A stretch of 64,000 nucleotides of DNA from the NCBI GenBank assembly GCA_018269005.1, contig JAFDVK010000032.1:62001-126000 (forward strand), read 5' to 3'. Below are positions 1 to 64,000 of this stretch, piece by piece. Position 1 is the stretch's first letter, and each line of letters starts with the position of its first letter. Origin of the DNA: Acidobacteriota bacterium (GTDB taxonomy: Bacteria > Acidobacteriota > Blastocatellia > Pyrinomonadales > Pyrinomonadaceae). Made by a program: the position numbers and the translations under genes. The notes beneath the pieces are model-generated. The model worked only from the letters and a program-made list of their open reading frames with translations. It ran no database searches and had not been told where the DNA came from.

Positions 1-254
1 CATCTTGTTGTAACCGGGGACGTTACAGCAATCTGGCTGTTGATCAGACGGTCGATGCGGCAATAAATACAACCAACAAGGACGAAGCGAAGGCTTTGTA
101 TCAAAAAGCTTGGGATCTTGTGTCGGCAGACGTACCTCTTCTACCCCTTTGGTATCCAGCAAATATCGTGGTCGCTACCAAGCGAATCGGGAATATTCAC
201 ATCAACCCGAGCGGTGATTGGGGTTTTTTGAAAGATGTAACGGTTTCTGAGTGA
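1..254 (+). CDS. Peptide/oligopeptide ABC transporter substrate-binding protein, C-terminal end (partial)
   Basis: Only about the last 83 codons are present; the gene begins upstream of the window. The readable frame (codons from base 3) ends at TGA 252-254. It contains RGRYSNLAVDQTVDAA, then WDLVSADVPLLPLWYPAN and a closing GDWGFLKDV, the usual C-terminal layout of family 5 (DppA/OppA-type) solute-binding proteins. Such proteins bind peptides or nickel in the periplasm and deliver them to an ABC permease. Neither the signal peptide nor the binding lobe is visible, so the substrate cannot be given. The permease genes would be expected upstream, because two tRNA genes follow downstream. Confidence 0.8.
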   Translation, partial: SCCNRGRYSNLAVDQTVDAAINTTNKDEAKALYQKAWDLVSADVPLLPLWYPANIVVATKRIGNIHINPSGDWGFLKDVTVSE

Positions 255-310
255 AATTTTAGCTCGGCTTGACAATTGGATTCGAGACGCTAAAATTATC
301 ATTTGCCATT

Positions 311-385
311 GCGGGAGTAGCTCAGTGGTAGAGCGCGACCTTGCCAAGGTCGAAGTCGCGAGTTCGACCCTCGTCTCCCGCTCCA
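311..385 (+). tRNA. tRNA-Gly (anticodon GCC)
   Basis: The cloverleaf is complete. The acceptor arm GCGGGAG (311-317) pairs with CTCCCGC (375-381). The D-arm contains CTCAGTGGTAGAG. The anticodon loop TTGCCAA (341-347) carries GCC at 343-345, and the T-arm contains GTTCGAC. The discriminator T382 is followed by an encoded CCA at 383-385. Confidence 0.97.
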
Positions 386-406
386 ATATTATAGGTAGGC
401 AGTTCC

Positions 407-462
407 AAGCCGGCCGATTCCGGTAAGTCTTAGATACCGAAACAGGCCGGCTTAGACTTTTT
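407..462 (+). terminator. Rho-independent terminator after tRNA-Gly
   Basis: A two-part stem is visible. The outer arms AAGCCGGCC (407-415) and GGCCGGCTT (445-453) match perfectly. An inner stem CGGTA (421-425)/TACCG (435-439) closes the top. A TTTTT run follows at 458-462. It lies about 20 bases past the tRNA-Gly gene and would end that transcript. The rest of the gap up to 600 shows no gene. Confidence 0.75.
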
Positions 463-600
463 GAGATCGCGTAAGAGCTATGATCTCAATAGACTGGCGG
501 GCGAATGTTAACGTATTACGTTAAGCTGGCTTCCGTGGGAATTTCTGCAACATTGGTGTCATTTTTTCCGTATCTCTCGGATGGGGACGGCACAGATTTC

Positions 601-675
<75 letters not shown>

Positions 676-717
676 ACCTAAGAACGACCAACTAACCAAA
701 TCGACTGCTTAGTTTTT

Positions 718-1380
718 CTAGATCAGCCCGGCCAACTCCGCTCGGCGAACGGCCTCAAGGCGCGAGTGTGCATTGAGCTTTTTTAAGATGTGCTGGATGT
801 GGTTGTCAGCCGTGTTACGGCTGATATGAAGGTCCTTAGCTATCGACGGTGAAGTTTGCCCGGTAGCCAAGAGCTTTAAGACTTCCCGTTCTCGTGCCGT
901 AAGTTCTGTCTCGCTAACACCTGATCTCGTCGTTCGCACGAGCGCAGCAGCCTTTTCTTGGGGTAAGCTAACCTCGGTTATCAAAAAATCCCGAACAGCA
1001 AGCTCGAGGCGTTTACGGACATCAACAGGCCGGAGGATGTGTACCGTATAGGGCTCTCTGGTGTTATTTTCCCGCGCAATAATTACTGACATATTGCACC
1101 ATTGCCTGCCCGACGGTGTTTCGACCTTAAGATCGAAATGGTGGATGGGATGGTTCTTCCCTGCCGCTTGTTTGATCGAGCAATTTTCGGTGCAGACCTT
1201 ACCGCATTCGTCCATGCCTCTGACGACCACATGGCAGAATTCGCCGATCGCCGCTTTGGCGTTGACACCGAATAAATTCTCCGCCGCATGATTGAGCGCG
1301 ACAATCGCCCCGCTACTATCCGTTACGAAGGCAGCGTCTGCGGTTCCCTCGATGAGTTCAAAGATACTTCGTAGGCGCAT
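718..1380 (-). CDS. PAS-LuxR one-component regulator with a four-cysteine cluster
   Basis: A protein of about 220 residues. An N-terminal PAS domain (about 5-120, FVTDSSGAIVALNHAAENLFG) is followed by a LuxR/GerE helix-turn-helix (about 155-215, LTAREREVLKLLATGQTSPSIA...SRNTADNHIQHILKKL). There is no receiver or kinase domain, so sensing and DNA binding sit on one chain. Inside the PAS domain four cysteines fall at about 49, 59, 63 and 67 (C-x9-C-x3-C-x3-C, including DECGKVCTENC), a plausible iron-sulfur or zinc site. The family role is transcription control. A redox or oxygen signal is my inference from the cysteines and from the divergent Rrf2 and nar genes. I chose the ATG at 1380, 6 bases after GAGG. 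ATG 1383 and TTG 1392 are alternatives. Confidence 0.85.
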   Translation of the reverse strand: MRLRSIFELIEGTADAAFVTDSSGAIVALNHAAENLFGVNAKAAIGEFCHVVVRGMDECGKVCTENCSIKQAAGKNHPIHHFDLKVETPSGRQWCNMSVIIARENNTREPYTVHILRPVDVRKRLELAVRDFLITEVSLPQEKAAALVRTTRSGVSETELTAREREVLKLLATGQTSPSIAKDLHISRNTADNHIQHILKKLNAHSRLEAVRRAELAGLI

Positions 1381-1411
1381 CATCAACCTCAACTAGAAAA
1401 ATGATACCAAC

Positions 1412-1434
1412 AGACTATTGTTCAATCAAAGTCT
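1412..1434. promoter_or_regulatory. Candidate dyad operator between the PAS-LuxR and Rrf2 genes
   Basis: The inverted repeat AGACT (1412-1416)...AGTCT (1430-1434) spans 23 bases, with the partly symmetric centre TTGTTCAATCAA. It lies 30 bases upstream of the minus-strand regulator start and about 50 upstream of the plus-strand one. It does not fit the Fnr 5-4-5 spacing. The regulator that binds it, if any, is unknown. Confidence 0.35.
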
Positions 1435-1456
1435 TGCCTGAATACTAATAAGGACA

Positions 1457-1471
1457 AAAAGATACGCTTTT
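1457..1471. promoter_or_regulatory. Candidate Rrf2 autoregulatory operator
   Basis: A perfect AAAAG-ATACG-CTTTT inverted repeat ends 12 bases before the Rrf2 ATG. AT-rich dyads of this size next to the gene are common for Rrf2 repressors (NsrR/IscR class). No good Shine-Dalgarno lies between it and the ATG, so the mRNA leader may be very short. Confidence 0.4.
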
Positions 1472-1483
1472 CTGAATTAAGCA

Positions 1484-1933
1484 ATGATCCTATCGAAAAC
1501 CACCGGCTATGGAGTACTGGCCCTAGCATATTTGGCCGGGAAAGACGCTTCGATGGTATGCGGCCTTCAGGAAATCGCAGAAACAGAATGTATACCTCCC
1601 ATTTACCTTCGAAAAATCCTAGGAGAACTCCGTCGGCACAGGCTACTGCGCTCGATCAAGGGGATTCACGGCGGATACTCGCTTGCGCGACCGCCGGGAA
1701 CGATAACGGTATGGGAGGTCAATCAGATTCTTGCTCCCGACCCTTATCTTGACGATTGCCTCCTCGGGTTCGGACTCTGCAAGGAAGGTGATCAATGCGT
1801 TCTGCACGAACAATGGCAGAAGATACGCCGGAGCTATGTGGACCTACTACAGACAACGACGATAGGCCAGATCGCTGAGGCGGTCCAAAGACGGAGAGAG
1901 GTTTCCGAGTTAGTACACCAGATGGATCCCTAG
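1484..1933 (+). CDS. Rrf2-family transcriptional regulator with three conserved cysteines
   Basis: A 149-residue protein with the Rrf2 winged-helix fold: MILSKTTGYGVLALAYLAG at the N-terminus, IPPIYLRKILGELRR (recognition region) and IKGIHGGYSLARP (wing). Cysteines at 92, 99 and 105 (C-x6-C-x5-C) lie where IscR and NsrR hold an iron-sulfur cluster, although those proteins have C-x5-C-x5-C. Known relatives sense nitric oxide, iron-sulfur status or redox. Control of the nitrate reductase unit starting 21 bases downstream is inferred from position. It could instead govern only itself and the divergent PAS-LuxR gene. Confidence 0.88.
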   Translation: MILSKTTGYGVLALAYLAGKDASMVCGLQEIAETECIPPIYLRKILGELRRHRLLRSIKGIHGGYSLARPPGTITVWEVNQILAPDPYLDDCLLGFGLCKEGDQCVLHEQWQKIRRSYVDLLQTTTIGQIAEAVQRRREVSELVHQMDP

Positions 1934-1954
1934 CGGTGGAGAGGAAAGAGGCCA

Positions 1955-2850
1955 GTGAACGGAATGGAAATGCAAAGCGTGCTAAAACGAGCCAAAAGGG
2001 CCATTGTAGAGCTAGCTGTCGCCGGGCTTTTAATATTTTTTGCGACCCTAACGGGAGCAACAAGAACGCAGGCTCAAGATGATGGAGCGAAGTTGTTTGA
2101 GACCCGTTGCTATAGCTGCCACAACATCGGCGGCGGTGATAAACAAGGTCCTGACCTCAAAGGTGTGACCGAGCGCCAATCGCGGGAGTGGATCGAAGAG
2201 TTCGTTAAGTCGCCGACAGCGATGAGCCGAAAAGATCCGGTGGCGGCCGAACTCTTTAAAAAGTTTTCGCCGACGATAATGCCGGATCAGACGCTGACAC
2301 CCGCGGAACTGGACTCGATCATTACCCTAATTAAGAATCTGACCTCCAAGAACGAAAATTTTGTACCGTCAGGCGCAAAGCTTTCCCGAGCGATCGTCCC
2401 AGCGGACATCATCGCCGGAAAGGAGCTATTCACCGGCCAGATCCATCTTGCGAATGGTGCTCCGAGCTGTAATTCGTGCCACAGCGTAAACGGAGTCGGA
2501 GCGCTTGGCGGCGGAACACTGGGGCCTGATCTTACCGCCGCCAATATTAAGTATCGCGATCCTGAATTGATCTCTATATTGCAGAGCCCGAACTTTCCGA
2601 CGATGAACACCATCTTTGCGAATCACAAACTTACTGACGAAGAGGTCGTCCAGCTTTTTGCATATCTGCAGAATGCCAAGCAGGTTTATCCGGAGGCCAG
2701 CGTTGTGCCGACGCAGGCTGCCGCTACAACCGACCCGCGATTTCTGGTCCTTGGCTTTGGAGCGGCAACTCTTGTGTTGATCGGATTGAACGTCTTCTGG
2801 AGGAAGAGATCACACGGCGTGCGTAAGGAGATGGTTCGGAGGTCGAAAAT

Positions 2851-2854
<4 letters not shown>
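1955..2854 (+). CDS. Dihaem cytochrome c at the head of the nar unit (NarC-like)
   Basis: A 299-residue protein. It has an N-terminal signal/anchor helix (about 17-36), two cytochrome c domains with CYSCH (52-56) and CNSCH (172-176), and a C-terminal membrane helix (about 264-283) followed by WRKR. The haem domains should face the periplasm. Its ATGA overlap with narG shows co-translation. In Thermus nar operons a dihaem cytochrome c (NarC) occupies the same place and serves as electron carrier and anchor for NarGH. By analogy it may link quinol oxidation to NarGHI or accept electrons from alternative complex III. The start is GTG 1955 after AGAGG, with in-frame ATG 1964 possible. Confidence 0.85.
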
Positions 2855-6492
<3,638 letters not shown>

Positions 6493-6507
6493 AGAGGGAT
6501 TCACAAT

Positions 6508-8004
6508 ATGGACGTCAGACTGCAAGTTTCAATGGTTTTTCATCTCGATAAGTGTATCGGATGCCACACTTGTTCGATCGCCTGCAAGAATGTTTGGACC
6601 GACCGCAAAGGTGCCGAATATATGTGGTGGAACAATGTCGAGACGAAGCCCGGCACGGGCTATCCGACAAAATGGGAAGATCAGAGCAAGTACAATGGCG
6701 GTTGGGAAAAGAAGGGCAACGGCAAGCCCGAGTTGAAAATGGGCAACCGTGCCTCACGCCTGATCAACATCTTTCACAATCCATCCCTTCCGAAGATGGA
6801 TGATTACTACGAGCCATTCACTTACAAATACGAAGATCTATTTGATTCTCCCGAAGGAGCGGACCAACCGACGGCACGCCCGATCTCGATGGTGACCGGA
6901 AAGTTCATGGATATCGAGGCCGGGCCAAATTGGGACGACGATCTTGGCGGTTCACCTGTTTATGCTGAGAATGACCCGAACTTCGAAGGTCTCTCGCCCG
7001 AAGAGCAGCAGGAGCTTTTTGATGTCGAACGCCTTGTTTTCTTTTATCTCCCACGCATCTGCAATCATTGTTTGAATCCGGCTTGCGTTGCTGCTTGTCC
7101 CTCCGGTGCTATCTACAAACGCGGTGAAGACGGCATCGTCCTCATAAATCAGGAAGTTTGTCGCGGCTGGAGAATGTGTGTTTCTGCCTGCCCGTATAAG
7201 AAGACATACTATAACTGGTCGACCGGAAAGAGCGAAAAGTGCATCCTCTGTTTTCCGCGTTTGGAAACGGGGCAAGCGCCGGCTTGCTTTCATTCCTGCG
7301 TCGGACGTATCCGATATCTCGGCGGCATCCTGTATGACGCTGATCGCCTGACCGATGCCCTTAATGTCGATGACGACAAGCTCGTCGAAGCTCATCGCGA
7401 CCTCATTCTTGACCCACGCGACCCGGTTGTCCGCGAAAAAGCGAAGGAGAACGGCATCGACGAGCGAACGCTTGAAGCTTGCGAACGCTCGCCTGTGTAT
7501 CGCTATGTGAAAGAGTGGAAAATGGCCCTTCCCCTGCACTCCGAGTTCCGAACGCTTCCCATGCTCTTTTATGTTCCGCCTCTCTTGCCGGTGATGGCAA
7601 AGACCGAGAACGGCGTTTACGAGACGGCAAATGATGAGCTTTTCAGCCCGATCGAAAAGGCCCGCCTTCCTATCAAGTATCTAGCAAGCCTCTTCTCTGC
7701 GGGAAATACGGATCAGGTCAGCTATGCGTTGAAGAAGCAGTATGCGGTGCGGCTGTTCAAACGGCTCGAAACTGTGGGCGACGTGTCTCAAGAAGTTGTC
7801 GACAAAGCACTTGCCGAGTGTGGAATGGATGCCGCAGAGGCCGAGGCCGTCTATCGTCTCACTTCTCTTCCGACCATGGACGAGAGGGTCGTGATTCCGC
7901 CGATGCATCGTGAAGAAGCGATGGCGATGCTCGACGACGATATGTGGGAGCAAAAAGGCTCCGCAGGATTTGGCTTCAGAGAAGCGCCGGTAAGAGGAGC
8001 ATAA
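6508..8004 (+). CDS. narH: Nitrate reductase beta subunit NarH
   Basis: A 498-residue iron-sulfur subunit carrying electrons from NarI haems to NarG. Four cysteine groups are visible: CIGCHTCSIACK (16-26), CNHCLNPACVAACPSG, CRGWRMCVSACPY and CILCFPRLETGQAPAC. The tryptophan in RGWRMC replaces a cysteine, as in other NarH proteins where that cluster is [3Fe-4S]. The start has a clear AGAGGGA ribosome site. Length and order fit narGHJI. No break or missing ligand was seen. Confidence 0.97.
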   Translation: MDVRLQVSMVFHLDKCIGCHTCSIACKNVWTDRKGAEYMWWNNVETKPGTGYPTKWEDQSKYNGGWEKKGNGKPELKMGNRASRLINIFHNPSLPKMDDYYEPFTYKYEDLFDSPEGADQPTARPISMVTGKFMDIEAGPNWDDDLGGSPVYAENDPNFEGLSPEEQQELFDVERLVFFYLPRICNHCLNPACVAACPSGAIYKRGEDGIVLINQEVCRGWRMCVSACPYKKTYYNWSTGKSEKCILCFPRLETGQAPACFHSCVGRIRYLGGILYDADRLTDALNVDDDKLVEAHRDLILDPRDPVVREKAKENGIDERTLEACERSPVYRYVKEWKMALPLHSEFRTLPMLFYVPPLLPVMAKTENGVYETANDELFSPIEKARLPIKYLASLFSAGNTDQVSYALKKQYAVRLFKRLETVGDVSQEVVDKALAECGMDAAEAEAVYRLTSLPTMDERVVIPPMHREEAMAMLDDDMWEQKGSAGFGFREAPVRGA

Positions 8005-8009
8005 GCTTT

Positions 8010-8657
8010 GTGCAGACAGAACTAACCCAACTCACTCGCAAAAAACTCTCGGCGGCTTCCGATCCCGTTCAGTATGCTCGCTCGCACACGCCGGACATCG
8101 AAGATATCTATCTTGGAAAAGCTGCTGCAGGACCCCCGGCCGCCTTTGCAGATATCTTCGAGTATCCGGACGACAACTGGTCCTTGCGCTTGGAAGCCTT
8201 AACCGCGGCGATGCGGGACAAGCATTTGATCAACGAACAGCTCTCGGAGTTCAGCCGGAAGACCGAGACAATGTCGCTGATAGATCTTCAAGAGCTATAC
8301 GCCCAGTTCTTCGATCTGAACCCAAACTGTGCATTGGAGATCGGCTATCACCTCTTTGGCGAAGACTATAAGCGCGGTGCATTTCTCGCGAATCTTCGTG
8401 AGACCGAAGGCGACCTTCAACTGGGCCAGGACCAGCAGCTTCCCGACTATCTTCCGGTGCTGCTCAGGCTGCTCGCACATTTGGAAGACGACGAGTTGAG
8501 AGGCTCGCTTGCGGGCCATTGTGTGATTCCGGGCGTCAAGAAGATCATCACAGCCTTTAAGGGAGAAAATCCGTACGTTGATCTCTTGAATGCGGTTCTT
8601 TCGGCCCTTACACAAGCGGTTAATAGTGAGAACGACCGGGTGCCGATCATCGATTAG
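8010..8657 (+). CDS. narJ: Nitrate reductase molybdenum-cofactor assembly chaperone NarJ
   Basis: About 215 residues, TorD/NarJ family, a cytoplasmic chaperone that holds apo-NarG while the cofactor and FS0 cluster are inserted. Typical features are FADIFEYPDDNW near residue 50, FDLNPNCALEIGYHLFGEDYKRG and LPDYLPVLLRLLAHL. A longer in-frame reading begins inside narH. I chose GTG 8010, 5 bases after the narH stop and preceded by AAGAGGAG (7992-7999) at good spacing. It is slightly shorter than E. coli NarJ (236). Confidence 0.93.
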   Translation: MQTELTQLTRKKLSAASDPVQYARSHTPDIEDIYLGKAAAGPPAAFADIFEYPDDNWSLRLEALTAAMRDKHLINEQLSEFSRKTETMSLIDLQELYAQFFDLNPNCALEIGYHLFGEDYKRGAFLANLRETEGDLQLGQDQQLPDYLPVLLRLLAHLEDDELRGSLAGHCVIPGVKKIITAFKGENPYVDLLNAVLSALTQAVNSENDRVPIID

Positions 8658-8665
8658 GTGTGCTT

Positions 8666-9403
8666 ATGATGGACAATTTACTTTTCATCGTCCTGCCGTA
8701 TATTGCGGTAACTCTCTTCGTTGTTGTATCGATCTACCGATACATAACGGACAAGTTTTCGTACTCGAGCCTTTCATCACAGCTATTGGAATCGGACGAG
8801 CTCTTCTATGGCGTTGTGCCTTGGCACATTGGGATCATCGGGGCGCTGACGGGCCACTTGATCGGCTTCCTCTTCCCCAAAGAGGTGTTGTGGTTCAACG
8901 GCGTCCCGGTGCGGCTATATATTCTTGAGACGACCGGGCTGGTCTTCGGCTTGTTGGCGTTGATAGGCATAGTCGCCCTTATGTGGCGTCGGATCAGAGT
9001 GCCGCGGATTCGATCGGTTACTTCGACGGTCGATACGATCGTTCTCGTGCTGCTTTTCGCACAGGTCGTGCTCGGCGTTTACACGGCCCTCTTCTACCGC
9101 TGGGGTTCATCGTGGTATGCCGCGTCCGCAGTGCCTTATCTGCGTTCGCTTCTCTTCTTCCAGCCCGATATCGAGATGGTCAAGCCGCTGCCGCACATTA
9201 TCAAAACGCATATTATCAATGCCTTTTTGATAATCGCGATCTTTCCGTTCTCGCGACTCGTTCATATGGTTTCGTTGCCGATCGAATATCTATGGCGGCC
9301 ATATCAGGTCGTTATTTGGAACTGGAATCGAAAGAAGATCCGCGGGCAGTACTCGCTTTCAAACGCAAAAGAGGATTCAGAACTGAACGTGATCGGTCGA
9401 TGA
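8666..9403 (+). CDS. narI: Nitrate reductase gamma subunit NarI (dihaem cytochrome b)
   Basis: About 245 residues and five predicted membrane helices. It oxidises quinol and passes electrons to NarH. The two pairs of haem histidines are visible as WHIGIIGALTGH (helix 2) and KTHIINAFLIIAIFPFSRLVH (helix 5). The basic C-terminus (WNWNRKKIRGQ) should dock to NarGH inside the cell. The start is ATG 8666 after AGGTG; GTG 8660 and ATG 8669 are alternatives. Having its own NarI means the complex should work without the upstream cytochrome c, which makes that extra gene worth explaining. Confidence 0.95.
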   Translation: MMDNLLFIVLPYIAVTLFVVVSIYRYITDKFSYSSLSSQLLESDELFYGVVPWHIGIIGALTGHLIGFLFPKEVLWFNGVPVRLYILETTGLVFGLLALIGIVALMWRRIRVPRIRSVTSTVDTIVLVLLFAQVVLGVYTALFYRWGSSWYAASAVPYLRSLLFFQPDIEMVKPLPHIIKTHIINAFLIIAIFPFSRLVHMVSLPIEYLWRPYQVVIWNWNRKKIRGQYSLSNAKEDSELNVIGR

Positions 9404-9421
9404 TCGATCTCGAGGTGATCT

Positions 9422-10009
9422 ATGAGCCTGACAACACTAAAGATCCTAATGATATTGATCACACTTATAGGGGCGTTCCTTGTTTGGCAGGGTAAGACGT
9501 TCCGGATCTACGGTGATCAGCTGGGTTACGAGCCGATTCAGCCGATCAATTTCTCCCACAAACTTCACGCGGGCGACAACCAGATCTCGTGCCTTTTCTG
9601 TCATTCCTCTGCAGATAAGTCGAAGGTCGCGGGTGTTCCGCCCGCATCGACCTGTATGAACTGCCACTCAAAGGTCTTGCCTGATTCGCCCGAAATACAA
9701 AAGATCACGACGGCGATCGCGGATAACAAGCCGATCGAGTGGGTGAAGGTAAACGATCTGCCTGACCTTGTTGCGTTCAACCACAGCAGACATGTCACGT
9801 CAGGCATCAGTTGCCAGACCTGCCATGGAGCGGTTGAGACAATGGAGCGACTCTCACAGCAAAATGCTTTCACCATGGGAGACTGCGTAAGCTGTCACCG
9901 AACGCACCGCGAGGTCACTTTGGACGACGCAGGAAAGCCGCAGATCGCCCGAGAGAATACCGCACAGAAGCTGATGGCTTCGACGGACTGCTCAGTTTGT
10001 CATCACTGA
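9422..10009 (+). CDS. actA: Alternative complex III subunit A, pentahaem cytochrome c
   Basis: A 195-residue protein. It has an N-terminal membrane anchor (about 5-22) and five CxxCH haem sites: CLFCH, CMNCH, CQTCH, CVSCH and CSVCH. FSHKLHAG and FNHSRHV supply likely distal histidines. In alternative complex III this subunit faces the periplasm and takes electrons from ActB toward ActE and soluble carriers. The haem number matches known ActA proteins. It begins 18 bases after narI with no terminator between, so the two systems look co-transcribed. Confidence 0.94.
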   Translation: MSLTTLKILMILITLIGAFLVWQGKTFRIYGDQLGYEPIQPINFSHKLHAGDNQISCLFCHSSADKSKVAGVPPASTCMNCHSKVLPDSPEIQKITTAIADNKPIEWVKVNDLPDLVAFNHSRHVTSGISCQTCHGAVETMERLSQQNAFTMGDCVSCHRTHREVTLDDAGKPQIARENTAQKLMASTDCSVCHH

Positions 10010-10021
10010 TGATCAAAAGCT

Positions 10022-12928
10022 ATGAAGGATAAGCTCTGGAAGCAATTTATCGACGAGGACGACCGCGGTTTGCCTGTTTTGCAAAACGGCAATGGGATCT
10101 CGCGCCGAACATTTCTCGAAGCGATCGGCTATACGACCGCCGCGATCGCATTGACAAGTTGCGCGACGCCGGAACAAAAGGTGATCCCGTACTTAAAGCA
10201 ACCACCAGAACTTACACCGGGCGTTGCGAACTGGTACGCCTCGACCTGCGGCGGCTGCAGTGCAGGTTGCGGAATGCTCGTGAAGGTCCGCGACGGCCGT
10301 CCGATAAAGGTCGAGGGTAATCCCGAACACCCAATAAGCAAGGGTGCACTTTGTCCGGTTGCCCATTCGCTGGTCTTCGGCCTTTATGATGCCGAACGCA
10401 TCCAGCAACCGCTTATCGGCGGAAAGACGGCGGCTTGGAGCGATGTCGATGCCCAGATCATCCAGAAACTGACTGCTCTAAAGGGTTCCAACGGAAAGAT
10501 CAGGTTTTTGTCGAAGACGATCGTCAGCCCAAGCTCTCGAGCGACGATCAACAAGTTCCTTTCACAGTTCAAGGACGCAAAGCATGTCGTTTACGAACCT
10601 GTCTCAACATACGGCGTGCGGGCGGCGCATCTCCGTACTCACGGGGTTGAGGCTCTTCCGTTTTACAATTTCGACAAGGCAAAGGTCGTCGTAAGTTTTG
10701 GGGCAGACTTCCTTGGAACATGGATCTCACCTGCGGCATTCATTCGCGGCTATTCCGAGGGAAGGAATGTAAATGAACGCAAGCAGGATATGCTGCGCCA
10801 CATACAGTTTGAATCCCGATTGTCTCTCACCGGTGCCAATGCCGATAAGCGAGTGAAGATCAGCCCGGCAGAAGAGGCTGACGCTCTCTTATTTTTGGCG
10901 AAGTTGGTTGGCGGCAGCTCGCAATCTTCCGTCCTCTCAGGAATTGAAACCGCAAAACTCTCAGAGGCAACGAAGGCTGCCCTTCAAAAATGTGCTGCTG
11001 AGTTAACGAAGGCAAAAGGTTCGTCTCTTGTGGTCTGCGGGTCGAACGACGCCGATAAACAGCAGATCGTAAACCTTATCAACCAAAGCTTAGAAAATTA
11101 CGGAAAGACGATCGTCGTCAGTTCGACCGCGTCCGAGGGCCAGAGCAAAGACGAAGATATCCAAGGCCTTTTCCAGGAAATAAAGGACGGCTCGGTCGCG
11201 GCCCTGTTCGTTCTCGATGCCAATCCGGCCTACGATCATTTTGCGGGGCCTGAATTCCTGTCCGCCTTGAGCAAGGTTCCGCTAAAGGTGTCGCTAAGCC
11301 CGACGCTCGACGAGACAACATCGGTGGCCGACTTTGTTTGCCCGACGCATCATTCACTTGAAGCGTGGGATGATGCAGAGGCGGTCAGCGGTGTGGTTAG
11401 TACGGTTCAGCCGGCGATCGCCCCTTTGTTCCAAACTCGTGCGTATCAGGAAAGCCTTATGCGGTGGAGTGGTGACGAACGCCGCTACTACGATGCGTTG
11501 CGAGCCGAGTGGCAGACGCGATACTTCGCCGGACAGAGTACGTTCAAAACGTTTGATGATCTTTGGGACAAATCTCTTCACGATGGTGTTTACCGACCAT
11601 CTGCCGCCCCGGCGGGTCCACCCGCGTTCAAAGCCGATGGCATCAATGAAGCCGCCGCAAGAATGGCTGCAGGGCCGGGTGGCGACGGCCTTTTCGTCGC
11701 CCTCTATCCGAAGGTGACCTTGCGTGACGGTAGATTTGCAAATAATCCGTGGCTGCACGAGATTCCAGATCCCATCACGAAAACAACTTGGGACAATTAC
11801 GCATGTCTTTCACCCAACGCGGCCGCTAGAGCTAGTCTTGCCGAGGGGCAATTCGTTCGAATCCAGAAAGGAAATATTGCCGTCGAACTGCCTGTGATGA
11901 TTCAGCCGGGACAGGCGGATGATTGCGTTGCCGTCGCGGTCGGGTATGGCAGGACGAAGGCCGGCAAGGTCGGTACTGGACTTGGCGCGAACGTCTTTCC
12001 GTTCGTAGAGTTCACAAATAACACTTTCCACTACGACTCAAGTGGTGCTTCCCTAACTGCCGCATCCAACTTTACGAGGTTCGCAAAAACACAAACAGAA
12101 GCTTCGGCCGAAGGCCGTCCGTTGATCAAAGAATATTCGCTGAATGAATTTGTTGCCGGCCATCTTCACGAAGAAAGCGAAAAGCAGATCGACCTCTGGA
12201 AACCGCACGACTTTCCTGAACACAAATGGGGAATGGTCATCGACCTGAACTCGTGCGTCGGCTGCAACGCTTGTGTATTGAGCTGCCAGGCCGAGAACAA
12301 CATTCCGGTTGTCGGCAAGGATGAGGTTCATCGGCGTCGTGAGATGCATTGGATGAGGATCGACCGATATTTTGATGAAAAGCAGGATGGGACAACCACA
12401 AGATTTCAGCCGATGACGTGCGAGCATTGTGATAATGCGTCTTGCGAGACGGTTTGTCCGGTGCTTGCGACCGTCCACTCGAGCGAAGGCCTGAATATGC
12501 AGGTCTATAACCGTTGCGTCGGTACCCGATATTGCGCTAACAACTGTCCATTTAAGGTACGGCGATTTAATTGGTTCTTGTATCCGCACGATGATCCGAT
12601 CGCAAATCTTGCCCTAAATCCTGACGTGACTGTTCGAAGTCGCGGTGTTATGGAAAAGTGCACTTTTTGCGTGCAGCGTATCGAGGAAGTCAAGATCCAC
12701 GCCCGCAATGAGGGCCGTCCGATCAAAGATGGCGAGATACAAACAGCTTGTCAACAAAGCTGTCCCGCGAATGCAATTAGCTTTGGCGATCTAAAAGACC
12801 TCGAAAGCAAGGTCTCAACGCTTCGGCACACGAAACGAAATTACATCTTGTTAGAAGAACTGAATCTCCGTCAGGGCCTCACCTATCTTGCCAAGGTGAA
12901 CAACGACGGCGACGATCTGGAGGGATAA
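10022..12928 (+). CDS. actB: Alternative complex III subunit B, molybdoprotein-like/ferredoxin fusion
   Basis: A 968-residue fused subunit. The N-terminus has a Tat motif (SRRTFLEAIG, about 25-34). Next is a molybdopterin-oxidoreductase-like domain with CGGCSAGCG at about 77-85. The C-terminal part (from about 730) has four cysteine groups: CVGCNACVLSCQ, CEHCDNASCETVCP, CVGTRYCANNCP and CTFCVQ...CQQSCP. In characterised complexes the first domain holds an iron-sulfur cluster but no molybdenum, so it is an electron conduit rather than an enzyme. The protein should be exported by Tat and bound to ActC on the periplasmic side. Confidence 0.95.
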   Translation: MKDKLWKQFIDEDDRGLPVLQNGNGISRRTFLEAIGYTTAAIALTSCATPEQKVIPYLKQPPELTPGVANWYASTCGGCSAGCGMLVKVRDGRPIKVEGNPEHPISKGALCPVAHSLVFGLYDAERIQQPLIGGKTAAWSDVDAQIIQKLTALKGSNGKIRFLSKTIVSPSSRATINKFLSQFKDAKHVVYEPVSTYGVRAAHLRTHGVEALPFYNFDKAKVVVSFGADFLGTWISPAAFIRGYSEGRNVNERKQDMLRHIQFESRLSLTGANADKRVKISPAEEADALLFLAKLVGGSSQSSVLSGIETAKLSEATKAALQKCAAELTKAKGSSLVVCGSNDADKQQIVNLINQSLENYGKTIVVSSTASEGQSKDEDIQGLFQEIKDGSVAALFVLDANPAYDHFAGPEFLSALSKVPLKVSLSPTLDETTSVADFVCPTHHSLEAWDDAEAVSGVVSTVQPAIAPLFQTRAYQESLMRWSGDERRYYDALRAEWQTRYFAGQSTFKTFDDLWDKSLHDGVYRPSAAPAGPPAFKADGINEAAARMAAGPGGDGLFVALYPKVTLRDGRFANNPWLHEIPDPITKTTWDNYACLSPNAAARASLAEGQFVRIQKGNIAVELPVMIQPGQADDCVAVAVGYGRTKAGKVGTGLGANVFPFVEFTNNTFHYDSSGASLTAASNFTRFAKTQTEASAEGRPLIKEYSLNEFVAGHLHEESEKQIDLWKPHDFPEHKWGMVIDLNSCVGCNACVLSCQAENNIPVVGKDEVHRRREMHWMRIDRYFDEKQDGTTTRFQPMTCEHCDNASCETVCPVLATVHSSEGLNMQVYNRCVGTRYCANNCPFKVRRFNWFLYPHDDPIANLALNPDVTVRSRGVMEKCTFCVQRIEEVKIHARNEGRPIKDGEIQTACQQSCPANAISFGDLKDLESKVSTLRHTKRNYILLEELNLRQGLTYLAKVNNDGDDLEG

Positions 12929-12934
12929 TCTCGA

Positions 12935-14371
12935 ATGGCAACAGCTTTGAAAGACATTGAGTTTCAAAACGCGGAAGAAGAGATACGGCTTCAGGGTGAG
13001 ATCGAACGGGTTACGGCCCATCCCGTTTATTCGCCGCTGCGAGAACCGCTGATCGATGAGAGCAAATCGTGCAGTGATGTTACGAATGACATCTGCGGCC
13101 TTCTTGAACGGCCTCCGCTTAGAGGCTGGTGGATCCTGTTCAGCATCTCCGTCGTATTGCTCGCACTCGGGATGATCGCGGCCGTCAACACAGTGACATT
13201 CGGGATCGGTACCTGGGGGCTGAATAAGACCATCGGGTGGGCCTTCGGAATCACGAATTTCGTCTTCTGGATCGGTATCGGCCACGCAGGAACCTTTATC
13301 TCGGCGATCCTTTATCTTTTCGGACAAAAGTGGAGAACGTCGATCAATCGCTCGGCAGAGGCGATGACGCTTATCGCCGTGATGTGTGCCGGTGTCTTCC
13401 CCATTCTTCATATGGGACGGCCGTGGCTCTTCTATTGGATCATGCCCTATCCGAATACGCGAGGATCACTTTGGGTCAATTTCCGTTCGCCGCTTTTGTG
13501 GGACTTCTTTGCGATCTCGACCTATTTCACGATCTCGCTGGTCTTTTGGTATCTAGGTCTTGTTCCCGATCTTGCGACAGCCCGTGATAGAGCAAAGAGC
13601 AAATGGCGGCGGATCTTCTACACGATCCTCAGCCTAGGATGGAACGGGGGCAACAGAACATGGTCGCGATACGAGACGGTCTATGGCGTGCTTGCGGCCC
13701 TTGCCACACCGCTCGTGCTTTCTGTCCACAGCATCGTTAGTTTCGACTTCGCCACTTCGCTCGTCCCCGGCTGGCACTCGACGATCTTTCCGCCGTACTT
13801 CGTTGCTGGAGCTGTCTTTTCGGGGTTTGCGATGGTTACAACCCTTCTTATCCCGGTGCGGAAGGTGATGCATCTTGAGGGATACATCACCATTCAGCAC
13901 CTGGACAATATGTGCAAGATCACCCTTCTGACCGGATCGATCGTTGGATTGTCTTACCTAACGGAGCTCTTCATCGGCTTTTACAGCGGGAATCCAAATG
14001 AGATCTTCGTGATCCTCAACCGTATGGGTGGACCGTATGCTTGGGCCTACTGGATCATGTTCAGCTGCAACGCGATCTTCCCCCAGCTGTTCTGGTTCAA
14101 AGCCTTCCGAACAAAGATTCCTCTGATCTTGGGGCTGTGCATTCTTGTTAACGTCGGAATGTGGTTCGAGCGCTTTGTTATCATTGTCACCAGTCTGCAC
14201 AGGGACTATCTGCCATCGAGCTGGGCGATCTTTATACCGACCTTGACCGATCTTGGATTGTTGGTCGGCAGCTTTGGACTGTTCTTTACGGCCTTCCTGC
14301 TCTTCTTAAGACTGTTTCCGGTTATTTCAATGAACGAGGTGAAAGGAGTTTTGCATTATGCGCGCGACTGA
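12935..14371 (+). CDS. actC: Alternative complex III subunit C (NrfD/PsrC-type quinol-binding membrane protein)
   Basis: A 478-residue protein with about ten membrane helices, NrfD/PsrC fold. The motif GIGHAGTFISAILYL and HMGRPWLFYWIMPYPN are characteristic of ActC. This subunit is the main quinol oxidation site. A strong GGAGGGA lies before ATG 12935. It overlaps actD by 14 bases. Length and order fit other act operons. Confidence 0.95.
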   Translation: MATALKDIEFQNAEEEIRLQGEIERVTAHPVYSPLREPLIDESKSCSDVTNDICGLLERPPLRGWWILFSISVVLLALGMIAAVNTVTFGIGTWGLNKTIGWAFGITNFVFWIGIGHAGTFISAILYLFGQKWRTSINRSAEAMTLIAVMCAGVFPILHMGRPWLFYWIMPYPNTRGSLWVNFRSPLLWDFFAISTYFTISLVFWYLGLVPDLATARDRAKSKWRRIFYTILSLGWNGGNRTWSRYETVYGVLAALATPLVLSVHSIVSFDFATSLVPGWHSTIFPPYFVAGAVFSGFAMVTTLLIPVRKVMHLEGYITIQHLDNMCKITLLTGSIVGLSYLTELFIGFYSGNPNEIFVILNRMGGPYAWAYWIMFSCNAIFPQLFWFKAFRTKIPLILGLCILVNVGMWFERFVIIVTSLHRDYLPSSWAIFIPTLTDLGLLVGSFGLFFTAFLLFLRLFPVISMNEVKGVLHYARD

Positions 14372-14903
14372 ACCAAGCGAGAAGACGGTGCGGTACACCG
14401 CCGCGTTTTTCGACAATGAACACGATCTGATGGCGATCGCTGCGGAGGCACGGCTTCGCGGATTTGAGATACAGGATGTCTTTTCTCCGTATCCCATCCA
14501 CGGCATGGATCGGGCTGTCGGCCTAGAGCGTTCCCGTTTGGGCTGGATCGCGTTCGCGGCGGGAGCTTTGGGTTTGATCTCGGCGATCCTGCTGCAAGTG
14601 TGGACGTCGGCTTACGACTGGCCGCTCAATGTTGGCGGAAAACCCTTTAACTCCTTTCCGCTCTTCGTGCCCGTGATGTTCGAGTTGACCGTCCTCTTCT
14701 CAGGGCTTATCTCGATCGGCGTTCTATTTATGATGAACAGGCTGTGGATCTTCAGTAAAAAGAAGATATTCGAAGGCGTAACGGACGACCACTTCGTGCT
14801 GGTGTTGAAACAAAGAGATGCCTCTTTTGACGCAGAAAAAGCAGCGCGTCTCTTCAAAAAGTACCGAGCGATAAAGGTAATGGAGGGTGACAAATTCGTA
14901 TGA
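14358..14903 (+). CDS. actD: Alternative complex III subunit D (DUF3341)
   Basis: A 181-residue protein with a cytoplasmic N-terminal domain (VRYTAAFFDNEHDLMAIA, IQDVFSPYPIHGMDRAVGL) and two membrane helices (about 60-80 and 97-118). DUF3341 is the diagnostic family for ActD. It binds the membrane core and has no cofactor. It overlaps both neighbours (14 bases with actC, ATGA with actE), which argues for coupled translation. Confidence 0.93.
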   Translation: MRATEPSEKTVRYTAAFFDNEHDLMAIAAEARLRGFEIQDVFSPYPIHGMDRAVGLERSRLGWIAFAAGALGLISAILLQVWTSAYDWPLNVGGKPFNSFPLFVPVMFELTVLFSGLISIGVLFMMNRLWIFSKKKIFEGVTDDHFVLVLKQRDASFDAEKAARLFKKYRAIKVMEGDKFV

Positions 14904-15460
14904 AAAGGAGCGTTACAATAGCTTTCTTTCTTCTGTTGCCAGTCATAGTCATCGGTGGAATGGTCGGATTTAGCCGTGACCAGACGAAAAGGAATCGAGA
15001 GTTCCCTACGCAGATGGAATACTCGCCAGCCTATCTTTCTCAAACGGCAAATCCGGTACTGCCGAAAGGTATGACCTTGCAGCCGCCGGTCGAGGGAACC
15101 GTCAGACGAGGTTTTATGCCGTTCCACTACGGTCCGGGCCTTGACGAAGAGGCTCGGGCCGGGAGGGAGCTTATAAATCCGTTCCAGCCGACACAAGAGA
15201 ATCTCGACCGCGGAAAGTACATATTCACCAACGATTGCGCTGTTTGTCATGGAGCAACGGGTGCAGGCGACGGACCGATCATACCAAAGTTCCCGAACCC
15301 GCCCTCTTATCACACTGATACATCGAAGGCTCTGCCGGACGGCGCGATGTTTCACATAATCACGATGGGAAGGAACAACATGGGATCTTACGCAGCCCAG
15401 GTCGCACCGGACGATCGTTGGAAGGTGATTCTCTATATTCGCAACCTGCAGAAAAAGTAA
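14900..15460 (+). CDS. actE: Alternative complex III subunit E, monohaem cytochrome c
   Basis: A 186-residue protein. It has an N-terminal signal or lipoprotein-like anchor helix (about 5-22) and one cytochrome c domain with CAVCHGATGAGDGP (about 113) and a likely axial methionine in the ITMGRNNMGSY segment. In the family this is the exit haem that passes electrons to a terminal acceptor. No oxidase genes follow here, so the acceptor is open. The start overlaps the actD stop (ATGA). Confidence 0.93.
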   Translation: MKRSVTIAFFLLLPVIVIGGMVGFSRDQTKRNREFPTQMEYSPAYLSQTANPVLPKGMTLQPPVEGTVRRGFMPFHYGPGLDEEARAGRELINPFQPTQENLDRGKYIFTNDCAVCHGATGAGDGPIIPKFPNPPSYHTDTSKALPDGAMFHIITMGRNNMGSYAAQVAPDDRWKVILYIRNLQKK

Positions 15461-15463
15461 GCT

Positions 15464-16672
15464 ATGGCAAAGAATGAATTGACGAACGGAATGGAGCGAA
15501 ACGTCTTGATCGGCTTGCTCGTGCTAGGGGTCGTGGGCAGCGTAGCGGGATTGATGTCGAGTGACCGCTTTTGGTTCAGTTTCCTGCAGAACTCGATATT
15601 TGTATTAACCATAGCCCTTGGAGCGGTGCTTTTTGTTGCCTTCAAGTCGGTGTCAAACGCCGGATGGGCTACAGTTTTTCGCCGCGTTCCGGAAGCAATG
15701 ATGGCATATGTCCCCATCGGCGGGCTGCTTCTTCTACTTGTCTATTTCGGTAGGAACACGCTATATCCGTGGACGAACCCTGCTATGGAGACTCACGGTG
15801 CCGGTCTCGAGCTTGGTTTCAAGCATTTATGGCTTAGCACGCCATTCTTCTTTGCCAGAATGGTCGCCTTTCTTGCGATCTGGTGCGGACTGATCTATGG
15901 AATAAGGAAGGCATCATTTCAGCAGGATACGGATGGGAGCGTCGAACATACGCGACTGAGAAAGATATACTCATCGATCTTCATTGTGGTGTTCGGGATC
16001 ACGTTCTCCCTTGCTTCGTTCGATTGGATAATGTCGCTGGAGCCGATGTTCTATAGCACGATCTTTGGGTTTTATATGATCGCCGGAACCCTTACGAGCA
16101 GCGCCGCGGCCATAACGATCCTGGTCGTTTGGCTTAAACAGCGAGGATATCTTCCGGCTGTTGGGGACAAGCATATGCACTATCTTGGCCAACTCGTAAT
16201 GGGGTTTGCCACGTTCTGGGCATATATGTGGATTTCGCAATATCTACTGATCTATTATGCCAATCTTCCCGAAGAGACTATTTACTATTATCGGAGAACC
16301 GGCACCACCGGTTGGTTCACGGTCTTTATTGTCAACCTGTTCTTGAATTGGGTGATCCCGTTCATGATGCTTCTTCCCCGACAGGTCAAAATGAATGCAA
16401 AATGGATGGTCGCCGCCTGTACGATCGCCCTCGTTGGACACTGGCTGGACCTTTACTCCATGATATTTCCTGCATTTTTTGGAAGCCCTATGGTCGGCTA
16501 TGTCGATATTGCATTATTGGTCGGGTCTATCGCTCTCTTCTTGCTTGTGTTCTTTAGAAGTCTTGGAGCTAAGGGACTTGTTCCCCGTAATGATCCGTAC
16601 CTCGAAGAGAGCGTTGAACACGAGCACCTCGAAATCGTGCACTCCCTCAAGGCCGGTACTGCGACCGATTAA
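15464..16672 (+). CDS. actF: Alternative complex III subunit F (second NrfD-like membrane subunit)
   Basis: A 402-residue protein with about ten membrane helices. It is a distant copy of ActC and completes the ABCDEF set. Typical sequence includes AFLAIWCGLIYGIRKAS, FDWIMSLEPMFYSTIFGFY and WAYMWISQYLLIYYANLPEE. It is proposed in the family to take part in proton translocation. Its gene ends the unit that began with the dihaem cytochrome c; a hairpin follows at 16732. Confidence 0.95.
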   Translation: MAKNELTNGMERNVLIGLLVLGVVGSVAGLMSSDRFWFSFLQNSIFVLTIALGAVLFVAFKSVSNAGWATVFRRVPEAMMAYVPIGGLLLLLVYFGRNTLYPWTNPAMETHGAGLELGFKHLWLSTPFFFARMVAFLAIWCGLIYGIRKASFQQDTDGSVEHTRLRKIYSSIFIVVFGITFSLASFDWIMSLEPMFYSTIFGFYMIAGTLTSSAAAITILVVWLKQRGYLPAVGDKHMHYLGQLVMGFATFWAYMWISQYLLIYYANLPEETIYYYRRTGTTGWFTVFIVNLFLNWVIPFMMLLPRQVKMNAKWMVAACTIALVGHWLDLYSMIFPAFFGSPMVGYVDIALLVGSIALFLLVFFRSLGAKGLVPRNDPYLEESVEHEHLEIVHSLKAGTATD

Positions 16673-16731
16673 ACGGCCCTTCGGGACGGTAACGCGTTGG
16701 GTCTTGAACGAAGTGTAGTGATCTTTGACAA

Positions 16732-16767
16732 TTGTCCGGCGTTCGGCTGATGTCGAACGCCGGACAA
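16732..16767. terminator. Strong hairpin between the converging actF and tnaA genes
   Basis: The arms TTGTCCGGCGTTCG (16732-16745) and CGAACGCCGGACAA (16754-16767) match over 14 bases around an 8-base loop. No real T-run follows on either strand, so it may slow polymerase, protect the 3' end or need Rho. Its position between convergent genes fits a bidirectional transcript boundary. Confidence 0.6.
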
Positions 16768-16777
16768 AATAATCTAT

Positions 16778-19689
<2,912 letters not shown>

Positions 19690-19704
19690 TAGGGGTTATA
19701 GCGA

Positions 19705-20469
19705 TCAGATCCCGCTGAAGCCTCCGTCTATCTCGAACGCCGTTCCCGTAACAAAGGCGGCTTCATCAGACGCGAGATATAATACAGCGGCGGCGATCTC
19801 TTCTGGGGCAGCCATTCGGCCGAGGGCTTGGGCGGCTGCCATTTCTTCGTAAGCCTTTGCCGGGTCGGGGTACTCCGCAAGACGTTTTTTTACGAACGGC
19901 GTCTCAACACGGCCGGGACAAACAGCGATCGCCCTAATGCCATCCTTTGCATGGTCAAGGGCGAGGCATTTGGTGAAGCCGACAACAGCGAATTTTGTCG
20001 TGCAATACGCGAGTCTGTCGGCGATGGCCACAACCCCGCCGATCGACGCGATGTTTATAACGACTCCTGCCTTTCGCTTGGCCATTCCAGGAAGGAATGC
20101 CTTCGTAAGACTGAAAATACCGCGTACATTTACCGAATAAAGTCGATCAAGGTCGTCCGCCTCGGTCTGAAGTATAGTACCGACGTGTCCGATGCCGGCA
20201 TTGTTTACGAGAATATCCGGTGTGCCTCGCTCCTCAATTACCCGGTTTGCGGCAAGTCCGCAGGCATCGGCATCTCTTACGTCAAGATGGACGTAATCGG
20301 CTGCCAGCCCCGTAGCAATCAGACGCTCTACCGTTCGCTCTCCGCCTTCATCATCGACATCCGCGACGTACACGAACGCCCCGGCCGCGCCCAGCGTCTC
20401 GGCGATCGCCTCACCAATGCCTGAAGCGGCGCCCGTGACAAACGCAGTTTTTCCTTTCAGATCGAACAT
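19705..20469 (-). CDS. SDR-family dehydrogenase of the sugar-acid operon
   Basis: A 254-residue classical short-chain dehydrogenase. The nucleotide-binding motif TGAASGIG is at 12-19, with D37 in VADVDD favouring NAD. It has NNAG near 90, the catalytic serine in NIASIGG and YCTTK. The C-terminus FEIDGGFSGI is typical. It is the last gene of the long minus-strand unit and starts 3 bases after the FAH-family gene. In bacterial L-fuconate and similar pathways an SDR oxidises the 2-keto-3-deoxy acid made by an enolase-superfamily dehydratase, and an FAH hydrolase then cleaves the product; all three types occur here. The substrate is inferred. Confidence 0.82.
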   Translation of the reverse strand: MFDLKGKTAFVTGAASGIGEAIAETLGAAGAFVYVADVDDEGGERTVERLIATGLAADYVHLDVRDADACGLAANRVIEERGTPDILVNNAGIGHVGTILQTEADDLDRLYSVNVRGIFSLTKAFLPGMAKRKAGVVINIASIGGVVAIADRLAYCTTKFAVVGFTKCLALDHAKDGIRAIAVCPGRVETPFVKKRLAEYPDPAKAYEEMAAAQALGRMAAPEEIAAAVLYLASDEAAFVTGTAFEIDGGFSGI

Positions 20470-20472
20470 ATT

Positions 20473-21369
20473 TCACATCCAACGCTGGATAACTGGATTT
20501 CGAAGCACGCCCAAGCCCTCGATCTCAACCTCAGAAACATCGCCGGACCTCAGAAAGACCTTTGGAGTGCGTGCAAATCCGACCCCCGGCGGTGTTCCCG
20601 TTGCGATCACGTCGCCTGGTTCGAGTGTGATCGTTCTAGAGATGAACTCGATGAGTTCCGGGATCTGAAAGATCATCTGCTTCGTATTTGAATCCTGAAG
20701 CGTCTCGCCGTTCAGTCGAAAGCTGATCCGAAGGCCGTGCGGATCCGCGATCTCATCGGCGGTAGCTATAAACTCGCCCATGGGAGCGAACGTGTCGCAG
20801 GATTTTCCCCGCTGCCATTGGCCGTCAGCGAACTGCATGTCTCTTGCCGAGACGTCGTTGATGTTCGTGTATCCGAACACATATGCCATCGCGTCGCCCG
20901 CAGGTATGTTCCTTCCATAGCGGCCGATCACGACCGCCAGTTCTGCCTCATAATCCACTTCCGAGCTCCCGACAGGTAATTCAATGGCTGCCTCAGGGCC
21001 AATAACGGAGGTCGAGAATTTTGAGAAAATTATGGGTGAAGCAGGTATTGCCATACCGCTCTCTTCGGCGTGGTCGCGGTAGTTCAACCCAACGCAGATC
21101 AATTTGCCGGGTCGCGGAACGGGAGCCTCTATCGATACGTCACTCCGCTCGATGATAACGGCCGAACCGTCGCTGATAGCCCGTTGCGCCGGTGTTAGAA
21201 AGTCGAGAGCTAGATCCCAGCATTTTAGAATGTCGGCGTGTGAAAGGCCGCTGCCGAGAAACTCAGGAGTAAGGTCGGCTATTCGGCCGTCATCGAGAAG
21301 CGCACCGATCCTATATCCCGTCGCCGAACGCCCTGCGTCGGCTCTTCTTTTGAAAACCACTAACTTCAT
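20473..21369 (-). CDS. Fumarylacetoacetate hydrolase-family protein (candidate diketo-deoxy sugar acid hydrolase)
   Basis: A 298-residue cytoplasmic protein of the FAH fold. GLNYRDHAEESG, SSEVDYEAELAVVIG (metal-binding acidic residues), FGYTNINDVSARDMQ and ATGTPPGVGF are the family blocks. Close relatives include 2,4-diketo-3-deoxy-L-fuconate hydrolase, which splits its substrate to pyruvate and lactate. The neighbours (dehydratase, SDR) fit such a path better than tyrosine breakdown. The frame is open to 21465, but ATG 21369 is preceded by AAGGA and avoids overlap with the next gene. Confidence 0.8.
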   Translation of the reverse strand: MKLVVFKRRADAGRSATGYRIGALLDDGRIADLTPEFLGSGLSHADILKCWDLALDFLTPAQRAISDGSAVIIERSDVSIEAPVPRPGKLICVGLNYRDHAEESGMAIPASPIIFSKFSTSVIGPEAAIELPVGSSEVDYEAELAVVIGRYGRNIPAGDAMAYVFGYTNINDVSARDMQFADGQWQRGKSCDTFAPMGEFIATADEIADPHGLRISFRLNGETLQDSNTKQMIFQIPELIEFISRTITLEPGDVIATGTPPGVGFARTPKVFLRSGDVSEVEIEGLGVLRNPVIQRWM

Positions 21370-21406
21370 CGTTATCCTTGGCCACCTAGATCCTGTCGTG
21401 TTTCGA

Positions 21407-22726
21407 TCATCTCTTAAGGCCCTCGATCGGCACCCAAACAAATCTCGGCCGATAGAAGTCCGCATAGATCGAATCGCCCGGCTTTGCCCCGAAAGGTAGA
21501 TTACTGTTATACGAAATGAGCAACCGACCGTCTTTGGTGAACTGAGGGTGCATGTGCGGGTTGTAAACGCTCATCCCCGTCTTTAGAGATTCCGACGTGG
21601 TCATGCCCGGAAGTTTCTTCTGACCGGCGGTCGGAGTTCGATAGACAAATACTTTGGAAGTGAACGGTCCCTCCGGGCTGCATGCCGAGTACAGATAGAG
21701 GTCCTTCCAATCGGAGTAGCCGACCGACGTGTCGAACGTGACCATTACGAAGGTTGGTTTGCCGTCGATGTTCAGACGACGAAGGCTTAGCTCGTCGCTG
21801 ATGCTGTCCTTCGCAGGAATGATCGATGCTCGGTCGTCAAGTTTTTTCGAGAAGGCTTTGCCGTTCCACGCCGACCAATTCTTAAGGTCCGCAGCGAAGT
21901 CGATCCCCTTTGACGCATCGACCTTTGCGACATATAACTTCTTGTATTTGTTCGCGGCTTCGAGCGACGATCTTTCCACGCCTTCAATGGAGCCCTCGTT
22001 CCGCATTCCGTAGATATAGAGTTCGTTGCGATCATTGAGCCATAGCGAGATCCCCCAGATCGCTTCGTCCATCTTGTGAGCGAGATCGACGATCTTCTCG
22101 ATCTCGAGTGTGTTCGCGTCCATCTGTGCGATGGCCTGAGCGCGATACTTGATCCAGAATGCCTTGTCGAACGGCCGCGCGACATCCCATTCGTTCAGGA
22201 ACATCCAGATCTTCTTCTTTCCGCCAACCTCGACAATTATCGGGTCGCCGAGCCAGTACATATCGTTCGGGCCGCCGCTCTTCGGTCGGAAATACGAAGT
22301 TGAATAGCCGAATTTGTCCTTAGGGCCGGTGAGCGTGTGCACGGTTCGGCCGTCCTGTGACCGCACGAGCACGCTGTTATAAACGTAGTGGATCACTTCG
22401 GGTTTCGGGCCGCAGATCGGAGGGAGACAGTTCGGCTTTCGCATTCGGAGGCCGTTGGAATTCGTAAAAACGGAGCCGTCTCCGGGCATCGCGGGATTCT
22501 CGCCGATGAACGAGTCTGAGAAAAAGAACGCCGAATCGCCGTTCGGCAGTTCGAGGGACACCGTCGTGTCCCCGCCGGTCCAACCCGGCCCGCTGCGGGA
22601 GAATATCTTGTCCCATTCTTTCGCCGGCACACCCTTGCCTGCCGATATCTCGCACTGCGGGAACACCGCGGCCGAAAGGACGGCGAGCAGGATGACGCAA
22701 ACCAACAGTCGCAAAAAAGATCTCAT
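21407..22726 (-). CDS. Secreted beta-propeller-like protein (DUF4185/DUF5005-like), function unknown
   Basis: A 439-residue protein. It has an N-terminal signal peptide (MRSFLRLLVCVILLAVLSAA) and a body rich in W/G/D strand motifs such as GPGWTGGDTTVSLELPNG, FFFSDSFIGENP and DMYWLGDPIIVEVGG. These resemble five-bladed propeller proteins related to glycosidase families 32/43/62 (DUF4185/DUF5005). It probably binds or cleaves a sugar outside the cytoplasm, given the glycosidase and sugar-acid genes around it. I cannot assign catalytic residues. The start at ATG 22726 gives a clean signal peptide; the frame is open upstream to 22843 inside the next gene. Confidence 0.65.
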   Translation of the reverse strand: MRSFLRLLVCVILLAVLSAAVFPQCEISAGKGVPAKEWDKIFSRSGPGWTGGDTTVSLELPNGDSAFFFSDSFIGENPAMPGDGSVFTNSNGLRMRKPNCLPPICGPKPEVIHYVYNSVLVRSQDGRTVHTLTGPKDKFGYSTSYFRPKSGGPNDMYWLGDPIIVEVGGKKKIWMFLNEWDVARPFDKAFWIKYRAQAIAQMDANTLEIEKIVDLAHKMDEAIWGISLWLNDRNELYIYGMRNEGSIEGVERSSLEAANKYKKLYVAKVDASKGIDFAADLKNWSAWNGKAFSKKLDDRASIIPAKDSISDELSLRRLNIDGKPTFVMVTFDTSVGYSDWKDLYLYSACSPEGPFTSKVFVYRTPTAGQKKLPGMTTSESLKTGMSVYNPHMHPQFTKDGRLLISYNSNLPFGAKPGDSIYADFYRPRFVWVPIEGLKR

Positions 22727-22733
22727 AACGACA

Positions 22734-23993
22734 TCAATACGGGATCTCCGGCCGACGTTCATCATTCGGGTCCGCCCAACGTGTATTTGGCACAACGGGT
22801 GTCCAGTCCGGCCTGAGCGGATCTTTGTCGTACGGATATCCACCGAGCCGCTTGTAAAGCTCGTTGTACTCTGCCACCTTATCTCTGTTCAATGCAACGC
22901 CAAGTCCCGGACCATTTGGCACCTTGATCTTACCGCCGTCATATCTCATCCGGCCGCCTTCGATTATGTCGTCGGTCAAATGATGGTAATGGGCATCGGC
23001 GGCAAATGTCAGGTTCGGGATCACGGCACCAAGATGCAGCATAGTTGCAAGTTGGATGCCGAGCTCACCAGAAGAGTGCACGGCGACGCCCAATTGGAAT
23101 GTTTCGCACACTCCGGCTGCTTTTACGCACGGACGAATACCGCCCCAAAACGTCGTATCAAGCAATATCACATCTACGGCGGTATTTAGGACGTTTGCGG
23201 CCAATTGCTCGAAGTTCACAACGACAGTATTTGTGGCAAGCGGCATTCGCACCTTTTCCCGCGTCCGTCGCATCGCGTGCAGGCCAAATACCGGGTCTTC
23301 GAAATAGTCGTTCCGAATATCCTCGATCTGTTGGCCGAACCAGATCGCCTGTTCGGTGGACCAGGAAGCATTTGGATCAAAGCGAAAACTGTCGCCGCTC
23401 TGCGTGTCGGTGCCGAGTGCCTCGGCAAGAGCACGGTAGCATTGCAGCTCGTATTCAGGATGAAAGACGCCGCCTTTCAGCTTGTGCGATGTAAAGCCGT
23501 GCTTGCTCTTCAGTTCCTTCGCGTGCGCGACCAATTGGTCAACCGTACGCACTTCTCCGCTTCCGTCATTCGGGTTCGGATAGCGAAAGAAAAGATAGGA
23601 TGCGAATGGCACCTGATCCTGTAGCTTTCCGCCGAGGATATCGTAAACCGGAACGTTCCACTTCTTCCCGAGAATGTCGAGGCAGGCGAACTCGAGCGCC
23701 GCGAGTATTTGCGTTCGATTGTTGTATAACGACGCCGTCGGATTGGCGATCTTGAAACGCATCTCTTCAAGGTTTGCGGGGTCGTGGCCGACGAGGTAGC
23801 CTTTCATAGCGCGAAACGCTGATTCGGCAGACTCACCGCCGCCGCCCATTTCGCCGAGCCCCGTGATGCCTTCGTCGGTCTCGACCTCAACGATCGTTCG
23901 CACGAATCTTCCCCAATGGCAGCCTGCGGCATGACGAAGCGGAGCCTCGATCGGGACCGTCACAGTGGTAGCTTTGATGTCGGTAATCTTCAT
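22734..23993 (-). CDS. Enolase-superfamily acid-sugar dehydratase, glucarate dehydratase type
   Basis: A 419-residue protein, enolase N- and C-terminal domains. The acid/base lysines are in HKLKGGV. The metal ligands are the aspartate of FDPNASW, the glutamate of YFEDPV and the asparagine of ATNTVV; an asparagine in third place marks the glucarate dehydratase subgroup. A histidine in AVHSSGELG sits where E. coli GudD has its His base (SHSNNHF). The enzyme should dehydrate a hexarate or aldonate to a 2-keto-3-deoxy acid. The exact sugar acid is not readable. It lies 12 bases after the esterase gene in the same operon. Confidence 0.82.
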
Positions 23994-24005
23994 TTGACGT
24001 GTGCT

Positions 24006-24917
24006 TCAGTTGATGACCTTATTCTCCCGCAGGAAGTCCCATATCTCCGAGTAAGCCATCTTATATTGATCCTGGGTGAACATCCCGTGATCGCCGCCTT
24101 TGACCGTAAAAAGCCTATTCGGAACGTGTGCTTTATCTAGAGCTTCTTTCAGACGCGTTCCTTGGTTGTACGGCACGACACTGTCCTTGTCTCCATGGAT
24201 CGTGATGATAGGCGGGAGATCCGAACGCACGTAGGTAATGGGCGATACTTGCTTGGCGACCGCTGCGGCGTCTGGCAGGCTTCCTACCCACATCTTTGCA
24301 TAGTTCTTGAGGTTCGGTCCCGCAAGAAGATCATTCACGTCCGTTATCCCGTACCAGTTGATTATCGCGGCGACCCTCATATCTTCATCGCCATAGCATT
24401 GGTTATCAAGGGGCGTTCCTTTCGGTAGCATTCCGGCGATCAAAGCAAGGTGTCCGCCGGCGGACTGCCCTGTGAGAACGATCTTCGAGGTATCGAAATT
24501 CCATTGCTTCGCATTCCTGAAGACCCATCGAACGGCACAACGAACGTCTTCGACCGCACCTGGGGCAAGAGAATTCCCAGCCATTCGATACTCGATGTTC
24601 ACTGCTCTCCATCCGCGTTCGAGATACGGCAGAAGCTGATATACGGCCCCTTCCTTCGACCCAAATATCCAGCCGCCTCCGTGAATGAATACGATCGTCG
24701 GCGTCGGGTTCGGGTTGTCTCGCGGATACCAGATGTCGAGCTTTAGCTGAGTGTTGTTCGCCGTTGCGTAAACGACGTCTGGCTGCATCCAGTATCTGTC
24801 CGCGATCTGCAGCGTCGGCGTCGTATCTTGTCCAGATGCGGCCGCGGCGAAACCGAAGGCAGCTGCGATAACAAGAGCTGCTCTGCCAAACCAACGTCTA
24901 AGCGATATTCCTTTCAT
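24006..24917 (-). CDS. Secreted alpha/beta-hydrolase (carbohydrate-esterase-like)
   Basis: A 303-residue protein with a signal peptide (about 1-30). The oxyanion motif HGGGW is near residue 80. The nucleophile serine is in TGQSAGGH, the aspartate in HGDKDSVVPYN and the histidine in GGDHGMF. This is the Aes/BD-FAE esterase fold. Members remove acetyl or feruloyl groups from xylan or pectin, or act on small esters. Location between glycosidase-like genes and the sugar-acid dehydratase suggests deacylation of a glycan. The actual substrate is not shown by the sequence. Confidence 0.8.
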   Translation of the reverse strand: MKGISLRRWFGRAALVIAAAFGFAAAASGQDTTPTLQIADRYWMQPDVVYATANNTQLKLDIWYPRDNPNPTPTIVFIHGGGWIFGSKEGAVYQLLPYLERGWRAVNIEYRMAGNSLAPGAVEDVRCAVRWVFRNAKQWNFDTSKIVLTGQSAGGHLALIAGMLPKGTPLDNQCYGDEDMRVAAIINWYGITDVNDLLAGPNLKNYAKMWVGSLPDAAAVAKQVSPITYVRSDLPPIITIHGDKDSVVPYNQGTRLKEALDKAHVPNRLFTVKGGDHGMFTQDQYKMAYSEIWDFLRENKVIN

Positions 24918-24940
24918 TCCTGTTCCTCGCTAAGTCCGGA

Positions 24941-27166
24941 TCAAGCCGGTCGAACACCGTCCCTAGTAGCTGCGAACGGGCGTCCTTGGTAGTTTAGATT
25001 GCGCAGTTCCGCTTGTTGGTCGAAGCCCGCGAGTCTCGGACTTGCCGTTATCTTGCCGAAGAGCCCGGCATTTACGCCGAATATGGAGTCGATGATCGGT
25101 TCAAGATAGTTGCAGCCCGAGACGCAGGCCCAGTCGTTGATGAACGGCGGATCAGACGGAGCTTTGATGGCACCGCCGTTCGATTCAGGGGCAACGAAGT
25201 CTTCGACAAAGTGAGCCTGTGCGATGGGCCCTTGTTGGGCGGATCTGGCGAGGCCCTTCATCCATTCTCGCGCAACCGCTTGCTCGCCAGCGGCGAAAAG
25301 GCCGCTCAAGGCAAGGGCAGGCCACGCGCAATATGCACCCGTCCACTGATGGTCAGGGCGGATACTGAAGGTCACGTCCAGATCGCGAGTAGAAAGAGCG
25401 CGCATCCATGTCGGCGTCTGAAGTTCACGTTGGAAGAATGCGACCATCTCTTTTTTCTGCTTTGCCGGCATGGTGTCGCCGATGGTCATCAGCGTGACTC
25501 CAAAATCATAGCAATGGTGAACTTCGTTGTAGGATCCGTCGGGTAAGCGGCAACGCCAGATCCCTTTGCCGTCAACGTAAAGCTCGTTCACGCGTTGGGC
25601 GAGATCGTCCGCCTCCTTTCGAAATGCGGCCGCCTTTTCCTTTTGCTGCTTGTGCTCTAAGAGGTCGGCCGCGAACTGCAGATTGTACACGTTCGCCGCG
25701 TTGAGGCCCGCGACCTCATGAACATAGCTGGAAACGGCTTCAAGAAGATTCGTGACGCCTCCATAGTCAGCAAGGCCATGCCCGTTGGTATTGAGTGCGC
25801 GCCAATGCTCGGCATATTGGATCAGACGGTCAAAGACCTTTGTGCCGCCAACTTCCTTTTCGAGCCAGTCCTTGTCCCCCGACCAACGAAGATACTCTTT
25901 GGCCATCCGCGACATCGCATAGTCGTTGACCGAGTACCACGGTCCGACACCGGCACCCGTGAGAAATTCGGTCCCGAAATGCTTATAAACATCCAGGGTC
26001 ATCCAAGTTTCGATCATTCGACGAAGAACGGCTGGATCGAGCATCGCGAGCAGCATCGCGCTCAAAGAGATATCCCAGAGAAAGGTCGTCGTTTCCCAAT
26101 AGCGCGGTGCGAGTGTGACGTATGTGGTCCCGTAAACTGAGTGAGGAGTCGTCCTCCGAAAGAACAACGCACTCATCACGGCCGAATGATATAGACGCTT
26201 AACGTCCTCGTCTTTTGCTATAAGGGTCGGAACGTGCCCGGAAAAGATCTTGTTGCCGGGCGTGAATGCCGCCGCAAGCTGTGTGTTCCATTCGTCGGTC
26301 GTTGCCCTCGCGACCTCATCGAAACTGTTCACTACGGCATCATACCCGCGGCGTGCTTCATCAGCATCCGCTCCCATCGAATTCACGAACGTGACAACGC
26401 CCGACTCGCCTGGGGCGAGATCAAACTCATAGATCAGCCACGATGGCAGCAACTGCGTCGGTTTAGGAGAAGAGCCTTGCAGCACGAAGGCTTCGGTGCG
26501 CTTTGACTTGCAAAGGATCGCGTTGCGTGACGAGTCGATAACGCGTTCGTTGTCGTATTCGCCTGGCGAGTACGCGGCATTCCATGGCGTAACGCTTTTC
26601 GTCGCTCCAGCATTTACCGCGAGCTTGATCTCCGTCTTTCGCCGCTGCTTTGAAACGTTCTTTACACTCAGCTTGACCGCGGTCGTCATCGAGCGAAATG
26701 GAACTATCGTAACACTTGAGAGTTCGAGTCCTCTATATGTCGAACGCCTCTCAATACGGTCCGGCCGCCAAACGAACTCGATAGGTGTCTTCGTTGCCGC
26801 GAAGTATTCTCCATCGACATAAAGAACGCCGGTCAGCAATTCACCGCCCGCACCAAGCGGAGCGACGTTCATTTCGCCTTGTGCAAAAGGCGGAAAAGCG
26901 ATGCTCCGCACCGCCGCAACATCCATTGCGGCTTGAGCGCAGCCCCACTGATTCGTGAGGCCGGGAGGATTGAAGTGATCGCCAAACTTGTGGGTCATTA
27001 CAACGCTCTGGAGAGAATCCGACGTTGGAATGTCCGGAAGCGGCGCTCCGGCCGGCTCGCGAAAAGGTCGGTTTGCTGCACCAAGCGTTTCACTTTTTAA
27101 CAATGCAGGCACGGCAAGGCTAGCGGTTGCGGCTTTTAGAAAATCCCTTCGTTCGAGTTTGCTCAT
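24941..27166 (-). CDS. Tat-exported six-hairpin (alpha/alpha)6 glycosidase-like protein
   Basis: A 741-residue protein with the Tat signal RRDFLKAATASLAVPALL (about 6-23). It has an N-terminal beta-rich domain (to about 280) and a C-terminal helical toroid with repeated W/Y-rich blocks: YWETTTFLWDISLSAMLLAM, GVGPWYSVNDYAMSRM and TNLLEAVSSYVHEVAGLNAAN. The layout recalls GH63/GH37/GH78-type (alpha/alpha)6 enzymes. I do not recognise the exact family. It is expected in the periplasm, next to a GH38-like enzyme in the same unit, so stepwise trimming of one glycan is likely. Confidence 0.7.
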   Translation of the reverse strand: MSKLERRDFLKAATASLAVPALLKSETLGAANRPFREPAGAPLPDIPTSDSLQSVVMTHKFGDHFNPPGLTNQWGCAQAAMDVAAVRSIAFPPFAQGEMNVAPLGAGGELLTGVLYVDGEYFAATKTPIEFVWRPDRIERRSTYRGLELSSVTIVPFRSMTTAVKLSVKNVSKQRRKTEIKLAVNAGATKSVTPWNAAYSPGEYDNERVIDSSRNAILCKSKRTEAFVLQGSSPKPTQLLPSWLIYEFDLAPGESGVVTFVNSMGADADEARRGYDAVVNSFDEVARATTDEWNTQLAAAFTPGNKIFSGHVPTLIAKDEDVKRLYHSAVMSALFFRRTTPHSVYGTTYVTLAPRYWETTTFLWDISLSAMLLAMLDPAVLRRMIETWMTLDVYKHFGTEFLTGAGVGPWYSVNDYAMSRMAKEYLRWSGDKDWLEKEVGGTKVFDRLIQYAEHWRALNTNGHGLADYGGVTNLLEAVSSYVHEVAGLNAANVYNLQFAADLLEHKQQKEKAAAFRKEADDLAQRVNELYVDGKGIWRCRLPDGSYNEVHHCYDFGVTLMTIGDTMPAKQKKEMVAFFQRELQTPTWMRALSTRDLDVTFSIRPDHQWTGAYCAWPALALSGLFAAGEQAVAREWMKGLARSAQQGPIAQAHFVEDFVAPESNGGAIKAPSDPPFINDWACVSGCNYLEPIIDSIFGVNAGLFGKITASPRLAGFDQQAELRNLNYQGRPFAATRDGVRPA

Positions 27167-27182
27167 AGACTAAAATATCTTT

Positions 27183-30017
27183 TTACTGAATTACGACACT
27201 TATAGTCGCGGTTTGATATGGCCGCAGGGTGATAGTCAACGGCGATATTTGCAGGATATCGCCGAGAATTTTGCTCTCGGTAAGATCTACCACCGATGCG
27301 GAGCGTATTTTAGCTGGAAGAGTTACGGTCGCAGATGTCTCCCGCCCTGCGAACTCCTGCAATCGGATGACGAAAGTCTTGCTAACAGGTGGATCAAGCG
27401 GTGATGCGCTTACATCTCCTCGGACCGAACTGTCCGCGGCGGGTTTGACGTTAACTATTTCCACATTTGGTTGATCGACCGTGAAATAGCTCGCTATGGC
27501 ACTTAAAGGCGGCACCTGAACGTACTTTGCGATCAACGGCATATTAAAGGCCTGGCCGAGCCGCCTCGCGGCAATATCATCACGCGTACTTCCACCGGCT
27601 ATCGCATACTCATAAACGTAGCGGCCTGGCATCCCAGGCTCAACTGTCGGCATATTTACAACGCCAAGATCGTGCGTATCGGCCTGGGAACCGTGGCGTA
27701 TCGCACGAGAATAGAGTGTCGCCTCAGGAAGCGGAAATTTGCCGGTGTAAAGTGCCGGGAACTCTTTAGGAGCATCGATCGGCCTCACCTTGGTGCTGAC
27801 ATAGCCGGCAAAGACCCAGTAAAATGCTTGGCGATGTGCTATATATGCTGTCGCCGCACCGTTCGTCAGTCCGATAATATGCTGCGTAGTGACCGAATCC
27901 CGTCGGGCGCCCGGCAGGTAGTCATCAGGAAGCGTGTCTAGCCACTTTTGTCCACCGCGGATCACCTTCAGACCGTCCTTTCCAACGTTCATGGGAAAGG
28001 CAAAGTAGTACGAATCGCTCCAGTTGCCGCTCCCGCCGACAAATGGCATTTCCGTTGGATCGAGCTCATTTCGGATCTGAACTTCGCCGATGCCCTTATA
28101 GATGGTCAATCTTGTGAGCGGAAAAACCGAACGTGGCCGCTGAATCAAGATCTCAGACATCACCTCGCCGGTCCTCACCAAAACGTTCGTTTCTTCAGGA
28201 TAGATCACCCGAGATGCGTCACTGCCTTCGACCCGAAGCAGTTCGTTGAACGGCATTTCGCCCGTCAAATTGAGAAGCTCCCTTCCCGTCAAGCGATCGA
28301 CGAGACTTTCAATGGTTCCCTTCTTGCTGACCCTAACTGAGAATCGGTCGTTCGCGATCTCGTTTGACGAGATCGTTCGCATGGTTGAAGTCGGGGTTCC
28401 GGCTTCGGCCTTTATTTCAAATGTTCTGTAGCCGAACGACGGTACCTGCCTCGCAATAAAGACGGCATCTCCGTTTTCGTCAAGGTCGAAGGCAATGTCT
28501 GCTTTTGACACTGCGTCGCTCACCTTTACGATCTTAGTGTCCTTTCGAGGGGCCGTGAGATGAACAACGTCATCCCGAGTCCACGACAGGCCGTTATAAA
28601 CGACTGAGAACCAGCGATCAGCAGGAACTACCGGAGGATCGTCGTGCCTCGAAGGTTGAACGAGAGTCTTGATACCTGTGTTCAGCAGTCTATCGACCGA
28701 GGCCTTTCCGGTTGTCGCCATATTTACGTATTGACGATTTTGCTCGCTGAGGGCGTCGGCATTATTGAGCTGCGGCCAACCCGTATTTCCCGCTCCGCTA
28801 TGCTCATCGTACGTAAACATTAGGTCATAAAGCTGACTCATATTCCCGGCGGGAAATGGAATTTTGCGAGTCATCGCAATGGCGCTCCAGAGTGACTCGG
28901 CTGCGGGAGTATGATCGTGGCTGTATCTGGCGAGAGCCGAGATCTTGGGAGATTGCGTCTTTGCTTCGCTCCAAAGGCCGGACCATTCACCGCGAAAGGT
29001 CGGCAGCTGAGGTCCGTATTTGCTCTCGATGTGTTTGAGAAATTCGGTGGGCGTCGCGATCTTTAACCGAACCGCCGTGTGTCGTGAATTCCAAAGGTTG
29101 ACGGCCCGCTCCAGATTCGTAACATATTCGGGCTCGATAAAATCGTGGGCGTAGATCGCCATCACCGCGTCGTATTTGTAGCCCGCCTTGTTGTAGCGGT
29201 CCAGAAGGTCCTTAACCCCTGATTCCATTATCTGAAGCGGAGTTCGTTTCCCGGCCAGCTTCGGTTCGAACATCTCAAAGGGTGTGCGATCTGTGTACGG
29301 GTCGAGCGAATAGGGGTCAAGAAAATAGTCTGTCAAGGCTTCCGTATAGCCGCCTCGCGGGCTTTGCGTTACCCAAGTGAGAACCTTGCTTCCATCTTGT
29401 GATTGCCAATAGAACGGTACGTTCCCGGGAGCAAGGCTCGTGGCCTTATCGATGAATGTATTGGCACCGACGACCAAGTATTTACCGCCGCTGCCAGCCA
29501 AGACACTCGGTATTGTTGACGGATGGCCGGGGACATCGTCCATGAGAGCGAATTCCGAACTTATTCCGTACTTACCCTTGAGCTTTGCATAGTCTAAAAA
29601 GAGGCGATTCAGCTCCTCACCGCCCATAAAATCCGTATGCATACTTCCCCACGACATCGATAGGGCGACGCGGCCGGACTTTATCAAATTCATTAAGCGG
29701 GCGATCTTTCGCGTGTCATTCGGGAGAACGGACGTCGGTTTAACGGCTCTCTTTAGCCACTCATTTACTTGCCAGACACTTTCGATCGTCCAGCGAAAGT
29801 TTGGATCGGCTTCGGCGACTCGGATCACCTCGTCGATATGTCTTGCGGCCCGTTCGCGAACTGCATCCGGCGGTTCTACAAAACCAAAGTCGTAGTGAGA
29901 TGTGGGAGTAATGTAGATCGTCTTGATCGAGCTTGCAGGCAGAGCTTCCTGCCCAAGCCCAAATATAGGAAGCAGGATGAATATGGCCAAAAGCGGTACT
30001 GCGAACCTTTTATTCAT
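27183..30017 (-). CDS. GH38-like alpha-mannosidase-family protein, secreted
   Basis: A 944-residue protein with a signal peptide (MNKRFAVPLLAIFILLPIFG). The GH38 N-terminal catalytic domain is recognisable by TSHYDFGF (metal-binding His41/Asp43) and by MDDVPGHPSTIPSVLAGSG, aligned with the nucleophile-bearing IDPFGHS segment of alpha-mannosidases. A long beta-sandwich C-terminal part follows. The first metal motif lacks the usual H-x-D-x-G-W tryptophan. The start at ATG 30017 is chosen for its signal peptide; the frame is open upstream to 30140. It lies downstream of two hairpins that separate it from the outer-membrane receptor gene. Confidence 0.75.
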   Translation of the reverse strand: MNKRFAVPLLAIFILLPIFGLGQEALPASSIKTIYITPTSHYDFGFVEPPDAVRERAARHIDEVIRVAEADPNFRWTIESVWQVNEWLKRAVKPTSVLPNDTRKIARLMNLIKSGRVALSMSWGSMHTDFMGGEELNRLFLDYAKLKGKYGISSEFALMDDVPGHPSTIPSVLAGSGGKYLVVGANTFIDKATSLAPGNVPFYWQSQDGSKVLTWVTQSPRGGYTEALTDYFLDPYSLDPYTDRTPFEMFEPKLAGKRTPLQIMESGVKDLLDRYNKAGYKYDAVMAIYAHDFIEPEYVTNLERAVNLWNSRHTAVRLKIATPTEFLKHIESKYGPQLPTFRGEWSGLWSEAKTQSPKISALARYSHDHTPAAESLWSAIAMTRKIPFPAGNMSQLYDLMFTYDEHSGAGNTGWPQLNNADALSEQNRQYVNMATTGKASVDRLLNTGIKTLVQPSRHDDPPVVPADRWFSVVYNGLSWTRDDVVHLTAPRKDTKIVKVSDAVSKADIAFDLDENGDAVFIARQVPSFGYRTFEIKAEAGTPTSTMRTISSNEIANDRFSVRVSKKGTIESLVDRLTGRELLNLTGEMPFNELLRVEGSDASRVIYPEETNVLVRTGEVMSEILIQRPRSVFPLTRLTIYKGIGEVQIRNELDPTEMPFVGGSGNWSDSYYFAFPMNVGKDGLKVIRGGQKWLDTLPDDYLPGARRDSVTTQHIIGLTNGAATAYIAHRQAFYWVFAGYVSTKVRPIDAPKEFPALYTGKFPLPEATLYSRAIRHGSQADTHDLGVVNMPTVEPGMPGRYVYEYAIAGGSTRDDIAARRLGQAFNMPLIAKYVQVPPLSAIASYFTVDQPNVEIVNVKPAADSSVRGDVSASPLDPPVSKTFVIRLQEFAGRETSATVTLPAKIRSASVVDLTESKILGDILQISPLTITLRPYQTATISVVIQ

Positions 30018-30061
30018 TTGCCTCGAACTACCTGTTTCCTTCCAGATCCAAAGAGAAAAGC

Positions 30062-30160
30062 TGTCCCGCACGCAAGAGCTTGTGCAGCCTCCATCGTGCG
30101 GGACATCCGTGAGCCGGTCCAAATCCGTCCGAACCGCCAAATAGGGACGGCCGGACCGGC
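30062..30160 (-). terminator. Two tandem hairpins between the TonB receptor and GH38-like genes
   Basis: Read on the minus strand, the first stem-loop directly after the receptor stop has arms GCCGGTCC (30113-30120)/GGACCGGC (30153-30160) with an inner CCGTCC/GGACGG stem. The second has 11-base perfect arms TGTCCCGCACG (30062-30072)/CGTGCGGGACA (30095-30105) and is followed by the T-rich stretch CTTTTCTCTTT. Together they could partly stop transcription or protect the receptor mRNA, so receptor and downstream enzymes would be made at different levels. Confidence 0.7.
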
Positions 30161-30169
30161 GTCATGCGA

Positions 30170-33100
30170 TCAGAAGTTCAAGCGGGCAGACAACTGCACC
30201 TGTCTTGGGCCGCCAAATCCGAGCAAACCGCCAAGTTGGTTCCCAACTGTCGATGTGCTGCGTCCAAACGCCGAACAAGCACCTACCGAACCGCCGCACG
30301 AGATACCGCCGGACGGATCGGCGTAGTTCGCCCTATTCAGAAGGTTGAAGACCTCAAGCCTCAAATTAAGCGTCATCCTTTCAGTCAGGCGAGTGTTCTT
30401 GAACAGCGATGCATCAACCTGCGCGAAGCCCGGCCCGCGTAGGATATTTCGGCCTGCGTTACCGAATACGCCCGGTCCCGGATCTGAGAATGCCGCCGGG
30501 TTGAATTGGCAGTTCGGCACACTATACGGCTGGCAATATTGGCTAACTCCGGGGACTATATTGGGACGGAACGAAAATCCGGAGAAGATCCCGCCCGTTC
30601 GGGTGATCGTGACGGGCAGCCCGCTGCGGATCTGAACGATGGAATTGATCTGCCAGCCGTCGATCAGCCATTTCGGCCCATTTCCAAACCACTTTCGGAA
30701 CTTAAGATCGTAGCCGGCATCAAGCGTAAAGTTGTGCCGGACGTCCTGATCCGAGCTTGCGCGTTCTGCACGGGCGTTGTTTTCGTCCTGATAGTCCTTA
30801 AAGAACCCGACAACATCGTCGATCGTGTGTGACCACGTGTAGTTGGCGTTGAACCTGAGTCCATTCGTAAGGTTGCGTCTGAACGTCAACTGCATTGCAT
30901 TGTAGTTCGACTGCGGATACCCGCCGACGGCGTAAATGTCGCCAAAACGACTCGTGAGAGGACGAACGCCGCTAACCGGGTCTGCCCTATTGATGTTCCT
31001 GGGCGAAACCACACCATCGGTAAGGATGTGAGTCACGTGATTGCCGACATACGCAGCTTGAATAGTGCCAAAGCCGATATTCTGCTGAATGCCGAGCGAC
31101 CAGTGCTGCGCCATTGCAGTCTTTAGATCACGCTCGATGACATAGGCTGATGACACACCGCAATCAAAGACCCTGGGGTCGACCGGATAGGAGAACGTCG
31201 GCGGCGGCGTGGCACAGAAGAGCCAGTCAAAAAGGTTCGTTTGCGTCTGCGGGAAGGAGTTCGCCGCGGGCGAGCCGTAGCTCGCCGGTAGTTCTCTGTT
31301 ATAGAAAATTCCATAACCGCCGCGGATGACCGTTTTGGTGTTGCCGAAGACATCAAAAGCAAAACCTACCCGAGGACCGAAGTTGTTCTTGTCCACATTG
31401 TGGAGCTTTTGGCCCTGCGCGGTGTAATTCATCGTCGTAAGGTCAAAATTCTGAAGCAGTCCGTTCTTTTCACGGCTCACGGTACTGACGTCGTACCGAA
31501 GGCCGAGATTGAGCGAGAGCCGCGGATGTGCCCGCCAGTTGTCGTTGATGAAAAAGGCGAAATTTTCGTTAGCGTAGTTAAGGTTAGGATTTCCCCCACG
31601 TGAGATCACAAACGGCTCGTTCGCCTGAAAGCTCGTGGATCCGGGGCCACCGGCAAGGCCGAAAAATGTGAGCGTATACTGCTCTCGGGAGAGAGCCGCT
31701 CGCCGGTTAAGTCGGATGTCCGCGCCGAACTTAAGCGTGTGATCGCCCCGGATCATCGTCATCGTATCCAAGAACTGATACACAACACCGGTCCGGCGCT
31801 GACTGAACTGTGCGGGGCCCGGAGTTGCTATCCTAAAGTCAACAAATGAAAGATCGATTCTCGGAAACTGTTCATCACCGGCCCCTACATCGGTGAAATT
31901 GTGGTTGATGCCGAAACCGAATTCGTTCGTCGTACTCGCGTTGAAAGCGTAGTTGTGAGCAAATTTGAAGAGCTGAACGCGAAGCTTACCAGGGGCAACC
32001 TGCCCAATGCCAACGCCATAAGGGGTGTCAGTATTGGAATCATTTATGTTATAGCGGGCTGAGAAGCGGCTCTTGTCGCTTTGTTGGTAATCGATCTTTA
32101 CTGAGCCCGTATCTTCCCTAAGCCTTGCGATCCGCTGGGCTTGGTATTCACCAAGGTTAGGATCAACAAGACCGGTCAATGGTTGAATATACGGCCGTTG
32201 AGGTAAAGGAATGGTGTCAACAAGCGGCCTGAGTGCCGGTGCCAAGCCGTTTCTGAACAGCTGTGTATAAACGAGCTGGTTGAATGTTTGACCGCGAGTC
32301 TGACGAACGCCTTCATAGTTCGCAAAGAAGAACCATTTATCCTTCACGATCGGACCGCTAAGATTTCCGCCGAACTGATTGAGACGAAATCTCTGTTTGC
32401 CAGCAAGAGCATCACCGGCATCCAATCCTTCGTTACGAAAATACTCAAAAACGCTTCCGTGGAGATTGTTAGTTCCTGATTTGGTGATCGGATTTATCAC
32501 GGCACCGAGTGCCTGTCCGTACTGGGCGGAGTAGTTCTGTTCCAGTACTTGAACTTCCTGGATGCTATCCATGCTCACGCGGTTAACGCGCGATTCGATC
32601 CTGCCGAGCACGTTGGATGTTCCGTTGACGTCCACGCGGCTTGCGTCGATCCCATCAACCAGTACACTCGACCCGCCAAATGTTGACGGAATGCCGTTGA
32701 TCGCTGTCTGAAATTGATTTGTGGATTGAACGGAGCCCGGTACGGTCGCAAGAAGTTGAGTGAAGTCTCGTCCATTCACGGGATTGTCCTGAATGCGAGC
32801 TTGCAGAACCGTATCGCCAAGCGTCGCGGTCTCAGTGTCCGTTGGCGTCTGGTCGGCCGTTACTTCGACGGCGGCTTCAACACCCTGCACCTTCACGGAG
32901 ATATTGACCCTCAACGTGTCACCGACCGCAAGTCTGGCATCGGTTACCGTCGTCGGCTGAAATCCCGAAGCGGTTACGGAAACTCGATAAACACCATTTG
33001 AAAGTGATGGTGCATAGTATACGCCGTTGCTATCGGTCACTACGGTTTTGGTCTCATTCGTGCCAACGTTAGTTACTTTCACGCTTGCACTTGGAACAGC

Positions 33101-33235
33101 CGCGCCATTCGCATCCTGAACGGTGCCGGTGATCGTTCCCGTGTTGGATTGCGCGACCACACCGAGAGAAAAGACCAGCGCTATGGCAATGCCGACTGAC
33201 ACCTGCCCGATTTGTTTTAGAATTCCTTTGTTCAT
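30170..33235 (-). CDS. Oar-like TonB-dependent outer-membrane protein with carboxypeptidase-regulatory domain
   Basis: A 1021-residue protein. It has a signal peptide (to about 31), an N-terminal carboxypeptidase-regulatory-like beta-sandwich (GTITGTVQDANGAAVPSASV, about 34-115), a plug (LVDGIDASRVDVNG, IQEVQVLEQNYSAQYGQALG) and a long beta-barrel ending in the outer-membrane signature LNF. Such Oar/SusC-like receptors bring oligomers across the outer membrane and are expanded in Acidobacteriota. AGGAGG stands before ATG 33235. Genes for glycosidases and a symporter on both sides suggest a carbohydrate ligand. Confidence 0.9.
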   Translation of the reverse strand: MNKGILKQIGQVSVGIAIALVFSLGVVAQSNTGTITGTVQDANGAAVPSASVKVTNVGTNETKTVVTDSNGVYYAPSLSNGVYRVSVTASGFQPTTVTDARLAVGDTLRVNISVKVQGVEAAVEVTADQTPTDTETATLGDTVLQARIQDNPVNGRDFTQLLATVPGSVQSTNQFQTAINGIPSTFGGSSVLVDGIDASRVDVNGTSNVLGRIESRVNRVSMDSIQEVQVLEQNYSAQYGQALGAVINPITKSGTNNLHGSVFEYFRNEGLDAGDALAGKQRFRLNQFGGNLSGPIVKDKWFFFANYEGVRQTRGQTFNQLVYTQLFRNGLAPALRPLVDTIPLPQRPYIQPLTGLVDPNLGEYQAQRIARLREDTGSVKIDYQQSDKSRFSARYNINDSNTDTPYGVGIGQVAPGKLRVQLFKFAHNYAFNASTTNEFGFGINHNFTDVGAGDEQFPRIDLSFVDFRIATPGPAQFSQRRTGVVYQFLDTMTMIRGDHTLKFGADIRLNRRAALSREQYTLTFFGLAGGPGSTSFQANEPFVISRGGNPNLNYANENFAFFINDNWRAHPRLSLNLGLRYDVSTVSREKNGLLQNFDLTTMNYTAQGQKLHNVDKNNFGPRVGFAFDVFGNTKTVIRGGYGIFYNRELPASYGSPAANSFPQTQTNLFDWLFCATPPPTFSYPVDPRVFDCGVSSAYVIERDLKTAMAQHWSLGIQQNIGFGTIQAAYVGNHVTHILTDGVVSPRNINRADPVSGVRPLTSRFGDIYAVGGYPQSNYNAMQLTFRRNLTNGLRFNANYTWSHTIDDVVGFFKDYQDENNARAERASSDQDVRHNFTLDAGYDLKFRKWFGNGPKWLIDGWQINSIVQIRSGLPVTITRTGGIFSGFSFRPNIVPGVSQYCQPYSVPNCQFNPAAFSDPGPGVFGNAGRNILRGPGFAQVDASLFKNTRLTERMTLNLRLEVFNLLNRANYADPSGGISCGGSVGACSAFGRSTSTVGNQLGGLLGFGGPRQVQLSARLNF

Positions 33236-33276
33236 AGTTCGCCTCCTGCGGCTTCTCGGATCATCTCTCCGTAAAG

Positions 33277-34323
33277 TCAAACCCTTGTACACTCACTCTT
33301 TGTAGGTATAGCGCCGATCGCATTCAAATTCGGCGTCCAAACCCCATCCATTTTTGAGTAATAGATCTCCAGCAATTCCACTGTCATCGGAATAGTGGGA
33401 ATAACATCCCTAACGGGGACGTTCTCGCCGTTGAACATTCTTACTGCACCGTCGATACAACGAAGCCCAACATATTCGGGAAACATTGCCGCACTTACCT
33501 TTAAAGCCTTTCGCTCGAGCAGCCAATCCTTTTCGTGTTCTCCGGCAAGCCCGAAGCCGGCGATCGTAACCGTTTCCGGGTTGAATCCTGCATCAATGTA
33601 GCCTTGGTACGCACCCTGTCCGGTCTCATCATCCATAGCGAAGATCACATCCACGTCGCCCGTTTTCTTAAGAGTTTCGAGTGCGATCTCTCTTGCGATC
33701 GAAGGAGTTGCTTCCCCATTTATCGATGCCACAACGACCGCGTCCGGTTGAATGCTGCGAACGCCCTCGGCAAATCCTTCGCTGCGGAGCAAGCAAGGCC
33801 TCAAGGTGGGAAGCCCTACATCAAGTATTCGCAGTGGTCCGCTTGCAGCGACAACGTTCCTTCCGATCCAAACACCCATATCGTATCCGGCATCGTAGTC
33901 GCAGATAGCAACCATGGTGCTCATTCCTTCGATCGGGTTCGCTTCGACGACTACCGGCGTATCGGCCGCTTCGGCAATTCTAAGTATCTCTTCCAGGCCC
34001 TCGGTCGCAGCTGGTGTTAAGATCAGAACATCGACGTCTTTGACGATCTCGCGAGCCTGCTCGATCTGTCGCTCGACACTCAATTCCGCGTCTTTCACAA
34101 TGATCTCTGCCCGATATTGGCCGCCTCGCCGCCTAAGAAGCTCGATCACGATCTGGTACCAAATGTGAAAGCTATAGTTCGTTAGATAACCGATCTTCGC
34201 CGGAAACTTCGCCGCACGTACCAACGGAACGGCTTCAAGAGCGGCGTCAAGCCCTGGAGGCGGAAGGTATTGTGTTATCTCCGGATGGGCTTTCGTCTGT
34301 TCAGTTGAAGTTGATTCACTCAT
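33277..34323 (-). CDS. Periplasmic-binding-protein-like sugar-binding protein without signal peptide
   Basis: A 348-residue protein of the type I periplasmic binding fold (RbsB/LacI effector class). Blocks include KIGYLTNYSFHIWYQIVIELL, DVDVLILTPAATEGLEEIL, PVVVEANPIEGMSTMVAICDYDAG and DVIFAMDDETGQGAYQG. The N-terminus (MSESTSTEQTKAHPEITQYL) has neither a signal peptide nor a DNA-binding helix-turn-helix. No ABC permease gene is nearby; the unit instead has a sodium symporter. It may be a cytoplasmic sugar sensor or buffer, or the true start may differ. ATG 34323 has GTGAGG at good distance. Confidence 0.75.
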   Translation of the reverse strand: MSESTSTEQTKAHPEITQYLPPPGLDAALEAVPLVRAAKFPAKIGYLTNYSFHIWYQIVIELLRRRGGQYRAEIIVKDAELSVERQIEQAREIVKDVDVLILTPAATEGLEEILRIAEAADTPVVVEANPIEGMSTMVAICDYDAGYDMGVWIGRNVVAASGPLRILDVGLPTLRPCLLRSEGFAEGVRSIQPDAVVVASINGEATPSIAREIALETLKKTGDVDVIFAMDDETGQGAYQGYIDAGFNPETVTIAGFGLAGEHEKDWLLERKALKVSAAMFPEYVGLRCIDGAVRMFNGENVPVRDVIPTIPMTVELLEIYYSKMDGVWTPNLNAIGAIPTKSECTRV

Positions 34324-34343
34324 AAATAATCGCCTCACTTCTA

Positions 34344-35129
34344 TTAATTTGTTTGCGGTACGCCGCCAATCTGCGTCAGCAGGCCGCCGTCCGCGGTCCA
34401 TACAGAGCCGGTTACGAACGATGAACTTTCATGTGCAAGAAATAGCGCCACTTCGGCTATCTCTCTCGGGACAGCTATTCGACCGAGCGGATGCATCTGG
34501 TTGCAAGCGTCATAAACCGATTGCGGGTTCGGGTCAAGCGAAGCGGCCCACTGGAGCATTGGGGTATCGACGGTTCCCGGGCAGACGGCATTGGCGCGAA
34601 TGTTCTCCTTTGCGAAGTCCATCGCGATCGATCGCGTAAGCCCTAACAACGCATGCTTGCTGACCGTGTAGGCGAGCACATTTTGCTGACTTGCGAGTGC
34701 CTGAACTGAAGAAACGCAAACGATACTGCCTTTCCCGGCCTGCTGCAGGTGCGGGAGCACCGCCCGAGCGGCGTTCCATGCACCCTTTAGATTGACGCCC
34801 AGAACTTCGTCCCATTGTTCGTCGGATGTAGTCAAAGCTGTCCCATACCGTTGTATACCGGCACTAACGATCAAAGAATCGATCCCGCCGAAAGTCTCAA
34901 CCGTCCGGGCAACCGCCTTTCCGATCGCGACGGCATCCGAGACGTCGGCCTGTGTATAGATTGCCCTGCCGCCGTTCTTCTCGATCTCGTCGCAAGCAGT
35001 CTTCGCTGCGGCGTCATCCCAGTCGACGATCGAGACCTGGCCACCGCGTTCGGCTAACAGAAAGGAGGCGGCCCGCCCAATGCCGAGCGCCCCACCAGTT
35101 ACTATGATCGTCTTCCCGTCAAATCTCAT
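34344..35129 (-). CDS. SDR-family dehydrogenase (KduD/gluconate-dehydrogenase type)
   Basis: A 261-residue classical SDR. It has TGGALGIG (12-19), Asp at the end of beta-2 (VDWDD) favouring NAD, a catalytic serine in CVSSVQAL and YTVSK. The ending GSVWTADGGLLTQIGG is typical of 2-deoxy-gluconate/5-keto-gluconate dehydrogenases and KduD relatives. It overlaps the symporter gene by ATGA and precedes the sugar-binding protein by 20 bases. A role in converting an imported uronate or keto sugar acid is inferred from its neighbours, including the KDG kinase and KDPG aldolase genes upstream. Confidence 0.82.
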   Translation of the reverse strand: MRFDGKTIIVTGGALGIGRAASFLLAERGGQVSIVDWDDAAAKTACDEIEKNGGRAIYTQADVSDAVAIGKAVARTVETFGGIDSLIVSAGIQRYGTALTTSDEQWDEVLGVNLKGAWNAARAVLPHLQQAGKGSIVCVSSVQALASQQNVLAYTVSKHALLGLTRSIAMDFAKENIRANAVCPGTVDTPMLQWAASLDPNPQSVYDACNQMHPLGRIAVPREIAEVALFLAHESSSFVTGSVWTADGGLLTQIGGVPQTN

Positions 35130-36973
35130 GCGGCCTCCTTTATTTCTGGAGCTAGGGGCAGTTGCAGATCCTCGTCCAGATCTTCGGGTGTGCGAGACGG
35201 CGGAAGATGTTTGTACCAGGTGAAGTAGAGAATAATGATCGATAAGACCGTTGTTCCCATTAGGGCAAAAGCAACTGATAGACGATGCAGGATCAAATAG
35301 AGTGTAGAAATGTAAAGAGCGGTGATTCCGACCAGAGCGATCAGGGTATTTATTACGTCGCGTGCAAAAGGCGATTGTTTTCTGAAGTCCGGCTCATCAG
35401 AAAGGACTGCCGTCTTTGGCGGTCCCCAGAAGCCCGCAGGCTGCACCTTTCTATAAAACACCTTGAGAGTGTCTAGTTTTGTAGGCTCAGTCGCGAGTGA
35501 GACGGCGATGGTCAGAATGAAAGATGCGAGAGCGATGACCGGAAAGCCAATATAGAGCGGCAGCGGGTCGCCCAAATATGTCGTATCAAGTACGACTTGG
35601 CCAAGTGAAAGTATCATTCCCCCGAAAACGCCGGCTGCATATCCCCAACCATTCAATCGCCACCAATACCAGCGAAGAACATTAGGCGGCAGTATGCCTG
35701 CGGCGAGCGTTCCGAATATCCAAAGAAATGCGGAGTTGATCGAAGTGCCGAAGACTGAAATTATCAATCCAACAACGATCAGAAGGGCTGACGAAAAATA
35801 GCTAACGTGAACGAGCCTTTTTGCATCGGCTTTTGGATTGATGTAACGCTGGTAAACGTCCTTTACCAAATAAGCTGCTCCCCCGTTGACCGTCGAACTA
35901 AATGTTGCCAAAAACCCTGACAATAGTGCCGCCAGCATAAAGCCGACGAGACCGACCGGCAGCATCGATCCGATGATCAACGGAAGAGCAGTCTCCGGGT
36001 CCGCACGCAGTTGCTGATCCAACGCGGCATTCCCGATTCCCATAATGGCCATGATCGCGATCGCCATCGCAAACGGCCAACGAACTGTATGTATCAAGCC
36101 CCAAAGTGCCCCAAGTTTCGACGCGTCGCGCTCGTCCTTTGCGGCAAGAAAGCGCTGGAAGTCGTATAGCTGTTCGGGGCCGCTTAGGCATAGTAAGAAG
36201 CCTTTTAGCACCCAAACAGCCATCAAAGCGCCGAACAGTGAGTAGTCTGTGCCGCCGGAGATCACGCCTTGGAGGTCTGCTGGTCTCGTTGATGAAGGAA
36301 TGATCTCCATCCAGGAAGCAGGTACGAGGGTTGCGAATTTGGCGGCATCAAAATGCAAATAGCCTACGACCGCAAAGGCGATCGCGCCGGCGCTTAGAAC
36401 AATGGTCTGCGCGATCTCGACCCTAACAATTCCATGAAATCCACCGGCAACGACGTAAATACCGGTAACGCCAAGGATCAAGATCGCACATACCGTTGGC
36501 GAGAACGGTAAAAAGATCGCACCGAATTTGCCCATTCCGATCGCACCGTAGCCGAGAAGTGCCGTAATTGTAAGAACGGCGAAGAGCGTGTAGGACAGCC
36601 TCGCCAGATCACCGGCACGGCCGGTGCCGAACCGCGTCATCATCCATTCCGCTCCGGTCATTACGTCAGAACGTCGGATCCATTTGCCCATATAGGCCAA
36701 ATAAAAGGCTGTGATCGGAAAGCCCCACAGCCAATGAACCCACATTCCCTTTAGACCAAGTACGATGAACGTAGAGACGATCCACATCGTCCCTGTAATA
36801 TCGAAGTATGATGACGACCCTGACATCGCGAGGGCCCACCATGGCAGTTGTCGTCCCCCGAGAAAGTATGACGACATTCCCTTCGAAGCTCGGCGCTTCA
36901 TCGCGATGCCAATACTCATTATCGCCGCTAGATACAGCACGACGATGACTTGGTCTAAAGCGGAAAGGGTCAT
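35126..36973 (-). CDS. Sodium:solute symporter (SSS family)
   Basis: A 615-residue inner-membrane protein with about 13-14 helices. Its motifs are SSYFLGGRQLPWWALAMSGSS, VVAGGFHGIVRVEIAQTIVL and LLSGFLATFSSTVNGGAAYLVKDVYQRY, the sodium-site region of the SSS/SGLT family. Members import sugars, sugar acids, amino acids or vitamins with sodium. As first gene of the unit behind a sigma-70-like promoter, it probably imports the monomer released by the periplasmic glycosidases. The large loop and tail near 450-520 are longer than in small SSS members. Confidence 0.88.
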   Translation of the reverse strand: MTLSALDQVIVVLYLAAIMSIGIAMKRRASKGMSSYFLGGRQLPWWALAMSGSSSYFDITGTMWIVSTFIVLGLKGMWVHWLWGFPITAFYLAYMGKWIRRSDVMTGAEWMMTRFGTGRAGDLARLSYTLFAVLTITALLGYGAIGMGKFGAIFLPFSPTVCAILILGVTGIYVVAGGFHGIVRVEIAQTIVLSAGAIAFAVVGYLHFDAAKFATLVPASWMEIIPSSTRPADLQGVISGGTDYSLFGALMAVWVLKGFLLCLSGPEQLYDFQRFLAAKDERDASKLGALWGLIHTVRWPFAMAIAIMAIMGIGNAALDQQLRADPETALPLIIGSMLPVGLVGFMLAALLSGFLATFSSTVNGGAAYLVKDVYQRYINPKADAKRLVHVSYFSSALLIVVGLIISVFGTSINSAFLWIFGTLAAGILPPNVLRWYWWRLNGWGYAAGVFGGMILSLGQVVLDTTYLGDPLPLYIGFPVIALASFILTIAVSLATEPTKLDTLKVFYRKVQPAGFWGPPKTAVLSDEPDFRKQSPFARDVINTLIALVGITALYISTLYLILHRLSVAFALMGTTVLSIIILYFTWYKHLPPSRTPEDLDEDLQLPLAPEIKEAA

Positions 36974-37143
36974 TGATCAGGCTCCCGATAGATTATTACT
37001 GCTGATACTTATTCCTGTGTGTTGAGAAAGCAACGGCGATTCCCGCTCTTGCTGTATCGCTATTTTAACAACTCGCCAGGCTTCCATTGGAGCTGGCTTC
37101 GCTGAGCTGTCGCTGATCTTTCTCTTCGGCGTTGACTAAGTCA

Positions 37144-37172
37144 TTGATACACTAGTTGTAGGATACTGTCAA
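37144..37172 (-). promoter_or_regulatory. Sigma-70-like promoter for the sugar-acid operon
   Basis: Read on the minus strand: TTGACA (37172-37167), a 17-base spacer and TATCAA (37149-37144), aimed at the symporter gene 171 bases below. The spacer contains the palindrome ACTAGT within the imperfect dyad ACAACTAGTGT, a possible site for the ROK regulator encoded immediately upstream. The leader to ATG 36973 would be about 160 bases. No riboswitch was recognised in it. Confidence 0.6.
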
Positions 37173-37208
37173 CAGGAAAAATGATTTTGAAGTGAAATCG
37201 TGTTTCGG

Positions 37209-38402
37209 CTAGGAAAGAACGCCAGATGCGACACAGTTCTGAAGAGCTATGGGAATCGCTCCGTAAAGGCTCGGACGTTCCACGCTCGCCGGACGGATCG
37301 TAACTTGGTTCGGCGAGACGATATATCTACTTCGAACCTTCTCAACGATGACCGACTCAATGAGCGGCCACGCCGCGGTTATATTACCGCCTATTACTAC
37401 CGTCTCCGGGAAGATGCCGTGGACCAAGTTGCTGATCCCTTCCCCAAGATACTCGGCCGTGATCTTCAGTGATTCGAGCGCCATCTTATCCCCGTCATTC
37501 GCCAGCGTTATCAGATCGTTGACGGTAACCAGAGGTTCGCCCGGTTTTGCGGTCACCCTGTGATATCTTTCGACAGTCGCACGTTCAGATGCGAATGTTT
37601 CCCAGCAGCCGCGGCGGCCGCACGAGCACAATTCACCATTCGGGTCGATGCTCATATGGCCAAAGCCTCCGAGTCCGTGACGTGAGCCTACGTGCAATTC
37701 CCCGTTAATGATCAAGCCGGTACCAAGACCCTCGACCACGAGGACGAAAACCAAGTTTTTGACCTTCGCTTCGTTTATTGGGCCATACCAAAATTCAGAG
37801 AATGCGGCCGCATTTGCGTCGTTCTCAACAAAGACCGGCAGACCTAGGCGCTTTGAAAGGACGTTCCGAACGGGAACATCCTTCCATTCAAGGTTTGGGG
37901 AGATCTCGATCGAACCGTTCTCACGGTCGATAAGTCCTGGCACGCTTACCCCAATACCGCCAAAACGCGCCTTGGAATAGTTGTCAGCAATGTGACGCTG
38001 AATCTCATCGCATAGTCGGTCGAGAAACTTCAGCGGTTTGTTCGTGGTCAAGATGCTCTTTCGCTTCAGTACTCGTCCGTTGAAGTCGCTTACCGCGAAG
38101 ATCGTATCGACAACGCCGATATCTATTGCGAGAACGTAGAGACTTTCGGCGTTAATATAAAGGTTTTTCGGAGGCCGACCGCCGGTCGAAGGCCCTTCAG
38201 TCCCCTCATGAACCAATCCGCCTTTGATCAAGCGATTAACGATCGCTGAAACAGTACCCGCCCTCAATCCTGTTTGTTTGGCGATGTCGGCGCGAGATAT
38301 CGGCTGCTGGTCACGGATCAGGTGAAGGAAGATCGTTTGGTTGATATCCCTGATATCGTTAACCCCGACCATTCGAATTGAAGACCCATTGAAATGTGTC
38401 AT
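37209..38402 (-). CDS. ROK-family transcriptional regulator (NagC/XylR type)
   Basis: A 397-residue protein. The N-terminal winged helix-turn-helix (about 15-75, ISRADIAKQTGLRAGTVSAIVNRL) is followed by a ROK sugar-kinase-like domain with VENDANAAAFSEFWYG and the zinc-binding signature CSCGRRGCWE. Members repress sugar-use operons and release DNA on binding a sugar or sugar phosphate. It is encoded in the same direction just upstream of the symporter-led unit, with a promoter in the gap, so it is its likely repressor. The effector is unknown. Confidence 0.88.
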   Translation of the reverse strand: MTHFNGSSIRMVGVNDIRDINQTIFLHLIRDQQPISRADIAKQTGLRAGTVSAIVNRLIKGGLVHEGTEGPSTGGRPPKNLYINAESLYVLAIDIGVVDTIFAVSDFNGRVLKRKSILTTNKPLKFLDRLCDEIQRHIADNYSKARFGGIGVSVPGLIDRENGSIEISPNLEWKDVPVRNVLSKRLGLPVFVENDANAAAFSEFWYGPINEAKVKNLVFVLVVEGLGTGLIINGELHVGSRHGLGGFGHMSIDPNGELCSCGRRGCWETFASERATVERYHRVTAKPGEPLVTVNDLITLANDGDKMALESLKITAEYLGEGISNLVHGIFPETVVIGGNITAAWPLIESVIVEKVRSRYIVSPNQVTIRPASVERPSLYGAIPIALQNCVASGVLS

Positions 38403-38448
38403 TTACTTAGTGAACTTGCCCGATCATCTGGATCAGAGTGTTTTATAG

Positions 38449-39507
38449 CTATCTTTCAATCTTCGCACCGTTACGATTGACCATCGTTTCAAGGTCCGAG
38501 AGCGTTGCCGTCGAGGCGTCTCCCGGGCAGGTGACCGCATAGGCGGCATTCGCCGCCGCGATATCGACGGATCTCTGCGGATCTCGATCTTCCAAGACGC
38601 CGAAAGCAATACCCGCTGCAAAAGCATCGCCGCTGCCTATACGGTCGAGTACCTGTACATTATCAAACCGATTACCAAGAAACGTCCTTCCGTTGAAGTA
38701 AAGTGCGCCGCTGATGTTGTGGAGAGAGGCGGAAATAACGTCCCGCAAAGTGGTCGCGACCATCTTGAGCGATGGATGCCGTTCCATCATTGAACGTGCG
38801 GCAGTCTCGAATTCTGCGACCGTAAACCCTCCAAGGCTAGAGTCAAACCCTTCAATGCCGAAAACAACGTCCGCTTCGTTCAAGAGCATGCGATTGACAG
38901 CATTCGCCGCATCCAGTCCGCCGCGGCCTTCCCAGAGCGAACTCCGGTAATTGAGATCGTACGATACGATCGAACCGTTTGCTCGCGCGGCACGCATCGC
39001 CTCGATCGCAACCTCCGGGGCATCTTTGGACAGTGCGGCGAAGATCCCGCCAGTATGAAACCAGCGGGAGCCTTGTTCGTCGAAGATCGATGACAGATCG
39101 ATCTCGGCCGTCCTCAAGTTTGAGATCGCCGTGTTGGCTCTGTCAGAGCATCCGACAGGCTGCCGCGTGCCGAAACCACGCTCCACAAAGTTGAGGCCAT
39201 TCCGCAAATTGCCGGAAATACCGTCAACTTCCCTCCAAATGATATTTGAAGTGTCGACAGCGGCCTGTGAGATCAGATCCGCAACGAGCCTGCCAATGTG
39301 ATTGTCGGCAAGAGCGGTTAGAATTGAGGCTCGCGCGCCAAAGCAGTGAGCGAGGGTTCGAGCGACATTGTACTCTCCGCCTCCTTCCCATACACGGAAG
39401 TTGCGGGCCGTACGTATGCGGTCCTCGCCAGGGTCGAACCTCAGCATGACTTCGCCAAGAGCAACAAGATCCCACCGGCACTCATCTCTTTTTCGAACTT
39501 TCAGCAT
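38449..39507 (-). CDS. kdgK: 2-keto-3-deoxygluconate kinase (PfkB family)
   Basis: A 352-residue PfkB/ribokinase-fold protein. It should phosphorylate 2-keto-3-deoxygluconate to KDPG. The substrate region FRVWEGGGEYNVARTLA and the ATP-site signature DRIGSGDAFAAGIAFG (catalytic Asp) are clear. The KDG assignment is supported by the divergent KDPG aldolase gene. ATG 39507 starts the conserved part (LVALGEVMLRFDPG); a TTG at 39570 would add 21 residues. No good Shine-Dalgarno precedes either, so the start is uncertain. Confidence 0.83.
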   Translation of the reverse strand: MLKVRKRDECRWDLVALGEVMLRFDPGEDRIRTARNFRVWEGGGEYNVARTLAHCFGARASILTALADNHIGRLVADLISQAAVDTSNIIWREVDGISGNLRNGLNFVERGFGTRQPVGCSDRANTAISNLRTAEIDLSSIFDEQGSRWFHTGGIFAALSKDAPEVAIEAMRAARANGSIVSYDLNYRSSLWEGRGGLDAANAVNRMLLNEADVVFGIEGFDSSLGGFTVAEFETAARSMMERHPSLKMVATTLRDVISASLHNISGALYFNGRTFLGNRFDNVQVLDRIGSGDAFAAGIAFGVLEDRDPQRSVDIAAANAAYAVTCPGDASTATLSDLETMVNRNGAKIER

Positions 39508-39662
39508 TGATCGAGTGTCGTGATTATCACGCCCATAGCTGAGATTAGATTGAATCAGCAAAATTCGCAATTCACCATCGCTGACGAGTCGGCTTTCACA
39601 CTCCGGATCGGTTTGCTTATACTCAGAGTCTTAAGAAAGCCCACAGGGTGGAGCAGAAACCG

Positions 39663-40307
39663 ATGACAAAAGAGGAAACTATTTCGCGGATATCAAGGAC
39701 CGGGGTGCTGCCGGTGGTTCGGGCAGGTTCTGCTGATCACGCTCGTGGAGCGATTGACGCCATCTGCGAAGGCGGAATTGATACGGTCGAGATCACGCTG
39801 ACGATCCCGAATGCGGTCGCTCTTATCGCTCAGCTGACTAGAGAGCTGCCGGATGTTCTCATTGGTGCCGGAACCGTAATGTCGGCCGATGACGCACGGC
39901 GCTGTATAGATGCCGGAGCGACATTTATCATCAGCCCGGCGACCGTTCCGGATGTGATCCGCGTTTGTGCAGAGAATGAAACACTTGTTATGCCAGGGAT
40001 ATTGACGCCGACGGAAATCGCGAGGGCCCTTGAACTCGGCGTCGATGTGGTAAAGGTGTTTCCCGTGAGCGCGGTCGGAGGAGCGGACTATATCCGGTCT
40101 CTTCGAGCACCGTTTCCTTATCTAAACGTTGTTCCGACAGGCGGGATAACGGTCCATACAGCCGGCGAGTACATAGCAGCGGGAGCGATCGCCGTTGGGC
40201 TTGGATCGGATCTGGTCGATCTTTCGGCCATCCGCGAAGGGCGAGCCAGCGACGTAACGGCGGCGGCACGCCGAGTCCTGAATACAATAGTCGAGGCTCG
40301 TCAGTAG
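39663..40307 (+). CDS. eda: KDPG/KHG aldolase
   Basis: A 214-residue class I aldolase splitting 2-keto-3-deoxy-6-phosphogluconate to pyruvate and glyceraldehyde 3-phosphate. GVLPVVRAGS, the catalytic glutamate in TVEITLTIPN, GAGTVMSADDA and the Schiff-base lysine in DVVKVFPVSAVGG are all present. Length matches E. coli Eda (213). I take ATG 39663 because GGTGGAG sits 9 bases ahead; GTG 39648 is in frame. The gene is divergent from kdgK and convergent with korB, 3 bases apart. Confidence 0.92.
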   Translation: MTKEETISRISRTGVLPVVRAGSADHARGAIDAICEGGIDTVEITLTIPNAVALIAQLTRELPDVLIGAGTVMSADDARRCIDAGATFIISPATVPDVIRVCAENETLVMPGILTPTEIARALELGVDVVKVFPVSAVGGADYIRSLRAPFPYLNVVPTGGITVHTAGEYIAAGAIAVGLGSDLVDLSAIREGRASDVTAAARRVLNTIVEARQ

Positions 40308-40310
40308 CCG

Positions 40311-41363
40311 CTATTGAAGTCCTTGATTGATATTCGCGAGCACCTCGCTCCCGGGGCAAAGCACGGCCTTTTCCAGCTGATTTAACGGGATTTCCGACGT
40401 GTTCAGGGTGGAATGAAGCTCCGTTGAATCCTCGTTTATGTAAAGCAATCCGGTGAGTACCTCTTGACGTTGTCTAGCTTTATGAAGGGCGGTAATGGCC
40501 GAAAGCCGGTCGTTCGGATCCCAATCCTTTGCAAGCTTGTGCAGATAGATCTTCGAGCCGTCGTGCATCAGGAGATCCTGCACGCTTCCCGCCTCATACG
40601 TCGCCAAGATCTCACGGGATAATGGAACGAAATCCACAAGCCCGGCGGTCTCCATATGTTCGCGAACGTAATCGTACGACTTGGTCGAACCCGGATTATT
40701 ATTAAAGGTTACGCAGGGACTTATCACATTGAGCAGTGCAAAGCCGTTGTGCAGCATTGCCGCTTTCATCAGCGGAACGAGCTGTTCTTTGTCACCCGAA
40801 AAGCTTTGTGCAACAAATGTTGCTCCCAGCTCTATCGCCATTCCGGCAAGATCGATCGCCTCAAAAGGATTTACACTTCCCGCTTTGCTCTTTGACCCCA
40901 AGTCAGCTGTCGCCGAATCCTGACCTTTCGTCAAGCCATAGCACCCGTTATTCATCACGAGATAGACCATTTTAAGGTTGCGTCGGATAGCGTGTACAAA
41001 TTGTCCCATCCCGATCGATGCGGTATCACCATCACCCGAAACACCGAAATAGATCAGGTCACGATTCGCCAGATATGCTCCTGTTGCGACCGACGGCATT
41101 CGCCCGTGAACGGAATTGAATCCGTGGGAGTTCGACAAGAAATACGCCGGAGACTTCGACGAGCAGCCGATGCCCGAGAGCTTTGCGACCTTGTGCGGCT
41201 CGATATTCAGCTCCCAACAAGCCTCGACGATCGAGGCGTTGATCGAATCGTGACCGCAGCCAGCACAAAGCGTGCTCAAGTTCCCTTCGTAATAGTCCAC
41301 CGTGTACCCAAGCTCATTCTTGGGCAACGCCGGATGGCGAAATTTCGATCGGAGGTAAGTCAT
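40311..41363 (-). CDS. korB: 2-oxoacid:ferredoxin oxidoreductase beta subunit
   Basis: A 350-residue protein. It binds thiamine diphosphate and one [4Fe-4S] cluster and works with KorA in CoA-dependent oxidation of 2-oxoglutarate (or a related 2-oxoacid) with ferredoxin. The cluster cysteines are Cys33 and Cys36 (CAGCG) and that in GIGCSSKSP, with a later one in ISPCVTFN. The TPP motif is GDGDTASIG...NNGCYGLTKG. The usual partner korA is not adjacent but 3.7 kb away on the same strand. The substrate is assigned by family pattern only. Confidence 0.88.
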   Translation of the reverse strand: MTYLRSKFRHPALPKNELGYTVDYYEGNLSTLCAGCGHDSINASIVEACWELNIEPHKVAKLSGIGCSSKSPAYFLSNSHGFNSVHGRMPSVATGAYLANRDLIYFGVSGDGDTASIGMGQFVHAIRRNLKMVYLVMNNGCYGLTKGQDSATADLGSKSKAGSVNPFEAIDLAGMAIELGATFVAQSFSGDKEQLVPLMKAAMLHNGFALLNVISPCVTFNNNPGSTKSYDYVREHMETAGLVDFVPLSREILATYEAGSVQDLLMHDGSKIYLHKLAKDWDPNDRLSAITALHKARQRQEVLTGLLYINEDSTELHSTLNTSEIPLNQLEKAVLCPGSEVLANINQGLQ

Positions 41364-41425
41364 AGTCTCATTCTACCACGGAGTCCAAAACTAATCGTTG
41401 CCTTGGGCTAATGCTCGCACTCGTA

Positions 41426-42352
41426 TCAACTCCCATCTCTTAAAAATCGCGATATTATGTCAGCCGTCAAGTCGAGCATATTGCCTTCGGGTGCGGGGCT
41501 TTCGGCAGCTCCGATATATTGGCCGTGTCCCGCAGGAAGGATCAAAAGGCGGCAGTTTGGGATAAGGCGAGACATCGCAACTGAGTGTTCGGGCGTCGCC
41601 ACGTCGTGGTCGCCGGTAATAAGGAGCGTCGGCGATCTGATCGATCGCAAGATGCTGTCGTCCCAATCTTTGAATGTTGCCATTCGATCACGGTCTTTCT
41701 CAAACATCGTTTGCAGTTTCTTAGGATCGGGATTGACCCTCAAAAACTCATCCTTAAAAACTTGCGGCATCACATCGAAGGTTGCATTTCGAATATTGTC
41801 GAGAAGTCCCGGCTGCAGGCCATCGCGTTTGTAAAAGGAGGAGGCAACGATCAGCCTATCCACCAGTTCAGGATGTCGATAAGCGATCTGTATCGCGGTG
41901 CTGCCGCCATTGCTAAAACCGAGAACGTGTGTTGTCGAAATCTTCAGATTGTGTAAAAGGGCGGCAACGTCGTCGGCATCCTGCTCAAAACTTTCGGGAG
42001 CGTCTCGATCCTCTGTACGGCCATGCGCCTGCAGTTCCACAGCGATGACCTTAAACTGCTTCGAAATTATAGGCAGCAAACGCCCAAAACTCGTCCCTAT
42101 CGTCGAGCCGCCGCCGTGGATCAAAACCAGTGGTTGGCCTTCGCCGTGGATCTCGTAGTACATCCGTATTCCATTTACGTTGGAATAACCGCTTGTGAAA
42201 TTATCCTTCGTTGAACTCATTCCGATGACCTTTCCGCTCTGTGCAGATGTCGCCATGCCAAGGAATATCAAACTGCAGATCGATATCCCGACGAGGATCT
42301 TCGCGCGGTGCCTTATTTCGTACAAACTGCTCTTCCGACTGTTCGATCTCAT
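41426..42352 (-). CDS. Exported alpha/beta-hydrolase, first of two paralogues
   Basis: About 308 residues. The N-terminal hydrophobic segment (ILVGISICSLIFLGMATSAQ) acts as signal or anchor. Hydrolase motifs are LVLIHGGGSTIG (oxyanion), GFSNGGSTA (nucleophile), LLITGDHDVATP (aspartate) and LPAGHGQYIG (histidine). The stretch VNGIRMYYEIHGEGQPLVLIHG recurs almost unchanged in the hydrolase at 55769-56701. Substrate unknown. The frame is open to 42523; I chose ATG 42352 because it gives a simple signal sequence, but ATG 42409 is possible. It lies between korB and a lipoprotein gene. Confidence 0.75.
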   Translation of the reverse strand: MRSNSRKSSLYEIRHRAKILVGISICSLIFLGMATSAQSGKVIGMSSTKDNFTSGYSNVNGIRMYYEIHGEGQPLVLIHGGGSTIGTSFGRLLPIISKQFKVIAVELQAHGRTEDRDAPESFEQDADDVAALLHNLKISTTHVLGFSNGGSTAIQIAYRHPELVDRLIVASSFYKRDGLQPGLLDNIRNATFDVMPQVFKDEFLRVNPDPKKLQTMFEKDRDRMATFKDWDDSILRSIRSPTLLITGDHDVATPEHSVAMSRLIPNCRLLILPAGHGQYIGAAESPAPEGNMLDLTADIISRFLRDGS

Positions 42353-42592
42353 AAACACGATATTCCCAAAGACGCCTGCCAAACTGATCCAGCCAAATGT
42401 GTCATTCATTCTGTTGCGTACAATAGATGACGCAAGATAAGACAATGTAGCATAGATGCAACACGCATTGCAAGGCTTATTTTGCGTTGGTGCCAAAAAA
42501 AATCTCGGAGGCTGCGGCATCAAGAAAATAGGCTGCCGGCGTCTCGAGACGGAAGCGGCAGCCCGTGTGGGTCACGATTGAAGGGCTGGGGC

Positions 42593-43621
42593 TTATGCCC
42601 CTGGCGCGGGCAGCGCCTCAAACATGAAGGCAAGTTTCCAAGCGTCGCCTTCTTTTACGTAAAAGGCCGTAGTGTAGAGCGGTCCGTTCTTTTGGCCGTC
42701 GCAGCTTCCGTCGGCCTCGCCCTTGCCGGTCAGAATCTCGACGGTCGGTGAAACGGCAGATGCGAACGCGTCGGAGAACGAGGTTTTTGTAATACCTTCG
42801 CACTTCATATCCGCGGTCCAGATCTTTATGACCGCAGACTGGCCGGAATGCCAACCACCCGCCGGGTCAACAAAGGAAAGATCCTTGGTGGTATTCGACT
42901 CAAACCATTTAGCATCCTTGTTCTTAAAGGCTTCCCAGCCGCTTGAATGCAGTTTCCCCAGGGCTTCGGTGTTTGCATCGCCCTTTGATGCCTCTGCTGG
43001 TGCAGCGGCTTCTTCTTTCTTGGGCTCTTCTTTCTTGGGTTCTGCGGCCTTTGGCTCAGCTTTTTTCTCAGCTGGCGGTACGGCGCTGTTTTCGGATGCG
43101 GGTGGAGCCATGATCGGATTCTCTCCATGGAAGACAGCCTTCCATTTCTCACCGTCTCGCACGAATACACTCACTGCCTGGGTCGGGCTCGGCACTTTCT
43201 CGCTCTTGCCGTCGGGCCCGGCGCATGTACCATCGACCGTACTCTTGTAGCTAAGGACATAAGTGTTGTCGTCGATCCGGGACATCTTCGGCTCTGAACT
43301 GGATTGCGACTTAACGTCACATTTGTATCCAGCTATCATCTTTACGGATTCCGCCTTATTCGAACGATGCCCGTTCGAAAAGTCAACGAACTTGTCAGAA
43401 AGATTCTCTTCGAAGAATTTGGAGTCGCCCTTAGCCCAGGCGTCTCCGTATTGCTTATCGAGAGCCATTAAGGCATCTGCCGTAGGCGCAGCTGCCGCCG
43501 GCTTGGCCGCATTGGCATTTGAGTTAGTGGTATTGGCCGTCGAATTCGCGGCCGGTGCTCCGCAAGCTGATAGTCCTAGAGCTGCCGCTGCCAGGAAGAT
43601 CGCTAAACTTGAACGTTTCAT
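42593..43621 (-). CDS. Lipoprotein with two SnoaL/DUF4440-like domains and a charged linker
   Basis: A 342-residue protein. The signal peptide ends in the lipobox LSAC (Cys20), followed by an Asn/Ala/Thr-rich tether. Domain 1 (about 45-170, MALDKQYGDAWAKGDSKFFEE) and domain 2 (about 222-340, GKLHSSGWEAFKNKDAKWFE) are copies of one SnoaL/NTF2-like fold, joined by a Lys/Glu/Ala/Pro repeat linker (about 175-215). The pairs CAGPDGKSEKV and CDGQKNGPLY sit at equivalent positions. Function unknown; the cone-shaped fold often binds small ligands. It is expected at the inner face of the outer membrane or in the periplasm. Confidence 0.75.
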   Translation of the reverse strand: MKRSSLAIFLAAAALGLSACGAPAANSTANTTNSNANAAKPAAAAPTADALMALDKQYGDAWAKGDSKFFEENLSDKFVDFSNGHRSNKAESVKMIAGYKCDVKSQSSSEPKMSRIDDNTYVLSYKSTVDGTCAGPDGKSEKVPSPTQAVSVFVRDGEKWKAVFHGENPIMAPPASENSAVPPAEKKAEPKAAEPKKEEPKKEEAAAPAEASKGDANTEALGKLHSSGWEAFKNKDAKWFESNTTKDLSFVDPAGGWHSGQSAVIKIWTADMKCEGITKTSFSDAFASAVSPTVEILTGKGEADGSCDGQKNGPLYTTAFYVKEGDAWKLAFMFEALPAPGA

Positions 43622-43971
43622 GAATGGTCACCTCAAAGTTTAAGGAAAAACACTTATGGCCAGCCTCGACTGGCTCCCAGCCGACACCCATTAGCCAAGT
43701 TATATCGCGGGAAGATGCGCTAAGAATACTCCCGTTGGGAATAAAGTCAAGCCCGCACAAATGGCGTCTAAAGACCGCGAATGTCTATGTCCGCGAACGG
43801 CGTTCGGGCTGTTTGCCTGGCCGGAGAAGTTAGAAGCTTGAAAGTGGATGTCGCAAATGCTGTTGCGGCAATGTAGAATGAATAGTACTAATTCCTTCCT
43901 CAGCCATTTGTGAGACGACAAGGGATTTCTGATGCCACCGGCCGGGTTGACGGCGTTATAGTGTTTTGATC
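43622..43971. other. 350-base divergent gap, no gene seen
   Basis: This stretch separates the minus-strand lipoprotein from the plus-strand radical SAM gene. Reading frames here are short and lack ribosome sites. No convincing paired -35/-10 boxes, hairpin with T-run or repeat was found. It presumably holds both promoters. Confidence 0.5.
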
Positions 43972-45021
43972 ATGGACGGCTCAGGCAGTGGGCCGATAAT
44001 TCAGGGGCATACTACCATCGCAGTCTGCATAGGCGATGCCCTACAGCGAGGCCTATTGAATAGATCTGATGTCATCCGCGCTTGGGGAAAAATACTCTCA
44101 GGCCGCTATCCTAACCTCTCGATCGAGATCACCCGCGAATGTCCGCTTCGGTGTCCGGGTTGTTACGCTTACGAACCGGAACATTTGAATGGGGCGGGAA
44201 ACCTTCGCGAACTCTCGGATTTCAAGAGCGATGAGTTGGTGAAAAAGGTTCTGGCCCTCGTTGACCATCACAAGCCGTTGCACCTTTCGATAGTCGGCGG
44301 TGAACCGTTGGTGCGGTTCCGCGAACTCAATACACTGCTGCCGATCTTGAGCGAGAAAGGGATCGCTGTCCAATTAGTCACGAGTGCTGTACGCGAGATC
44401 CCGCAGGAATGGAATTCGATCGATGATCTCTACATCGTCGTCTCGATCGACGGCCTTCAGCCTGAGCACGACGCACGGCGCAAACCGGCGACATACGAAC
44501 GGATCCTGCGCAATATCGCGGGACACTCGATCACCGTCCACTGCACGGTAACTTCTCAGACTGCGGAACGCGACGGATACTATGAGGAATTCCTTGCATT
44601 TTGGTCGGCACGTGAGGAAGTTCGGCAGATCTGGATCAGCATCTTTACACCGCAGGTGGGAGCCGACGATGCCGAGATACTTTCGCCTGAAGCCCGCACA
44701 CACCTGATCGACAGTATGGTCGCCTTGCGAGAGCGGTTCCCGAAACTCGTGTTCAACGACCTTGTCGCGAACGGGTATCGCAAGCCGCCGAAGTCGCCGA
44801 GTGAGTGCATCTTTTCGAGGACAACGCTGAATTATACGGCTGATCTCGTGAACAAGGTTACGCCTTGCCAATTTGGCGGGACGCCCGATTGTTCGCAATG
44901 CGGCTGTATTGCATCGAGCGGCCTTGCTGCCGTCGGTGACTATAAGCTGTTCAATCTTGTACCGCTTAGGACGCTCTACAATGCGTCAGATCGGATCGGA
45001 AAGGCAGTTAGGCGAGTCTGA
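43972..45021 (+). CDS. Radical SAM protein of unknown function
   Basis: A 349-residue protein. The radical SAM cluster is CPLRCPGCYAYEP (Cys at about 58, 62, 65), preceded by LSIEITRE and followed by the SAM-binding VGGEPLVRF. The C-terminus has further cysteines (CIFSRT, then CQFGGTPDCSQCGC), a SPASM-like or auxiliary cluster. The substrate cannot be read. It is the only plus-strand gene between korB and korA and has no clear partner, no peptide precursor and no good ribosome site. ATG 43972 was chosen over TTG 43966. Confidence 0.8.
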   Translation: MDGSGSGPIIQGHTTIAVCIGDALQRGLLNRSDVIRAWGKILSGRYPNLSIEITRECPLRCPGCYAYEPEHLNGAGNLRELSDFKSDELVKKVLALVDHHKPLHLSIVGGEPLVRFRELNTLLPILSEKGIAVQLVTSAVREIPQEWNSIDDLYIVVSIDGLQPEHDARRKPATYERILRNIAGHSITVHCTVTSQTAERDGYYEEFLAFWSAREEVRQIWISIFTPQVGADDAEILSPEARTHLIDSMVALRERFPKLVFNDLVANGYRKPPKSPSECIFSRTTLNYTADLVNKVTPCQFGGTPDCSQCGCIASSGLAAVGDYKLFNLVPLRTLYNASDRIGKAVRRV

Positions 45022-45041
45022 TGCGGCGTCGGCGTGTTCAT

Positions 45042-46934
45042 TCAGGTCATTACGGTCTTTATTTGACCGTAGATGTTATCGGCCGTGATAGGTGTTCCGT
45101 CGTAGTTGAGTACCGAGATGAGCTTTGTCGGATCCGCGCCTAGTTCGATCAGGATAAGGCTGCGGAACTGGGCATCACGATTTTGCTCGACTACGAATAT
45201 CCGGTCGTGCGCTGCGACGAATTCGGAGAACGCCTCGCCAAATGGAAACGCCCGTGGCCGCATGGCATCTATTTTGATGCCGTCGGCCTGAAACATCTCC
45301 ATCGCCTCCATTGCCGCGTATGTGGACGTGCCAAAGTAGATGATCCCGTCCTTTGAACTCTTGCTGACGTCGAAACCGGCGTTTCTTTGCCCGGCAGCGA
45401 TGAATTCCGGCTGCGGGACAAGGTCCTTTGCGGTCTCGAACTTTAGGGCAAGCCGATCGACGTTTCGCTTATATGCCGCTCCGTCTTCTGTGTAGATCGC
45501 ATACTCATCTCTTGAAGAGCCGCGTGTCGTGAATGCCCCACGGGTTACGTGCGTGCCGGGAATGGTTCGGAATGGGATGCCGTCGCCGTCGACGTCGAGA
45601 TAGCGGCCGAATCGTCCTTTAAAGCCAGCTAAATGCCCGCTATCAAGATCCTCTGCTGATCCCCCGTTGGTATTTGCGGTGCCGTAGATCGCATCCAGTT
45701 GTACAGCAGACAGAACTTTGCCGCAATCATAGACCTTCGAATCGTCCCACGCTAACTGATCTGTAATATGATCATTCATCCCGAGGTCAAGGTCCGTAAC
45801 GATGATCACGGGCGTTTGCAAGCGTTCGGCCAAGTCGAAGGCCATTGCCGTCATCTCAAAGCATTCCTTTGGGGTCGCCGGGAGCAAGAGTGGATGTTTC
45901 GTATCGCCATGCGACGCATACGCCGTTGACAGCAGATCAGACTGCTGCGTTCGGGTCGGCATCCCTGTTGAAGGGCCGGTTCGCTGGACGTCTATCAATA
46001 CACTCGGGATCTCCGCAAAATATCCGAGGCCCAAGAATTCACTCATAAGAGAAACTCCGGGGCCGCTTGTCGCCGTAAAAGACCGAGCACCGTTCCACGA
46101 AGCTCCCATGACCATACCGATAGCGGCAAGCTCATCTTCCGCCTGGACGATCGCGTAATTGTTCTTCCCCGAGTCAGGGTCGACACGATATTTTCCCGCG
46201 TATTTTGCAAAGGCATCGACCACCGACGTTGAAGGTGTGATCGGATACCAAGCCGCCACGGTTGCTCCGCCGTAGATCGCACCAAGGGCGCAAGCTGAGT
46301 TGCCGTTGTATAGTATCTTCCCCTGAAGAAGATCACGACGTTCAACACTCAATGTAAAGCTCTCAGCCTTAAGATTGTCGAGGACCCATTGCTCACCGAT
46401 CTTCAATGCCTTGATATTTGGCGCGATCAGCTTTTCCTTACCGCGAAATTGCTCTCCGATGAGTTGTTCGATGACCGGGAACTCTATCTTGAATAAGGTG
46501 ACGAGAGCTCCAATATAGATAATGTTCTTAAACAGTTGGCGTTGTCTGGCCTCTGTAAACTCGGCGTTAGCAAGCTCCATCAACGGGATCGCGATATGTT
46601 CGATATCTTCCCGATCATATCCTGGAGGCAAAGGCTTCGAGCTGTCATAAACGAAGTATCCTCCGGGCATGACGTCCGCATAGTCTTTCTTCATCGACTG
46701 TGGGTTGACGGCAACGGCCAGGTCAACGCCATCCCGACGCCCAAGATTGCCTTTCTCTGAGACGCGCACCTCATACCAAGTGGGCAGCCCTTGAATATTC
46801 GAAGGGAAAATATTCTTCGGCGTTACTGGCACTCCCATTCGAAAGACCGAGCGTGTAAAAAGTGCGTTGGCCGAGGCCGAACCCGTCCCATTCACGTTCG
46901 CGAAACGAATTACGAAATCGTTGATCTTTGTCAT
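45042..46934 (-). CDS. korA: 2-oxoacid:ferredoxin oxidoreductase alpha subunit (gamma-alpha fusion)
   Basis: About 630 residues. The N-terminal gamma-type domain (NDFVIRFANVNGTGSASANAL, about 1-190) is fused to the alpha pyrophosphate/pyrimidine domain (ILYNGNSACALGAIYGG, AWYPITPSTSVVDAFA, EDELAAIGMVMGASWNGAR, TATSGPGVSLMSEFLGLG). This is the usual KorA build. Together with KorB it makes a 2-oxoacid:ferredoxin oxidoreductase, tentatively for 2-oxoglutarate. Start ATG 46934 fits family starts; an in-frame ATG at 46991 adds 19 residues. It ends 20 bases from the converging radical SAM gene. The ferredoxin partner is not in view. Confidence 0.87.
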   Translation of the reverse strand: MTKINDFVIRFANVNGTGSASANALFTRSVFRMGVPVTPKNIFPSNIQGLPTWYEVRVSEKGNLGRRDGVDLAVAVNPQSMKKDYADVMPGGYFVYDSSKPLPPGYDREDIEHIAIPLMELANAEFTEARQRQLFKNIIYIGALVTLFKIEFPVIEQLIGEQFRGKEKLIAPNIKALKIGEQWVLDNLKAESFTLSVERRDLLQGKILYNGNSACALGAIYGGATVAAWYPITPSTSVVDAFAKYAGKYRVDPDSGKNNYAIVQAEDELAAIGMVMGASWNGARSFTATSGPGVSLMSEFLGLGYFAEIPSVLIDVQRTGPSTGMPTRTQQSDLLSTAYASHGDTKHPLLLPATPKECFEMTAMAFDLAERLQTPVIIVTDLDLGMNDHITDQLAWDDSKVYDCGKVLSAVQLDAIYGTANTNGGSAEDLDSGHLAGFKGRFGRYLDVDGDGIPFRTIPGTHVTRGAFTTRGSSRDEYAIYTEDGAAYKRNVDRLALKFETAKDLVPQPEFIAAGQRNAGFDVSKSSKDGIIYFGTSTYAAMEAMEMFQADGIKIDAMRPRAFPFGEAFSEFVAAHDRIFVVEQNRDAQFRSLILIELGADPTKLISVLNYDGTPITADNIYGQIKTVMT

Positions 46935-47080
46935 CCTATGATTCTCTAAAAAGCCGGTTTTGAATGCCGATACGGATTCGCATCCGCTCATTGTTCCACA
47001 TCGATTTTAGGGGTTAATTTGGGAAAAACAAAGGTCTTTGAGTCGCTAAATGACACTTTCCGGCAAATATTTTTATCTTT

Positions 47081-47094
47081 ATGATTCAAATCAT
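47081..47094. promoter_or_regulatory. Fnr/NnrR-like box upstream of the RIC gene
   Basis: ATGATTCAAATCAT is a perfect palindrome (seven-base arms if the flanking T and A are included). It fits TGAT-N4-ATCA, the core of the Fnr/Dnr/NnrR consensus TTGAT-N4-ATCAA. It lies 135 bases before the RIC start in the divergent gap with korA. A well-placed -10 box was not evident; TAATCT at 47109 is somewhat too close. Confidence 0.6.
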
Positions 47095-47228
47095 ATTGGA
47101 ACCTTCGCTAATCTGGAAAACTGCAACCATTGGGTCGTGTGAAGAACGGATTCAGGCCCTGTATTTGGAGTATTTTCGTGGCGATATATCTATCAAACAA
47201 GGTATCGCAAGCTGAATAGGAGCTCATA

Positions 47229-48101
47229 ATGGAAATTGATGCTACACGAACCGTCGCAGACTATGCCGTGGCATATCCGCCGGCGAAAAGGGTCTTTGAG
47301 AAATTAGGGATCGACTATTGCTGTCACGGCAAAAAACCGATCGCCGAGGCCTGCGAAACAAAGGGGGTCACTCTCACGGAGTTGTCCGATCTTTTAGCGG
47401 CCGAGGTCGTGAAGCCGCAGAACGGCGAGGCAGTCGAGCTTGATTTCGCTAATATGTCGCTTTCTGCTCTGTCAGACCATATCGTCCGGTGCCATCATAA
47501 TTTTACCCGCGACGAACTCGACCGTATAGCCGCCCTCTTAAACCGGGTTTGCACGGTACATGGAGGAAACCATCCTGAGCTATTTGAGGTTCAGCGGATC
47601 TTCTCTGAGCTCAAGAGTGAATTAGAGGTCCATATGCAGCGAGAGGAGCGAATGCTTTTCCCGTACATTTCGCTAATGGAGAGTTCGTTCAATTTCGGAA
47701 TGCCGAGGCCGCCCGCACCGTTTGGCACCACACGGAATCCGATAGCGGTTATGGTCAGCGATCACGATAAGGCGGCGGAAATGCTTCAGGCGATCCGCGA
47801 TCTGACGAATGACCTAGAGATTCCTCCGGACGCTTGCTTTAAGTACAAGACGGTCTTCGCGGCAATTGAAGGACTTGAGAAAGACCTTCATCAACACATT
47901 CATCTCGAGAACAATATTCTCTTCCCGAAAGCGATCGAAATGGAAGATAGCGGTATGGTTTCGGATGCCCGAGCTCTCCAAGAACAGGCTTGCGGCGTCC
48001 ACGAGCATGGCCACGAATTCTCCCACTCGCACGAGCAAACGCACGTGCACTCCCACGGCCATGCTCAAATTCATTCTTGCGGCTGCGGCTGCGAGCATTA
48101 G
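47229..48101 (+). CDS. Iron-sulfur cluster repair di-iron protein (RIC/ScdA/YtfE family) with histidine-rich tail
   Basis: A 290-residue protein. The N-terminal ScdA domain (about 5-60) has LGIDYCCHGKKPIAEAC. A hemerythrin-like domain (about 75-240) offers the di-iron ligands in SDHIVRCHHNF, HGGNHPELFEV, HMQREERMLFPY, SDHDKAAEM and HQHIHLENNILFP. RIC proteins mend iron-sulfur clusters after nitric oxide or oxidative damage. A tail of about 35 residues (from HEHGHEF to CGCGCEH) rich in His and Cys is not part of the usual family and could bind metal. An Fnr-like box upstream and nitrate reductase genes downstream fit a nitrosative stress role. Confidence 0.9.
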   Translation: MEIDATRTVADYAVAYPPAKRVFEKLGIDYCCHGKKPIAEACETKGVTLTELSDLLAAEVVKPQNGEAVELDFANMSLSALSDHIVRCHHNFTRDELDRIAALLNRVCTVHGGNHPELFEVQRIFSELKSELEVHMQREERMLFPYISLMESSFNFGMPRPPAPFGTTRNPIAVMVSDHDKAAEMLQAIRDLTNDLEIPPDACFKYKTVFAAIEGLEKDLHQHIHLENNILFPKAIEMEDSGMVSDARALQEQACGVHEHGHEFSHSHEQTHVHSHGHAQIHSCGCGCEH

Positions 48102-48134
48102 GTCGTAGATTCTCCCCTCTGCCAATGAAGCCTA

Positions 48135-48177
48135 GGCGTCTTTCATTCTGCTCCACGGAGTGAAAGGCGCCGTTTTT
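48135..48177 (+). terminator. Rho-independent terminator after the RIC gene
   Basis: The stem GGCGTCTTTCATTC (48135-48148)/GAGTGAAAGGCGCC (48158-48171) gives 14 pairs with two G-T pairs, a 9-base loop and GTTTTT behind it. It lies 33 bases after the RIC stop and just before the converging TDT transporter gene ends. Confidence 0.85.
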
Positions 48178-48199
48178 CATTTACTCTATGAATCCTGCC

Positions 48200-49288
48200 C
48201 TACCCTTGCTCCGAGGTGAAATTTCGCACAAGGGAGTATATCAATCCGATAAATGCGGCGCTCCACGCGATCAATGCGGCATACACGAAGATCTGCGGAA
48301 TCACCATCAGTGAAGGAAAATCGAGGGCCTTTGAAAGCTGGAATGTGCAGACAGTGTACATTCCCAGTGGGAAGACCATACTCCAATACTGCGGGTCGTA
48401 CCTTATAGGAAGCTTCTTATATACGTGTCTCCAGAGGCCAAGGATGACGAGAAGCGGAACCCACCAGCTGCCTGCCGCCCAAAAGAAAAGCGTAAATCCC
48501 TTAAGGAACGGCACCAACTCTCCAATCAAATGGAACTCATTGCCCGCCAGGATCAGTCGTGAGGCGGCAAGGGTAGTGATAGCGACGGCACCCATATTGA
48601 TCCAATATGGAGGCCCTAGGTTTTCGCGAGTGATCTCAAGAAAGGTGAAGCGATAAAAGATCAGCGTGATCAGGATCAGGTAGAGCATACAGCCGATAAA
48701 GAACATACAGAGTGTGAAGAACAGAAACTCATGGCTGTAAGTTCGGTAATGCGCGGCTAGCAGCGTGCCCAGCACGGAAACCGATTGAGTGGCGACCGTG
48801 GCGATCAACCAAGTTCCACTTATTCCCTTCTCGAGCGGCGGCTTCCCTTCCCGGATGGTCATCGCGGTGAAAAAGGCGTACGTAATGATGATCCACAAAA
48901 CAAAGCCGATCACCCAAAAATACACTGCAGGAGCGTAACTTTCGGCAACAAGGATGAGTTGGCTGCCGAGAACGCAGCAGCCGGCAACGACGGTTAAAAA
49001 TCCCGGCCCGCGAAGATGATCAATAAGATCCTTTTCGATCCTATCGAAAAAGAATATGATTCGAGTGATAAAAAGGACTGCCAACACGGCGAACGCAACA
49101 ATGTTTACGTAAAGCAGAGCCCATGCAATGCCCGGGTAACCCATCAGGTTTGCGGCCACTGAGGTTATCCCAGTGGCCATCACCATCGAAAAATATCCCG
49201 GAAAAAGGTCGGCCGCGGCGCGCATAAAACGGCCGTGGCGGGAAGCCGTTGCTTCTTGGTCAGAAGTCGCGGGGTTGGTTGTTGTCAC
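48200..49288 (-). CDS. TDT/SLAC1-family transporter or anion channel
   Basis: A 362-residue inner-membrane protein with about ten helices. It belongs to the tellurite-resistance/dicarboxylate transporter (TDT) family, which includes MAE1, TehA and plant SLAC1. FPGYFSMVMATGITSVAANLMG and SGTWLIATVATQSVSVLGTLL are family blocks. Relatives move malate, sulfite, chloride or nitrate. As last gene of the molybdoenzyme operon it might carry nitrate or nitrite, an inference. GTG 49288 overlaps the DUF3565 gene by 29 bases and has only a weak ribosome site; ATG 49225 is possible. Confidence 0.82.
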   Translation of the reverse strand: MTTTNPATSDQEATASRHGRFMRAAADLFPGYFSMVMATGITSVAANLMGYPGIAWALLYVNIVAFAVLAVLFITRIIFFFDRIEKDLIDHLRGPGFLTVVAGCCVLGSQLILVAESYAPAVYFWVIGFVLWIIITYAFFTAMTIREGKPPLEKGISGTWLIATVATQSVSVLGTLLAAHYRTYSHEFLFFTLCMFFIGCMLYLILITLIFYRFTFLEITRENLGPPYWINMGAVAITTLAASRLILAGNEFHLIGELVPFLKGFTLFFWAAGSWWVPLLVILGLWRHVYKKLPIRYDPQYWSMVFPLGMYTVCTFQLSKALDFPSLMVIPQIFVYAALIAWSAAFIGLIYSLVRNFTSEQG

Positions 49289-49463
49289 ACTTTATACAAT
49301 TAAGCTCCTGACCGACCCGGCTAAGGCGGCCTTCGCTTGTTAGCACCCATTCTCGTACACGTAGCGGTGGATCATGCCGAACGTGCTGATAGTGACCGCA
49401 GGAGAGTTTGGCCTTCCAATGGCCTTCATCGTCCATCTCAAATTCGCTAACTTTCTGGTTCAT
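49260..49463 (-). CDS. DUF3565 small zinc-binding-type protein
   Basis: A 67-residue protein with the DUF3565 pattern: DDEGHWKAKLSCGHYQHVRH, then REWVL and a closing CIKC. Two cysteines with histidines early and CxxC late could hold zinc. The family has no known function and often accompanies nitrogen or respiratory genes. It overlaps the upstream membrane protein gene by 17 bases and the downstream transporter gene by 29 bases, so it is firmly part of the operon. Confidence 0.8.
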   Translation of the reverse strand: MNQKVSEFEMDDEGHWKAKLSCGHYQHVRHDPPLRVREWVLTSEGRLSRVGQELNCIKCDNNQPRDF

Positions 49464-49734
49464 TGATGCTTCGCTTGGTGATCCCTACCGGCTTCCACCA
49501 AAAGAATATTGTGAGAGAGATCACGAAACATACCGCCGAAGCGAGACAAAGTGGCAGAAGATGACCAACCTCGTGTGCGAGGCCGGCTTCAACCGCGGCC
49601 GCCAAAACCCACATTTGAGCTATATTGATCATGACCAAAAGGGCGAGCCGGGCTTGAGCGACCGATCTCCTACCCCTTGATACCGGACGATTCGGGCTAC
49701 TAAAGCCTACTGACTTAGCAGGTCTAAACTTCAT
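49447..49734 (-). CDS. Small two-helix membrane protein of the molybdoenzyme operon
   Basis: A 95-residue protein with a basic, Ser-rich N-terminus and two membrane helices (about 37-57 and 62-80; ALLVMINIAQMWVLAAAVEA and LLPLCLASAVCFVISLTIFF). I do not recognise a family. It overlaps the Rieske gene by 11 bases and the DUF3565 gene by 17. It may anchor or help assemble the complex. ATG 49734 is chosen; the frame is open to 49860 inside the Rieske gene. Confidence 0.7.
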   Translation of the reverse strand: MKFRPAKSVGFSSPNRPVSRGRRSVAQARLALLVMINIAQMWVLAAAVEAGLAHEVGHLLPLCLASAVCFVISLTIFFWWKPVGITKRSINEPES

Positions 49735-50281
49735 TTCCACGCACCTCCCTATTGAAGGCAACCACCTTACCGTCGCGTAGTTCGACGTCGATCTTATCAA
49801 GCGGCCTTGGCGGCGGCCCATAGAGCACCTCGCCGGTTGCCTCGCTAAAACCGCCCTCATGGCAGGGACATTCTAGCCGCTTGTGCTCTTTCGAATAATA
49901 GACCGGGCAGGACAGGTGGGTGCATTTTTGACCGTATGCCCTAAAATCTCCCGATGAGGTACGGACCAGGATCGCAGTGTCTTCAGGGCGAGGATACGAA
50001 AAATTTAGCGACGACCCGGGTCTAAGATTCTCCGCCCCCTCGATGGCGGCTGGTGCCAGAACTCGTTCTTTGGCCGCATCAAACGCTGATTTTGCCGAAA
50101 ACCCAACGGTACCGACAAAGAATGTTCCCGATGCTAACACAAGGAAGTTGCAGAATTCTCGACGAGTAACTTCAGACTCGGCGTCCCTGTTATAGGGAAA
50201 TTCTGTCTGATGTGAATCTGTTGCCCGACGTACATCCAGCTCGTCAGAGGTAGGACAGGTTGTTGCTTCTGAAGCCGCCAT
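49724..50281 (-). CDS. Tat-type Rieske [2Fe-2S] protein
   Basis: A 185-residue protein. After a hydrophilic start comes a Tat-like signal anchor TRREFCNFLVLASGTFFVG (about 39-57), then a Rieske domain with the ligand pairs CTHLSC (about 120-125) and CPCHEG (about 140-145). The Rieske cluster should sit on the periplasmic side of the membrane, as in bc complexes. No bc1-type cytochrome b or c1 is encoded. It follows the ferredoxin subunit by 15 bases. Haloarchaeal nar operons also carry a Rieske protein, so a role in quinol oxidation for the reductase is plausible. Confidence 0.88.
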   Translation of the reverse strand: MAASEATTCPTSDELDVRRATDSHQTEFPYNRDAESEVTRREFCNFLVLASGTFFVGTVGFSAKSAFDAAKERVLAPAAIEGAENLRPGSSLNFSYPRPEDTAILVRTSSGDFRAYGQKCTHLSCPVYYSKEHKRLECPCHEGGFSEATGEVLYGPPPRPLDKIDVELRDGKVVAFNREVRGNEV

Positions 50282-50296
50282 AGATCTGCATTCTCC

Positions 50297-50950
50297 TTAG
50301 GATCGGAACTCGTTCGAGTTATCCGTTTCTCCCATCTCGTTCTCTAACCACGATGCCTCATCGCCCGCTTTCGCCGAGAGGTGTTCTTCGAACTCCGAAT
50401 CTCCTTCGATACGGATCGCATCTCCCTGATTCGTTGGCATCATCAAATACACCTTGGTTTCGACCTTTTGATTGCCGAAGTAGTGAATATTCACCGGTTT
50501 TGTACGGCGAAGCGGAACAACATCCTCATACTTGCCGAATGTAAGGGCACCGGTCGGACATACGCTTGCGCACATAGGTTTAAGGCCTTCCGACGAACGG
50601 TCGTAACACATATCGCATTTCATCTGCAGGTGCATCGCAGAATTATATTTCGGCACACCAAAGGGGCACGCATTGACGCAATTGCGACAGTCGAGACAAC
50701 GCGGCTTCAGCGCGGTCATCACAACGCCGTCTTCGTTTTGCTTAATGGCGTCGGCGGGACAAACTTGGGCACAAGTCGGTTCGGCGCAATGCATGCAGAT
50801 CGTAGGCATCGTTGCCGTGGATTCTCCGCGATCGAAGAAATCAACGAAGATCATCGAGTAGCCTTTGTGGGTCGAGCATTCTCGGCAGGCAGCCACACAA
50901 GATCGGCAGCCGATACACCGCTGCGGATCGACAAACATCGTTTCCTGCAT
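50297..50950 (-). CDS. Four-cluster ferredoxin subunit (DmsB/NrfC-like)
   Basis: A 217-residue cytoplasmic electron-transfer subunit. It has four cysteine groups: [14 protein letters not shown] (12-25), [26 protein letters not shown] and CDMCYDR...CASVCP. These are the usual four [4Fe-4S] sites of molybdoenzyme beta subunits. The start follows the catalytic-subunit stop without any spacer. The acidic C-terminal tail ([15 protein letters not shown]) is extra. It should link the molybdenum subunit to the cytochrome b. Confidence 0.9.
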
Positions 50951-53185
50951 CTATTTCCCCCTTTGAGCTTCGCTCAAACTCGCTCCCTTACGCACTTGCC
51001 CCAATATCGGAAGCTCACGCGACGCGATCTTTTCGATCTTGGCGGCACACGCCTTGAATTCCGGTATCTTTGACACCGGATCAAGCTTTGCGTTGGTCAA
51101 AAGATTCGCGGCCTTTGCATCTCCCCAATGGTAGGGAATAAAGATCGTATCCTTTCGGATCGTCTTTACGACGAGAGCCGGAAAGATCCCTTCACCGCGC
51201 CTAGAAATAACTTTTACGTTCTCGCCGTCCACAATGCCCATCTTCGCGGCGGTCTCCGGGTGGATCTCTACATACGGTTCCGGACATTGCTGAACAAGGA
51301 ATCCGATGCGCCTTGTTTGATTTCCGGACAGATACTGATAGACGACACGTCCGGTCGTAAGAGAAAGCGGGTACTCGTCATCAGGTACTTCGGCCGGACC
51401 CTTGTATTCGATCGCAAAAAACTTCGCCCTTCCGTCCGGGTGATAGAATTTCTTGTCCTCGAACATTCTCGGTGTACCTTTACTTTCTTCTGTGGGACAA
51501 GGCCACATCACACCGTTCTGTGCGTCGATCTTTTCGTATGTGATGCCATAGTAGTCAGCCTTACCGCCTTTGGAGGCTTCACGAAGTTCGTTGAATATCT
51601 CCCGCGGTGAATCAAACTGAAAATACTTTTCACGTCCCATCCGGCGCGCTATCTCTTTGGCTATCCACCAGTCGGGCCTTGTTTCACCGATCGGGTCTAT
51701 CGCTTTATTGATCTTCACGACCCGTGCTTCCGCGCTTGCTGTCACGCCTTCATCTTCTGCCCACGTTGTTGTCGGTAGAACGACATCCGCGAATCTGGAT
51801 GACTCCGACATAAAGAAGTCTATATTGACGTAAAATTCCAGCCCCTCGAGTGATCGTTGGATCGCATTAACGTCGGGCAGCGAGACCATACCGTTATTAC
51901 AAGTGGAAATAAGGGCTTTGATCTCGCCTTCCCGCATCTTTTCGTACATCTCAACGACCGAGACGCCGGCCTCCGGCAGTTCGTCCTCTGGCAATCCCCA
52001 GAACTCGCACATATGTTTGCGGTCTTCCGGGTTTGTCATCGAACGCTGACCCGGCAGCTGGTCCGCCTTTTGTCCATGTTCGCGACCGCCTTGGCCATTT
52101 CCCTGGCCAGTAATTGTTCCGTAGCCTCGACCGGGCTCGCCTATCTTGCCTGTTGCAAGGACAATGTTTATGTAGCTCAAGACGTTATCAACGCCGTTCG
52201 AATGATGCTCGATACCGCGGGCGTGGAGGATCATTCCCGTTCGAGCTTGGCCATAAAGGATAGCGGCCTTTTCAATTTTGGCGGGATCGATTCCAGAGAG
52301 TTCACCAGCCCTCGAAGGTGGATATTTATCGATGACAGCCTTCACAGCATCCCAGTCATTGGTGTGCTTTGAGATGAATTCCTCGTCGATAAGGCCTTCG
52401 CGAATAATGACGTTCAAGAGGCCATTAGCCACAGCGACATCGGTCCCCGGCTTGAGCTGCAAATGTATGTCGCCTTGGCGCGCAGTTGCGGTCGCTCGCG
52501 GGTCGATCACGATCCAGCTGCCTCCATTGTCGCGTTGCTGCCAAAGATATTTGTTGAGTATCGGGAAGGTCTCTGCGCAGTTCGAGCCCGCTATCATCAA
52601 GACCTCGGCGAGCGGAATGTCGTCCCATGAGTTTGCAACGCGGTCAACGCCGAATGCTTTATTGTTTCCGGCGGCGGCGCTGACCATGCACAGACGGCCG
52701 TTGTAGTCGACATAGCGCGTACCGAGTCCGAGTCGTGCGAACTTGCCCATCACATACGTTTTTTCGGTAGTCAAGGAAGAACCGGAATACACACCGACCG
52801 CATTCTTGCCGTGTTTTGCCTGGATCTCCTTTATACGCGAAACAACGAGATCGAGAGCATCATCCCAAGTCGCACGCTCGAAGACACCATTCTTCTTGAC
52901 GAGCGGGTAACGCAGGCGGTCAGGATGATGTATCTGAAGATAGGCCGTTACACCCTTTGGGCAAAGCTTGCCCTCATTTACCGGAAAGTCATATCTTGGC
53001 TCAAAGCCAATGACCTCCTCATTGGACACCAATAGATTCATGCCACACTGGACGCCGCAGTATGGGCAATGTGTCGGCACCGCCCGATCGATCTTTCGGT
53101 CAGCAAGCCAACCATCGATCGGCGCGTCGTAGAGGTGCGGGCCGTATTTATCGACTATCTCACCAAGATTCTCAACTTTAGACAT
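50951..53185 (-). CDS. Molybdopterin oxidoreductase, NasC/assimilatory nitrate reductase-like catalytic subunit
   Basis: A 744-residue Mo-bisMGD protein. The [4Fe-4S] ligands are Cys40, Cys43, Cys47 and Cys75 (CPYCGVQCG...GKLCPKG). The molybdenum ligand is probably Cys166 (YNGRLCMVSA). GQGNGQGGREHGQKADQLPG is characteristic of Bacillus-type NasC and formate-dehydrogenase-like relatives. No Tat signal, so it is cytoplasmic. Nitrate is my favoured substrate because of family and neighbours, but formate or another oxyanion cannot be excluded. ATG 53185 overlaps the cytochrome b gene by 8 bases. Confidence 0.85.
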   Translation of the reverse strand: MSKVENLGEIVDKYGPHLYDAPIDGWLADRKIDRAVPTHCPYCGVQCGMNLLVSNEEVIGFEPRYDFPVNEGKLCPKGVTAYLQIHHPDRLRYPLVKKNGVFERATWDDALDLVVSRIKEIQAKHGKNAVGVYSGSSLTTEKTYVMGKFARLGLGTRYVDYNGRLCMVSAAAGNNKAFGVDRVANSWDDIPLAEVLMIAGSNCAETFPILNKYLWQQRDNGGSWIVIDPRATATARQGDIHLQLKPGTDVAVANGLLNVIIREGLIDEEFISKHTNDWDAVKAVIDKYPPSRAGELSGIDPAKIEKAAILYGQARTGMILHARGIEHHSNGVDNVLSYINIVLATGKIGEPGRGYGTITGQGNGQGGREHGQKADQLPGQRSMTNPEDRKHMCEFWGLPEDELPEAGVSVVEMYEKMREGEIKALISTCNNGMVSLPDVNAIQRSLEGLEFYVNIDFFMSESSRFADVVLPTTTWAEDEGVTASAEARVVKINKAIDPIGETRPDWWIAKEIARRMGREKYFQFDSPREIFNELREASKGGKADYYGITYEKIDAQNGVMWPCPTEESKGTPRMFEDKKFYHPDGRAKFFAIEYKGPAEVPDDEYPLSLTTGRVVYQYLSGNQTRRIGFLVQQCPEPYVEIHPETAAKMGIVDGENVKVISRRGEGIFPALVVKTIRKDTIFIPYHWGDAKAANLLTNAKLDPVSKIPEFKACAAKIEKIASRELPILGQVRKGASLSEAQRGK

Positions 53186-54266
53186 TCGGTCCTCCGACTC
53201 TGGAGCCAAAAAAGACAGGTTCAGCCTTATCAGGGGCCTTTGCATATGCGAGCCCGCGCATCACACGCTTGCACCGCGGGCAGTAATCCTGCAGGGTGTG
53301 GCCATTCTTCAAGCGATAATCATACCCAAGTTCGTTGACAAGCACTTTGAGATCGTCCATCCACATCTTACCGACAAAGCTCGATCTGCAGCGCGGGCAG
53401 ATCGCCTGTTCCATTTCCGCCGATCGATTTTGATAGAGTTCCACGCCGACCGATGCGGGTCTTTGAACGATATGGAACAGCTTCCCGAACGGCAGGAAAA
53501 ACAGCGTCATTACGACTAGGGCCTGGTGAGACAGCGATATGAAGGAATACATATAGCCCTGGAACCAGAGACTCGAGGCCGTCAGCATCAGCCCCGAGAC
53601 CGAGATCGCGATAAGAAGCAGATGCGGAACGAAATCCAACAGGAATTGCTGAAGGGCTATCGCACCGCGGTCATTCAGACGTCGATGGATCGCGATCGCG
53701 CAGCCGATCATTACCATCACGGCGGAGATGTCTAGCCCGTGGAAAGTGATCCATGCGATCAGACTTCGGCCGTTCATCAGTATCAGCGGAAATCCAAACA
53801 AGTGGGCCCGATAGCCCATGTCGCCTTCGAGCGTGAAATGCACCCAGCCAAATACGAGCGGGAAAGTGATTGCCGCCGCAAGGATACAGCCCCACATGAT
53901 AAAAAAGTGCATTATCCAGCGTTGACGTGCACGCTTAAATATAAAGCGTTGCTCGACAAGGTTAGTTGCGATGCTCCCAACCGCACTCTTTGCACTCTTA
54001 CCGAATTTTTTGCGATTGAAGAAAAGCTGGAGCCCGCGTTTGAAATAGATCCTGGTTGCGGGCCTTTGAAGCCACACTGCGTACCGAAACGCGATCGCGC
54101 CAAAGGCAACGACACTTGCGATCGTATATCCAAAGAGAGCCGAATCGAAATTCTCAAGATTTCGCGAGCCGATAATGACTAGGGCGGTAAGGACGATGGA
54201 CGAGACCAGACCAATAATGGTCGGGTTTCTATAACTAAGCTTCTGCGGAGTTGGCCGTGCCTCCAT
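53178..54266 (-). CDS. NarI/DsrM/HdrE-like cytochrome b with C-terminal zinc-ribbon-like tail
   Basis: A 362-residue inner-membrane protein with about six helices. Candidate haem histidines occur in RWIMHFFIMWG, VHFTLEGDMGYRAH, WITFHGLD and SLSHQALVVMTLFFLPFGKLFH. The last 85 residues are cytoplasmic and hold two CPRC motifs (ICPRCRSSFVG, YCPRCKRVMRG), a possible zinc ribbon or rubredoxin-like site rare in NarI-type subunits. It is the first gene of the seven-gene operon and should oxidise quinol for the ferredoxin and molybdenum subunits. An Fnr-type promoter lies about 110-150 bases upstream. Confidence 0.8.
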   Translation of the reverse strand: MEARPTPQKLSYRNPTIIGLVSSIVLTALVIIGSRNLENFDSALFGYTIASVVAFGAIAFRYAVWLQRPATRIYFKRGLQLFFNRKKFGKSAKSAVGSIATNLVEQRFIFKRARQRWIMHFFIMWGCILAAAITFPLVFGWVHFTLEGDMGYRAHLFGFPLILMNGRSLIAWITFHGLDISAVMVMIGCAIAIHRRLNDRGAIALQQFLLDFVPHLLLIAISVSGLMLTASSLWFQGYMYSFISLSHQALVVMTLFFLPFGKLFHIVQRPASVGVELYQNRSAEMEQAICPRCRSSFVGKMWMDDLKVLVNELGYDYRLKNGHTLQDYCPRCKRVMRGLAYAKAPDKAEPVFFGSRVGGPNV

Positions 54267-54377
54267 TTCGCTCTCCCTCCTGCGGATTGGCAGGACAAAC
54301 CTTGTAAAAGACCGATCCGAACTCGTCGGATCGCCTCGGGACTAACAGCTTCCAAACACCAGATTCTACACCTTAGT

Positions 54378-54420
54378 TATATATCACTCCGGGCTAAGTA
54401 CAAAATATGACAAAAGTCAT
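54378..54420 (-). promoter_or_regulatory. Fnr/FixK-type activated promoter of the Rieske-molybdoenzyme operon
   Basis: The palindrome ATGACAAAAGTCAT (54407-54420) fits TGA-C/T-N4-G/A-TCA, the FixK/Fnr consensus core. On the minus strand a TATATA -10 box (54383-54378) follows. Its placement puts the palindrome centre at about -42.5 from the expected transcription start, almost exactly the class II position. The start would be near 54371, giving a leader of about 105 bases to ATG 54266. Confidence 0.7.
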
Positions 54421-54505
54421 AAATTTGTCCGATATACCACCGAGGAAGTGCTTATTTCTCAAACGCTTACGGCAGGCAAAGTTGATTCGAAACCTTACAA
54501 AAATG

Positions 54506-55180
54506 TCAGCCTTCGAGGTGAGACGACAATCCATCGATGGAGTCGATCAGGATCTTGCCGCGTACGATCCTAATATCGCCAATTGCGGCAAGATGCCGGA
54601 TCGTCCTAATGGCTGTTTCCGTGGTCAGCCCGGCCATTCTAGCGATATCTTCGCGCCGAAGTTTTACCTTGTGCGGCGGTTCGTCGCTTGATGCAGTAAA
54701 CAAGCGGATGAGTACGCCGGCAATTCTTTGCTCGGCAGAACCACCCGCGAGGGTCCTTATCAGCGCGGTCTTTTGCCGGAGCATCGACGACATCCAACGC
54801 AATAGCGTCAGCGTGAATTCAGGCGACTTCTCAAGAAGCTTGAAGACATCGTTGCGGTGGAGCAGTAAGATCTCGGACTCTTCGAGAGCGTATGCCGACG
54901 CAGGATAAACATCACCATCGACGACCGGAGGAACCGCGAACATCTCGCCCGCACCGAAGATCCCGATTATCACTTCCTTTCCCGGTTCCGGAAACTGCAC
55001 CATCTTCACGCGGCCGTTTAAGATGATCGGCAGATATTCAGCTTCTTCCCCGACGGCAAAAAGCTCTTCGTTCGGGAAATAATGACGGTGGTTACCGTGC
55101 GAAGTCAGGTTCTCTCTGAGTTCGTTGCTCGCCGTCGCGAGTATCGGGTTGACCCGACGGGGATTGTTCGATCTTGTCAT
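54506..55180 (-). CDS. Crp/Fnr-family transcriptional regulator
   Basis: A 224-residue protein. The cyclic-nucleotide-binding-type sensor domain (about 30-150, YFPNEELFAVGEEAEYLPIILNG) is followed by a Crp-type helix-turn-helix (REDIARMAGLTTETAIRTIRHL). The recognition helix keeps the Glu and Arg that read TGA half-sites. There are no clustered cysteines as in Fnr, so it is more like Dnr/NnrR or another haem or ligand-sensing type. It ends 239 bases upstream of the molybdoenzyme operon, whose gap carries a matching palindrome. ATG 55180 is chosen; a start at 55195 is possible. Confidence 0.88.
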   Translation of the reverse strand: MTRSNNPRRVNPILATASNELRENLTSHGNHRHYFPNEELFAVGEEAEYLPIILNGRVKMVQFPEPGKEVIIGIFGAGEMFAVPPVVDGDVYPASAYALEESEILLLHRNDVFKLLEKSPEFTLTLLRWMSSMLRQKTALIRTLAGGSAEQRIAGVLIRLFTASSDEPPHKVKLRREDIARMAGLTTETAIRTIRHLAAIGDIRIVRGKILIDSIDGLSSHLEG

Positions 55181-55335
55181 TAGTCCAACGGCCAAGAAGA
55201 TTGATCGGCAGGATCAGCATCTTGCGACCGATAAACCTATTTTGCACCGCGCCGAGCTGATACGGTAATTTGGAAGTTGAGATTCTTTGTAAAAGCAATC
55301 AACGCCTCGCATTTTTGCGACGCTCTCAACAAGAT

Positions 55336-55749
55336 ATGGTTGCAGCAATTTCCTTCTTTTGGGCGGGAATGATCTTAGCGATCTCGTTTGTCGAAGCGCC
55401 GCTCAAGTTTCGCGCTCCGGGAATAACCCCGGCGCTTGGCTTGGGCATCGGCAAACGCGTTTTCACCGCGCTCAATCGTATCGAGATCGCCTTTGCCATC
55501 ATTGTTGTCGCAACTGCTGCGTTGACACGACGTTCATTCGACTGGCCGATCGGTATGCTCTCTATTGTGATCGTGATGCTGGTCGTGCAGACGATCTGGC
55601 TGCTCCCGAAGCTGGTTCGCCGAGCAGACGCGGTCATTGCGGGCGAAAACCCACCCAAAGGCCGTCTTCACGTCGCCTTCATCGCTGTCGAATCAGCAAA
55701 ACTCATCCTTCTCATTGCTGCCGGCGTCGGGCAAACGATAAAAGGTTAG
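55336..55749 (+). CDS. Small four-helix integral membrane protein
   Basis: About 137 residues with four membrane helices, starting FFWAGMILAISFVEAPLKFRAPG. This resembles DUF4149-like small membrane proteins, a call I hold loosely. No active-site residues are evident. The frame is open upstream to TTG 55270; the ATG at 55336 places the first helix near the N-terminus. It stands alone, divergent from the Crp/Fnr gene and convergent with a hydrolase gene. Confidence 0.6.
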   Translation: MVAAISFFWAGMILAISFVEAPLKFRAPGITPALGLGIGKRVFTALNRIEIAFAIIVVATAALTRRSFDWPIGMLSIVIVMLVVQTIWLLPKLVRRADAVIAGENPPKGRLHVAFIAVESAKLILLIAAGVGQTIKG

Positions 55750-55768
55750 GCTTCCAAGATTTTGTCGC

Positions 55769-56701
55769 CTACTTCTTCTGCGGCTCTGCGTTGAGAAAAT
55801 CCCCGATCATTGGAATGATGATGGCCATGCGGTACATCAGCGTTACGTGGGTAGTGTTGGGGATGATGGCGAGCCGCGATTCCGACCGTGGCATCATATC
55901 GCCATGGATATGGCCGCCGCCTTTGAGGCTGTACATTTCCGCAATGTGCTCGATCCGCACGCCGTCGGCATCGCCGAAGATGAAGAACATCGGCGCCTTT
56001 GTGGCCTTGAATTTCTCGGCACCGAAATCATATGGCCGCATAGCCGCCGCTTTGATGTGATTTACAAAATCAGGGAATTTGTCGGGCGTCGGGCTCAGGC
56101 GTTTATATTCGGCTTCCATCGGAGTGCCTTTGAAAAGTTCCCATGTGAACGACGGCCAAAAGTCGTTAGCTTCCTTGACCCAACCGTCGCGGCGGATGAC
56201 GGCTGACAGGACGACAACCTTCCGAACCTTTTCCGGATGCCGGATCGCCGTTTGCATCGCAACACCGCCGCCTAAGCTGTATCCGACAACATCCGCACGT
56301 CCGATCGTGAGATAATCGAGCAACGCAGCCACATCGTCCGAGAGATTTTCATAAGTAATATCGCGATTGATGTCGCCCGTCCGCCCATGTCCCTGCATCT
56401 CGACCGCGATCACCTTGCGCGTCTTGGCAAGCTCGTTGATCAACACACTCCAGTTGTCGTCCGAGACCGTCATAAATGCCCCGTGCAGCAGCACCACAGG
56501 CTCGCCCGTCCCGTGAATCTCGTAATACATCTTCAGCCCGTTAACAGGCGCATAACCGGTCGTTGGTTTTTGCTGTGCGGATACAACGCCCGACGCAAGC
56601 AGTGTCAGGAGCATCGATACCGTCAGAACCAGGAGCGATAGCGACTGGGTTTTTCTGGTATCCGCATTTTTCGAGTTAGAAAAGATCCTATTGTTTAGCA
56701 T
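55769..56701 (-). CDS. Exported alpha/beta-hydrolase, second paralogue
   Basis: A 310-residue protein. The signal peptide ([23 protein letters not shown]) is followed by [22 protein letters not shown], the nucleophile motif [19 protein letters not shown] (aspartate) and IPNTTHVTL (histidine). It is a clear paralogue of the 41426-42352 hydrolase, although the oxyanion segment differs (HGAFMTVSD against HGGGSTIGT). Substrate unknown. ATG 56701 follows GGAG; an alternative ATG at 56731 lacks one. Confidence 0.78.
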
Positions 56702-56806
56702 CTCCGTGTCTCCAAGTTGTTTATTGATCATCGTTAAAGAACCCAGTCGGTTCTGGGGTCACAGATCGCCCAGTGCTAAAGCCGTCGCTCCCGGTTCTGA
56801 CGGCTC

Positions 56807-57412
56807 TTACTCATCCTCTTCTATCTGAGGTCCGCCGCCGGATTTTACGTCGCCGTCGCGTTCGTAGGACGCGATGATGACGCCGTTCGGGCTGACCTGG
56901 CTGTTGGTGACCCTGAATGACGCCGGAATCGTGCCGTCGGCGAAGAGGCGTTTACCGGGGCCTAGCGTGATGGGGAAGATCATCAACTCGAGGCCATCGA
57001 CGAGATCGTTCCTGAACAGCGTCTGGAGCATATCGGCGCTTCCCATTACGTGCAGATCGGGGCCGTCGGTTTGTTTTAGCTCTCGGACGTTTTCCGCAAG
57101 GTCGTCGCTCAAAAAGACGGTCGGCTGCCAATCGCTCTCGCTACGCGTGTTCGAGGCAACGTACTTCGTCGCGGTCATACAGTTCGGCCAGAAGTTCGAG
57201 TGCGTCGGCCAATACGTCTCCCACGCGGCAAACGTCTTGCGTCCCAGCAGCAGATCGACCGGCTTCGCCAGTCGCTCCTGCACAACCGCTCCCGTCGCCT
57301 CGTCCGCATAGCCAAAAAACCACCCGCCATGCTTAAACCCGTCGCCGTCATTCTCCTCGTTCTGTATCACGCCATCAAGCGTCATAAATTCACATGCAAT
57401 TATTTTTCTCAT
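56807..57412 (-). CDS. RibD C-terminal/dihydrofolate-reductase-like protein
   Basis: A 201-residue protein of the RibD_C (YwjB/YyaP) fold. [73 protein letters not shown] are typical. Family members bind NADPH and reduce unknown pterin- or flavin-like substrates. It stands between an exported hydrolase and an M19 peptidase without clear operon mates. A distant relative is at 62594-63148. The acidic tail (PQIEEDE) is unremarkable. Confidence 0.85.
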
Positions 57413-57448
57413 AATTTTGTCCTTTCGTGTGGCGAAAAAATGGTCATC

Positions 57449-58693
57449 TTATCGCCGTGAAGTTTTCTTCGACCCTTCTGACACTTTCTCGATCTCGCCG
57501 AATACTCTCAAAAGGTTCAACCCAGTAATTTGCCGTAGTTCCTTTTCGCTCCAGCCACGGCGTGCGAGTTCGGTCAACAGGTTTGGAAATGTCGAAACAT
57601 CTTCCAAGCCGGGAATCGGAAAATCCATGCCATCATAGTCGCCGCCGATACCGATGTGCTCAACGCCTATCAATTGTTTTACGTAGTCGAAATGATCCGC
57701 GACATCGGCAACTGACACTCGCGGCATCGGATTTTTTGATTCCCACTCCGCCATGACATGTTTGAGGAATGCCTTGTCGTCGGGCGATTTTTTCTTGGTG
57801 GCGAAATAGATTTCGTCGCCCTCTTTCATCCATCTTCCAAACTGGTTCGTGACATGATCCGCCACCATATCGAGCATTATCATTCCGCCGTTCGCTTTGA
57901 GCCGAAGCAATACATCGTCCGGCACGTTTCGGTTTACATTCGCTAAGCCACGCGCATTGCTATGCGAAAAAATAACCGGTGCTTTTGTCAGGTCGAGTAT
58001 ATCGCTCATCGTTTTGGGCGAGATATGGCTCATGTCGATCAGGATTCCGAGATCGTTCATTCGCTTGACTAGCTGTTTGCCGTTTTCGGAAAGCCCATTG
58101 TTGCGTGGTTCGTCATCGCTCCCGTCGCCAAACGGCCCTGTCATATAAGTGAACGTCATGCATCTCAGGCCGAGGTTGTACAGAAGGTCGAGCTTAGAAA
58201 TGTCGCCCTTTAGCTTCTCCGAATCCTCCATCGTGAGTAGCAGAGCGATCTTTCCCGACCGCATCGCCCGCCGCATGCCAGCGGTTGTCGTGACCACTTG
58301 TAGATCGTTCGGATAGGACTTTTCGAGCAGATAGGCGAAAGCAGATTCCCTCGATGCGTCGAAGACGTCCGAACCAAACACATTTAACAATACGCCGCCG
58401 ACACCGCCCTTTCGCCAGCGCGGTATATCGGTCTGGCCCTTGGTGACACGATCGATCGGATAGTCTTCAACACCTTGCGGACACTTCGGCAGCTTCTTGT
58501 AATCGCACCCGAAATACCAAGCAAAAAGATCGTTGTGACCGTCTATGATCGGCGAGGCTTTTAGTACCTTGCTAACAACCTTCCGAGCCTCGGCCTCTGT
58601 TTTAGTATACGCACGGTTTGTCTGACCGGCGGCTGAAACGCTTAACATTGCGAGCAAAAGCGCTATTGATGTCGACACCGCAACCTTTCTCAT
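57449..58693 (-). CDS. Membrane dipeptidase (renal dipeptidase, peptidase family M19)
   Basis: A 414-residue protein with a signal peptide (about 1-23). Zinc ligands and family motifs are PIIDGHNDLFAW, LTMEDSEKL, LIDMSHISPKTM, PVIFSHSNARGL and GIGGDYDGM. M19 enzymes cleave dipeptides with a wide range, including D-amino-acid and beta-lactam-like bonds. It should act in the periplasm and may supply amino acids from peptides. No operon partner is clear. Confidence 0.9.
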   Translation of the reverse strand: MRKVAVSTSIALLLAMLSVSAAGQTNRAYTKTEAEARKVVSKVLKASPIIDGHNDLFAWYFGCDYKKLPKCPQGVEDYPIDRVTKGQTDIPRWRKGGVGGVLLNVFGSDVFDASRESAFAYLLEKSYPNDLQVVTTTAGMRRAMRSGKIALLLTMEDSEKLKGDISKLDLLYNLGLRCMTFTYMTGPFGDGSDDEPRNNGLSENGKQLVKRMNDLGILIDMSHISPKTMSDILDLTKAPVIFSHSNARGLANVNRNVPDDVLLRLKANGGMIMLDMVADHVTNQFGRWMKEGDEIYFATKKKSPDDKAFLKHVMAEWESKNPMPRVSVADVADHFDYVKQLIGVEHIGIGGDYDGMDFPIPGLEDVSTFPNLLTELARRGWSEKELRQITGLNLLRVFGEIEKVSEGSKKTSRR

Positions 58694-58742
58694 AATTCTG
58701 ATCCTCTTTGGATTTAGGCTTGCACATACTCAAGCATCATCT

Positions 58743-59174
58743 CTATTTTTCATGGCTGTTCTCAAACCCTAATAGTATTGCCGCTTCGAGGACCTCAAGA
58801 TTTATGTCATCTAGTTTCCTGAATCTGATGCAATAGCCGGTGACGGTGGCTTTGCCTAAGGTTTTGCCGTAGGTGTCAGCGAGGTATTTCTTGTCTTCGA
58901 TACCGAGGATATAGACGGAAATGCCGGTTTTGTTGCCGCTCAGGCCGATCTGGTAAAACTCGTTGGTCGTTCCATCGGCGTACTTGTGGTCTCGCGAGCC
59001 GTACCCGATATTCGGGTTCGAGACGACCTTGCCAGCGTCGTTCCTGCCGTCCAGAAACCACAATTTGCATTTTGGCTTGATGCGCAAGATCGTGTCGTGC
59101 AGCTCCTGCATCTCGCCGCGTTTTGGCTCGGGCAGGCTCGCAATGTAGTTTTGGATTTCGCCTTTTACGTTCAT
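58743..59174 (-). CDS. DUF1801 family protein
   Basis: A 143-residue protein of the YdhG-like DUF1801 fold. It has YIASLPEPKRGEMQELHDTI at the start, KPKCKLWFLDGRND and the closing GKATVTGYCIRFRKLDDINL. The family has no settled function and is widespread in soil bacteria near SRPBCC genes, as here. ATG 59174 is chosen over one ten codons upstream because family members begin close to the first helix. Confidence 0.72.
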   Translation of the reverse strand: MNVKGEIQNYIASLPEPKRGEMQELHDTILRIKPKCKLWFLDGRNDAGKVVSNPNIGYGSRDHKYADGTTNEFYQIGLSGNKTGISVYILGIEDKKYLADTYGKTLGKATVTGYCIRFRKLDDINLEVLEAAILLGFENSHEK

Positions 59175-59208
59175 ACAATGCTTCTCATCCGCGTTTCGCG
59201 GCAATTAG

Positions 59209-59398
59209 CCACGCCGTTCACGGCGTGGTCAAGGTTGTCAGGTTTGATCGAAGGGCGTTTTAACGTCCTTATCACCATTGGCTTAAGCCGGCCGATTTTA
59301 AGCCCGTTGAAACGGGCTGTAAGATCTATCGCCGCCTCTACCACGCCGTAAACGACGTGGCTAAGTGCCCTTCGGGAAGCCTCGTGAACGAGGCTTCC
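59209..59398. repeat. Cluster of five REP-like palindromes
   Basis: Five hairpins lie in 190 bases between two genes. They are CCACGCCGT-TC-ACGGCGTGG (59209-59228); AAGGGCGTT-TT-AACGTCCTT (59251-59270, one G-T pair); AGCCCGTT-GA-AACGGGCT (59301-59318); CCACGCCGT-AA-ACGACGTGG (59341-59360, one mismatch); and an 11-base perfect stem at 59375-59398 starting GGAAGCCTCGT. The first and fourth share their left arm. This layout resembles REP/BIME elements moved by RAYT-type transposases. No transposase gene is in the window. It fills most of the 265-base gap. Confidence 0.75.
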
Positions 59399-59439
59399 AC
59401 GAGAACGTCAGCAGTTTTTGATCGCTGTCAAATTTCTAA

Positions 59440-59925
59440 CTACGGCCGTTGTGATAATTTCGTCAGCAGTTCTTCCAAATTCTGCAACTGCACCTTAACG
59501 CCCTCGGTAAACCCGCTTGCAAGGATCATCTCCATACGTTCGAGCGATTCGTTGTAGATCGAGACGCTGACCTTTGTCGTTTCGCCTTGATCGATAAAAA
59601 TGAAGTCCCAATCTGAGCCGGGCAGTTGAAGATTTTCATCGGCGTCGGCAAAGGCATTAAAGAACTTGAAATTGGTTTTCGGCGTGATCGAAGTATATTT
59701 CTGCACCGCCCAACGCTCGCCGCCGTCGGGGCTGACCATCGCGTAAAATCTGCGGCCGCCGACTTCGAAATTGAGCACCTTCGTCCGCGACGCGAAAGGC
59801 TTCGGCGCCCACCACTGGTCAAGCAGTTCGGCCTTCGTATATGCGTCCCACACCAGATTGATACCAGCCGCGAACTCTTTCGTTATCGAGACTGTTTTCG
59901 CCTCTTTATTGACAATAAAATCCAT
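59440..59925 (-). CDS. SRPBCC (AHSA1/START-like) domain protein
   Basis: A 161-residue protein. [47 protein letters not shown] and [21 protein letters not shown] are the AHSA1-type SRPBCC blocks. The fold has a deep pocket for hydrophobic ligands; no function is known for this subgroup. It follows another SRPBCC gene and an ArsR regulator in one minus-strand unit. The frame is open to 60027, but ATG 59925 starts at the domain. Confidence 0.82.
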
Positions 59926-59955
59926 TTTACTCCTCACTATATTTTCTCGATTGCC

Positions 59956-60013
59956 CTCTGCGGTTTTGCGTCTTGGCAGGGGAATTTCCCGCAAAGGAGC
60001 AGAGATCGCAGAG
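59956..60013. repeat. Inverted-repeat element between two SRPBCC genes
   Basis: The outer arms CTCTGCG (59956-59962)/CGCAGAG (60007-60013) surround TTGCG...CGCAA blocks and a central GGGAA-T-TTCCC (59980-59990). The whole piece could fold into one long interrupted hairpin. Its composition (TTTGCG/CGCAAA) is like short dispersed repeats known from several bacterial phyla. Confidence 0.55.
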
Positions 60014-60023
60014 AGAACCGGAA

Positions 60024-60536
60024 TCACATTTTTCTTTTTTCTTGTTTCAGCTCGGCGAGAACCTTATCCAGATGCTTGTAGTTCACTTCCATGCCGTCTG
60101 TCATGCCAGTTGATAGAGCTTGGTCGCGGTCGGTTTTCGAGGCGAATTTGATCGTGGTCGCCACATTCGTAATACCGTCAACCTCTTCGAAACTTACAGT
60201 GACGATCGAGAGTTCGCCGCCCATCGAAACGCCCATGTTGCCCGGATCAAAGATCTGCGTATGCACGACTCTTTCGTGCGTAACGACTTCCATGACCTCG
60301 CCCGTAAATCCGAACTCCATTCCGTCCTCGTCATTGCGCCAACGCCATTCATACTTGCCGCCGACACGCATATCCATCTCGCAAACAGGCATAGACCAGC
60401 CCGGATAGCCGCCGCACCAACGGCGCATCAGGTCCGCTTCCATATAGGCCCGCCACACGAGTTTGGCGGGAGCGTCAAAGCTCCGTTTGACTAGAACCTC
60501 GGTATCTGAAGGCAGGCTTGCTTCGGCCGGTTTCAT
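60024..60536 (-). CDS. SRPBCC (AHSA1-like) domain protein
   Basis: A 170-residue protein. [47 protein letters not shown] and [21 protein letters not shown] are typical of ATPase-activator-homology SRPBCC proteins. Its first codon overlaps the ArsR stop by four bases, a common pairing in which the ArsR regulator controls the SRPBCC protein. The ligand is unknown. The Lys/Glu-rich end is short. Confidence 0.85.
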
Positions 60537-60868
60537 ATATTTCGCTCCTGTTTCTCTTGTTGTTTTAACTCTGTAAGCAACACATCGAGCTGCTCGTATC
60601 GTGTCTCCCAGATCTTTCTGTACTGCTCAAGCCATTCGTCTATCTCTTTCATCTTGTCGATCTCCAACAGGTAATAGATCTCGCGGCCGCGGCTGTCCTG
60701 TGTCACAAGCTCGCATTCGGTCAGTATCCGCAGATGCTTAGACACCGCCTGCCGCGACGTATCAAAATGCGCCGCGATCGCGTTCGGCGTCATCGCCTGC
60801 AACGCGATAAGTGCGATAATCGCTCTCCTCGTCGGGTCTGCAATGGCCTGAAAAACGTCTCGTTTCAT
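60533..60868 (-). CDS. ArsR-family transcriptional repressor
   Basis: A 111-residue winged helix-turn-helix protein. [40 protein letters not shown] (recognition helix) and [20 protein letters not shown] mark the SdpR-like ArsR subgroup. It has no metal-binding cysteine motif of the ArsR or SmtB kind, so it probably does not sense metals. A GCAAC-N6-GTTGC palindrome lies 19 bases upstream of its start. It leads the SRPBCC operon. Confidence 0.9.
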
Positions 60869-61170
60869 ACCGTCGAACAGCAGTATGCAACCAATCAGTT
60901 GCGGATGTCAAGCGCAACCGAACGGTTTCATCCCCTCAACCGCATAGCATACGGAAAGCGACGAAAATGCAGACCCCGTAGCGTACACGAAAGGTCAATG
61001 TGGAACCACCTTTGCGTGAAGAGCGATCGTGGAAAATCGAGAAGCCGTTCGATCGGTTCGCTTTAATTGGCCCCGTACAATGCGGTATTTCTTTACAGAC
61101 ATGTCTTCTCGGTATATTATTAGCGAAAAATCGACCTTGTATAGGGTTATTCTCTCGCTGGAACAATTTT
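60869..61170. other. 302-base divergent gap with an ArsR-type operator
   Basis: GCAAC-CAATCA-GTTGC at 60887-60902 is a candidate autoregulatory site for the ArsR gene. The remainder, between the ArsR and TPR genes, shows no reading frame with a ribosome site, no terminator and no repeat that I could detect. The frame of the TPR gene is open back to 61000 but without signal-peptide character. Confidence 0.5.
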
Positions 61171-62526
61171 ATGAAAAGATTCCTTTCATCACGATCGTTG
61201 ATCGTTGCCATGTTGTCGCTCGTGTGCGTGAGCGCGAGTCAGGGTCAGTCGCCTGAGCAAATTGCCTTTAATGCAGCTCGCGCATGCGAGGCCAACGACT
61301 ATGACTGCAGAATAACGAACCTCACAAGGGGTATAGAGATTAACGCAGCAGTCCCAGAAGCTTATGTGAATCGCGGATACGCCTACCTCCGTAAGGGGAT
61401 GTTCGACCTTGCGGTTGCCGATTTTACGAAAGCGATCGAGCTAAAACCCGACCTCATTCAAGCGTACGGCGGCCGCGCCTCGATCTATGCTCGCCAGAAT
61501 AAGCTCGACCTCGCACTTTTGGATCTGAACAAGATCATCCAGCTAGCTCCCCAAAATGCTAACGCTCATAACGACCGAGGCTTTCTGTATCGCAGAATGG
61601 GTAAGAATGAGCTTGCACTTGCCGACCTTGACAGAGCGATCCAATTGTATGGTGACGTACCCCAAGCCTACATTGCTTATTACAATCGCGGGATGCTGCG
61701 TTGTTCGCAAGGATGCTCAGATATTGCTCTCATGGACTATAACAAGGCGATCGAATTGAATCCTCAATATGCAGAAGCTTACGCCGGCCGCGCAAATGCC
61801 TACGACAACAAGCACCTTCTGGCCCTTGCCTTTGCCGACTATAACAAGGCCATTCAGCTTAAACCCGACTTCGCAACCGCGTTTAATGGCCGCGGCTGGA
61901 TCTATCACCAACAGCGTTCGCTCGATCTTGCGATAGCAGACTATACGACCGCTATTCGTCTCGATCCGAAGTATGCGGCAGCGTATTGTAATCGTGGCAT
62001 CGCGTTCGCCGAGGTCAACGAATTCGATCGGGCGATCGCGGATGACACGAAAGCCCTTGAGCTCGATCCGGATATTAATGATGAGATATATCGGTCGCGG
62101 GCGTTGGCGTACTTCTTTAAGAATGATCAGCAGAACGCCGTCCGAGACACCGTTGCCTACTTGAGACGAAGCGGGATCAAGGGTGAGGCTGCGCCATACG
62201 GCATCATGATCGGTTATCTTGCACTCCGAAAGAGCGGAGACGCTGACACTGCGGATGCGTTTGTAAAAGACTGGCTTAAGCTGCTCAAACCGGACGCCTG
62301 GAGCACGGAAGTGTTAAAGTTCTTTGCCGGGAAACTGACGGCCGACGAATTGTTGGCCATGGCCAACGATAACGACAAACTTACCGAGGCTCACGCCTAC
62401 ATCGGCGAGGTGCTACTCGCCGAAAACGATAAAGCAAAAGCCATGGAACACTTTATCTGGGTGAGGAACTACGGTAATAGAGATTTTGTCGAATACCAGC
62501 TAGCGCTCAAGGAACTTAGACAATAA
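61171..62526 (+). CDS. Secreted tetratricopeptide-repeat protein
   Basis: A 451-residue protein with a signal peptide (MKRFLSSRSLIVAMLSLVCV). About eight TPR units run from residue 30 to about 320, for example AYVNRGYAYLRKGMFDLAVA, AYAGRANAYDNKHLLALAFA and AFNGRGWIYHQQRSLDLAIA, each followed by DxxKAIxLxP. The C-terminal 130 residues have weaker helices. TPRs mediate protein contacts; no enzymatic part is seen. It is transcribed alone. Confidence 0.85.
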   Translation: MKRFLSSRSLIVAMLSLVCVSASQGQSPEQIAFNAARACEANDYDCRITNLTRGIEINAAVPEAYVNRGYAYLRKGMFDLAVADFTKAIELKPDLIQAYGGRASIYARQNKLDLALLDLNKIIQLAPQNANAHNDRGFLYRRMGKNELALADLDRAIQLYGDVPQAYIAYYNRGMLRCSQGCSDIALMDYNKAIELNPQYAEAYAGRANAYDNKHLLALAFADYNKAIQLKPDFATAFNGRGWIYHQQRSLDLAIADYTTAIRLDPKYAAAYCNRGIAFAEVNEFDRAIADDTKALELDPDINDEIYRSRALAYFFKNDQQNAVRDTVAYLRRSGIKGEAAPYGIMIGYLALRKSGDADTADAFVKDWLKLLKPDAWSTEVLKFFAGKLTADELLAMANDNDKLTEAHAYIGEVLLAENDKAKAMEHFIWVRNYGNRDFVEYQLALKELRQ

Positions 62527-62593
62527 GGCACAAATCTATTCGCTAAACGACAGAGGACAAACGGGATCGTACCGTGTCTGCTTGAGTCGTTTT

Positions 62594-63148
62594 TCAAATA
62601 TTCGTCGTCGGCTCAAGGTAATGAATCACAGCACCGCAGCCGAACGTTTTTGTTCTTAGGAGTTTGAGGTTGATCCGTTTGTTGATGTTCTTGAACAACG
62701 GCAGGCCGCTGCCGACGACGGTCGGATGGATACCGAGTTGATATTCATCGATCAGGCCGAGGTTGCCTAGCTGGACGATCATGCTCGGGCTGCCGACGAA
62801 GATGGGCTTGCCGGGTTGCTGTTTGAGTTCGACGATCTCGTCTTTGATCAGTTCGCGTTTTAGTTCCGCGGTCTTCCACTCGATTTTTTCAAGTGTCCGC
62901 GAATAGACGATCTTGTGAACTTCGTCTATCGCCACCGCGAATTCATCCATAGCCGCGTTCCCCGAAGGATTCTTGAGCAGCGTCGGCCAGAATTCCATCA
63001 GCTCGAAAGTCTTTCGCCCGTAAATGACCGCGCCGGCACCACGCAGCAGCTCGGTGTAGTGGTCATGGATCTCGTCATCCGCGCTCATCTTGTCGTGGTT
63101 GCAAAACCCGTCAAGCGTCATATTCATCGCAGCGATCAGTTGTCTCAT
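62594..63148 (-). CDS. RibD C-terminal/dihydrofolate-reductase-like protein (full copy)
   Basis: A 184-residue RibD_C-fold protein. MRQLIAAMNMTLDGFCNHDK, GAVIYGRKTFELMEFWP, PIFVGSPSMIVQLGNLGLIDEYQL and VVGSGLPLF are the family blocks. It starts 4 bases after the stop of a 56-codon gene. Its first 26 codons are repeated nearly exactly in a fragment at 63320-63448. The function of the family is reductase-like with unknown substrate. Confidence 0.85.
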   Translation of the reverse strand: MRQLIAAMNMTLDGFCNHDKMSADDEIHDHYTELLRGAGAVIYGRKTFELMEFWPTLLKNPSGNAAMDEFAVAIDEVHKIVYSRTLEKIEWKTAELKRELIKDEIVELKQQPGKPIFVGSPSMIVQLGNLGLIDEYQLGIHPTVVGSGLPLFKNINKRINLKLLRTKTFGCGAVIHYLEPTTNI

Positions 63149-63152
63149 GTTC

Positions 63153-63323
63153 TTAATCCGGCGTGTCCCCAATCGCAAGACGAACTAGAAGCTCCTCTGC
63201 GACGATTTCTGCGGCCGAATCAAACTCTTCTTTCGAAATGAGACCCGCATCGACGAGGGCGTCAACAGCTAAGCCCGCAGCTCTATCACTCCACTCTTTG
63301 TGTTTCTCGTCCTTAGAATTCAT
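63153..63323 (-). CDS. Small acidic protein, 56 residues, unknown
   Basis: The frame begins ATG 63323 (MNSKDEKHKEWSDRAAGLAV) and ends TAA 63153. It looks helical: LAVDALVDAGLISKEEFDSA, then AAEIVAEELLVRLAIGD. Its start overlaps the stop of the upstream fragment by ATGA, and the full RibD-like gene starts 4 bases after its stop. That spacing suggests real, coupled translation. No family was recognised. Confidence 0.55.
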   Translation of the reverse strand: MNSKDEKHKEWSDRAAGLAVDALVDAGLISKEEFDSAAEIVAEELLVRLAIGDTPD

Positions 63324-63448
63324 ATTTCCGCCGTCCGCAGGATCTTTTCCATCTTGTTGCCTTTTGCGAGTCCGTCATCCGCGCTCATCTTGTCGTGGTC
63401 GCAAAAACCATCAAGCGTCATATTCATCGCGGCGATCAGTTTTCTCAC
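63320..63448 (-). pseudogene. Truncated duplicate of the RibD-like gene's 5' end
   Basis: From GTG 63448 the frame reads VRKLIAAMNMTLDGFCDHDK then MSADDG, nearly identical to the start of the gene at 62594-63148. It then departs into GLAKGNKMEKILRTAEI and stops at 63320. It therefore keeps only the first beta-strand region and cannot be a working reductase. It is most likely the relic of a duplication, though its 42-residue product could still be translated and coupled to the next gene. Confidence 0.75.
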
Positions 63449-63469
63449 GATTGATTCCTAGCGTTGTAC

Positions 63470-63949
63470 TCAATTATCAACTTCAACGCCGATAATGTCG
63501 GCGGCTACAAGCCATTTACCCTTTTGCTTGACCATGACGGTTGTAAAACCTTCTTCCTTGCCATCGCCGCCCCAAGGCTTACCCATGTCTACTCCTGCAC
63601 CGGAATAGCGCATCGTCAGAATTGCCGTGTTGCCGTAAAGCCGGATCACAATATCGGTCATCTTCATCGAGTTGATGCGAAGGCCGTTGCGTTTTTGACG
63701 CTGCATCACGTGACTCTTTCCCGCCGGCAAGCCGTCCATACCCATGTAAAAATATTCTTCGGTCAAGAGTTTCTCGCGTACCCGATCGCGTTCCGGCTGT
63801 TCGGCCTGCATCGCCTTTAGGTACTCGTCGAAAACCGCCATGATAGCTTTCTTCTCTGAATCATTCAGATTGCCAGTTGCCGCGGATTGTCCAATGGCGG
63901 CCAGCGAGAATAGAAAGACGATTACAATAATTTTCAAGAGTTGTGTCAT
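63470..63949 (-). CDS. Secreted SnoaL/DUF4440-like protein
   Basis: A 159-residue protein with a signal peptide (LLKIIVIVFLFSLAAIGQSA). It has an NTF2-like/DUF4440 domain: EKKAIMAVFDEYLKAMQAEQ, LLTEEYFYMGMDGLPAGKS, GNTAILTMRYSGAG and the end KGKWLVAADIIGVEV. AGGAGG precedes ATG 63949. It resembles each half of the lipoprotein at 42593-43621. Function unknown. The window's last 50 bases carry only its leader. Confidence 0.78.
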   Translation of the reverse strand: MTQLLKIIVIVFLFSLAAIGQSAATGNLNDSEKKAIMAVFDEYLKAMQAEQPERDRVREKLLTEEYFYMGMDGLPAGKSHVMQRQKRNGLRINSMKMTDIVIRLYGNTAILTMRYSGAGVDMGKPWGGDGKEEGFTTVMVKQKGKWLVAADIIGVEVDN

Positions 63950-64000
63950 TAGGTCTCCTCCTGGGTAATTTGTGCGACGCGAGGATAACGATCTACTCCC

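Follow-up and report, generated by a model that had tools for sequence, protein, structure and literature searches.

In staphylococci, nitrate respiration is controlled by the NreB/NreC system, which combines PAS cysteines encoded beside nar genes with an output protein of the LuxR type (NreC). The cysteines of the NreB PAS domain are spaced C-X2-C-X11-C-X2-C. The domain has four cysteines and an oxygen-labile 4Fe-4S cluster (PMC4601167). One-chain iron-sulfur regulators of anaerobic respiration or of the NO response are exemplified by FNR, which recognizes the DNA site TTGATNNNNATCAA (PMC4601167), and by NsrR, in which three cysteines and a noncysteine ligand (Asp) are enough for a 4Fe-4S cluster (PMC5411485). 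PAS and LuxR domains are also joined in the PteF-type regulators of Streptomyces, which control polyene antibiotic clusters (PMC9394381).

The current study deals with a window of 64,000 nucleotides (the whole stretch of DNA that was analyzed) from a 3.55-Mb genome of the Acidobacteriota, in which a cysteine-containing PAS-LuxR regulator is encoded close to narGHJI. Our literature search found neither an account of nitrate-respiration control in this phylum nor a report of a PAS-LuxR regulator with such cysteines. For acidobacterial nitrate respiration, the locus offers a candidate regulator together with its probable binding site and a promoter that two sensors would control, and the system is small, consisting of two small proteins and 103 bp of DNA (1381 to 1483).

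The PAS-LuxR regulator and its respiratory neighborhood

The regulator gene (718 to 1380, minus strand) starts with an ATG at 1380, whose M1 is conserved, and encodes 220 amino acids. A PAS domain (Pfam; E value of 2.7e-7, above the cut-off) followed by a GerE/LuxR helix-turn-helix (Pfam; E value of 8.7e-19, likewise above the cut-off; residues 159 to 214, 739 to 906, minus strand) assigns the protein to the one-component PAS-LuxR regulators, and no receiver or kinase domain was found by Pfam in the 220 residues. The first-pass annotation had thus correctly located the open reading frame and its C-x9-C-x3-C-x3-C motif, and its description of a sensor and a DNA-binding domain on one chain, with neither kinase nor receiver, is confirmed. 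Its statement that the gene lies next to nar is accurate as to the presence of narGHJI but left out two genes in between, i.e., that of the system partner, an Rrf2-family regulator with the cysteines C26, C92, C99, and C105 (1484 to 1933, plus strand), and that of a diheme cytochrome c (1955 to 2854, plus strand), the first enzyme gene of the operon. The regulator gene is divergent from this Rrf2-cytochrome c-narGHJI unit, which continues on the plus strand with narG (2851 to 6492; TIGR01580), narH (6508 to 8004; TIGR01660), narJ (7944 to 8657; TIGR00684), and narI (8660 to 9403; TIGR00351). All four Nar proteins exceed the NCBIfam cut-offs; the listed narJ frame overlaps narH, and its true start may be further downstream.

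Alternative complex III-like genes (QrcA/ActA-like multiheme c, ActB-like, NrfD-like, and more small subunits; 9422 to 16672) continue the nar cluster with no large gap, and two adjacent, opposed paralogues resembling tryptophanase/tyrosine phenol-lyase are located at 16778 to 18172 (minus strand) and 18166 to 19689 (plus strand). A mobile or viral origin of the regulator was dismissed, because no relatives were found in viral contigs and plasmid matches cover the helix-turn-helix only.

In a survey of 162 Blastocatellia genomes, narG was present in 26, the regulator in 45, and both in 23 (Fisher P value of 1.3e-12, which overstates independence since the surveyed genomes are related), and the two genes lie no more than about 5 kb apart in all 23. 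A separate clade of the regulator adjoins Rrf2-Rieske-cytochrome b-cytochrome c-ccoN-ccoO (bc/cbb3) operons, and further members are found beside genes for the RIC/YtfE iron-sulfur repair protein, hemerythrin, and NnrS. These neighbors suggest that the signal is O2, NO, or redox and not nitrate itself. The proposal of a switch for nitrate respiration is accordingly supported by the nar linkage (23 of the 26 narG genomes) but loses its nitrate specificity through the bc/cbb3 clade, on account of which a nitrate-only switch was abandoned. Judged from comparative sequence data, PAS-LuxR probably switches nitrate respiration locally in response to oxygen, nitric oxide, or redox.

With respect to other candidate regulators, the two Crp-type proteins of the source genome that exceed the cut-off both lack FNR-type N-terminal cysteines. 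A cysteine-free Crp/Fnr-type regulator in the window (about 54484 to 55172, minus strand) adjoins the gene of a 362-aa membrane protein, a homologue of which precedes a NasC-like reductase gene in another genome.

Conservation and possible function of the PAS cysteines

The regulator contains cysteines at positions 49, 59, 63, 67, and 95 (counted from the ATG at 1380), and the clustering of four of them inside 19 residues is reached in 0.8% of random placements. The respective codons are located on the minus strand between 1180 and 1236 (C49, 1234 to 1236; C59, 1204 to 1206; C63, 1192 to 1194; C67, 1180 to 1182), within the PAS segment used for comparison (residues 1 to 127; 1000 to 1380, minus strand). 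An alignment of 52 homologues from the same class (Blastocatellia) revealed that C49, C63, and C67 are kept in all of them, that D83, W94, and H114 are equally invariant, and that C59 and C95 are present in 42 and 37 sequences, respectively. C49, C63, and C67 are likewise kept in 50 of 50 aligned PAS domains from the wider Acidobacteriota, an alignment that excluded one acidobacterial outlier of the first scan without the three cysteines (L129), and their spacing across the family is C-x13/14-C-x3-C. Three changes of C59 are needed on the family tree, and since a locus with Thr at this position (L050) is still nar linked, a four-cysteine cluster is not required. On the basis of these alignments, the real motif is C-x13-C-x3-C, and the fourth cysteine is a later, dispensable addition within a lineage. 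What had been annotated as a four-cysteine set is therefore upheld for three invariant positions and not for C59; the objection that the cysteines might lack conservation among orthologues does not apply to C49, C63, and C67 and partly holds for C59.

Most of the strong matches in Chloroflexota share the three-cysteine spacing, with close variants in the remainder. Chloroflexota PAS proteins that have the same or a slightly varied spacing and in which no LuxR domain was detected (L243 to L253) indicate that the motif is not bound to one output domain. A Pseudomonadota sample gave no match at an E value of 1e-15, which is a weak test and proves little.

Structural data shed little light on the cysteine segment: a PDB profile search gave general PAS domains only, with no solved structure containing this cysteine set, and the best matches align mostly upstream of it. 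An AF2 model built from six sequences dropped to a pLDDT of <50 exactly over the cysteine loop, and cluster geometry was therefore not taken from it.

The cysteines are likely to constitute the sensor and are likely to bind an iron-sulfur cluster. The latter is our leading idea because NsrR manages with just three cysteines and an Asp, because the neighboring genes handle NO and Fe-S damage, and also because the Crp-type proteins of the source genome lack the FNR cysteines. A metal-free thiol switch, in which a disulfide, persulfide, or S-nitrosothiol at C49/C63/C67 alters DNA binding at the same operator and targets, is unlikely but deserves consideration: cysteine-only redox PAS sensors are known, e.g., ArcB with two PAS cysteines (PMC4601167), and three invariant cysteines alone are no proof of a metal, but the C-x3-C pair and the third cysteine, together with the invariant H114 and D83, resemble a ligand set, and the NO and Fe-S repair functions of the neighbors are also at odds with it. 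The variable fourth position would suit a structural zinc or other mononuclear metal in the PAS domain, for which three cysteines plus a His or a fourth Cys are a common set, with another ligand being sensed in the PAS pocket; the genes linked to the regulator (nar, cbb3, and Fe-S repair) point instead to cysteines that report O2, NO, or redox, and we consider the zinc explanation quite unlikely. There is hardly any probability left for a blue-light photoreceptor of the LOV type that is fused to a LuxR domain, in spite of the best fold match to EL222 and the identical one-chain layout. None of the 50 aligned domains shows the GxNCRFLQ signature of the reactive cysteine around C49; Asn, Phe, and Gln of NCRFLQ are absent throughout and the Arg is present in two cases only, and this identity was rejected.

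Two conserved blocks in the divergent intergenic region

The divergent intergenic regions share the footprint AAATGAT-N8-ANYATTGTY, the core of which is a 20-bp inverted repeat. In the window, this block 1 (AAATGATACCAACAGACTATTGTT; 1399 to 1422, plus strand) is the proposed PAS-LuxR operator, with its core AATGAT-N8-AYYATT at 1400 to 1419. It is positioned 18 bp upstream of the PAS-LuxR start and 61 bp upstream of the Rrf2 start, conservation is near zero immediately downstream of it, and it falls into the region (1381 to 1483) that the first-pass annotation had picked for DNA-binding tests. Searching the 162 genomes with the block 1 pattern yielded 39 matches. The 31 genomes that contain them all have the regulator, the 117 genomes without it gave none, and a reversed control pattern matched twice; many of the 39 represent loci from which the pattern was derived, and the independent evidence consists of the remaining ones. 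Block 1 is found 17 to 20 bp upstream of the regulator start also at loci without a nearby Rrf2 gene and precedes PAS-LuxR in four genomes without a detected Rrf2 orthologue (G069, G090, G092, and G097). Where the regulator and Rrf2-nar are apart (L051, L053, L056, and L063), each of them is preceded by its own copy. Additional copies are located upstream of some genes for NarK-family transporters, a NasC-like reductase operon, an unlinked Rrf2-bc operon, and bc/cbb3 oxidase operons. A one-mismatch site (G000:C25:9498), which overlaps a coding start, was discarded as being at chance level. Blastocatellia narGHJI loci lacking both PAS-LuxR and block 1 also exist (L225, L226, and L228 from genomes G154 and G014), and a different Rrf2-type gene adjoins nar at L228.

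Block 2 (GGACAAAAAGATACGC; 1452 to 1467, plus strand) is the proposed Rrf2 operator. Its position weight matrix, with the consensus GGACAAARARRTACGC, was built from linked loci only and detects the block 27 to 33 bp downstream of block 1 before Rrf2-nar and, more weakly, before NarK genes; block 2 was not detected by the matrix after block 1 copies that belong to the regulator only or lie at loci without Rrf2. A composite search for both blocks gave 32 matches in 26 genomes, all of which have both regulators, and zero matches in the control. At L215 and L216, blocks 1 and 2 are placed between a NarK-type transporter gene (L216) and a gene pair encoding a YwiC-like and a radical-SAM protein; in Bacillus, a YwiC gene is likewise located near nar.

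A possible Rrf2-nar promoter, TTGTTC (1418 to 1423) and AATACT (1441 to 1446) separated by 17 bp on the plus strand, is a weak match recognized by eye and was not reported by the consensus promoter scan. If this element (1418 to 1446) is the promoter, block 2 is located at the transcription start of Rrf2-nar. The scan returned a weak promoter match for the PAS-LuxR gene at block 1, and since block 1 overlaps with potential promoter sequences of the two divergent genes, it may be conserved in part as promoter DNA. The location of block 1, mostly in the intergenic region common to both regulator genes, would also agree with an Rrf2 operator or shared promoter DNA, with PAS-LuxR acting elsewhere. 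This alternative is improbable, given the block 1 copies before PAS-LuxR in the four genomes with no detected Rrf2 orthologue and before NarK genes distant from both regulators, its absence from all genomes without PAS-LuxR, and the fact that it is block 2 that tracks Rrf2.

The Rrf2 partner scores below the cut-offs of the NCBIfam models for NsrR, IscR, and RirA and passes that of the Rrf2 superfamily alone, but it has the three conserved cysteines expected of these regulators: C92 and C105 are present in 32 of 32 sequences and C99 in 24, the others having a gap at this position. It is likely an Fe-S/NO sensor.

Proposed mechanism and comparison with known systems

New in this study are the co-occurrence of narG and PAS-LuxR and the ties of block 1 to PAS-LuxR and of block 2 to Rrf2. 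Our working model takes the cysteine conservation, the gene linkage, the two sites, and the genes downstream of them from comparison, and from these we infer physical binding, the pairing of proteins and sites, the sign of regulation at each site, the presence of an Fe-S cluster, and the nature of the signal. The regulator would be a cytoplasmic one-component protein with three invariant cysteines around the helix E/F loop region, joined in this clade by a fourth, and its PAS domain probably holds an O2/NO-labile iron-sulfur cluster. At low oxygen and with the cluster bound, a PAS-LuxR dimer would occupy the 20-bp inverted repeat of block 1 (1400 to 1419) next to the nar -35 region, at about -45, and activate Rrf2-cytochrome c-narGHJI. 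The distance of 18 bp between block 1 and the PAS-LuxR start codon suggests that the same binding probably damps the regulator's own gene, while Rrf2, bound to block 2 around the likely transcription start, would repress the nar promoter. We give this model in its entirety, with an Fe-S PAS-LuxR activator that damps itself and an Rrf2 repressor, an even chance of being correct.

Binding of an Fe-S cluster by the cysteines would give a function to a PAS motif that occurs in at least two phyla. The more far-reaching view, which is conceivable but which we hold with some reserve, is that PAS domains with the three-cysteine set (C-x13/14-C-x3-C) form a widespread, hitherto undescribed subfamily of Fe-S gas/redox sensors fused directly to LuxR. 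In Acidobacteriota, this subfamily would replace FNR and NreBC in the control of both nitrate respiration and cbb3 oxidase, acting through an operator of its own on a promoter that also receives input from an Rrf2-type sensor.

In comparison with NreB/NreC, the present system has one chain with neither kinase nor receiver, its partner is an Rrf2 protein and not NreA, and three instead of four cysteines are invariant with a different spacing. The histidine kinase domain and the C-X2-C-X11-C-X2-C arrangement of NreB are both absent, which places the protein outside the NreB family, and the likeness to NreB proposed in the first-pass annotation thus fails in its four-cysteine detail, while an NreB-like role is plausible. 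EL222 and VqmA, the best fold matches of the regulator, share its one-chain PAS/LOV-LuxR layout, but the former senses light via a flavin and the latter the small molecule DPO, and, as far as tested, the cysteine set is found in neither of them. The PteF-type regulators of Streptomyces have the domain pair in common with it and lack the link to respiration. FNR and NsrR are similar in the proposed mode of action, but their folds (Crp and Rrf2, respectively) are unrelated to that of the regulator and their DNA sites are different. Overall, the regulator matches EL222 and VqmA in layout and NreBC or FNR in its proposed role, and its cysteine motif is its own.
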